DNA from: Candidatus Thiodiazotropha sp. (ex Epidulcina cf. delphinae) | GTDB taxonomy: Bacteria > Pseudomonadota > Gammaproteobacteria > Chromatiales > Chromatiaceae | NCBI GenBank assembly: GCA_025656505.1 | Contig: JAHXHR010000011.1 | Span: 1 to 47,243 of the forward strand | Direction of reading: 5' to 3' | Length of the DNA stretch: 47,243 nucleotides | In this document: in pieces, positions 1 through 47,243 of the stretch | Layout: each line of letters starts with the position of its first letter | Numbering within the stretch: position 1 is the stretch's first letter | Notes under the pieces: model-generated | Told to the model about the DNA's origin: nothing | Database searches by the model: none | The model's input: only the letters and a program-made list of their open reading frames with translations | Translations under genes and position numbers: made by a program

Positions 1-1
1 C

Positions 2-73
2 CGATATGAGCGTTTAGCCATTACTTATCAAGCCATGCTCAGTTTGGTAGCCACTGTTATTTGGCTTAATTGA
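2..73 (+). pseudogene. C-terminal end of an IS5-like transposase (truncated by window edge, or a remnant)
   Basis: Open frame to the stop reads RYERLAITYQAMLSLVATVIWLN*, resembling the RYERRADIHxAxLxLxCxxI C-terminus of IS5-type transposases. Confidence 0.5.
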
Positions 74-545
74 GAACGCCCCCTAGTACAAATACCCCTT
101 CCCACTTAATCCGGGTTGCCCGAACCCTGACTTGGTGTAGGATTTACATGCCAACACCCGCCCCGGCTTCTTACCGCACGACAGGAGTAGACATCGGCTT
201 CCTCTCTGTAAGAGGCGCGCCTCTAAATTGACCTCCCCCTGACCGAGTGGGTAGGTCAAACAAATCGCTAACGATTCTGTTCGCCGACTCAAAGTTGATG
301 GGTCCGCGAATAAACACAAATTAATGCAAAGACTATCTTAACCGGCGAAAAATGCAGCTCGCCTGAAAGGGCGAGAGCATTTGAACCGATAACACCGTCA
401 CCGTCAGAAAAGAGTTAAAACGATGATGGCGGGGCAGGCGCCCCTTTCCCACCGCTATGCCGGCATGTTGAGTGTCAGGGAAACTGTTTCAGTCGGCTTC
501 TTGAACCGGAAACCCTGGCGAAAGCGTTGCCGTGAAAAACCCCGT

Positions 546-1196
546 CTATTTGGGATGACAATGAAGGCACAATTGGGAACCTTCGATTGTTTTTCGGAGC
601 AACTTCGTATTCGCTACCTGGCTGTTGTGAACATCATGACAGGATGGGCACTCGACCTTGCCGCTATAGAATCTGAGCTCTTTTCCGGCATCTGCTGCAG
701 AAAGATTAAGGGCGTCATGACAGTTTAAGCAAAATTGGCTGTTTCTTTGTGTCTGATGGACCCACTGAATGCCGATGGGATGATCGTCTTCCAGGTCTGT
801 CCCCAAGGATGCCCCTGGATCGATAAAAGTGGTCCCAGCCGATGTGCTTCCACCATACGAATCGAGCGCGATCGTGCCGTCATGGCAAGAGAGGCACAGC
901 CGCGACAACCCCCCCGGACTCGGCTGTTCCGCCGTCACATCCATCGTCGGGCTGTTGTAGACGGTGTATACCGCCGTAGAGATCGTGTGGTTCCACAACG
1001 GGCCTTCCGCGCTGATGTCTGCATTATGCGGCGTATGGCAGACATTGCAGATCTCGCCGCCGGACAAACCCCTAGCTGAAAGATCGTGTACGCTGCCCTC
1101 GATCGCAGCGATTGCCGGAAACGTGGGCATGAGTAAAACACATGCAGCCACGGCCCTCCTCTTACCGATTATTGAATACATTCGTAACAAACTCAT
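546..1196 (-). CDS. Multiheme c-type cytochrome (five CXXCH motifs), exported
   Basis: CNVCH, CLSCH, CLNCH, CPSCH and CLHCH motifs in 216 aa; N-terminal signal-like hydrophobic segment. Confidence 0.85.
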   Translation of the reverse strand: MSLLRMYSIIGKRRAVAACVLLMPTFPAIAAIEGSVHDLSARGLSGGEICNVCHTPHNADISAEGPLWNHTISTAVYTVYNSPTMDVTAEQPSPGGLSRLCLSCHDGTIALDSYGGSTSAGTTFIDPGASLGTDLEDDHPIGIQWVHQTQRNSQFCLNCHDALNLSAADAGKELRFYSGKVECPSCHDVHNSQVANTKLLRKTIEGSQLCLHCHPK

Positions 1197-1984
1197 CTAT
1201 CCCACCTCTAATAAATTAATGAAATTCCTGTCAGGAGCGTATGTTCAAATCCATGTCGGCAACTAACAATAAGATATCCCTGCCCGGCCAACTCCCTGGC
1301 CAGCATCCTTGTCTGATACGCTGGATATCCGCCTCCCTTCGGTCTACACCAATTCCATCACTCCTGTAGTGCGTAGATAAACAACCGCGCGCGCTGTGCG
1401 CATCCAACCTCCTCGCATCCATCAAGATCTCCTGATGAAGGCGCCGATCATCCGTCATGCCTTCACTGCAGCCACATTAGCGAGGCCCATGCGAACTCTC
1501 ACTTAAATCCCTGGCCGGCTTGGTGAACTGCAACTCGCTGCCATGCTGATCCTCCTGCGGCTTGTGTCTCAAGATTGCCTATTGGCGCCCGCCTATTGAA
1601 TGCTGTAGCGTGGCGCCGAATACGTCTCGAAACCCAGGCAAATGTCGGTTAATAGGAAATAGTTATATACCTATCGAAATCACATTCCCTAAGGGCTAGT
1701 AAGGTTTTTTGGGAAAAAAATGTCAAATTACCTTATTTTATATAGCATAAGAAATATTTATATCAATGCGGGATTTGCATCGCCATCAATCTAATAAAAG
1801 AGGTGCATGCGTCTGTTTTTTCAATCAAATTTGTGTGGTGGCGGATTTGATTACGAACTGTCCACCACTGCCCTCCGCTATTTTCATTTGGGAATTAAAA
1901 GCAATTTCGGGCAATCCGAGCGAAAGCGTGTCAGCTCCCGATCGACTAAATGGCAGGTTAGCTTTCCACTAAATCACAAATTCT

Positions 1985-2026
1985 CCTAAAAACCGCAGTT
2001 GACCGCTCCATTCCGATACTGAACTA
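1985..2026 (+). repeat. 42-bp direct repeat, left copy
   Basis: CCTAAAAACCGCAGTTGACCGCTCCATTCCGATACTGAACTA; 39/42 match to 8991-9032 in the same orientation. Confidence 0.9.
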
Positions 2027-2293
2027 TCGTTACGATCAATCGCCAAAGCGGCTCCGGTTAAGAAAGCGGATACTAAAAGCGTCAGACGAGCCTCGTATTT
2101 TCACCTAAAATCAAGTTATTCGGCCAGCAAAAAAATCGCAGGAAAAATCCGCATAGACGCACAAACGAATCTTTGATCCCGTGATGCATTTTGGGGCAAC
2201 CAAGTCCCCAAAACGCTCTCGACTTCGACAATCCGTTAGTGCCACGGCCTCACTGCGTACGCGCCGTTTCGCCACACCATTGCTTCGCTCTCC

Positions 2294-5200
2294 ATGGCGC
2301 GCAGCGTCGGTAATAAAAGGTCTTTAGAAATGGCGAAAGTAAAGATAGGCATTCTCCATTCGTTGCACGGCACCATGGCGGTGAGTGAATCGGCCCTGGT
2401 CGATGCCGCCGTAATGGCCGTCGAGGAGATCAATCAGCAGGGCGGCGTGCTCGGACAGCGGGTCGAACCGGTCATCGAAGACGGGGCGTCCGACCCCCAG
2501 GCGTTCGAACAGCAGGCGCGAAAACTCCTCGTCGAGGACAGGGTCACTACGCTTTTCGGTTGTTGGACCTCTGCCTCGCGCAAGGCGGTCAAGCCGGTGG
2601 TGGAGAGCGCCGGTTCACTGCTCTGGTACCCGGTGCAATACGAGGGGCTGGAGGAGAGTCCGCACATCGTCTATACGGGAAGCTGCCTGAACCAGCAGAT
2701 CGAGCCGGCGGTGAACTGGACCCTGCAGCAGGGTCGGCGTAGCTGCCTGCTGATCGGTTCGGACTACGTCTTTCCCCGTACCGCCAACCCCTTGATCGCC
2801 AGCATGGTGGAACATAGCGGCGGCACAGTGCTCGCCGACCGTTACCTACCCCTCGGGTGGCAGGATTTCTCGCCCATCGTGGAGGACGTCCGCAGGCTAC
2901 GCCCCGAGGTGATTTTCAACACCCTCAACGGGGACAGCAATTACGCCTTTTTCCGGCAACTCCACGGGGCGGGCCTGCGGGCCGACAAGCTGCCGGTCAT
3001 GTCTTTCAGCATCGCCGAGGGTGAACAGCAGGTCATCGCGGTGGAGGGGGAGGGGCATTTTGCCTGCTGGAGCTATTTCCAGACCCTGGACACCGAGCAG
3101 AACCGGGCTTTCATACAACGTTATCGGTTTCGCTACGGCAGTGACCGGCGCTGCTCGGATCCGATCGTAACCGCATACAGCCAAGTCTGGTTGTGGCGCA
3201 ATGCGGTGGAGGCGGCCGGCTCCCTTGATCCGGATACGGTGCGCCATGGCTTGGCGGGAAAGCGCTACGTGGGTCCGGCCGGTGAGATGCGGATTCGATC
3301 GAACCACCATGTGGACAAGCCTGTGCTGATCGGACGCGCCCGCAGGGACGGCCTATTCGACCTGGTTTGGCACAGCGAAGCGCCCATCGAACCCAAGCCC
3401 TGGCTCGGTGTCGAGGATCTTTCCATGGCGGCGGTGCCGTTGATCAAGGAGTCCCTTCGACAGTTTCCCCAGTCGGTCCATTACGCGAACATACTCGAGG
3501 CCGAGATCGGTCGTCGCAAACAGGTTGAAGAACTGCTCCGGGAGAGTGAGAAACGTTTTCGCGCCCTGGTATCCGCCGCACCTATGGGCATCTATCTCAC
3601 CGATCCAAAGGGAAAGTGTACCTACGTCAACACCCGCTGGTGCGAAATGGCCGGGATGACACCGGGCGAGGCCCATGGTGACGGGTGGCTGGAAGCGATT
3701 CATCCGGATGACCGGCGATACGTATCAGAGAACTGGAAGCGGGTGGAGAAATCGGGGGGTCACTGGACCCTGGAATACCGTTTTCGGAATAAGCAGAACC
3801 GGACCATCTGGATCGCGGGTGTAGCGACCACCCTGTGGAACGAGGCGGGAAATATCACTGGATTTATCGGCTGCAATACGGATATTTCCGAGCGCAAGCA
3901 AGCCGAAGAGGAGTTGGCACAGTACCGCGAGCACCTTGAGGAACTCGTAAAGGAACGAACGTTGGAATTGGCCGAGGCAAAAGAGACCGCTGAAGCAGCG
4001 AACCACGCCAAGAGCATCTTCCTGGCCAACATATCCCACGAGCTGCGCACTCCGCTCAATGCCATCCTCGGCTTCTCCGAGATGCTGGTGCGTGCCCCCG
4101 ATACCACTTCATCCCAACAGGAGAAGATCTCCATCATCAACCGTAGCGGCGCACACCTGCTCGGCATGATCAACGACGTGCTGGACCTCTCCAAGATCGA
4201 GGCGGGCCGGATGGAGCTGGAACCGGTGGCCTTCGACCTGCCGGGGATGCTGGAAGATATCGGTCGGATGTTCGAGGTGCGCGCCAAGGACGCCGGGCTG
4301 CGCTTCGATTTGCAGTTTGACCCGACGCTGGCCCGGTTCCTCAAGGCCGACGCCGGCAAGCTGCACCAGATCCTGATCAACTTGCTGGGTAACGCGGCGA
4401 AGTTCACTCGCAAGGGCGGCTTCTCGCTGCACGCCCGGACCCTGCCCGTTGACAATGATCTCACCATGGTCACCCTGCGGATCGAGGTACAAGACAGCGG
4501 ACCGGGTATCACACCGGAGCAGCAGGAACGCATCTTCGAACCTTTCGTTCAGACACAGGCGGCCTACGCCGGCCCCAAGGGCACCGGGCTGGGCCTGAAC
4601 ATCACCCGGTCGTTCGTTAATCTGATGAGGGGCGATATCAGCGTAGAGAGCTCGCCTGGTAAAGGCTCTCTGTTCCGCGTCGATCTACCGGTAACCTTGG
4701 CCGAGGAAACGGAGGCTCGTGGCGTCGAGGCCGTCACGCCTGAGGTGATAGGGCTTGAATCCGTTCAACCCGAGTGGCGCATCCTGGTGGTGGAGGACAA
4801 TGCAGAGAATCGGTTGCTGTTGAGCAGTCTGCTGGCGCAGGCGGGCTTCGAAATACGTGGGGCGGAGAATGGCGAGGAGGCCGTCACCCTGTTTCAGGAG
4901 TGGCGGCCTCACTTCATCTGGATGGACATGCGCATGCCGGTGATGGACGGCTACCAGGCCACCTCAAAGATCCGTTCCCTGCCCGGTGGCGATACGGTGA
5001 AGATTGTGGCCATTACCGCCAGCGCCTACAAGGAGCAGCGCAAGAACATCCTTGACGCGGGTTGTGACGAAGTGGTGCATAAACCCTTCCTGACCCAGGA
5101 GATCTTCGATGCCCTGGCCAAGCAACTGGGAGTACGCTACCGCTACGAAGAATCTGCCGTGGAGGCGACAACCGAGTGGGTCGAGATAAGCACCGAGGCC

Positions 5201-5401
5201 GTCGCAGCCCTGCCGAAAGCGCTACTGGGGACGTTGCGGGTTACGGCTCTATCGTTGGACAACGTGGATTTTGATGCCGCGCTGGCGCCGGTGCGCGATC
5301 TCGACCCGGCCCTGGCCGAGGGCCTGGCGACGCTGGCGCGGGAGTTTCGTTTCGACCGAATCCTGAAGCTGCTGGACGATACGGGGAAGCGTGATGCGTA
5401 A
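2294..5401 (+). CDS. Hybrid sensor histidine kinase: UrtA/AmiC-like substrate-binding domain + PAS + HisKA + HATPase + REC (start may be ATG 2330)
   Basis: N-terminus KIGILHSLHGTMAVSE...VTTLFGCWTSASRKAVKPV (urea/amide-binding type I fold); PAS region; SHELRTPLNAILGFSEM H-box; GTGLGLNITRSFV; receiver with WMDMRMPVMDGYQATSKIR. Confidence 0.88.
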   Translation: MARSVGNKRSLEMAKVKIGILHSLHGTMAVSESALVDAAVMAVEEINQQGGVLGQRVEPVIEDGASDPQAFEQQARKLLVEDRVTTLFGCWTSASRKAVKPVVESAGSLLWYPVQYEGLEESPHIVYTGSCLNQQIEPAVNWTLQQGRRSCLLIGSDYVFPRTANPLIASMVEHSGGTVLADRYLPLGWQDFSPIVEDVRRLRPEVIFNTLNGDSNYAFFRQLHGAGLRADKLPVMSFSIAEGEQQVIAVEGEGHFACWSYFQTLDTEQNRAFIQRYRFRYGSDRRCSDPIVTAYSQVWLWRNAVEAAGSLDPDTVRHGLAGKRYVGPAGEMRIRSNHHVDKPVLIGRARRDGLFDLVWHSEAPIEPKPWLGVEDLSMAAVPLIKESLRQFPQSVHYANILEAEIGRRKQVEELLRESEKRFRALVSAAPMGIYLTDPKGKCTYVNTRWCEMAGMTPGEAHGDGWLEAIHPDDRRYVSENWKRVEKSGGHWTLEYRFRNKQNRTIWIAGVATTLWNEAGNITGFIGCNTDISERKQAEEELAQYREHLEELVKERTLELAEAKETAEAANHAKSIFLANISHELRTPLNAILGFSEMLVRAPDTTSSQQEKISIINRSGAHLLGMINDVLDLSKIEAGRMELEPVAFDLPGMLEDIGRMFEVRAKDAGLRFDLQFDPTLARFLKADAGKLHQILINLLGNAAKFTRKGGFSLHARTLPVDNDLTMVTLRIEVQDSGPGITPEQQERIFEPFVQTQAAYAGPKGTGLGLNITRSFVNLMRGDISVESSPGKGSLFRVDLPVTLAEETEARGVEAVTPEVIGLESVQPEWRILVVEDNAENRLLLSSLLAQAGFEIRGAENGEEAVTLFQEWRPHFIWMDMRMPVMDGYQATSKIRSLPGGDTVKIVAITASAYKEQRKNILDAGCDEVVHKPFLTQEIFDALAKQLGVRYRYEESAVEATTEWVEISTEAVAALPKALLGTLRVTALSLDNVDFDAALAPVRDLDPALAEGLATLAREFRFDRILKLLDDTGKRDA

Positions 5402-5542
5402 ATGGAAACATCCCAATCACACCCGGAGAAGGGAAGGACAAATAACCCTGGTTCATCCCCTGTTATTCCGATGACATTAGGTGGCTGGGTTAATATTGAC
5501 ATCTATGTATGCTCTAACATCAAATAAGTTGGGAACACTGCC

Positions 5543-8500
5543 TTGTCAATCGCTCATCTCGAAACCGGTGGGATTTTTTGGAGGCTGCCAATGAAGTCCT
5601 TTAATATCCTAAATCGTCTTAAAATCCGTACCAAGCTGATTTTATTCTTGATCATACCCATCCTGACCATTCTGTTTTTTTCTATATCCGGAATTTACAC
5701 CAAAGCCCAGAAATTACAGATCACCAACAGTTCTTATCATTTTACAACCGTCTCGTTTCATCTCACTGACCTTGTGCATGAACTGCAGAAGGAACGGGGC
5801 TTGAGTGCCGGATTTGTGGGTAGCGGCGGCAAGAGCTTCAGGGAAGACGTACTGAAACAGCGGAAGCAGACCAATGGGAAACTTAGCCTGCTCAATCAGA
5901 ATCTTGATGTCCATGCCTCTAGGGAAGACTATTGGGGATTAAGCGATAAATTCACCTATTTACAGCAGGAGTTATCTCGATTGCCTGATGTACGCAACGC
6001 TATCAATACATTAAAAGAAGGTGATTTCTTTGATTTTTATTCGAATCTCAATGCCCATGCCCTCGACATCATTCAGTTCCTTCAGGTATTCACCAATGAC
6101 GCTTCTCTGGCCAGACAGGGGGATGCCTTTTCCTCTCTGCTCCGCTTGCAGGAGCGCGCCGGCCAGGAACGGGGTGCGCTTAACGGTATATTCGCGTCGG
6201 GAAAATTAAATGCCCGGCTATTCCAGGAAATAAGCGCCTATATTGCCGACCAAAAAACCATATTGAATAATTACTATACGGTAGTCTCTAATGAATACCA
6301 GGACATGCTACGAGAGAAAATGAGACATCCGATAGTAGTTGAAGTTGGGACATTACGAGCGGCCGCTATAAACAAGGCGAGAAGAAATGAATTACTCAAC
6401 GATCTACAGATGATGATTGGTTATGGTGGACTAATACACGACTTCAAGGACTACGTCATTCGCGGCAGGGAGTGGTATGTAAAACATTTTTCTGATATTT
6501 CCATTGATGCTAAAAACATTATTGAGCAATACCAGAATTTACCAGGAATGGGTCCGGAGGGAATCTCCCATCTCAATAGCATCGAAACAACCTTTGATCA
6601 GTACCAGGCCATGATGGATGATGTGACAAAGATGAAAAAGTTAGGACATTCCATTATTGAAATCGATAAGTTGGTTAATATAGATGACAAGTCGGCCATC
6701 GATGCAATCAAACAGCTACGTAAAGGCGTAACCAGTCAGAATACCAGTGAATGGTGGGAAAAAGCCACTTTCCGCATTGAACAGATAAAAGATGTCAGTG
6801 ATGCTATCAGGTCAAATATCGTTGATCGTACCCAGCAAACCATAGCGACGACAAAACAGTCAGTCCGTATCTTTCTTATCTTATCCATAACCAATATTGC
6901 TCTATCCTTTTTTCTGGGATACCTCCTAATGCGTCGGCCTGTTGAAGCACTTATCAGTATTTCAGCCAATATGCGTAGCATGCGAAAACTCAGGAATTTT
7001 GATCAACGGTTAGAGGTAAGCGGGCACGATGAGATCACTGATTTGGCAAATGCCTTCAATGATATGATTACGGAACGGAAACGGGCCGATGAGGAATTGG
7101 CCAGGACACAAGCGTTTCTTGAAGCTGCATTGGAACAAACACCCGCCGGTATCGCCATCGCCGCAGTGCCCGAAGGAAGGTTGATCATGGCCAACTCCAC
7201 CGCTCTCGGCATTCCCGGCGGATCGAGAGCCTCCTTGATGGACATCCCCATTGAGGATTACTCCGATAAATGGCAGATCTATCATGGTGATGGAACCCCT
7301 TACGACCCCACTCAATTGCCACTGGCCAAGGCGGTTCTCCTCGGTGAAAATGCGCGAGATGAATTCATCATTCGCCGTATGGACGGAGAGGAACGTTGGG
7401 TTCTCGCCGAGGCGACTCCCATTTTGAATGACAAGGGAGTGCGCACCGGCGCGATCATGGTGTTTCCGGACATCACTGAACGAAAACTCATGGAAAAGGA
7501 GTTACAAGCCCATCGGGAACATCTGCAGGGCCTCGTCGAGGAGCGCACCGCCGAACTGTCCATTGCCAAAGAAGAAGCCGAAGCCGCCAACCGGGCAAAG
7601 AGCATCTTCCTGGCCAACATGTCCCACGAGCTGCGCACCCCGCTTAACGCCATCCTCGGTTTTTCCGAGATGCTTGGCCGTGACCGCAACGCCTCCGGCG
7701 ACCAACAAGAAAAGCTCACCATCATCAACCGCAGCGGCGAGCACCTGTTGAGCATGATCAACGACGTGCTGGACCTCTCCAAGATCGAGGCAGGCCGGGT
7801 GGAGCTGGAACCGGCAGCCTTCGACCTGCCGCAGATGCTGGAGGATATCGGCCGGATGTTCGAGGTGCGTGCCGAGGATGCCGGGCTGCGCTTTGCCATG
7901 GAACTCGACCCGGCACTGACCCGGCAGATCAAAACCGACATTGGTAAGTTACGCCAGATCCTCATCAATCTGCTGGGTAATGCAGTGAAATTCACCGACG
8001 AGGGTGGCTTCTCGCTACGTGTCCGGACACAGCCGATAGAAGATGATCCCGCCATGGTCACCTTGCAACTGGAAGTGGAGGACAGCGGGCCGGGTATCGC
8101 AGCGAAGCAGCAGAAACATATCTTTAAAGCCTTTGTCCAAGGGCCGCCGACACGAAGTCGTCCAAAAGGCACTGGGCTGGGACTGGCCATCACCCAATCC
8201 TTCGTTGAGCTGCTGGGCGGTGAGATAAGCGTCGAAAGCAGGCTTGGCGTAGGATCGCTGTTCCGCGTCGACCTGCCGGTGGCCCTGGCGGAAGCGGCGG
8301 ATATAAGCAGCACCGAGGCGGCCAAGCCGGCGGTGCTCAGCCTGGAACCCGATCAGCCCTCATGGCGCATTGTGCTGGCGGAGGACCATGTCGAGAACCG
8401 GCTGCTGCTGAGCAGCCTGCTGACCGAAGCAGGTTTCGAGATCCGCGAGGCGGAAGACGGTAAGCAGGCCGTTGCCCTGTTCGAACAGTGGCAACCCCAT

Positions 8501-8989
8501 TTCATCTGGATGGACATACGCATGCCGGTGATGGACGGCTACCAGGCAACGGCGAAGATCCGCACCCTGCCCGGCGGCGACGCGGTGAAGATTGTCGCTA
8601 TCACAGCCAGCGCTTTCAAGGATCAGCGAGCGACGATCCTGGAAGCGGGTTGCGACGAGGTGGTGCGCAAGCCCTTCAAGTCCTACGAAATCTTCGACAC
8701 CATGGCGCGGCAGTTGGGGGTGCGTTACCGCTATGAAAAGGTTACCGCCAAGCCCACCGGTAAAGCGGTGGAGGTGAACGCCGAGGCCGTGGCCTCACTA
8801 CCGAAAGAACTGTTGGAAAGCCTGCGCCATGCGGCCGTATCCCTGAGCAACAAGGATTTTGATGCCGCACTGCTACCGGTTCTTGAGCTTGACCCGACAC
8901 TCGCCGAGGGACTGGCGACACTGGCGCGGGCGTTTCGTTTCGAACGGATTTTGGAACTGTTGGACGATAACGGGAAAAGTGATGCTTGA
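5543..8989 (+). CDS. Hybrid sensor histidine kinase: NIT domain + HAMP + PAS + HisKA + HATPase + REC (likely start ATG 5591)
   Basis: N-terminal TM and LVHELQKERGLSAGFVGSGG (NIT domain signature), second TM, HAMP, SHELRTPLNAILGFSEM, GTGLGLAITQSF, receiver WMDIRMPVMDGYQATAKIR. Confidence 0.88.
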   Translation: MSIAHLETGGIFWRLPMKSFNILNRLKIRTKLILFLIIPILTILFFSISGIYTKAQKLQITNSSYHFTTVSFHLTDLVHELQKERGLSAGFVGSGGKSFREDVLKQRKQTNGKLSLLNQNLDVHASREDYWGLSDKFTYLQQELSRLPDVRNAINTLKEGDFFDFYSNLNAHALDIIQFLQVFTNDASLARQGDAFSSLLRLQERAGQERGALNGIFASGKLNARLFQEISAYIADQKTILNNYYTVVSNEYQDMLREKMRHPIVVEVGTLRAAAINKARRNELLNDLQMMIGYGGLIHDFKDYVIRGREWYVKHFSDISIDAKNIIEQYQNLPGMGPEGISHLNSIETTFDQYQAMMDDVTKMKKLGHSIIEIDKLVNIDDKSAIDAIKQLRKGVTSQNTSEWWEKATFRIEQIKDVSDAIRSNIVDRTQQTIATTKQSVRIFLILSITNIALSFFLGYLLMRRPVEALISISANMRSMRKLRNFDQRLEVSGHDEITDLANAFNDMITERKRADEELARTQAFLEAALEQTPAGIAIAAVPEGRLIMANSTALGIPGGSRASLMDIPIEDYSDKWQIYHGDGTPYDPTQLPLAKAVLLGENARDEFIIRRMDGEERWVLAEATPILNDKGVRTGAIMVFPDITERKLMEKELQAHREHLQGLVEERTAELSIAKEEAEAANRAKSIFLANMSHELRTPLNAILGFSEMLGRDRNASGDQQEKLTIINRSGEHLLSMINDVLDLSKIEAGRVELEPAAFDLPQMLEDIGRMFEVRAEDAGLRFAMELDPALTRQIKTDIGKLRQILINLLGNAVKFTDEGGFSLRVRTQPIEDDPAMVTLQLEVEDSGPGIAAKQQKHIFKAFVQGPPTRSRPKGTGLGLAITQSFVELLGGEISVESRLGVGSLFRVDLPVALAEAADISSTEAAKPAVLSLEPDQPSWRIVLAEDHVENRLLLSSLLTEAGFEIREAEDGKQAVALFEQWQPHFIWMDIRMPVMDGYQATAKIRTLPGGDAVKIVAITASAFKDQRATILEAGCDEVVRKPFKSYEIFDTMARQLGVRYRYEKVTAKPTGKAVEVNAEAVASLPKELLESLRHAAVSLSNKDFDAALLPVLELDPTLAEGLATLARAFRFERILELLDDNGKSDA

Positions 8990-8990
8990 A

Positions 8991-9032
8991 CCTAAAAACC
9001 GCAGTTGACCGCTCTATTCTGATACTAAACTA
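8991..9032 (+). repeat. 42-bp direct repeat, right copy
   Basis: CCTAAAAACCGCAGTTGACCGCTCTATTCTGATACTAAACTA; 3 mismatches to 1985-2026. Confidence 0.9.
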
Positions 9033-9339
9033 CTGATAGGCAAACTAGTCACTTCGATTTGCCTATTCACCGGCTGGGTGAACCAGGCTGCGGAGCGAGC
9101 TGCACACTTGCGGTGGCGCATGGCTGCGTTACAACGCCTTGGAATAGCATAACGATTCCGTCGTTGTTGCGCGCCGTGCAGGGATGCACAAGTGTCGCAA
9201 GCACAGGGATGTGCAGGAGCAACCCTTGCCCTGAAGATCGCTAAGCCTTGATCCGCTGACAAGCGAGAGGTGCAGGCGAAACCGATAAAGCAGGTTTCTT
9301 GCTGTATTTGTTTTTGTCGTCGTAATGTAGCAACTCCAC

Positions 9340-10227
9340 CTATTTGATATGATCAAGAATCCCTTCCAACTCATCCAGGCTGTTGTAGCCGATGACCAGT
9401 TTTCCCTTACCCTTAGCGCCCTGCTGAAGATCGACCCTTGCCCCCAATTTCTCCGATAGGTCGGTGACCAGACGACGGATGTCCGGGTCCATTACCTGGA
9501 CAGTGCGGGCACTCTTGGGTTTATCAGCCTCATGCTGCAGTCTTCTGACCAAACGCTCCGTCTCACGCACAGAGAGCCCTTGGGCAACCACCTGGTTTGC
9601 CGCCTGGGTCTGGGTCTCGCCTTTCAGGCCCAACAGGGAGCGGGCATGCCCCATCTCGAGACGCCCGCTCTCGACCAGGGTCTTGACCTCTTCGTTAAGT
9701 TCCAGCAGACGTAACAAATTGGTCACGGTGGTGCGTGACTTGCCGACGGCCTTGGCCACTTCCTGGTGGGTCAGACCGAATTCCAACAGTAAACGGTTCA
9801 GGGCATTCGCCTCTTCCAGGGGATTGAGGTCTTCCCGCTGGATGTTTTCGATCAGCCCCATCGCCATCGCGGCCTCTTCGGTGACATCCTTGACCACCAC
9901 CGGGATCTCGTCCAGCCCGGCCTGTTGCGCGGCGCGCCAGCGGCGTTCGCCGGCGATCAGTTCATAGCGGTTGTTCTCCACCGGGCGTACAACCACTGGT
10001 TGGATCACCCCTTGAGCGGCAATGGATTCGGCCAACTCCCGTAGACTGTCGGCATCGAACTCCCGTCTCGGCTGATAGCGTCCACGCTGAATCAGATCCA
10101 CCGGCAGTCGGCTCAGGTTCTCACGAACGGGGGGGAGGGGGGCAGCACCCCGCACTTCGGTCTCGGTTTGGATGCCGCCAAGCAGGGCGTCAAGCCCGCG
10201 ACCCAATCCTCTCTTTTTCGCCGCCAT
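9340..10227 (-). CDS. parB: Chromosome-partitioning protein ParB
   Basis: GLGRGLDALLGG, LIQRGRYQPRREFD, ELIAGERRWRAAQQAGL, NIQREDLNPLEEA motifs. Confidence 0.97.
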   Translation of the reverse strand: MAAKKRGLGRGLDALLGGIQTETEVRGAAPLPPVRENLSRLPVDLIQRGRYQPRREFDADSLRELAESIAAQGVIQPVVVRPVENNRYELIAGERRWRAAQQAGLDEIPVVVKDVTEEAAMAMGLIENIQREDLNPLEEANALNRLLLEFGLTHQEVAKAVGKSRTTVTNLLRLLELNEEVKTLVESGRLEMGHARSLLGLKGETQTQAANQVVAQGLSVRETERLVRRLQHEADKPKSARTVQVMDPDIRRLVTDLSEKLGARVDLQQGAKGKGKLVIGYNSLDELEGILDHIK

Positions 10228-10239
10228 ATCTCTTTTCCG

Positions 10240-11031
10240 TTACGCCAGTTGGGTTTCGGCACCGCGTAGACGATGCCTGCGCAGCAACTCGCTGGCCAGC
10301 GCCAGATAAGCGGTTGCTCCGCGGGAGTGTTTGTCATAAAGCAACACGGGTATGCCGTGGCTCGGCGCCTCGGCGACCCGGACATTGCGTGGGATGACGG
10401 TGTTGAACACCGCGTCCTTGAAATGGGAAAGCAGTTGGCTGGAGACATCGACCGCCAGGTTGTTGCGGGGATCGTGCATGGTGCGCAGAAAGCCCTCGAT
10501 CTGCAGCCCCCGGTTGAGATGGGCGCGAATCTGCTCGACGGTATCCATCAATGCCGACAGGCCCTCCAGGGCATAGTATTCGGTCTGGATGGGAATCAGT
10601 ATCCCGTCGGCCGCGACCAGGGCGTTCAGGGTCAGCATGTTCAGCGAGGGCGGGCAGTCCACCAGGATGTAATCATAGTTCGGTTTAGCCGGTGCTAGGG
10701 CCAAGCCCAGCCGCCTCTCCCGCATCGGGCTGTTCATCAGGCCCACTTCCGCGGCGGTCAGGTCGGCATTGGCGGGCAGCACATCGAAACTCCCCTCCGG
10801 TGTGGGTTGTATCGCCTCGCGCAGTGTCGAGTTACCCAGCAATACCTCACAACTGGAGTACTCCAGGCCATGCTTGTCGATGCCGCTGCCCATGCTGGCA
10901 TTGCCCTGCGGATCCATATCCACCAGCAACACGCGCTTCTTCATGGCAGCGAGGGAGGCCGCCAGATTCACCGTGGTGGTGGTCTTGCCGACACCGCCTT
11001 TCTGGTTGGCAATGGAGATGATGTAACCCAT
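10240..11031 (-). CDS. parA: Chromosome-partitioning ATPase ParA/Soj (ORF open to 11127; ATG at 11031 more likely)
   Basis: MGYIISIANQKGGVGKTTTTVNLAASLA deviant Walker A; adjacent to parB. Confidence 0.97.
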   Translation of the reverse strand: MGYIISIANQKGGVGKTTTTVNLAASLAAMKKRVLLVDMDPQGNASMGSGIDKHGLEYSSCEVLLGNSTLREAIQPTPEGSFDVLPANADLTAAEVGLMNSPMRERRLGLALAPAKPNYDYILVDCPPSLNMLTLNALVAADGILIPIQTEYYALEGLSALMDTVEQIRAHLNRGLQIEGFLRTMHDPRNNLAVDVSSQLLSHFKDAVFNTVIPRNVRVAEAPSHGIPVLLYDKHSRGATAYLALASELLRRHRLRGAETQLA

Positions 11032-11084
11032 GACTCTCTCGTATCCACAGTGACAGGGACTGCCTATCATAACGGCAGTGCCGT

Positions 11085-11744
11085 TCAAGGTGGTAACCTT
11101 TCTCTTTGTCTGATCCGCACCAGGCAACGCTCGCCCTCCTGGTAAGGAACCTGCAGGCGAATGATTTCACATCGGCATTCCGTTGATATTCGGTTGATTT
11201 CCTCTCTGGGAACACGCCCCTTCATGGCCAGCAATTCGGTCTCCTGCCCGCGCAGTTCGCTGGTCAACTCCAGCATCTTCGGCAGGGCGGTGAATGCCCT
11301 GGCGATTAAACGCTGAAACGGGGCGTCAGGACGATAGCGCTCCACTCTGGCATGCACCGGCTCTACATTCTCCAGCCCCAGCTCCATTACCGCTTGACGC
11401 ACGAAGCGAATCTTCTTGTTATTGCTGTCAAGGAGGACAAATCGGGTTCGCGGCTGCATGATCGCCAATGGGATGCCGGGCAGGCCCGGCCCCGTCCCCA
11501 TATCGAGGCAACTTGAGATAGTGAGGTGGGGGAGCAACACCAGACTATCCAGCAGGTGTCGCCCCACCATCTCCAGAGGATCGCGTACAGCGGTAAGATT
11601 ATAGGCATTGTTCCACTTCACCAGCATGGCCAGAAACCGCAAGAGTAACGCCTCTTGCCGTGGATTCAGCGCCAATGACAAGGCCACCGACCCCAGTTGC
11701 AATCGTTGCCGGCAGGTGTCTTCGTCAAACGATTGCCCATCCAT
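11085..11744 (-). CDS. rsmG: 16S rRNA (guanine(527)-N(7))-methyltransferase RsmG
   Basis: LVKWNNAYNLTAVRDPLEMVGRHLLDSL and DMGTGPGLPGIPLAI; follows mnmG. Confidence 0.95.
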   Translation of the reverse strand: MDGQSFDEDTCRQRLQLGSVALSLALNPRQEALLLRFLAMLVKWNNAYNLTAVRDPLEMVGRHLLDSLVLLPHLTISSCLDMGTGPGLPGIPLAIMQPRTRFVLLDSNNKKIRFVRQAVMELGLENVEPVHARVERYRPDAPFQRLIARAFTALPKMLELTSELRGQETELLAMKGRVPREEINRISTECRCEIIRLQVPYQEGERCLVRIRQRERLPP

Positions 11745-13618
11745 CAGGCTGACCGCTTTTTCAAGTGTATCAGCAGCAGCGAGATCGCCGCCGGGGTGAC
11801 GCCTGGGATGCGCCCCGCCTGTCCCAGGGTCTGCGGGCGATAGCGCTGGAATTTTTCCCTCACCTCCGAAGAGAGCCCGCGCACCTCAGCATAGTCCAAG
11901 TCCCTGGGCAGCGCGACCGCTTCGTTGGCCCGCTGTTTTTCGATTTCTCCCCGCTGCCGGTTGATGTAACCGGCGTATTTGGCCTGGACCTCAAGCTGTT
12001 CCTTCACCTGAGGATCTGCCTCTCCAGGCCCCAGTTTCGACAGACTCATCAGTTGTCGATAGCTGATATTGGGCCTGGCCAATAGATTGATTGCATTGAC
12101 TTCTTTCGATAATTCGCCACCCAGAATCGCCTCCGCCTGAGCGGGCTCGATATCGTTGGGTTGCAGCCAGAGTCCCTTCAAACGCTGCTGCTCACGATCG
12201 ATCGCATCGCGCTTCTGACAGAATGCCTGCCAGCGCCGGTCATCCACCAAACCCAGATTCCGTCCAGCCTGAGTCAGTCGCAGATCGGCATTGTCCTCCC
12301 GCAGCAACAGCCGATACTCGGCGCGGCTGGTGAACATGCGGTAGGGCTCTTGGGTCCCCTGGGTAATCAAGTCATCCACCATCACCCCGAGATAGGCTTC
12401 ATCCCGCCCCGGCGTCCAGGCATCTTGCTCCCGGCAGCTAAGCACGGCGTTCACCCCTGCCAGCAGCCCTTGGGCGGCTGCCTCTTCATAACCGGTGGTG
12501 CCGTTGATCTGTCCGGCGAAAAAGAGCCCTTGAATCGGCTTGGTCTCAAGAGACGCCTTCAGATCACGAGGGTCGAAAAAGTCATACTCAATGGCGTAAC
12601 CCGGCCGGGTGATATGGGCCTTTTCAAACCCCTTCATGGAGCGCACCAGTTGCTGCTGAATGTCGAACGGCAGACTGGTGGAGATGCCGTTGGGATAGAT
12701 TTCATGGGTATCCAATCCCTCGGGCTCGATAAAGATCTGATGGGAATCCTTCTCCGCAAAGCGTACGATCTTGTCCTCGATGGAAGGACAGTAGCGCGGC
12801 CCCAAGCCCTTGATGACCCCGGTATACATGGGCGAACGGGATAACCCGCTGCGGATGATTTCGTGAGTCTGCCGGTTGGTATGGGTGATGTGGCAACTGA
12901 CCTGTCCGGGGTGTTGCTCCCGCGACCCGAGAAAGGAGAATACCGGTGTCGGGGTATCGCCAGGCTGGGCCTGCAGCTTAGCGTAATCGATGCTGCGCCC
13001 ATCGATACGCGGCGGTGTCCCGGTCTTCAACCGCTCGACGCGAAACGGACGCTCCCGCAGGCGTTGCGAAAGGGCATTCGAGGGGGGATCGCCCGCACGT
13101 CCGCCAGGATAATTGGAGAGCCCGATATGGATGCGCCCACCGAGGAAGGTGCCAACGGTCAGGACCACAGCATCGGCGCGAAATGTCAGTCCCATCTGAG
13201 TGACGACCCCGATAACCCGCTCCTGCTCCAGCAACAGGTCGTCCACCGCCTGTTGAAAGAGTTGCAGATTGGGCTGATTCTCCAGGGCATGGCGAATGGC
13301 CGCCTTGTAGCGAACCCGATCAGCCTGGGCGCGGGTCGCCCGCACCGCCGCCCCCTTACGTGAATTGAGGATGCGGAATTGAATCCCACCGAGATCGGCG
13401 GCATGAGCCATAATGCCACCCAGGGCATCCACTTCTTTCACCAGATGCCCCTTGCCGATACCGCCGATCGCCGGATTGCAACTCATCTGCCCCAGGGTGT
13501 CGATGTTGTGGCTGAGAAGCAGGGTGCGGGCGCCCATACGGGCGGACGCCAGGGCCGCCTCGGTTCCGGCATGGCCCCCACCCACTACAATCACATCATA
13601 ACTGTCGGTATAAAACAT
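11744..13618 (-). CDS. mnmG: tRNA uridine-5-carboxymethylaminomethyl(34) synthesis enzyme MnmG
   Basis: [46 protein letters not shown]; 624 aa. Confidence 0.98.
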
Positions 13619-13686
13619 ACTCTTTAAAGGGCATCATCATGCAATAGTACTTACCCGGTAACCAAACAGATTCACCTTCTGCCCCC

Positions 13687-13707
13687 TCTCCCTCAGGGTG
13701 AGGGAGA
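13687..13707. repeat. Perfect 9-bp hairpin (TCTCCCTCA-GGG-TGAGGGAGA)
   Basis: Arms are exact reverse complements; resembles common dispersed CCCTCTCCCT-type intergenic repeats. Confidence 0.7.
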
Positions 13708-13718
13708 AAAACGGTGTA

Positions 13719-13784
13719 ATTCGGTTAGCCGACTTCACACATTGAGGAATACCGTTGGCTTGTCGGCTAATCAGTGAACCGAAT
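13719..13784. repeat. Interrupted inverted repeat upstream of moxR
   Basis: ATTCGGTT-AGCCGAC ... GTCGGCT-aatcagtg-AACCGAAT; both arm pairs are exact complements. Confidence 0.7.
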
Positions 13785-13834
13785 AGTCAATCGGTTATCT
13801 TAGCCGATAAGATTAGGGCTACGGAAATAATAGT

Positions 13835-14752
13835 ATGAGTGCTGAACTGCAAAAGGTCATCGAAGCCGCCGGTAAAATCCTGTTAGGCAAACAGGAAGTC
13901 GTTAAGCTCTCCCTTGCCTGTCTACTGGCGCGTGGGCATCTGTTGATCGAGGATCTCCCCGGCGTCGGCAAGACAACCCTAGCGCATACCCTGGCCCACT
14001 TGCTGGGACTTCACTACCAACGCATCCAGTTCACCAGCGATCTGCTGCCCTCGGATATCATCGGCGTCTCGATCTATGAGAGAGACGAGCAGCGCTTTCA
14101 ATTCCATCCCGGCCCGGTGTTCGCCCAATTGGTGCTGGCCGATGAGATCAACCGCGCCACGCCCAAGGCCCAGAGCGCCTTGCTCGAAGCCATGGAAGAG
14201 CACCAGGTGACCACCGATGGCCAGACCCATGGATTGCCTGAGCCCTTTTTCGTCATCGCCACCCAGAACCCCAGCCATCAGGTCGGCACCTTTCCTCTGC
14301 CGGAGTCACAACTCGACCGTTTTCTGATGCGTATCCGCATCGGCTATCCCGAAAGAGTTGCCGAACGGGAACTGCTCATCGGCGAAGATCGTCGTCAAAT
14401 GCTGCTGCGCACACCCGTAGCCCTTGCCGGGCAGCGACTGGCCGACTATCAGCAGCAGGTTAGCCGGGTCCATGTAGCCGAGGCATTGATAGACTATTGT
14501 CAGGATATCCTCGCTTTTACCCGAAACTCCCCCGACTACCGGTACGGCCTCTCTCCTCGCGCCGGCCTGGCCATATTACAGGGCGCCCGCGCCTGGGCGT
14601 TTCTCGAGGGTCGCAATCTTGTGCTACCGGAGGATCTACAGGCGGTGCTGCCCGCCACTGTCGAACATCGGCTGCAAACCGCCGGCGACAGCGACAACGG
14701 GCTGGGGAAAGGCGTGATGACGGATTTACTGCGCTCCATACCGGTTCCTTGA
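13835..14752 (+). CDS. MoxR-family AAA+ ATPase
   Basis: LIEDLPGVGKTTLAHTLA, ADEINRATPKAQSALLEAMEE, FFVIATQNPSHQVGTFPLPESQLDRF. Confidence 0.96.
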   Translation: MSAELQKVIEAAGKILLGKQEVVKLSLACLLARGHLLIEDLPGVGKTTLAHTLAHLLGLHYQRIQFTSDLLPSDIIGVSIYERDEQRFQFHPGPVFAQLVLADEINRATPKAQSALLEAMEEHQVTTDGQTHGLPEPFFVIATQNPSHQVGTFPLPESQLDRFLMRIRIGYPERVAERELLIGEDRRQMLLRTPVALAGQRLADYQQQVSRVHVAEALIDYCQDILAFTRNSPDYRYGLSPRAGLAILQGARAWAFLEGRNLVLPEDLQAVLPATVEHRLQTAGDSDNGLGKGVMTDLLRSIPVP

Positions 14753-14753
14753 A

Positions 14754-15725
14754 ATGCCCGCCCTGCCGGTCGATCAATGGCTGAGACGCTTTCGCCGACG
14801 GGCAAGGCCGGATCGTCGGGGAGGAGTTAGCGTCAAGCCACGGAGTATCTACATCCTACCCACCAAGCAGGGCATGCTGCTCGCTGTGGTGATACTCCTC
14901 ATGCTGACAGGCTCCATCAACTACGGCAGCAATCTCGGCCACCTGATGACCTTTCTGCTCGGCGGCATCTGGTTGACTGCCATACTCCATACTTGGCGCA
15001 ATCTTTTGGGTCTCGGCCTTCAGCCGCGGCAGGTCGCATCCGTATTCGCCGGTCAGACCGCCGATTTTACTCTACTGATGGTCAATGTTTCTGCCCTCGA
15101 TCGTTTCGGCATTACCCTGAAATGTAAAAAAATCAGCGGCGATTCCGTCGATATCCCGGCCAACGACCAGCGTCTTCTTCATCTTCTGATCCCAACACAT
15201 GCGCGTGGTGAGTTGCCGCTGCCCGATATCAGCCTGCATACCAGCTATCCGCTCGGCCTCTTCCATGCCTGGACCTATGCCCGGCTCGATCTCCGTTGCC
15301 TGGTCTATCCCAAGCCTGCCGGATCAGGCGAACCCCCATCGGCGCCTGTCTATACCCGAAGCGATACCGGTGACCGGGGTTTCGGGGCTGACGATTTCGT
15401 CGGTCTGCGTAACTTCCGCCCCGGTGATTCACCCAGGCATATCGACTGGAAGGCCCATGCCAGAGAGCGGGGTCTATTGAGTAAGCAATTCGGCGGTGAC
15501 AGAACCGAGGAGGTGAGACTCGATTGGGATCTGTTACCAAAGAGCGATCAGGAGAAACGCCTCAGCTTGCTGTGTCGGTTCATTCTGCAAGCTGAGGAGC
15601 GGGAGCAGTCCTACGGATTACGGATTCCGGGACAGAAAATCGAAAGCGGCATGGGTTCCGTGCATAGGCAGCGGTGTCTGACAACACTTGCCAGGTTCGG
15701 AGCCGATAATGAAACAATCCGTTGA
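14754..15725 (+). CDS. DUF58-family protein
   Basis: YTRSDTGDRGFGADDFVGLRNFRPGDSPRHIDWKAHARERGLLSKQF (DUF58 core); between moxR and tgpA-like genes. Confidence 0.9.
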   Translation: MPALPVDQWLRRFRRRARPDRRGGVSVKPRSIYILPTKQGMLLAVVILLMLTGSINYGSNLGHLMTFLLGGIWLTAILHTWRNLLGLGLQPRQVASVFAGQTADFTLLMVNVSALDRFGITLKCKKISGDSVDIPANDQRLLHLLIPTHARGELPLPDISLHTSYPLGLFHAWTYARLDLRCLVYPKPAGSGEPPSAPVYTRSDTGDRGFGADDFVGLRNFRPGDSPRHIDWKAHARERGLLSKQFGGDRTEEVRLDWDLLPKSDQEKRLSLLCRFILQAEEREQSYGLRIPGQKIESGMGSVHRQRCLTTLARFGADNETIR

Positions 15726-17706
15726 ACGCATAGCGACACCCCACCTGCCGTTGCCACTCAGCCTCGTCACGGGATTGACCCTATTGCCCCACGGCATGAA
15801 TCTGGCGATGCCTGTCAATCTCTATCTGGTCGCCTTGCTCGGCTGGCGAATCGCCAGTCTACGCTTGCCCCGCCTGCAACCCGGCCGTTGGCTGCTCCTG
15901 TCGGCCACACTGAGCGGCGTTTTCCTGGTCTACACCCAATACCACACGCTGATCGGACGGGACGCCGGCGCCGCCCTGCTTGCCGTGATGCTCATACTCA
16001 AGGTCATGGAAGCGGGTAAACGCCGCGATATCTATGTTTCGGTGTTTATCTCCTATTTTGTCGTCATCACCCATTTTTTATTTGATCAGTCGCTGTTGCT
16101 GTCACTCTATCTATTGCTGGTCATGGTCTGCCAGACGGCGCTATTACTCGAGATAAACCGTGTCAAACCCTCCCCAAATCTCTATCAGCCCTTGATTAAG
16201 ACTTTGCTGATCACCCTCCAGTCCGTACCCATCGCCCTTATCCTGTTTGTTGTTTTTCCACGCATCACGCACCCTTTGTGGAATCTCGGCAGCGGGTCTA
16301 GCGCCATGACCGGTCTCAGCGACCGAGTCACCCCCGGCGCCATCAGTCAATTGATCGAATCGGCGGAAGTCGCCTTCCGCGCCGAATTCAAACAATCGCC
16401 GCCTGCCGCGGAGCAACGCTACTGGCGAGGTTTGGTGCTTTGGGATACGGATGGTTACAGCTGGTATACAGACCCTGAACGACCGCTGGCGGACACCTCA
16501 CCCAAGATCACCCATCTCGGTGAATCACTTGCCTACGACATCTTTCTCGAGCCGCATAACAGGCCCTGGCTGTACAGTCTCGATCTTCCGCTCAAGGCGC
16601 CGAACCAGGCCAGGCTTAGCGGGGATTTTCAGCTATTGATGGAAAAACCGCTAACCCGGCCGCTGCGTTATGCCGGGCTTTCAACCACCGACTACCGCAC
16701 ACCGAAACTCTCGCCGGACATGCGCCAACGTGCATTGCAGCTCAGCGGCAACCTGACCCAGCGACAACGCGACCTTGTCGCCCGTTGGCGGGCAAGTGCG
16801 ATGAATGACTCACGGCTGGTTGAAAAAGCCCTCGACTATTTTAATGCCAATCCCTTCGTCTACACCCTCACACCACCGATCTATAACGATAATCCCATCG
16901 ATGAATTCCTGTTTGAAGGTCGAGAAGGCTTTTGCGAACACTATGCCACCGGTTTCACTCAGTTGATGCGTCTGGCCGGGATCCCCGCTCGCTTGGTGCT
17001 GGGCTATCAGGGCGGAGAATACAATCAACTCGGCGACTATTTCATCATCCGCCAATACGACGCCCATGCCTGGTCAGAGGTCTGGCTGGCAGAACGGGGA
17101 TGGGTGAGAATAGACCCCACCGCGGCAGTGGCCCCGGAACGGGTACGTTACTCCATCAGATCAGACTTAGGAGAAGAGGGATCGCCGGCGCTGTTCAGGA
17201 TCGACCATGGCGGAGTCGTCGGCTCACTGTTCCACCAATTCGCCCTTGCCTTTGACAGCGCCAATGTCCAATGGCGACGTTGGGTCATCGGTTACAGCCG
17301 GGAACACCAATTCAGCCTGATGCGCGGTCTCGGGTTTGATTTTCTATCTCCAGCCCAATGGGGCCTGATCACGATCGGCATGATAGCCACCAGCCTGTTG
17401 GTTGTCGGGCTACGCATCACCTGGCAGGGAAAGCGGCGTGAAGCGCCTATCCAGGCGGTCTATCGACGCTTTTGCCGGCGGCTGTCGCGCCTGGGCATTG
17501 ACCGGCTCCCCCATGAGGGGCCCATGGACTTCGCCACAAGGGCATCCCGACGCCGCCCCGATCTGGCGACGCAGATCAAGCGAATAACCGGTCTCTACAT
17601 TCGACTGCGCTATGGCCCTCACAGCAGGGAGGCTGACCGACGATCATTTTCAAGCCAGGTGCGCCTGTTCCGTCCCCCGCGTCGTTATCGAAAACGTAAC
17701 GATTAA
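15688..17706 (+). CDS. TgpA-like membrane transglutaminase (DUF3488 + transglutaminase core)
   Basis: Multiple N-terminal TMs; REGFCEHYATGFTQLMRLAGIPARLVLGYQGGE...DAHAWSEVW...GWVRIDPT catalytic Cys/His/Asp. Confidence 0.94.
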   Translation: MPGSEPIMKQSVERIATPHLPLPLSLVTGLTLLPHGMNLAMPVNLYLVALLGWRIASLRLPRLQPGRWLLLSATLSGVFLVYTQYHTLIGRDAGAALLAVMLILKVMEAGKRRDIYVSVFISYFVVITHFLFDQSLLLSLYLLLVMVCQTALLLEINRVKPSPNLYQPLIKTLLITLQSVPIALILFVVFPRITHPLWNLGSGSSAMTGLSDRVTPGAISQLIESAEVAFRAEFKQSPPAAEQRYWRGLVLWDTDGYSWYTDPERPLADTSPKITHLGESLAYDIFLEPHNRPWLYSLDLPLKAPNQARLSGDFQLLMEKPLTRPLRYAGLSTTDYRTPKLSPDMRQRALQLSGNLTQRQRDLVARWRASAMNDSRLVEKALDYFNANPFVYTLTPPIYNDNPIDEFLFEGREGFCEHYATGFTQLMRLAGIPARLVLGYQGGEYNQLGDYFIIRQYDAHAWSEVWLAERGWVRIDPTAAVAPERVRYSIRSDLGEEGSPALFRIDHGGVVGSLFHQFALAFDSANVQWRRWVIGYSREHQFSLMRGLGFDFLSPAQWGLITIGMIATSLLVVGLRITWQGKRREAPIQAVYRRFCRRLSRLGIDRLPHEGPMDFATRASRRRPDLATQIKRITGLYIRLRYGPHSREADRRSFSSQVRLFRPPRRYRKRND

Positions 17707-17939
17707 TCTTGCAGAACCGCGTAAAGCTTATCTTTCAGCAGCAGACGCCGTTTCTTCATCTCCTCGATATGAAAATCCGATACCGGGGTGCTCAACGCCT
17801 CGAGATTCCGAATATGCACATCCAACCAGTCATATTCATCCATCAGATGATGAAACACCTCGTTGCTCTCACGCAGATCGGCAATCTTCTGCACATATTC
17901 CGGAAATTCGTTTAAAAGATCATGAGGTTCACCCAGCAT
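17703..17939 (-). CDS. YdcH/DUF465-family small protein
   Basis: LGEPHDLLNEFPEYVQKI...DVHIRNLE...EEMKKRRLLLKDKLYAVLQ. Confidence 0.85.
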   Translation of the reverse strand: MLGEPHDLLNEFPEYVQKIADLRESNEVFHHLMDEYDWLDVHIRNLEALSTPVSDFHIEEMKKRRLLLKDKLYAVLQD

Positions 17940-18254
17940 TATTTTTTCTCCTCAAACATTCACCTATTCCAGCACGGTTAGCCGGCTCTTTGGTACGGCT
18001 GTAACGTGTACGATCACAAAATTGTCTAGTGTAGTGTCCTCGCATCGTTTAACCCGACGCGCACTAGGAAGCATTATCAAAAAGAAGTTTCTCTATATCT
18101 ATACAGAAGTTATATATAAATACTAACTTATTGAAAACGCATAATTATTCAATATCTCGACTGCTGACACGGGAACAATATTGGGAGTTAAGCACCAACA
18201 AAATGTAAACCAATGCAATAAAGCATCGCACTTTAATTATACTTCCTAATCAAG

Positions 18255-18866
18255 TTAGGATTTTATCTTTTCAGGCAGCCAAAACTTCCTATCAGCCATT
18301 TTACTATCTTTAGACAAATTGGCGAAATGCGCTCCTATTTTGTGTGCCATGTCACCATCATATGCTTCACCACCTATGCATTGAGAAAAGACAATCTGGG
18401 CCACGCTTGTACCAGGATACAGAGCGAGTGGTACCTCGCCAAGATTCAATAATTCTAGTGTGATCGTCCCACAAAAGCCCGGATGAACAGCCGTTGCTGT
18501 GGCAATAACAAGACCTGCACGGCCCCATTGTGATCTTGAGGTAACGGATGCTGCAACATCGACAGGAAGACGAAAATACTCCAATGTTCCGGCAAGGACA
18601 AGTTCTTGCGGATGTAAGTAGAAGCACTCCTTAAAATTGACGAAATGCGTTGTTTGGTGGCGATGTTCCCGTATATCTTGTAACGCAGGATCAAGTTGCG
18701 CAAGATTCCCGCGACGCGTCACAATAAAATCGTTGCCTAATCGGATATCGATTGATGCCTCATTGATTTGCAAGTCGGGATTCAGAAGTGGCGTAATGAT
18801 AAGGCGTTCCTCTACCTTCTCACGGTAGAGGAGCTTTAGTAGCTCATTGTGACCAATGACACTCAT
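18255..18866 (-). CDS. dCTP deaminase/dUTPase-fold protein (divergent Dcd family)
   Basis: EASIDIRLGNDFIV, VTSRSQWGRAGLVIATATAVHPGFCGTITLELLNLGEVPLALYPGTSVAQIVF; conserved TLEL glutamate retained; canonical C-terminal KYxxQ-type tail not evident. Confidence 0.88.
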   Translation of the reverse strand: MSVIGHNELLKLLYREKVEERLIITPLLNPDLQINEASIDIRLGNDFIVTRRGNLAQLDPALQDIREHRHQTTHFVNFKECFYLHPQELVLAGTLEYFRLPVDVAASVTSRSQWGRAGLVIATATAVHPGFCGTITLELLNLGEVPLALYPGTSVAQIVFSQCIGGEAYDGDMAHKIGAHFANLSKDSKMADRKFWLPEKIKS

Positions 18867-20290
18867 GCACTGTCACCAGCCTTTGGTTCTTGAAGTAAAT
18901 CGCTTGTATATTTATTTTGAAGAATCACATATTCGATTGCAGTTAGTGCTTTTTTATACAAGCGATTAACTTCATCGTTCGATAGTACTTCACCCGTGTC
19001 AGGATTCACACCCCGCAATTTAAACATCCACGCAACCAACAGAGAGGCACGATAGTCAACTGTTTGAGGATTTTGTGGATCTCCAACCTCATTCGGTGGC
19101 ACACCTAACTCTAGTCTTCTCATCAATCCTGGTAGTTGAGAGAATATCATTTCAGACTGAAAGATAACGGCGCTTACACTGCTCTTCGCATATTCAATCG
19201 CATTCTCTAGACTCAGATTCATCCAATCATAAGCTATCTTCAACTGCGGATCTGAATTTATTGCAGTTTGATCATTTTTAATATCCACTAGTTTTCTCGA
19301 TTCTTCTAAGAACTCGTTTACAATTGCCACATATAATGAAATATCTTGTTCACCCGCAATTTGTGAGAACTTCATTGGAATATCGAGTTCATCCATCAGA
19401 TGCAACATGAGCCGAAGACGCATCCGCGGAGGTGGGTACCATGTATCATTCCTCGGTTTTGCATCCAAGTTACCGTTCCAAAACATAGCATGGCATGCAA
19501 AGAAAGCACTTGGACCGAATATGAGAATACCAACAACATCGGAAATCAGTTCCTCCAATGCACGTTTCCTGACTTGAAGGATGATATTAAATACCTGTGT
19601 CGTAAGTGCCAACTTCTGGGCGTCGTCTGCATTTGATCCAGAGAGCGTTTGACTTACAAGTTCTGCTACTTGCTTTTGTATTACCGCATGAGTCGCCTTA
19701 TGCGCTGTATCATTGCCTTCTTTCTTGAGATATTCATCAGCAATTGGATGGCCGAGCTCATGCCCAAAAATTGCGTGTGCTAGCATATTGTCACGTTCGA
19801 TCCTTGGAAACGAAATGAGCTTGATAGGGGAGGTAATATACTCCTGGAAGCCCGCCTGCTGTGAATGTGGGATAAAATCATCAACGAGCTTCTTGAGAAG
19901 CTGCCCCAAGTCGAAGATTGTGTAGTTGTACTGTGCTAGGGGCCGTGCAATAACTCGAGAATCCGGGGTCATCTGGTCGATTAGATCCTTCAGTAACTGG
20001 ACCAAACCACGCGGTGTTTGCTCTGTGTGGGCATTATCGAGCCACTCCAGAAAGATCCCAAGCTCGCGTATTAGCGAGTTCAACATTTTCAGTTTGTCTT
20101 CGGAGCCCGCTTTGCCGATTACTTCGTCAAGGCGAGCTAAAAAATCTTGCAGAAAGCAAATAATCTGGTTTGGGGTCGTTGTTGGATAGTCTGATACAGA
20201 AAGTTCGTCAATACGCTGCAATAAACCAGCTCGGAGTAAATGTGTATTCTGCCTATAATATTCTAGAAACGTAAACTCAAGTTTAGGCAT
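18863..20290 (-). CDS. Uncharacterised 475-aa protein with HELGH zinc-metalloprotease-like motif
   Basis: LAHAIFGHELGHPIADEYL followed about 70 residues later by ALEELISDVVGILIFGP (candidate Glu ligand, gluzincin-like); ATGA overlap with the Dcd-like gene. Confidence 0.75.
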   Translation of the reverse strand: MPKLEFTFLEYYRQNTHLLRAGLLQRIDELSVSDYPTTTPNQIICFLQDFLARLDEVIGKAGSEDKLKMLNSLIRELGIFLEWLDNAHTEQTPRGLVQLLKDLIDQMTPDSRVIARPLAQYNYTIFDLGQLLKKLVDDFIPHSQQAGFQEYITSPIKLISFPRIERDNMLAHAIFGHELGHPIADEYLKKEGNDTAHKATHAVIQKQVAELVSQTLSGSNADDAQKLALTTQVFNIILQVRKRALEELISDVVGILIFGPSAFFACHAMFWNGNLDAKPRNDTWYPPPRMRLRLMLHLMDELDIPMKFSQIAGEQDISLYVAIVNEFLEESRKLVDIKNDQTAINSDPQLKIAYDWMNLSLENAIEYAKSSVSAVIFQSEMIFSQLPGLMRRLELGVPPNEVGDPQNPQTVDYRASLLVAWMFKLRGVNPDTGEVLSNDEVNRLYKKALTAIEYVILQNKYTSDLLQEPKAGDSA

Positions 20291-20774
20291 ACGCTAACAA
20301 AGATTCATCTAAGCTTGAATCGCTGCCCGTGCGCTTCTGATCCGCCTCAATTAAACTGACAAGAAATAAGTGCAGCTGATGAAAAAAGTCTTTTGCTATA
20401 ATCAAATCGTTGCTGGCTTTGACCTCTGCAGAACTATTCAGCGCCACTTCTATTGCATCAGCCATTTTTTTGAATACTGCCTCCACTTCTGCAGACTGAA
20501 TTTCATCCTGCATCAGTTTTAACGGTTCAACGGAGTATGCGAGTTTTCGAACCGTATCCACAGCGCTGACATTTGAACTGACACCGGAATTTACTAGTTG
20601 AGCACCACTTGAAACATCTTTAAGAAAGCTCGCTGCACGTCGCAGCGTATACTTTTCATCCTCATCAATAAGCTGCCCAGTAAGCAACCGATTTAGGATC
20701 TCGCTACTTGTTACTGCAAGAAAGCCTAGACCGAGGTACTCGGCTTGACGAAATTCATTACCTGGTGTACTCAT
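20283..20774 (-). CDS. Uncharacterised 163-aa, apparently helical protein
   Basis: Strong RBS-like AGAGGAAG upstream of the ATG; 8-bp overlap with the 475-aa gene. Confidence 0.7.
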   Translation of the reverse strand: MSTPGNEFRQAEYLGLGFLAVTSSEILNRLLTGQLIDEDEKYTLRRAASFLKDVSSGAQLVNSGVSSNVSAVDTVRKLAYSVEPLKLMQDEIQSAEVEAVFKKMADAIEVALNSSAEVKASNDLIIAKDFFHQLHLFLVSLIEADQKRTGSDSSLDESLLAYA

Positions 20775-20825
20775 AGCATGCTTCCTCTATGTAACAGCCG
20801 ATGTTTAAAAATCATATATATTTGC

Positions 20826-21284
20826 TCAAGCAGATCGTCTTTTATATCGAACTGGGACTGGGATCTTTTCTAACTCCCTAACAACAGCTTGAATCTCTTC
20901 TCCCACTCCAAACGAGAAAGCAAACTGCCCGTATTCATCAAGACTTTCTAGCACCCCAATATCCGGAACATATCTAAATACAACCTTACCGTCTGTAATA
21001 AGTCTCTCCGACGCTAGAGGAGCTTCCAGTTTTGGCAATCGTCTCCGTATTGAGAGTAAACATTCACGAAGCGAGGAAACCTTTAACCCTTTTTCTGTCA
21101 GCTGTAGCGCTACTCGTATCTCCACGAGATCACGAAATGTAAACAACCTGGGTGTTCCTCGTCGTACTTTCGATCGCCCACTTGCCTGAATAATCTCTTG
21201 TCGCAACCAGTAGTCTAGTCGGCGATAAGTTATCCCCGTACACGAAATTACCTCTTGGGCAGTGAAGTAGCGATTAATTCCCAT
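20826..21284 (-). CDS. MerR-like HTH regulator (ORF open to 21338; ATG 21284 preferred)
   Basis: NRYFTAQEVISCTGITYRRLDYWLRQEII...RLFTFRDLVEIRVALQLTEKGLKVSSLRECL: MerR-type winged helix pattern. Confidence 0.8.
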   Translation of the reverse strand: MGINRYFTAQEVISCTGITYRRLDYWLRQEIIQASGRSKVRRGTPRLFTFRDLVEIRVALQLTEKGLKVSSLRECLLSIRRRLPKLEAPLASERLITDGKVVFRYVPDIGVLESLDEYGQFAFSFGVGEEIQAVVRELEKIPVPVRYKRRSA

Positions 21285-21309
21285 TAAATACCTAATTTTC
21301 AAGTAAGTA

Positions 21310-21335
21310 TAGCTGAATAAATACATAGCTGTATT
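21310..21335. promoter_or_regulatory. Tandem 10-bp repeat upstream of the MerR-like gene; candidate operator
   Basis: ATAGCTGAAT (21310-21319) and ATAGCTGTAT (21326-21335), 16-bp period, just upstream of the inferred start at 21284. Confidence 0.4.
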
Positions 21336-21599
21336 CATTCTAAGCTAATTATCTATTTTTCCTAGTTTTTTACAAAACATCCCTCAGAAAATTGTGGGTA
21401 AAAGCACTATGGGGCTACAAATACTTGACTCTGTTCTTTGAAATCAACGCCCATTGCTGGGATTCTTCCACTAATTTGGAAAGGAGCGATCGTAACGAAC
21501 TGAAGAAAAAAAGACACTGTCTGGAGCTGAACAAAACATGCTGGTTGTTGCCCAGCCGGCCGGAGAAAAGGAAGAATTTGGATGTATATGGAAGTAAAG

Positions 21600-22946
21600 T
21601 TATTTTCCAATACAGAAGCTGCTGAATATTCGTCCCAGGAGATCATCAGCGCTAAATTCACCGGTTATCTCCGACAATGCCTGCTGCGCCAAGCGCAGAT
21701 CCTCCGCCAGCAGTTCGCCTGCCTGATCCCGTTGCAGACTCAAGACCCCCTGCCGCAGATACCGTATCGCCCTTTCCAGGGCATCGAGGTGCCGGCGACG
21801 GGCGATAAATTCTCCTTCACTCTGATCCACGTAACCGGCACAGATCTTGAGATGTTCTCTCAGCAGGTCAATGCCCAAACCCTGTTTGGCGGAGAGGGCG
21901 ATTTCGACACCGGATTCGTCCTCACTAACGGCTGGCGGTCTGTTTGCGATATCAATTTTATTGCGCACCAGTGTAACGGGAACCCCAGCGGGGAGCTGAG
22001 TGCGATCGATGGCCAGATGCCGCGGATCAATCTGGTCATCAAACACCCACAGAACCCGATCAGCCTGTTCGATCTGTCGCCTCGCACGGCGTATTCCCTC
22101 CTCCTCCACCGGGTTTCGGCTCTCGCGCAGGCCCGCTGTATCGATGATGTGCAAGGGCAGACCATCAATCGAAATCCGCTCCCGCAGCAGATCTCTGGTA
22201 GTGCCGGGGATCTCGGTTACGATAGCCGCTTCGACACCGGCCAGGGCATTCAGCAGACTCGACTTGCCCGCATTGGGTCGTCCGGCGATGACCAGGGTTA
22301 GACCGTCTCTAAGCAGTCTGCCGGTCTCGGCGCTTTTCTCGGTTCGCTGCATATCGTCAAGCACAGTATGTAAGCGCTCACTTACTTTCCCGTCACTGAG
22401 ATAATCGATCTCTTCCTCAGGAAAATCGATGGCTGACTCCACATACAGGCGCAATTCGATCAAGCTCTCGACCAAGCGGTGAATATGCCTGGAAAAGACC
22501 CCTTGCAGGGTGCGACCGGCAAGGCGGACCGCCGCACGACTGCCGGCATCGATCAAGTCAGCTATCGCTTCAGCCTGAACCAGGTCCAGTTTGTCGTTCA
22601 GAAAGGCCCTTTCGCTGAACTCGCCGGACCTGGCCGGTCTGGCCCCCAATTGCAAGGTGCGTTGCAGCAGCAGATCCATCACCACCGGACCGCCGTGACC
22701 CTGTAGCTCCAATACATCCTCGCCGGTGAACGAGTGGGGAGCCGGAAAAAAGAGTGCGATGCCGCTATCGATGACATCCCCATGCGCGTCGAGAAACCGT
22801 TTCAGACAAGCCTGCCTGGGAGGAGGGGGTGCGCCGATGAGAGCCTCGGCAATGGTATCGCAGTCCGGACCGCTGATGCGCACTATACCCACCCCGCCAC
22901 GTCCGGGCGGGGTGGCGACAGCAGCGATGGTGTCACGCGACTGCAC
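21600..22946 (-). CDS. mnmE: tRNA modification GTPase MnmE (likely GTG start at 22946)
   Basis: [52 protein letters not shown]-terminal [15 protein letters not shown]. Confidence 0.97.
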
Positions 22947-22977
22947 GGCCAATGCCCTAGGGCCTGTTAACACTAAG

Positions 22978-24645
22978 TCAATTGGCCGACTGCTCAATCT
23001 TCCTGGTGATATACCACTGTTGGGCAATCGAAATGACGTTGTTGACCACCCAATAGAGCACCAGGCCCGCCGGGAAGAAGGCAAAAAAGATGGTAAACAC
23101 AAACGGAAGACTCATCATGATCTTCGCCTGCATGGGATCGAGGGGCGCGGGGTTGAGTTTTTGCTGCGCGAACATGGACACACCCATGATCAAAGGCAGG
23201 ATGAAGTAGGGATCCTTCTCCGACAGACTATCAATCCACAGAATCCAGGGGGCCTGGCGTAGTTCGACGCTCTCCAGCAAGACCCAGTAAAGGGCAATGA
23301 AAACCGGTATCTGCACCAGAATCGGCAGGCAACCGCCCAGAGGATTGACCTTCTCTTTTTTATACATCTCCATCATCGCCTGATTAAGACGCTGTTTGTC
23401 GTCGCCAAAACGATCCTTCATCGCCTGCAGCCTCGGCGTAAGCTTGCGCATGTTCGCCATCGACTTGTAACTGGTCTCGGAGAGTTTGAAAAAGGCCGCC
23501 TTGATCAATAGGGTGAGGATAATAATCGACCATCCCCAATTTCCGACCCAGTCATGGATTGTCTTGAGCAACCAGAAAATCGGCTTAGCGATGACGGTCA
23601 ACCAACCGTAGTCGACGGTCAGCTCCAGGCCTTCGGCGATCTTCTCCAATTGATCCTGCAACTTAGGACCGATATAGAGTTCACGATTCAGGGTTCTGCT
23701 CTCGCCCGGCGCCAGGGTCACTGAAGGAGAGTAACTGCCGATCAGATATTTTCCACCCGCCACAGCATTGGTGTAGTAGTGCTCAATCTGCTCTTTCGGC
23801 GGTATCCAGGCGCTCAAAAAATAGTGTTGAATCATTGCCAGCCAGCCCTGATCCGATTCGATTTTCAGCGCTTTCTCCGCCATTTCGCCGAAATCGACTT
23901 TCTCGTACTTATCCTTGGGGGTGTAATAGACACCGCCCGTATAGGTGTATGTGGTGAAGCCGGAGGAGGCGTCGACAGGCTCAGTACGCTGTAATTGACC
24001 GTAGTCCCTGGCCGCCCAACTCTCAGCGGATTGATTTTCAATCCGATAGCGCACATCGGCCAGATAGCTGCCGCGACGCAAAACGAACTGTTTAGTGATC
24101 TTCACCCCGTCACCGCTGGTCCAAACCAGAGGTATTACCAGTTCGTCCATACCCTCGGTCAACCGATAGGAATACCTTTCCGCATGGTAGATCGCTTCAT
24201 GGCTGGGCGCCTTACCCTTTTCACTGCCAATCAGTCCGGATTGGGCGATAAAGATGTTGGGTTCCGACGGAGAAAGCAGTTCAACCTTCACATCCGGCCG
24301 CTCCAGAGAATCGGGATAGTCGAGCAGAAAAGCCTTCTGCACCGTACCTCCCCGGGTGGAAATCTCCAACTTCAAAAGATCCGTTTCTACAGCTATCACC
24401 GCTGACACAAGGCCTTTCTTACCCGCTGATCCAGAATCGGAGGTGATAGCGGCCGCGGGCAGATCCGCCTTCACTTCTGCGGTCGGAACAGACACACTCC
24501 CCACTTCAACTGAGGATGACGCAGGCGTTCCTGCGCCTTTGGCCGGGCGTTGATTCGAAACGCCGTAGTCTTGTTGCCAGGCCTGGTAGAGCATCAGCCC
24601 CAGAAAGGCAAGCGTGAAAAAGAGAATCAGTCTTAAATTATCCAT
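22978..24645 (-). CDS. yidC: Membrane protein insertase YidC (ATG at 24645)
   Basis: [63 protein letters not shown]-terminal [23 protein letters not shown]. Confidence 0.98.
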
Positions 24646-24874
24646 GAAACTGCTTTTTGTCGGGTTCCGGTACCGGGTCCACCCCACCTTCATGCCAAGG
24701 GTGACACCGAGAGATACGTTTGAGTGAAAGCCATAGGCCAGGCCATGCACCGTGCTTTTCCAAGGACTCAAGCGCATAGGCGGAGCAACTCGGATAGAAA
24801 CGGCAATGCCGGCCGACAAACGGGCTCAGTATAGTTTGGTAGAACCTGATCAGAAAGATCATTATGCGTCGCAT
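24638..24874 (-). CDS. yidD: Membrane protein insertion efficiency factor YidD
   Basis: [36 protein letters not shown]...[17 protein letters not shown]. Confidence 0.97.
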
Positions 24875-25224
24875 AGCTCCACCATCTTCCGCCAGTGCAG
24901 GCTCAGTGAATTCGAGCAAAGCCTGTTTTCCGCGATTACTGCACCCTTTCCGGCTACAACCACGAGATCAAGCCCGCTCAGGAGGGCCTGGTTTTGCCTG
25001 AAACTTTCGCGAATCAGACGTTTGATTCGATTTCTATCCACCGCCAGACGGCAGTTCTTCTTCGAGACGGCAAGCCCCAGACGCGCACAGCCCAGGCGAT
25101 TAGTCCTTGCCAGAACCAAAAAAAGATTGTCGACTGAACGCTTGCCACCATCAAAAACCCGGCGGTACTCGTTGGGTTTGAGGAGTCTGCAACGACGTGA
25201 AAACGCCAGTTCCGATCTTGGCAA
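24862..25224 (-). CDS. rnpA: Ribonuclease P protein component
   Basis: [17 protein letters not shown]...[29 protein letters not shown]. Confidence 0.95.
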
Positions 25225-25235
25225 GGAGTGCTTAT

Positions 25236-25370
25236 TCAGAGGGCTATACGCGCACGACCCTTGGCGCGTCGCGCCTTCAGCACCTTACGGCCGTTACGGG
25301 TTGCCATGCGGGCGCGAAAACCATGGGCGCGTGCGCGCTTGAGATTACTGGGCTGAAAGGTTCTTTTCAT
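25236..25370 (-). CDS. rpmH: 50S ribosomal protein L34
   Basis: [44 protein letters not shown]. Confidence 0.98.
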
Positions 25371-25507
25371 AATGCTGTCTACCGGTGGACTCGCCAAAAA
25401 TTCCATAAAATTATGGACGAAAAAAAGACGCGTAGCGTAGTCCCAAACATCTAGCGATGTCAATAGAAAATCACTGATAAGGGCTCCGCAATCAAATACG
25501 CCATAAC

Positions 25508-25516
25508 TGTGGATAA
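25508..25516 (-). promoter_or_regulatory. Consensus DnaA box upstream of dnaA
   Basis: TGTGGATAA = reverse complement of TTATCCACA in the rpmH-dnaA intergenic region. Confidence 0.75.
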
Positions 25517-25646
25517 CTACCTCGACCAAGGGTAGACTTGACACTCTGAGAGGTCATACCGGTCAGGTTTGCAAAAGCCTCACACCTTCAGGATGACCCG
25601 ATATCAATCCCTATCGCAACCCGCTCAACGCTGCTGGAGAGAGAAT

Positions 25647-26981
25647 TTGAACCTTTGGCAACGATGCATAGAACACTTGGAACAGGTACTCTCCCCACAG
25701 CAATATAATACCTGGATTCGCCCTTTACAGATCATCGAGGAACCCCTGATCCTGAAACTTTTGGCGCCTAACCGTTTCGTCCTCGATTGGGTCCGCAATA
25801 ATTACCTCGATACCATACAGAATCACCTGAACATGCTGTGCAACGGTAATGCGCCAACCGTAATGGTAGAGATCGGCACAAAGAAGCGGCAAACACAAAA
25901 ACCAGCCGGGCCGCCACAACCCATTACGGTAACGACATCAACGGACAGACCTGCGCCAATCGAATGCAATCTCAGTCCAAACTTCGTTTTCGCTACTTTT
26001 GTCGAGGGTAAATCAAATCAGATTGCGCGAGCGGCATCCATGCAGATCGGGGGAAACCCCGGCAAGGCCTACAATCCCCTGTTCATCTACGGCGGCGTCG
26101 GTCTAGGCAAAACCCACTTGATGCATGCGGTGGGGAATATGATGATAAAAAAAAATCCCCAGGCAAGGGTGGTCTATCTCCATTCAGAGCGATTCGTCGC
26201 TGAGATGGTCAAGGCGCTGCAGCATAACACCATCGAACAGTTTAAAAGGAAATATCGCTCTGTCAACGCCCTGCTGATCGACGATATCCAGTTTTTCGCC
26301 GGCAAAGAACGATCCCAGGAGGAATTCTTCCATACCTTCAATGCCTTGTTCGAGTCCCAGCAACAGATCATTTTATCCAGCGATCGTTTTCCCAAGGAGG
26401 TAAGCGGTCTCGAAGAGCGCCTCAAATCACGTTTCGGATGGGGTCTGACCGTCGCCATCGAGCCACCTGATCTCGAGACACGGGTCGCCATCCTGAAAAG
26501 CAAGGCGCTACAATTGAACGCTGAGTTGCCAAACGAAGTGGCCTTCTTCATGGGCAAACGCATCCGTTCCAATATCCGTGAACTGGAAGGCGCTCTCAGA
26601 AGAGTGATAGCCAACTCAACATTTACCGGACGCGAGATAAACCTGGATTTCGCAAAAAATGCATTGCGAGACATGCTTGCCGCGCACGACAAACAGATTA
26701 CGATTGAAAATATTCAAAAAACCGTAGCCGAATATTTTCAGATCCGCACGTCGGATCTAACATCCTCCAAGCGCAGCCGTTCCATTGCACGTCCGAGACA
26801 GATCGCCATGACACTTGCCAAGGAACTGACCAATCACAGCTTACCGGAAATAGGTAGTGCTTTCGGCGGTAGAGACCACACGACGGTTATTCATGCCAAT
26901 AGGAAGGTAAAGGAATTGCGCGAAAGCGACCCACGCATATCCGAAGATTATTCAAAGCTGTTAAGAACACTTAGTAGTTAG
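25647..26981 (+). CDS. dnaA: Chromosomal replication initiator DnaA (ORF open from 25569; TTG 25647 plausible start)
   Basis: [63 protein letters not shown]. Confidence 0.98.
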
Positions 26982-27198
26982 TGTGGATAAATTGTTGAAA
27001 AAATCAGCTACTATCAAACAACAAAACTATCCACAACCCGTCAACAGCTAATCAGCAGGATAAAGGTGGTTGAAATCATGTAAAATATCGTAATAAAACA
27101 GATAAAAATCAAACACATAGCATTAATGACGTAAGATATATACAGGCCTAATAATAATAACAGTCTTTATATAAAAGAAAGATATAATTATAGGCTGA
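26982..27198. promoter_or_regulatory. Putative oriC: dnaA-dnaN intergenic region with DnaA boxes and AT-rich tract
   Basis: TGTGGATAA at 26982-26990; CTATCCACA at 27027-27035; AT-rich stretch about 27060-27190. Confidence 0.65.
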
Positions 27199-27207
27199 GT
27201 GGAAAAA

Positions 27208-28308
27208 ATGAAGATAGACACCGATAGGGAAAACCTACTTGAGTCCTTGCAGAAAATCGCCGGCGTTGTAGAGAGGCGCCAGACATTGCCTATACTCGCC
27301 AATATTTTAGTCAGTGCGAGAAATAACCACATCCAGTTGACTGCCACTGATCTCGAGGTCGAATTGAAGACAGAGAGTCCGGCGGTGTGTGAAGGTGATG
27401 CTGACTTTACTCTCCCGGCTAGAAAACTGCTGGATATCTGTAAGGCATTACCAGAATCCGCCCCCGTTACTCTTGATGTCAGCGAGAACAAGGTAAAACT
27501 CAGGTCAGGAAGAAGTCGCTTTACGCTGAGTGTACTACCGGCGCGAGACTATCCGGTGATAGAACCGACTCCGAGTAACGATGTATTAACGATAAAGGAG
27601 TCTGTGCTACACCGATTAATCGAGAAGACCCAGTTCGCAATGGCGCAACAGGATGTACGCTACTATCTGAACGGTATGTTGCTGGAATTATCCCAAGGAG
27701 AGATTAGAACTGTCGCAACGGATGGACATAGGCTTGCTATGAGCCAGTCAAAAACTTGTATTCAGGATGAAATAAATCTGCAGGTCATACTTCCAAGAAA
27801 AGCGGTTATCGAGTTGGGCCGTCTTCTAGGCGATAGCGAAAAAGAGATAAAACTCGAGTTGAGTAGTAGTTATGTAAGGATACTCCTGGATAATACGGTC
27901 TTTACATCAAAATTGATCGATGGAAGGTTTCCGGAGTATCAGCGCGTCATGCCGTCAGGCGCGGATAAGGAAGTAGAAGCGGACAAGAATACCTTGAGAA
28001 ACTCCCTGACCAGGGCATCCATTCTCTCAAATGAGAAATATCGTGGAATACATTTCCATCTGAAAACAAACCAATTACAATTGCAGGCACATAATCCTGA
28101 ACAGGAAGAGTCAGAAGAAGAACTTGAAGTGAACTATCAAGGAGAGGAACTGAAAATAGGATTCAACGTGAGTTACCTGCTTGATGCCATATCAGCAATA
28201 GCTGAGGACAGCATCATTATTGAACTCAAGGATACAAACAGTAGTGCGCTGATTTATGGAAAAACCGACAGAGATAGTAAGTATGTCGTAATGCCAATGA
28301 GAATATAA
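27208..28308 (+). CDS. dnaN: DNA polymerase III beta sliding clamp (in-frame GTG upstream at 27199)
   Basis: MKIDTDRENLLESLQKIAGVVERRQTLPILANILV; LPARDYPVIEP; C-terminal YVVMPMRI. Confidence 0.97.
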   Translation: MKIDTDRENLLESLQKIAGVVERRQTLPILANILVSARNNHIQLTATDLEVELKTESPAVCEGDADFTLPARKLLDICKALPESAPVTLDVSENKVKLRSGRSRFTLSVLPARDYPVIEPTPSNDVLTIKESVLHRLIEKTQFAMAQQDVRYYLNGMLLELSQGEIRTVATDGHRLAMSQSKTCIQDEINLQVILPRKAVIELGRLLGDSEKEIKLELSSSYVRILLDNTVFTSKLIDGRFPEYQRVMPSGADKEVEADKNTLRNSLTRASILSNEKYRGIHFHLKTNQLQLQAHNPEQEESEEELEVNYQGEELKIGFNVSYLLDAISAIAEDSIIIELKDTNSSALIYGKTDRDSKYVVMPMRI

Positions 28309-28332
28309 AAGAAGAAATGTCAACTACAGAAA

Positions 28333-29406
28333 TTGCACATAGAATGCATCAATATAGAAAACCTCCGCAATATAGCGCATGCGGAAATTATTCCAGGAAA
28401 ATCAAACAACTTTATTGTTGGTAAAAATGGCGCAGGAAAGACAACGCTTCTGGAAGCTATCTATCTCCTTGGAAGGGCAAGATCTTTCAGGCAGGGAAAT
28501 GATAGAAATCTGATAAAAAACCGTACAAACAAGTTGACCCTATTTACCAAGCTAAAAACAAAGCATGGACAAAAGCAGACAATAGGGCTATCAAAGGATG
28601 ATAAGAAAACAATCATTCGCAGAGACAGAGAAACAGTCACAAGACTGTCCGATCTCGCAAAATCCTTCCCACTCACGGTCATTACACCAAATATACAGAG
28701 AGTCATAGAAGAGGGGCCACACCAACGAAGAAGGCTTCTCAATTGGGGCGTGTTCCACGTGGAACATGGATATGGCGATCTTGTTAGGAGGTATCATAAA
28801 GCCCTAAATCAAAGAAATATCGCCCTTAGAGGATACAGATCAGAGCTTAAAGTTTGGGACAGGCAAATAACAGCCTTAGGTGAAGCGATACATGACCTCC
28901 AATTTCGTTATTTGGAAGCATGGAATAAAACGCTAAATGAAATGATTAAGGCAGTTGGAATCATTAAACCACTAAGGCTTGAGTTGAAATCAGGATGGAG
29001 AAGTGGACTTTGCCTGGAAGAAGCTATCCAGGCTAATCAAAAGACTGATAGGGAAAGGGGGTTCACAACAAGTGGTCCTCATCGAATGGATATAAGAATA
29101 ATGGATGACGGAGAACCTGTTAAAAGCCATTTTTCCAGGGGCCAAAAGAAGATAGCTGCAATACTTATGCTGCTTGGTCAGGCAATGATGCAGGTTGAGA
29201 AAACAGTAGAGCCACCTATTTTGCTGATTGATGAAATCGGTTCGGAACTGGATAGTGATAGCTGTCGATCACTGTTGGCCTATATCACAGAGCTGCAATT
29301 GCAAAGTTTTATTACCACACTGGAACCGCTGGAAATGGGAGTGTTTCCTGGTAGGGATACGCCGGTGATGTTTCACGTGGAACATGGATCGGTAACGGTT
29401 TGTTAG
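28333..29406 (+). CDS. recF: DNA replication/repair protein RecF
   Basis: FIVGKNGAGKTTLLEAIYLLGRARSFR; HQRRRLLNWGVFHVEHGY; FSRGQKKIAAILMLLGQAM; C-terminal PVMFHVEHGSV. Confidence 0.96.
   Translation: MHIECINIENLRNIAHAEIIPGKSNNFIVGKNGAGKTTLLEAIYLLGRARSFRQGNDRNLIKNRTNKLTLFTKLKTKHGQKQTIGLSKDDKKTIIRRDRETVTRLSDLAKSFPLTVITPNIQRVIEEGPHQRRRLLNWGVFHVEHGYGDLVRRYHKALNQRNIALRGYRSELKVWDRQITALGEAIHDLQFRYLEAWNKTLNEMIKAVGIIKPLRLELKSGWRSGLCLEEAIQANQKTDRERGFTTSGPHRMDIRIMDDGEPVKSHFSRGQKKIAAILMLLGQAMMQVEKTVEPPILLIDEIGSELDSDSCRSLLAYITELQLQSFITTLEPLEMGVFPGRDTPVMFHVEHGSVTVC
28751..28766. promoter_or_regulatory. parS centromere-like site 1 (inside recF)
   Basis: TGTTCCACGTGGAACA, perfect 16-bp palindrome matching the parS family. 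Confidence 0.9.
29369..29384. promoter_or_regulatory. parS centromere-like site 2 (3' end of recF)
   Basis: TGTTTCACGTGGAACA; close to TGTTTCACGTGAAACA; encodes FHVEH. Confidence 0.9.
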
Positions 29407-29478
29407 TATAACCGCCATATAATAAACGATAAAACGTTCGTGCCTGGCTTGTAAGTTTAGGTATAATGGATAGCCTGA

Positions 29479-31926
<2,448 letters not shown>

Positions 31927-32012
31927 ACCACTTTTTTGTTCGGGCCTTTATTGATAGTAAGCGCATACTTACATTGCTTGATAATATTGTGTCTAATTCC
32001 CGATCCGGGTGA

Positions 32013-32738
32013 TTAGCAGTCGTGTGATTGCGGTAGGCTCTCCACGGTGGATTCGATCCATGCTTCTACCTCTTTGTTGATTTCCGCAGCGGTAAGATTC
32101 CCGGTCTGTATCAACGGTCCTATCCGGACATCGATCGTGCCGGGGTATTTTCTGATGCCACGCCGACGCCAAAAAACGCCGGCGTTGTGGGCGACGGGCA
32201 GTACGGGATAGCCCGATTTTTCAGCCAGTATCGCCCCACCGATGCCATAGCGTCTATGGGTTCCGGGTGCGACTCTGGTGCCTTCGGGAAAGATGAACAC
32301 CTTCTTTCCTGAGTTTAGCCGCTGTGTTCCCTGTTCTATAATCTGATCGACCGCCTTGCGCCTTGATTTACGGTTGATCGCAATTGGTTTAAAGTAGTAC
32401 ATGATCCAACCGAAAAAGGGGACATGTAGCAATTCCCGTTTCAATACCCAGGACTTGGGGCCGGGTATCAGGCTGACCAGGGCGATGGTCTCCCACGCTG
32501 ATTGGTGTTTGGCTAAGATGATGCAGCTCTGTTTCGGAATGTGCTCCGCGCCGTGCAAACGATATTTCAGGCCGCAGATCGCCGCCATTGCCCACAAGTT
32601 AACACGGCTCCAGGCATTATCGAAGAAATGTATGCGATGCTTGGGAAAGGCCCAGCCGATCAGGGCGCCGATGCCGGCGATTAGAATCGTTGTGACCACG
32701 AGAAAAATAAAGTAGCAGACGGAGCGAATTAAGATCAT
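32013..32738 (-). CDS. plsC: 1-acyl-sn-glycerol-3-phosphate acyltransferase
   Basis: AKHQSAWETI (HX4D variant), FPEGTRVAPG. Confidence 0.92.
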   Translation of the reverse strand: MILIRSVCYFIFLVVTTILIAGIGALIGWAFPKHRIHFFDNAWSRVNLWAMAAICGLKYRLHGAEHIPKQSCIILAKHQSAWETIALVSLIPGPKSWVLKRELLHVPFFGWIMYYFKPIAINRKSRRKAVDQIIEQGTQRLNSGKKVFIFPEGTRVAPGTHRRYGIGGAILAEKSGYPVLPVAHNAGVFWRRRGIRKYPGTIDVRIGPLIQTGNLTAAEINKEVEAWIESTVESLPQSHDC

Positions 32739-33289
32739 GTTGTTGAGGTGACTTCGTTTAACAATTGCTCTGCCACGCTGAAAAGATCCTTGTAGACCGA
32801 TACACCCGGAAGTGTCTTGATCAGATGCGCAAACGTCGCTTCTCCCTTGCCGCTGCGAACCAGGATAGGTCTGGCCTCGACGGCGATCGCCGCCTGAATG
32901 TCTCTAAGCGAATCACCGACTACAGGCACCTCTTTAAGAGACTGTTGCGTGCGCCGGCTGATTTCTTCATACAGACCTGTTTTTGGCTTGCGACAGCTAC
33001 AGCCGTCATTCGGTCCGTGGGGGCAGAAGAGTATGGCGTCGATGTGCCCACCGACCTGCTGCACGGCGTCCGACATTTTCCGATGTATGGCGTTCAGTGT
33101 CTCGACAGTGAATAGACCACGGCTCAATCCGGATTGATTGGTCGCCACGAACACCCTGTAGCCGGCTCTGCTCAGTCTGGCAATGGCCTGCAGGCTTCCC
33201 TCGATGGGAATCCACTCCTCAGGGCTCTTGATATAGGCGTCCGAATCCTGATTGATAACACCGTCTCTGTCGAGAATAATGAGCTTCAT
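32735..33289 (-). CDS. gmhB: D-glycero-beta-D-manno-heptose-1,7-bisphosphate 7-phosphatase
   Basis: MKLIILDRDGVINQDSDAYIKSPEEWIPIEGSL; ATNQSGLSRGLF; CSCRKPKTGL. Confidence 0.94.
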   Translation of the reverse strand: MKLIILDRDGVINQDSDAYIKSPEEWIPIEGSLQAIARLSRAGYRVFVATNQSGLSRGLFTVETLNAIHRKMSDAVQQVGGHIDAILFCPHGPNDGCSCRKPKTGLYEEISRRTQQSLKEVPVVGDSLRDIQAAIAVEARPILVRSGKGEATFAHLIKTLPGVSVYKDLFSVAEQLLNEVTSTT

Positions 33290-33310
33290 TAGCAGTGAAT
33301 ACGTACTTTA

Positions 33311-33646
33311 TCAGTCAATGTTACGAAACTCAGAGACCCGTATTCTGCCATTGATCATACGTGATTCCCGCATCCCCAGCTTCTCTATTTTATCCCAGAA
33401 GGCCTGGTTGAGATCGAACTCCTGAGCAATGGCCGTGCCCATTACCAGGATCAACAGATCCGCCACCTCCTCCGCCAGCGCCTGTTTGCTCTTGCCCTTG
33501 GTGACACAGGAGGAGATCTCGCCCAACTCCTCCGCCATCAGGGCAATCCGATAGGCCATCTCTTCACCACCCGTTTCTCGAAAGCGGTGTTTATCATGAA
33601 ACGCCTGTACCTCGGCCTGCATCGACCGGTAAGAGTCGCGGTTCAC
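33311..33646 (-). CDS. MazG-like nucleotide pyrophosphohydrolase domain protein
   Basis: LMAEELGEISSCV...LAEEVADLLILVMGTA (ExxE...ExxD arrangement). Confidence 0.75.
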   Translation of the reverse strand: MNRDSYRSMQAEVQAFHDKHRFRETGGEEMAYRIALMAEELGEISSCVTKGKSKQALAEEVADLLILVMGTAIAQEFDLNQAFWDKIEKLGMRESRMINGRIRVSEFRNID

Positions 33647-35733
33647 GGCAGATTTTCCTGGAGTTGCAGGCGCGAGATGTCGGCCACGCTGAGGAACAGG
33701 TTTTCCAGTTGGGTGAGAAGCGCCAGCCGGTTATTGCGCAACGCCGCGTCGTCGGTCATCACCATGACCTGATCGAAAAAGGTGTCGACGGGCTCTTTCA
33801 ATGCGGCCAAGATCTGTAGACCCCGGGTATAGTCTCCGCTATCGAAGTGGGGTAGGGCGAGCGGCGCCAGTTCGCCGAGCTTGGCGGCCAGATTGTGCTC
33901 GGCCCGGTCCTGAAAGAGGGCCGGATCGACCTGTATGGAGAGGCTATCGCCACTCTTTTTCAGGATATTGCGTATGCGTTTGTTGGCGGCCGACAGGCTT
34001 TCAGCCTCCGGCAGCTTACTGAATTCACGCATCGCCCAGATACGCTGGTCGAAATCGGCCATGCTCTCCGGTTCAACCTCAGCGACGGCCTGAAAAAGGT
34101 CCAGGCTGACGCCAAGCTCGAGATAGATGCCCTTGAGCCTCTCCAGCATGAAGTGGTAGACCTCCCGGGCAGGACTCTCCTCAGTCAATCTGTCCGCCAT
34201 GGTTTCAGCTATACCTTCTAGCAACTCCTTCAGATACAACGTAAGTGAGTGCTCACGTATGATGCGCAATGCGCCCAGTGCGGCGCGTCTCAGGGCAAAA
34301 GGATCCTTGTCCCCGGTGGGCCTTAGCCCAATCCCGAAGATCCCGACCAGGGTATCGAGTTTATCGGCCAGGGAGATGGCGATGCCGGTGGTTGTCTGAG
34401 GCAGTCGGTCACCGGAAAAGCGCGGCATGTAAAACGCTTCCAGGGCTTGGGCAAGTTCATCGGTCTCACCGTCGCGCAGGGCCTGATAGCGCCCCATGAT
34501 GCCCTGCATTTCCGGGAATTCGTAGACCATTTTGGTCACCAGATCACAACGACTGAGTAGCCCGGCGCGGTGAGCTAATTCGGGATTCCCTCCTATCTGA
34601 CCTGCAATCAATGCGGCAAGTTTGGCCACCCGCTGGGACTTGTCGAACATCGATCCCAGCTTATTTTGAAATACCACCTGCTTGAGTGATCCGAGGTGCT
34701 CTTCCAGGCGATGCTTGCCGTCTTGTTGCCAGAAGAACATGGCATCGGCCAGTCGCGGACGAATGACACGTTCGTTACCCTCGCGTATCAGTTCCGGTTT
34801 GGGACTGTCCAGGTTTGCGATGGTGATGAAGTGGTTCATCAACTTTCCATCCGCCGAAAAGAGCGGGAAATACTTCTGGTTCCCCTTCATCGTGGCGATC
34901 AGCGCTTCATGGGGGACTTGTAAAAAACGCTCTTCGAAGCTGGCCGAGATAGGCACCGGCCACTCATTGAGGGCGGTCACCTCATCCAGCAGCTCGGGAT
35001 CGAGATCCGCTTTCCCTCCCAGCGAGGCAGCACTGTTCTCAACCGATATCCGTATCTTGCTCCTACGCTTGTCAAAGCCGGCGATGACGTTGCCCCTATC
35101 TTCGAGTACCGAGGCATAATCCTCCGGGTCATCGAGTGTGATGGCCGTGGGATGATGAAATCTGTGGCCATAGGTCAGACGGTCGGCGTCGGCATCAAGG
35201 AGCGAACAGGGTACGACCTGATCGCCGTGGATGAAGACCAGCCAGTGGACCGGCCGGACGAATTGCGCCTCCGAAGCCCCCCAGCGCATACGCTTTGGTA
35301 TCGGCAGTTTGTTCAGCGCCTGGTTGGCGATATCGGGAAGCAGTTCGGCTGCGGACCGGCCGGTCTTTTGGGTGCGGTATGCCAGCCACTCCCCTTTGTC
35401 GGTCTTTATTCTTTGCAACTGGTCCACCGTTGTCCGGCAGGAGCGTGCGAAACCTTCAGCCGCCTTGGTGGGGTTTCCCGCCGGATCGAAAGCGGCCTGT
35501 ACGGCAGGGCCTCTACGTTCGACTTCACGATCCGGTTGCCGGGTCTTGCAGTCGTGAACCAACAGTGCGAGTCGACGGGGAGTGGCATAGCTCTCGACGG
35601 CGCCATGAGTCAGATCGGCCTGCTCAAGACCGGTGACAAATGTCTCCGTTAAGGCGTTCGACAGGTGTTTCAGGGCCTTGGGCGGCAGCTCCTCAGTGCC
35701 CAGTTCGAATAACAGCGGTGCATGCTCAGCCAT
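33643..35733 (-). CDS. glyS: Glycine-tRNA ligase beta subunit
   Basis: [15 protein letters not shown]; 696 aa; next to glyQ. Confidence 0.97.
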
Positions 35734-36664
35734 TGGTTCCCTCCTGCGCGGTTTTTAACATTGGAAATCCGAGCCGTTCCCGGGCATCGTAATAGGCTTG
35801 GGCGACGTCACGCGCCAGGCCGCGCACCCGTAGGATATAGCGCTGGCGTTCAGTGACGGATATGGCGTGACGCGCGTCCAATAGATTGAAGGTATGCGAT
35901 GCTCTCAAGACCTGTTCATAGGCCGGTAAGGGTAGTCCATGTTCGATCATTTTTTTGGATTCCTTCTCACACTGGTCAAACAGCGCGAAAAGGTGGTCCA
36001 CATCGGCGTGTTCGAAATTATAGGCGGATTGCTCCACCTCGTTCTGATGGAACACATCGCCATAGGTCACGACCCCTTGAGGACCGACAGTCCAGACCAG
36101 GTCGAATATGCTTTCCACGCCCTGGAGATACATGGCGATTCGCTCAAGGCCATAAGTGATCTCGCCGGTTACCGGTCTGCAGTCCAGTCCGCCAACCTGT
36201 TGAAAATAGGTAAACTGAGTCACTTCCATGCCGTTGAGCCAGACTTCCCAGCCCAATCCCCAGGCGCCCAGGGAGGGGGACTCCCAGTTGTCCTCAACGA
36301 AGCGGATATCGTGGACCTTGAGATCCAGTCCCAGCATCTCCAGAGAATCCAGGTAGAGTTGCTGGATATTCATCGGTGAGGGCTTCATCACTACCTGGTA
36401 TTGATAAAAGTGCTGGAGCCGGTTGGGATTCTCGCCATAACGACCATCCGTCGGTCGGCGCGAGGGTTGTACATAGGCGGCATTCCAGGGTTCCGGACCG
36501 ATGGAGCGTAGGAAGGTCGCGGTGTGGAAGGTGCCTGCGCCCATCTCCATGTCATAGGGCTGCAGGATGACGCAACCCTGCTCGGCCCAGTAGTTTTGCA
36601 AGGCGATGATCAGATCCTGAAAGGAGATGATATCGCTGTGGTCGGATTCTACGGTTCGGTTCAC
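35726..36664 (-). CDS. glyQ: Glycine-tRNA ligase alpha subunit
   Basis: [79 protein letters not shown]. Confidence 0.98.
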
Positions 36665-36797
36665 ATCGAAACCCCGATTGATGTGGAGGAAAACCGCGTC
36701 AGTATAACGATGCAGTGTGCCTATGGCTAACCCGTCAAGGGTGCCAGGCGAAGGCCATTGCCGTATAATTCCGCTTTCTCGGCAAAGGCATTCATCT

Positions 36798-37841
36798 ATG
36801 AGCGAACAACGAAAAGCAGTGGCGCTGATCTCGGGCGGGTTGGACTCGTTGTTGGCTGCGCACGTGATTCAGGCGCAAGGCATTCACGTCGAAGGGATCA
36901 ATTTCTTCACCGGCTTCTGCGTCGAAGGTCATACCCATGCCATTCGCAAGCGCGATCAAAAGAAGGAGAAACGCAACAACGCCCTCCATGTCGCGGAACA
37001 ACTGGGCATTAAATTACATATCGTAGATATCGTGGAGGGGTACAAGCAGATCCTTACCCACCCGAAACACGGCTATGGCGCCAATCTCAATCCCTGTCTC
37101 GATTGTAAGATCTTCATGGTGCGCAAGGCCCATGAATGGATCCGCGCCAAGGGGTTCGATTTCATCATCACCGGAGAAGTCATCGGCCAACGACCCATGT
37201 CCCAACGCAAGGAGACCATGCCGATCGTGTCCGGTGAATCGGGCGCGAACGACCTGCTGCTGCGTCCCTTGTGCGCCAAGAATCTGCCGTTGACGCTACC
37301 GGAGCGGGAAGGGTGGGTGGATCGTGATCGGCTGTACGATTTCTCGGGCCGCAGCCGGAAACCGCAAATGGCGCTGGCGGCAGACCTCGGGATTGAGGAT
37401 TACGCCCAGCCGGCGGGTGGCTGCTGCTTTCTCACGGATGAGCGGTATGCCGTGAAACTGACCGATCTGTGGCGCGCCCGCGGCAGTAAGCAGTATGAGA
37501 TGGATGACATCATGCTGCTCAAGGTCGGCCGCCATCTGAGACCGGCCGGCCGTTACAAGGTAATCATCGCCCGCGAGGAGGGAGAGGGTAAATTCATGCA
37601 GGGCTATCGCAGGCAATACCCGCACCTGGAGACGGTGAGCCATGGGGGGCCGTTTGCGCTGATCGACGGTGTTGTCGATGAAGCCGATGTGGAATTGGTC
37701 GCCAGGTTGGTGGCCCGCTACAGTCAGGGTCGCCATGCGGATGAAGTTGAAATGGCGTTTACCGATCTAGCGGGACAAACCCGGTCGTTGCGGGTGCGTC
37801 CGATGCGGCCCGAACAAATTCCGCAGGAGTGGTTGATTTGA
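36798..37841 (+). CDS. PP-loop ATPase, tRNA-thiolation-like protein
   Basis: [16 protein letters not shown] (SGGxDS PP-loop), [15 protein letters not shown] cysteines; followed by a TusA-like gene. Confidence 0.82.
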
Positions 37842-38077
37842 ACCGGCATGTTATCGATTGCCGGCGTCTGCTCTGTCCCATGCCGGTGATCCGGGTTCAA
37901 AACGCCGTCGCATCACTGCCTGACGGTAGTCGTGTCGAGGCCGTATGCACCGATCCGGGAGCGCTGAACGATATTCCGGCCTGGTCCCGAATCAACGGTC
38001 ATCGGCTGATAGAGACCCGAACGGATGACGGGGAGTATATTATCGTGGTTGAAGTCGTACACGGTGAATCGCCTTGA
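37829..38077 (+). CDS. TusA-family sulfur carrier protein
   Basis: IDCRRLLCPMPVIRVQNAVASLPDGSRVEAVCTDPGALNDIPAW (CPxP motif). Confidence 0.88.
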   Translation: MVDLNRHVIDCRRLLCPMPVIRVQNAVASLPDGSRVEAVCTDPGALNDIPAWSRINGHRLIETRTDDGEYIIVVEVVHGESP

Positions 38078-39213
38078 CCAGGAGAGAACTTCGCTACCGG
38101 GTCAGCCGCAGGGCGGCGATCGTCGGCGCCGTGGTGAACAGTGTCTTAGCCCTGCTCAAACTGGTGTTCGGCTGGCTGGGAAACTCCCAATCGTTGATTG
38201 CCGACGGTCTGCACTCGCTCTCCGACCTGCTGACCGATGCCCTGGTGCTGTTCACCGCGCATCATGCCAACGAGGAGCCTGACGAGGATCATCCCTACGG
38301 ACACGGTCGATTCGAAACCATCGGCACCCTGGCGCTGGGTGGTCTGCTGATTATCGTCGGTATCGGCATTGGCTGGGATGCGATCGAGCGGCTGTTTGCG
38401 CCGGAGGAGTTGCTCCGGCCTGAGACCTTCACCCTCTTCGTAGCGGCCTTTTCCATACTCGCCAACGAGGGACTCTTTTTTTACACCAGGCGTCTCGCCA
38501 ATCTGATCAACTCCGACCTGTTGAAAGCCAACGCCTGGCACCATCGCAGCGACTCAGTCTCATCCGTGGTGGTGTTGGTAGGCATCGGCGGGACCATGTC
38601 GGGATTGCCCTATCTGGATGCCATCGCCGCCGTGCTTGTCGGTTTGATGGTGATGAAGATAGGATGGGATCTCGGCTGGAACGCGGTGCAGGAGCTGGCG
38701 GATGCAGGACTGGCCGAGGAGTCTCTTGCTGAAATACGCGATGTCATCGCCGGCATCTCAGGGGTGAAAAGCGTGCATATGTTGAGGACACGGAAACTGG
38801 GCGGACACGCCATGGCCGATGTACATGTGCAGGTCGATTCCTGGCTGAGCGTTTCCGAAGGACATCGTATCGCCGAGGTCGTGCAGTACGGTCTGATCGA
38901 CCGGGTGGATGTGCTGGAGGATGTGACGGTGCATATCGATCCGGAGGATGATGAAGCGAACCCATCCTGTGTCGGTCTGCCGTTGCGGGCAAAGGCCGAG
39001 GAGATGCTCGATTCGCACTGGACCGGGATAGCCTGTTATCGAGACAGAAAGCGATTGATGTTGCACTACCTTTCCGGTCGTATCGACATCGACCTCTACC
39101 TGCCGCGCCGCTGTTTTACCACGAAAGAGGAAGCGGAGGTTCTGACTGACGCGCTGCAACGGGCGATTGACGGGTCGGACGTGTTCAGGAGCGTCCAAGT
39201 CTGGTTTGGTTAG
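38074..39213 (+). CDS. Cation diffusion facilitator family transporter
   Basis: NSQSLIADGLHSLSDLLTDALVL, DEDHPYGHGRFETIG, NAWHHRSDSVSSVVVL. Confidence 0.94.
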   Translation: MTRRELRYRVSRRAAIVGAVVNSVLALLKLVFGWLGNSQSLIADGLHSLSDLLTDALVLFTAHHANEEPDEDHPYGHGRFETIGTLALGGLLIIVGIGIGWDAIERLFAPEELLRPETFTLFVAAFSILANEGLFFYTRRLANLINSDLLKANAWHHRSDSVSSVVVLVGIGGTMSGLPYLDAIAAVLVGLMVMKIGWDLGWNAVQELADAGLAEESLAEIRDVIAGISGVKSVHMLRTRKLGGHAMADVHVQVDSWLSVSEGHRIAEVVQYGLIDRVDVLEDVTVHIDPEDDEANPSCVGLPLRAKAEEMLDSHWTGIACYRDRKRLMLHYLSGRIDIDLYLPRRCFTTKEEAEVLTDALQRAIDGSDVFRSVQVWFG

Positions 39214-39260
39214 CACTCATTTGGTGCATGAGAGAAAAATGTACGCACCAAGTTAGGGCC
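39212..39260. promoter_or_regulatory. Two tandem NtrC-type sites upstream of glnA
   Basis: AGCACTCATTTGGTGCA (39212-39228) and CGCACCAAGTTAGGGCC (39244-39260); resemble TGCACYAAAATGGTGCA; centres 32 bp apart. Confidence 0.6.
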
Positions 39261-39427
39261 GTCAGAGTTAGTTTTATAGCCATTGCGTCATCGCCGAGGC
39301 GGTTCTTAACGGCGCTTGGCAGTGTGAAGTGAAATCGATATTAACCCACTGATAAACGGTATATTTCGTCTATCTGGCAGGGGTGAGAATTGATGGCGTA
39401 GGGGGCGGAAGCCGGTTTATTGTTTCG

Positions 39428-39442
39428 TGGCATGAAACATGC
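39428..39442 (+). promoter_or_regulatory. Candidate sigma54 -24/-12 promoter of glnA
   Basis: TGGCATGAAACATGC: GG-N10-GC spacing, about 105 bp upstream of the glnA ATG. Confidence 0.5.
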
Positions 39443-39546
39443 CTCCCTGTGTCATCCAAAGCGTCTGGTATAGTTGCCCGGCCGCCGAAGCTATGTGTGG
39501 CTGAATATTGCTCAGCATTGAATAACCCAAAATTCTGGAGAAGAAG

Positions 39547-40953
39547 ATGGCCTCTAAAGCCCTGAAGATGATCAAAGACAATGATGTAAAATTTGTCGAT
39601 CTGCGCTTTACCGACACCCGCGGCAAGGAGCAGCATGTGACGTTGCCCGTCAGTGAGATCGATGAAGAGATATTCACGGACGGTAAGATGTTCGATGGGT
39701 CATCCATCGCAGGCTGGAAAGGCATCAACGAATCCGACATGATCCTGATGCCCGAGGACGGCACCTCGGTCATCGACCCGTTCGCCGATGAGAACACCCT
39801 CAATATCCGTTGCGATATTCTCGAGCCCGCCACCATGCAGGGCTATGAGCGCGATCCCCGCTCCGTGGCCAAGCGCGCCGAGGCCTATCTGGCATCCACC
39901 GGGATTGCCGATGCCGCCTTCTTCGGCCCAGAGCCGGAGTTTTTCGTGCTCGACGACGTGCGCTGGAGCGTCGACATGAGCGGCTCAATGGTCAAGATTG
40001 ATTCCGAAGAGGCCGAGTGGAACTCCGAACGCGTCTACGAAGACGGCAACATCGGCCATCGTCCCGGCGTCAAGGGCGGTTACTTCCCGGTGCCGCCGGT
40101 CGACTCGCTGCATGACCTGCGCGGCGCCATGTGTCTGGCTATGGAAGAGATGGGCGTGCCGGTCGAGGTGCATCACCACGAGGTGGCCACCGCCGGCCAG
40201 TGCGAAATCGGCACCCGCTTCAGCACCCTGGTGGAGCGCGCCGATTGGGTGCAGATCCAAAAATACTGTACCTGGAACGTGGCCCACGCCTATGGCAAGA
40301 CCGCGACCTTCATGCCCAAGCCGATCGTAGGCGACAACGGTTCCGGCATGCATGTGCATCAGTCCTTGGCCAAGGGCGGCGAGAACATCTTCGCCGGCGA
40401 TCAGTACGGCGGACTCTCCGAAGCCGCCCTCTATTATATCGGCGGCATCATCAAGCATGCCCGCGCCTTGAACGCCTTCACCAACGCATCCACCAACTCC
40501 TATAAACGTCTGGTTCCCGGATTCGAAGCGCCGGTCATGCTGGCCTACTCAGCCCGCAACCGCTCCGCCTCTATCCGTATTCCATGGGTGGCCAGCCCCA
40601 AGGGTCGGCGCGTCGAGGTGCGTTTCCCCGATCCCACCGCCAACCCCTATCTCGCCTTCGCAGCGATGATGATGGCCGGCCTGGACGGCATCCAGAACAA
40701 GATTCATCCCGGCGATGCGATGGATAAGGATCTCTATGACCTGCCGGCGGAAGAGGCGCTCAGCATCCCCACCGTCTGCCATAGTCTGGACATGGCGCTT
40801 GACGCCCTGGATGCCGATCGTGGTTTCCTGACCACGGGCGGGGTCTTCACCGATGACCTGATCGACGGTTATATCGCCCTGAAGATGGAAGAGGTCACTA
40901 CCATGCGTATGACCACCCATCCGGTGGAATTCGATATGTACTACAGCCTCTGA
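39547..40953 (+). CDS. glnA: Glutamine synthetase type I
   Basis: [46 protein letters not shown] adenylylation region. Confidence 0.98.
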
Positions 40954-41092
40954 TTGCACGCCTGTTGAATCGATGTGGGGATTTAGGATAGCGGAAACAG
41001 AACATTTTTTTGTGACCCTTAAATCAGTGAAAGGCGGTATTTTGCGAACTCCATCGCTTGTTTATGGCGGTGCGGCTGTCTATGCTTTGCTC

Positions 41093-41608
41093 ATGCGCAT
41101 CGGGATACTTCTACTGCTTTTGTTAACGGCACTGCCCCTGTTCGCCGGGGATGTCTACAAATGGACATCCGCAGACGGCGAAGTTATCTATTCCGAGCGC
41201 TATCATCCTGACGCAGAGCGGATCAAGGTCACCGGCAAAAAGAAGACCTCTGCGGTTTCATTGACTGACCAGGACGAGGAAGCCGCGGCAGAAGCGGCAG
41301 CCGCAGGTGACTATGCGAGTTTCGAAATCGTCCAGCCCGCAGATGACGAAACCGTCCGCAACGCCGACGGTTCGGTTCCCGTCGGCCTCTCCCTCTCCCC
41401 CACCCTGGCGTCCGGCCATATCATTCACCTCTATGTGGACGGCGCCAAACTCGATTCCGATATCACCAGGACCCAGTTGATTCTGCAACAACTGAGTCGC
41501 GGCACCCATACCCTCCAAGCGAAAATCGTCGATAGTCAGGGCGAACCCCTCAAAGACTCCAACAGCGTCACCTTTCATCTCCGTCAGGCAGCCGTCAGCA
41601 CACCTTGA
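41093..41608 (+). CDS. DUF4124-domain exported protein (ORF open from 40973)
   Basis: Signal peptide MRIGILLLLLLTALPLFAG then DVYKWTSADGEVIYSERYHPDAERIKV. Confidence 0.85.
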   Translation: MRIGILLLLLLTALPLFAGDVYKWTSADGEVIYSERYHPDAERIKVTGKKKTSAVSLTDQDEEAAAEAAAAGDYASFEIVQPADDETVRNADGSVPVGLSLSPTLASGHIIHLYVDGAKLDSDITRTQLILQQLSRGTHTLQAKIVDSQGEPLKDSNSVTFHLRQAAVSTP

Positions 41609-41726
41609 TCCCGCACGCACTATAATGGTGCGTACTGGGCACAGGGACAGGCTCTGGGGCCTGCCGGTAGATTGGAATGGCGCGGGATGGAGCACCGTTG
41701 GTTCGCTTTTTGCTAATGTATAGGCT

Positions 41727-42803
41727 ATGAATTCACCCCAAACCGCTGTGGGCATGGAGAAACGTGTACTCGATAATTTGAGTACGGCGATCCTGTTGTT
41801 CGACCGAGATTTCAACCTGCTGTATATCAACTCATCCGCAGAGATGTTATTTGCCGTCAGCGGACGGAAGGTTATCGGCAGTCCGGTGGCGGAACTGATA
41901 CGCCGCCCCGGCGGCGTGGTGCAGACCAACCTGTCACGCGCCCTCGAGACGGGCCGGCCATTCACCGAAAGGGAACACCAGCTCGAACTGGAAGAAGGGC
42001 GCGAAATCACCGTAGACTGTAGCGTGATCCCATTGAGGTCGGGGCAGACCGTCAACGGGTTCCTGGTGGAGATCCAACAGGTCGATAGACAATTGAGGAT
42101 CACCAGAGAGGAGCAGATCCTCTCCCGCAATCAAGCCGGCCGGGCATTGATCAAAGGGCTTGCGCACGAGATCAAAAACCCATTGGGAGGTCTGCGCGGC
42201 GCAGCCCAGTTGCTGGAAAGAGAACTCCACGACGCGTCGCTGTTCGAATATACCCAGGTCATTATCGAAGAGGCGGACCGATTGCGAAACCTGGTCGACA
42301 ACATGCTAGGCCCGAATCGCATCCCAGAGATGAAACCGGTGAATATCCACCAAGTACTGGAGCGGGTGTGCAGTCTGGTCAAGGCAGAGGTCGGAGCCGG
42401 GTTCGAGATGGTGAAAGACTACGACCCGAGTATTCCGCCGCTTACGGGAGACCTGGACCAATTGCTCCAATCATTCCTGAATATTATGCGAAACGGGGTC
42501 AAGGCAGCAGGGCCGAACGGCAGCATGGGCATCACCAGCCGGATATTGCGCCGGTTTACGATAGGCAATATTCGCCATCGCCTGGTGGTCGTGATCGAGA
42601 TATCGGATAACGGCCCCGGCATACCGAAAGCGTTACAGGAAAAAGTCTTCTTTCCCCTGGTCTCGGGGAGCGACGGAATCGGCTTGGGACTGTCGATCGC
42701 CCAGACCCTGATCAATCGGCATCAGGGCTTGATCGAGTTCACCAGTAAACCGGGACATACCGTGTTCAGCGTTTTACTTCCCTTGGAGCCGGTCGATGGA
42801 TAG
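41727..42803 (+). CDS. glnL: Nitrogen regulation sensor histidine kinase NtrB
   Basis: LARTQ-free PAS; GLAHEIKNPLGGLRGAAQLLERE; GIGLGLSIAQTLINRHQGLIEFTSKPGHTVF; upstream of ntrC. Confidence 0.94.
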   Translation: MNSPQTAVGMEKRVLDNLSTAILLFDRDFNLLYINSSAEMLFAVSGRKVIGSPVAELIRRPGGVVQTNLSRALETGRPFTEREHQLELEEGREITVDCSVIPLRSGQTVNGFLVEIQQVDRQLRITREEQILSRNQAGRALIKGLAHEIKNPLGGLRGAAQLLERELHDASLFEYTQVIIEEADRLRNLVDNMLGPNRIPEMKPVNIHQVLERVCSLVKAEVGAGFEMVKDYDPSIPPLTGDLDQLLQSFLNIMRNGVKAAGPNGSMGITSRILRRFTIGNIRHRLVVVIEISDNGPGIPKALQEKVFFPLVSGSDGIGLGLSIAQTLINRHQGLIEFTSKPGHTVFSVLLPLEPVDG

Positions 42804-44202
42804 AGCATGCCGGGTCTGGGTCATTGATGACGATCGGTCGATTCGCTGGGTTCTGGAGAAGACCCTTGAAAAAGCCGATATGGAGGTCACCAGTTTCGAG
42901 AGCGCCGACAAGGTTCTCGGTTTTTTGGACAGAGAGCCACCGGACGTGGTGGTCTCCGACATCCGCATGCCGGGAATGGACGGCCTTGAACTGTTAGAGA
43001 TACTGCATACCCGCTACCCCGCTCTTCCGGTGATCATCATGACCGCCCACTCCGATCTCGAAAGCGCGGTCTCGGCCTATCATGGCGGGGCATTCGAGTA
43101 TCTGCCCAAGCCCTTTGATGTGGACGATGCGGTACAGCAGATCCGCCGCGCCTGCCGTCAGCGCGTGACGGCGGATGATAGACCGGCCGCCAATGCCGGG
43201 GAGCAGGGGAAAGAGATCATCGGCAAGGCGCCGTCGATGCAGGAAGTGTTTCGCGCCATCGGACGTCTGGCGCGCTCCAATATCACCGTCTTGATCAATG
43301 GGGAATCAGGAACCGGCAAGGAGCTGGTGGCCCAGGCGCTGCACCGGCACAGCACCCGCGCCACAGGTCCCTTTATCGCCCTGAACATGGCGGCGATTCC
43401 CAGGGACTTAATGGAGTCGGAACTCTTCGGCCATGAACGGGGGGCCTTCACCGGCGCGCAAGCCAGGCGCGTCGGCCGCTTTGAACAGGCGGATAGCGGC
43501 GCCCTGTTTCTGGACGAGATCGGAGACATGCCCGCAGAACTCCAGACACGCCTGCTGCGGGTATTGGCGGACGGCGAGTTCTATCGCGTCGGCGGTCACG
43601 AGCCGGTGAAAGTGGATGTCCGCATCATTGCAGCCACCCACCAGCATCTGGAGCGTCTGGTCAAGTCAGGCTCCTTTCGGGAAGATCTGTTTCACCGACT
43701 GAATGTCATTCGCATCCATATCCCAGCGCTGCGGCAACGTCGTGAAGACATTCCCCTGTTGATGAAACATTTTCTGAACAGCGCCGCAGAAGAGCTTGAG
43801 GTAGAGACCAAACGGCTCCTGCCCGAAACAGCGTCCTGCCTCAGTCAAATGGACTGGCCGGGCAATGTGCGGCAGTTGGAGAACACCGCCCGCTGGCTCA
43901 CCGTGATGGCCTCAGGACAAGAGATTCATATCGACGACCTGCCCACGGAATTGAGAGAGATCGAAACGCCTCCCCGATGCCGGGATGACTGGCGACAACT
44001 GCTTCGAGGATGGGCGAGAAAACGTCTGCAAGAGGGTGGAGAAGGACTGCTCAATGAGGCGGAACCCGACTTCGAGACGGCGATGATCGAAACCGCCTTG
44101 GAACATACTGCGGGCAAACGCCAGGATGCCGCAAGACTTTTAGGTTGGGGACGCAATACCCTGACACGGAAGATCAAGGAACTTGGGTTGGAAGAGTCAT
44201 GA
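42796..44202 (+). CDS. glnG: Nitrogen regulation response regulator NtrC
   Basis: VWVIDDDRSIRWVLEKTLEKADM; sigma54 motif GAFTGA; C-terminal Fis-type HTH. Confidence 0.97.
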   Translation: MDRACRVWVIDDDRSIRWVLEKTLEKADMEVTSFESADKVLGFLDREPPDVVVSDIRMPGMDGLELLEILHTRYPALPVIIMTAHSDLESAVSAYHGGAFEYLPKPFDVDDAVQQIRRACRQRVTADDRPAANAGEQGKEIIGKAPSMQEVFRAIGRLARSNITVLINGESGTGKELVAQALHRHSTRATGPFIALNMAAIPRDLMESELFGHERGAFTGAQARRVGRFEQADSGALFLDEIGDMPAELQTRLLRVLADGEFYRVGGHEPVKVDVRIIAATHQHLERLVKSGSFREDLFHRLNVIRIHIPALRQRREDIPLLMKHFLNSAAEELEVETKRLLPETASCLSQMDWPGNVRQLENTARWLTVMASGQEIHIDDLPTELREIETPPRCRDDWRQLLRGWARKRLQEGGEGLLNEAEPDFETAMIETALEHTAGKRQDAARLLGWGRNTLTRKIKELGLEES

Positions 44203-44250
44203 GCGACCTAAAATTACCCATAATCCCGTTAACGATTCGGTAACCTCGTC

Positions 44251-44270
44251 ATTCCGGCGGATGCCGGAAT
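44251..44270. repeat. REP-like palindrome downstream of ntrC
   Basis: ATTCCGGC-ggat-GCCGGAAT within cgtcATTCCGGCGGATGCCGGAATccagg. Confidence 0.7.
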
Positions 44271-44415
44271 CCAGGTATTTAGGCAGTGATGATAAGAGGA
44301 AAAGAAATTCTCGCCAAGAAGACCTCGTCGGAAGTTCCTTTGCGGGTTTTGCAATCTTGGCGAGAGAAATTTTGCATCCCTAGCCAGTTGTTGAAAACAA
44401 GGATTCAGAGAGTAG

Positions 44416-44434
44416 GGTGCGGCCCTGCCGCACC
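44416..44434. repeat. GTAGGGTGCGGC-type hairpin repeat, copy 1
   Basis: GGTGCGGC-CCT-GCCGCACC. Confidence 0.75.
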
Positions 44435-44578
44435 GTGTTAGAACTACCCGCTCTGTGGGTAGTATTTGATTCGCGGACCCATTACGCCCAATATTGCGCG
44501 GGAGAGGGTTGAGCGTTGCATTTTCCGCCGACTCGATCAGGGGAAGCCCCGATAGCGATAACAGATAGGTATGCTCCC

Positions 44579-44980
44579 ATGGATTCCAGCACAATAGATC
44601 TGCCAGGCAGCGAAATCGAATCCGTTCGTTTTGAAGACGGCAAGCTCACGGTGCGTTTCTCCCGCGCCATCATCATCAAGACCATGAGCGGCTCAGAAGA
44701 GCGCACCCGCTGGTGGCAGGCAGGCGCGTTGGTGTTTGAAGGCGCCGAGGTTGAGACCGATCTGCCGGCATGTCCTTGTGTCTGCGACGGCGGCGACGTC
44801 GGAGAGAATATCTATACCTACCGGGACATGATCCCGATGCCACTCGACAGTCAGGGGCGGGCGCGTTGCGATCTGAAATTCAAGGGGCACGACGCGCGTC
44901 TGCAGGCCTGGGCGGATGGGGTCAAGCTGGTGATGGATGACCGGCCGCACTATATCGAGCATTTGCGGTCATCAGGCTAA
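44579..44980 (+). CDS. Conserved-looking hypothetical protein, 133 aa
   Basis: Complete ORF with typical codon usage; MDSSTIDLPGSEIESVRFEDGKLTVRFSRAIIIKTM... Confidence 0.6.
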   Translation: MDSSTIDLPGSEIESVRFEDGKLTVRFSRAIIIKTMSGSEERTRWWQAGALVFEGAEVETDLPACPCVCDGGDVGENIYTYRDMIPMPLDSQGRARCDLKFKGHDARLQAWADGVKLVMDDRPHYIEHLRSSG

Positions 44981-44981
44981 C

Positions 44982-45130
44982 CCTGCCCATTACCCATAAG
45001 TCTGAAATATGGGAACAGACATGACATAACCTGTTGTTTTCATTAGGTTCATATTTTTGTTGGCTGTTAGGGGCATGGTTTGTAACTCGTTGTTTTTAAA
45101 GGGTGGAAATATTTGTGGGTAATGGGCAGG
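44982..45130. mobile_element. 149-bp MITE-like element, copy 1, flanked by GCTAAC duplication
   Basis: TIRs CCTGCCCATTACCCA ... TGGGTAATGGGCAGG; TSD GCTAAC at 44976-44981 and 45131-45136. Confidence 0.88.
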
Positions 45131-45183
45131 GCTAACCCGACTTTCACAACTCACCCTAAACAAGGGGTTGCTTATTTAAACAT

Positions 45184-45431
45184 CTCAAGTTTCGGCGTTC
45201 AAATTCACCTCGTTTCCATGTTCTATGTGGGAACGCATGATGTGAACAGGGCGTAGGGTGCGGCCTTGCCGCACCATGCTGGGTTGCGCTCCTGTTTGCT
45301 ATGGCGGGTTTTTTCACTTTGCGACCCCCTGACCCATACCTTGGGTTCCAGGGCTTCAAGTTACGGTGCGGCAGGGCCACACCCTACGAAGCTCGTAGAA
45401 TATGGGAACGGGACGAACTCCGAAACTTGAG
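45184..45431. repeat. Nested inverted-repeat element between the two MITE copies
   Basis: Outer arms CTCAAGTTTCGGCGTTC (45184-45200) / GAACTCCGAAACTTGAG (45415-45431), 16/17; inner arms are GTAGGGTGCGGC hairpin repeats at 45257-45275 and 45365-45383 in opposite orientation. Confidence 0.75.
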
Positions 45432-45549
45432 TAAACATCTTGAATGAAGGGTTGGAGCCACCGGCGGGTTAGCAATATGTCTCTAAACGAAAAGGAGATT
45501 CTGGAGTTCGACTACTTGACCGGACAGGAGCAGGAACTATCCGCCTAGC

Positions 45550-45698
45550 CCTGCCCATTACCCATAAGTCTGAAATATGGGAACAGACATGACATAACCT
45601 GTTGTTTTCGTTAGGTTCATATTTTTGTTGGCTGTTAGGGGCATGGTTTGTAACTCGTTGTTTTTAAAGGGTGGAAATATTTGTGGGTAATGGGCAGG
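45550..45698. mobile_element. 149-bp MITE-like element, copy 2, flanked by CCTAGC duplication
   Basis: Same sequence as 44982-45130 except one A/G difference; TSD CCTAGC at 45544-45549 and 45699-45704. Confidence 0.88.
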
Positions 45699-46454
45699 CC
45701 TAGCCAATGCCAGCATATTATGCCTTTTGCTCAGACCGGCAGTAGCCGGGATTCGATTCGGGTAACGCAGCAGGAAAACGCCGAACAGGCCGATCACAAG
45801 CAACCACACCGTCATCGGTTCATCGATCGATATCGCCGACAGTATCCCGACCGCATCGATGTCGGCGCCCGCCTTTCCACCCCTGAAAAACCGCTGGTCA
45901 ACATCGTCGATCAACCGAACGAAGCTGAAAAGCTCGTTACCGGCAAGTCCAAAGCGATCGATGTCGATGAAAAAAGCGTTTGTTCCATAGACTTGGTTAT
46001 CGGGATTGATATAGGCGTCGTCAAAGTATGTGCTACCCACTTGAAGCCAGTTTTGGTTATCCCGGCTGATCTCCACGAATACGTTCTCCACATCGGAGCC
46101 GATTTCGAAAATCACCAAATCCCACCCATCGTCACCACTGCCGGTCAAGTAGGCATCGGTAAACTGCAGAGTAAGCCGACCGCCGTTGCCGAGGCTGACA
46201 TACTCCTTTCCAGGCCGGTTCAGGTCGTTGAAGTCAGGCATGCCCAGCGCGTTGGTCGGATCGGCGCGACTGCTCGATATCCGATTCGTCCGGAGAAAAT
46301 TCGGATTGTAGTCAACGACCCGATCGGCATAAGAGCGTGCGTTTAACGGGTAGTCGAATCCGAGCAGAGGGGATGTAAAAGAGACACCGGAACAAGCGAA
46401 AAAAAGAAAGATGAGGCTGAAAATAAACAGAGGATTTTTAATACGGTCTTTCAC
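45558..46454 (-). CDS. PEP-CTERM-like exported protein whose C-terminal tail is MITE-encoded
   Basis: Signal peptide FIFSLIFLFFACSG; YVSLGNGGRLTLQFTDAYLTGSGDDGWDLVIFEIG; near C-terminus IDEPMTVWLLVIGLFGVFLLRYPNR; residues after LALA derive from the MITE. Confidence 0.75.
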   Translation of the reverse strand: MKDRIKNPLFIFSLIFLFFACSGVSFTSPLLGFDYPLNARSYADRVVDYNPNFLRTNRISSSRADPTNALGMPDFNDLNRPGKEYVSLGNGGRLTLQFTDAYLTGSGDDGWDLVIFEIGSDVENVFVEISRDNQNWLQVGSTYFDDAYINPDNQVYGTNAFFIDIDRFGLAGNELFSFVRLIDDVDQRFFRGGKAGADIDAVGILSAISIDEPMTVWLLVIGLFGVFLLRYPNRIPATAGLSKRHNMLALARPAHYPQIFPPFKNNELQTMPLTANKNMNLTKTTGYVMSVPIFQTYG

Positions 46455-47051
46455 GGCTTATCACCTGTACGGCAGACGAAGGCGGCGGTAAATTTCCCCT
46501 GTCGACGCTCCCGGCACAAATCGCCGGATGCACCTGAAGCCATGCCTTTCTCTATAGAGGATACATAAGGTTATCGGCCGATTTTGCAAAAACTTTGACC
46601 CGGCATAGGTTAAAGTCAGCATCAAAACGAATCACGTTCCTACGCGCATCCGGAATAGGCTAATCCACTGAGCAGGTTCAGATGATAAGGGGATAATCTC
46701 CTTGAGATTTTAGCGATCGATTTAGAGCCAAAGGTATTCGAATCGGCATTCGGACTTGATTAAAGCCGATGGGGTGTGGTATTTTCTTCCCACTTCAGAG
46801 ATTCATTACTTGCAAAGGAGCGCTATGAACGGCGAGCAAGGATGTACATTCCTACAAAATGCCCGTTTCGATACCGCAAGTAAGCGCATCGGCTCGGCGT
46901 ATCCTCTCTCCCCAATCGATAAACAAAGCCACAGCGTTAGCCTGTCAACAATCCAGCTATCTATACGGGTTAGCTCTAACTTGAAACGGATTTGTGTGGG
47001 TGCGTATCGTGTGAATGCAACGGACCCTCACCGGCCAACCTGGAAGGTGCT

Positions 47052-47183
47052 ATGTTTCGAAAAGCAGTTTTAAGTCGATCCTCGTTGTTTCTCCTTGTCG
47101 CCACCAACATCCCTCCGGTATGGGCGGATACCAGCGCTGCAAGCCCTATAAAAGGGCTATATCCGGATTTCCCCGACACATAA
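47052..47183 (+). CDS. Possible small exported peptide, 43 aa
   Basis: MFRKAVLSRSSLFLLVATNIPPVWADTSAASPIKGLYPDFPDT; signal-peptide-like N-terminus, upstream ggaaggtgct. Confidence 0.35.
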   Translation: MFRKAVLSRSSLFLLVATNIPPVWADTSAASPIKGLYPDFPDT

Positions 47184-47243
47184 AAGCATAAATAAGGCCG
47201 TTTTATAATGTTTCATAAGAATTATGATGACATTCACAATGTA

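Follow-up and report, generated by a model that had tools for sequence, protein, structure and literature searches.

A short insertion behind mnmE in a Candidatus Thiodiazotropha genome carries a conserved metallopeptidase and Dcd-like gene set, probably an undescribed defence-type module

Depletion of dCTP is an established anti-phage mechanism in the AvcID system (PMC10511110), and a rare case of a pPIWI-RE protein fused to a zincin-like metallopeptidase was reported in 2013 (PMC3702460). The locus analysed here places a Dcd-like protein and a putative metallopeptidase in one gene set. It is a minus-strand operon of four open reading frames in the order MerR-A-B-D at positions 18255-21338 of the window, that is, of the whole 47,243-nucleotide stretch of Candidatus Thiodiazotropha sp. 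(ex Epidulcina cf. delphinae) DNA (contig JAHXHR010000011.1). A gap of 51 bp separates the MerR gene from A, A overlaps B by 8 bp, and B overlaps D by 4 bp (ATGA). On rechecking, the coordinates and both overlaps proved exact, so that the four reading frames and two coupled junctions of the first-pass annotation stand. Its description of the operon as AT-rich relative to the flanks also holds, with 42.6% GC in the island against 57.3% in tgpA and 58.6% in mnmE; these neighbours had been named correctly, and a DUF465 gene (17703-17939) additionally separates the island from tgpA. The 2023 release of PADLOC, which does not cover later systems, yielded no family for MerR, A, B or D. No description of the gene set was found in the open-licence literature; subscription papers and preprints lay outside this scope, and a recent description is possible. 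Within these two sources the earlier statement that no named system has this gene set is thus upheld, and the module is, on sequence evidence, probably an undescribed defence-type system.

The relatives of the module were reached through D. Used singly as queries, B and A retrieved no relatives from 330 genomes or from plasmid, phage and viral-contig sequences, and the B family was accessible only via D, whose plasmid loci showed the same gene order. Searching with D led to A-B-D in Bradyrhizobium quebecense (with MerR), Rhizobium phaseoli and Shinella, as well as in phage-plasmids of E. coli and Salmonella. With the Shinella B as query, further B proteins were recovered from Agrobacterium, B. 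japonicum and Emticicia; HExxH is present in every B of these loci. Three candidates were rejected as module copies: a Salinibaculum plasmid locus (L006) with dcd and two upstream genes, which has neither HExxH nor homology to B, and two loci with canonical Dcd, one the E. coli chromosomal-type dcd (L008) and the other from Streptomyces (L007). In 84,980 species genomes, a DNA pattern built on the D motif typical of the module matched at least 119 stretches, and viral contigs added six. Among the matches listed, B lies directly upstream of D or is fused to it in 101 of 117 stretches with a real D; a further locus (L089) has B just beyond the stretch edge, and with four real-D stretches cut at the edge left out, 102 of the 113 judgeable loci among the matches listed are linked. 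The gene-neighbourhood survey proposed earlier thus finds conserved linkage. Nine of the eleven unlinked D loci form a single Bacillota clade, in which another protein takes the upstream place. In this clade (L028, L031, L054, L062, L080, L094 and L101) the upstream protein has 204-276 aa and no HExxH, and its C-terminal part shows a weak likeness to the one in B (hhalign 35%), which weakly suggests a degenerate B.

Because the order A-B-D recurs in about 100 loci across bacterial phyla, and MerR-A-B-D in several, the gene set reflects more than chance. Five natural B-D fusions were found; one of them (L153:169-2712, minus strand) is an 847-aa protein with an extra C-terminal region of ~150 aa, for which Pfam gave no match, and a gene of the size of A lies upstream (2767-3225). 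Beyond A-B-D the neighbours vary, and no metabolic neighbour is conserved. Occurrence of the module is rare and patchy: when the B profile was used for an unbiased search, a few of 370, 395 and 385 genomes from three classes had it, about 1% or less.

Gene B (18863-20290, minus strand, 475 aa) encodes the proposed effector. Across 70 relatives with 11-62% identity to the window protein, H177, E178, H181, E247, D251, P286 and R291 are invariant. The first three belong to the HELGH zinc motif (residues 177-181; 19748..19762, minus strand), and E247, the predicted third zinc ligand, and D251 to the ELISD motif (19538..19552, minus strand). The M48 motifs HExxH, ExxxD and HP....R are therefore all present. 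M48 peptidases are retrieved by the B profile at weak E-values; in a profile comparison B and M48 align at 97.2% probability (E 3e-11), with HELGH over HEIGH, ELISD over ESEAD and HP....R in register. Given these invariant residues and the profile alignment, B is by signature a gluzincin-type (M48-like) zinc metallopeptidase, in agreement with the earlier reading of the HELGH protein as a putative metalloprotease, and it is very probably an active peptidase. No family in Pfam, PADLOC or NCBIfam matched the window B, Pfam M48 (PF01435) included, and the Shinella B reaches 13.3 bits against PF01435, below the curated cut-off of 20.3. The structure model of B is confident (pLDDT 94.5, pTM 0.92), and a PDB fold search with it returned no significant match.

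Gene A (20283-20774, minus strand, 163 aa) likewise matched no family in Pfam, PADLOC or NCBIfam. Nearly all complete loci have a gene of 98-180 aa immediately before B, and an iterated profile gathered 25 homologues of A. Its model consists of helices only (pLDDT 82), consistent with the helical partner predicted at first, and gave no significant match in a PDB fold search. The MerR-type regulator gene (20826-21338, minus strand, 170 aa; MerR helix-turn-helix domain, PF13411 at 28.3 bits, cut-off 21.6) has homologues upstream of A-B-D in other loci (L002, L218, L100, L033/L180, L181 and L132), and MerR-A-B-D occurs in Alpha-, Beta- and Gammaproteobacteria and in a Microbacterium. Its inclusion in the gene set thus holds for a subset of loci only, and MerR is an optional rather than a core part of the module. 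One Methylotenera contig (G439:C7) carries two different A-B-D modules (L217 and L218) about 30 kb apart, one of them with MerR, and a weak N6-methylase match lies between the two.

Gene D (18255-18866, minus strand, 203 aa) encodes a Dcd-like member of the dUTPase/Dcd fold family that passes the family cut-off for dCTP deaminases (TIGR02274, 125.5 bits against 92.8; Pfam DCD, 114.7 bits). Its active-site stretch (18453..18533, minus strand) holds S112, R116, H128 and E138 where E. coli Dcd has S111, R115, D128 and E138, and position 121 is deleted. Residues were surveyed, in E. coli numbering, in 19 module copies gathered via plasmid homology, the B profile or fusions. All 19 linked D copies keep S111, R115 and E138 and lack position 121. 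Position 128 is H in the window and Q, H or, in two copies, E elsewhere, never D, with the reservation that four of the five B-D fusions came from the motif scan, so that their residue 128 was selected for; the canonical dCTP deaminase set has D or E there. The conservation of positions 128-141 in the larger motif-scan set cannot be counted as evidence because these residues were written into the scan pattern. Judged from these residues, the core for chemistry or nucleotide binding is intact in D and the pocket is altered. A quick tree of D did not recover a single origin of the module-type proteins.

Relatives of B also occur with other partners. Divergent B relatives from Bacteroidota align with B at 99.4% probability (E 4e-21) and keep the zinc-site residues. 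All six of their operons (L285:959-5904, L286:1149-6000, L287:1066-6006, L288:723-5745, L289:1006-5996 and L290:4585-9457) run in the order PD-(D/E)XK nuclease, class II Argonaute, a gene of 123-149 aa and then the B relative. The nuclease is Cas4-like where scanned. Pfam gave no support to a PIWI reading of the neighbour, which PDB profiles and PADLOC then established: as a family the proteins match Argonautes of the PDB, and each of the four scanned matches PADLOC pAgo_II. Homology between the small gene of these loci and A was tested and none was detectable, so that an "A-B cassette" in Argonaute loci is a positional claim. The Argonaute-linked B relatives are candidate protease partners for which PADLOC and Pfam hold no model. 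On a Sinorhizobium terangae plasmid (L009:1-6062), a B homologue overlaps the 3' end of a gene for a 1595-aa AAA/TPR (STAND-like) ATPase; a gene for a C25-family cysteine peptidase adjoins this pair, and neither A nor D is present.

Since B relatives accompany an Argonaute or an ATPase in the absence of Dcd, B rather than D is the constant part, and it is chiefly this that leads us to assign the effector role to B and the sensor role to D. Recurring with other sensor-like partners, the peptidase is the stronger candidate for the effector and D the stronger one for the sensor; that D senses rather than executes seems to us the more probable assignment, though by no means a secure one. The first-pass annotation had made D the effector, depleting dCTP, and these partnerships do not bear this out. 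In a fuller version of that idea, D would be catalytically active and, during infection, use up dCTP or drive up dUTP by deaminating dCTP, and B would be the protease switch that frees it by removing an inhibitor, perhaps A. The score above the dCTP deaminase cut-off and the catalytic S111, R115 and E138 in 19 of 19 copies would also fit an active deaminase, and dCTP depletion is established against phage in AvcID (PMC10511110). However, B relatives with an Argonaute or ATPase and no Dcd imply that B has an output of its own, and every linked D lacks position 121 and has a residue other than D at 128; we regard this version of the idea as unlikely.

In the window, the operon lies on an insertion (17954..21600) placed directly after the mnmE stop codon. 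Relative to the closest relative, whose mnmE is 94% identical, homology ends at the mnmE stop codon (window position 21601) and restarts at 17953, so that 3,647 bp in the window replace about 42 bp. Among the genus loci compared the operon is confined to the window and lacking in all 17 relatives whose mnmE locus was fetched; in all 17, mnmE is followed by the DUF465 gene without MerR and then, in loci of sufficient length, by tgpA. The other genus members examined lack B. Instead of a canonical dCTP deaminase they show short dUTPase-like matches only, and D therefore neither duplicates nor replaces a housekeeping gene there. Judged from the homology break, the island is a horizontally acquired insertion. 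The expectation of a conserved, horizontally moved, non-housekeeping gene set is borne out by the cross-phylum gene order together with this insertion. The insertion is short and has no other cargo; no integrase was found with it, and a search for an end repeat marking its far end found none. It abuts the 3' end of mnmE, the attachment site of SGI1-type islands. The last 18 bases of the gene (window 21600-21617, minus strand) fit the SGI1-type attachment sequence, of which the window has no second copy.

Elsewhere, the module is found on conjugative plasmids and phage-plasmids and is chromosomal in many genomes. In E. coli it occurs on plasmids in 8 of 5,426 genomes, and the carrier examined is a D6-like phage-plasmid with the module between pmgF and simB, a position taken by another small gene in phage D6. 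A-B-D of the D6-like E. coli phage-plasmid lies at NZ_CP122828.1, 21078-23070. In Emticicia, hsdR flanks the module on one side and hsdS/hsdM on the other. Over a distance of 20 kb from B, N6-methylase genes are in excess, with 4 strong matches against 0.48 expected (Poisson p 0.0015) and 9 matches of any strength against 0.95 expected (p about 8e-7, one methylase being counted for two B copies), although these flank statistics rest on few loci. Flanking proteins match 75 PADLOC models, whereas control regions taken from these genomes match 3, most of the 75 coming from a few proteins, namely type I S and R subunits and IetS. SIR2 and multiubiquitin/ThiF genes are also among the neighbours; in rhizobia, genes for multiubiquitin, ThiF/E2 and DUF6527 immediately precede A-B-D (L004:951-5645, L013:1989-6646, L190 and L192) and share its strand, an arrangement that looks like one operon. 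For most neighbourhoods, the stretch read contains no gene recognised as a defence gene. Neighbourhoods of defence type, with restriction systems in or near loci and the N6-methylase excess, are thus seen for a part of the loci.

A function in defence is likely for the module. Conjugative plasmid and phage-plasmid carriage, and the short insertion without other cargo, would also suit mobile-element maintenance or competition, whether toxin-antitoxin-like addiction or inter-plasmid or inter-phage exclusion, in place of host anti-phage defence. We regard this as improbable, since the module is chromosomal in many genomes and nested in or near restriction systems, and its three conserved genes exceed the usual addiction pair. 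A nucleotide-metabolism or stress operon, in which D supplies dUTP and A and B are quality-control or regulatory factors, would accord with the score of D above the curated dCTP deaminase cut-off and with the lack of a canonical enzyme in the genus members examined, but is very hard to reconcile with sporadic occurrence (~1% of genomes or less), insertion in one species of the genus only, a constant peptidase partner, phage-plasmid carriage and the absence of a conserved metabolic neighbour.

The preferred reading is thus a horizontally acquired defence-type module with B as effector and D as nucleotide sensor. A, B and D would form a complex that holds B inactive, and D, with its altered dNTP pocket, would respond to deoxynucleotide levels or to a nucleotide made by the phage. 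A pool shifted by infection would make D release B, and the freed peptidase would cut cell or phage proteins and so stop phage growth, probably by abortive infection; MerR would add optional transcriptional control. We infer, rather than read from the sequence, that the three proteins form a complex, that D is the sensor and B the effector, what part A plays and that the outcome is anti-phage, and we consider the joint mechanism about evenly poised between right and wrong. More tentatively, and with the balance slightly against it, B may found a family of defence peptidases with interchangeable sensors (Dcd-derived, guided Argonaute or large ATPase). In the type found in the window, an enzyme that was once a deaminase would monitor the dNTP pool and set a suicide protease loose. 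If this were true, phage takeover of nucleotide metabolism would itself be the alarm. The module offers a concrete case for asking whether cells sense a disturbance of the nucleotide pool and answer by proteolysis, and for one class of prokaryotic Argonautes the B family supplies a candidate effector protease. The defence catalogue used does not contain this three-gene module, which spans phyla and combines two families that have no model with a reshaped metabolic enzyme.

Compared with known systems, the module shares single parts with several. Canonical Dcd (TIGR02274) has in common with D the score above the cut-off and S111, R115 and E138, whereas D differs in the deletion of position 121, in H, Q or E at position 128, in an altered C-terminal tail and in lying beside or fused to B. 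Like D, the AvcID-type deaminases are dCTP-deaminase-annotated proteins of a mobile, probably anti-phage locus; unlike them, D has the dUTPase/Dcd fold and a peptidase partner, and it matched none of the PADLOC defence deaminase models at E-values up to 1. AvcD itself has a different fold, that of zinc-dependent cytidine deaminases, and is paired with an RNA antitoxin, and the analogy drawn from it for D at the outset is accordingly loose. B aligns with the M48 peptidases HtpX, LoiP/YggG and BepA in HExxH, ExxxD and HP....R, and is set apart from them by the missing Pfam M48 match, by long helical N- and C-terminal regions and by its operon context. Class II pAgo systems with a Cas4-like nuclease (PADLOC pAgo_II and Aga_Cas4-like_Nuc) hold distant B relatives in the operon behind a small gene, whereas the four genes of the window include neither Argonaute nor Cas4-like nuclease and have D instead. 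The pPIWI-RE-zincin fusion (PMC3702460), likened here by description only, joins a metallopeptidase to a PIWI-family defence protein; it fits the Argonaute-linked B relatives and, having no Dcd, differs from the module of the window.
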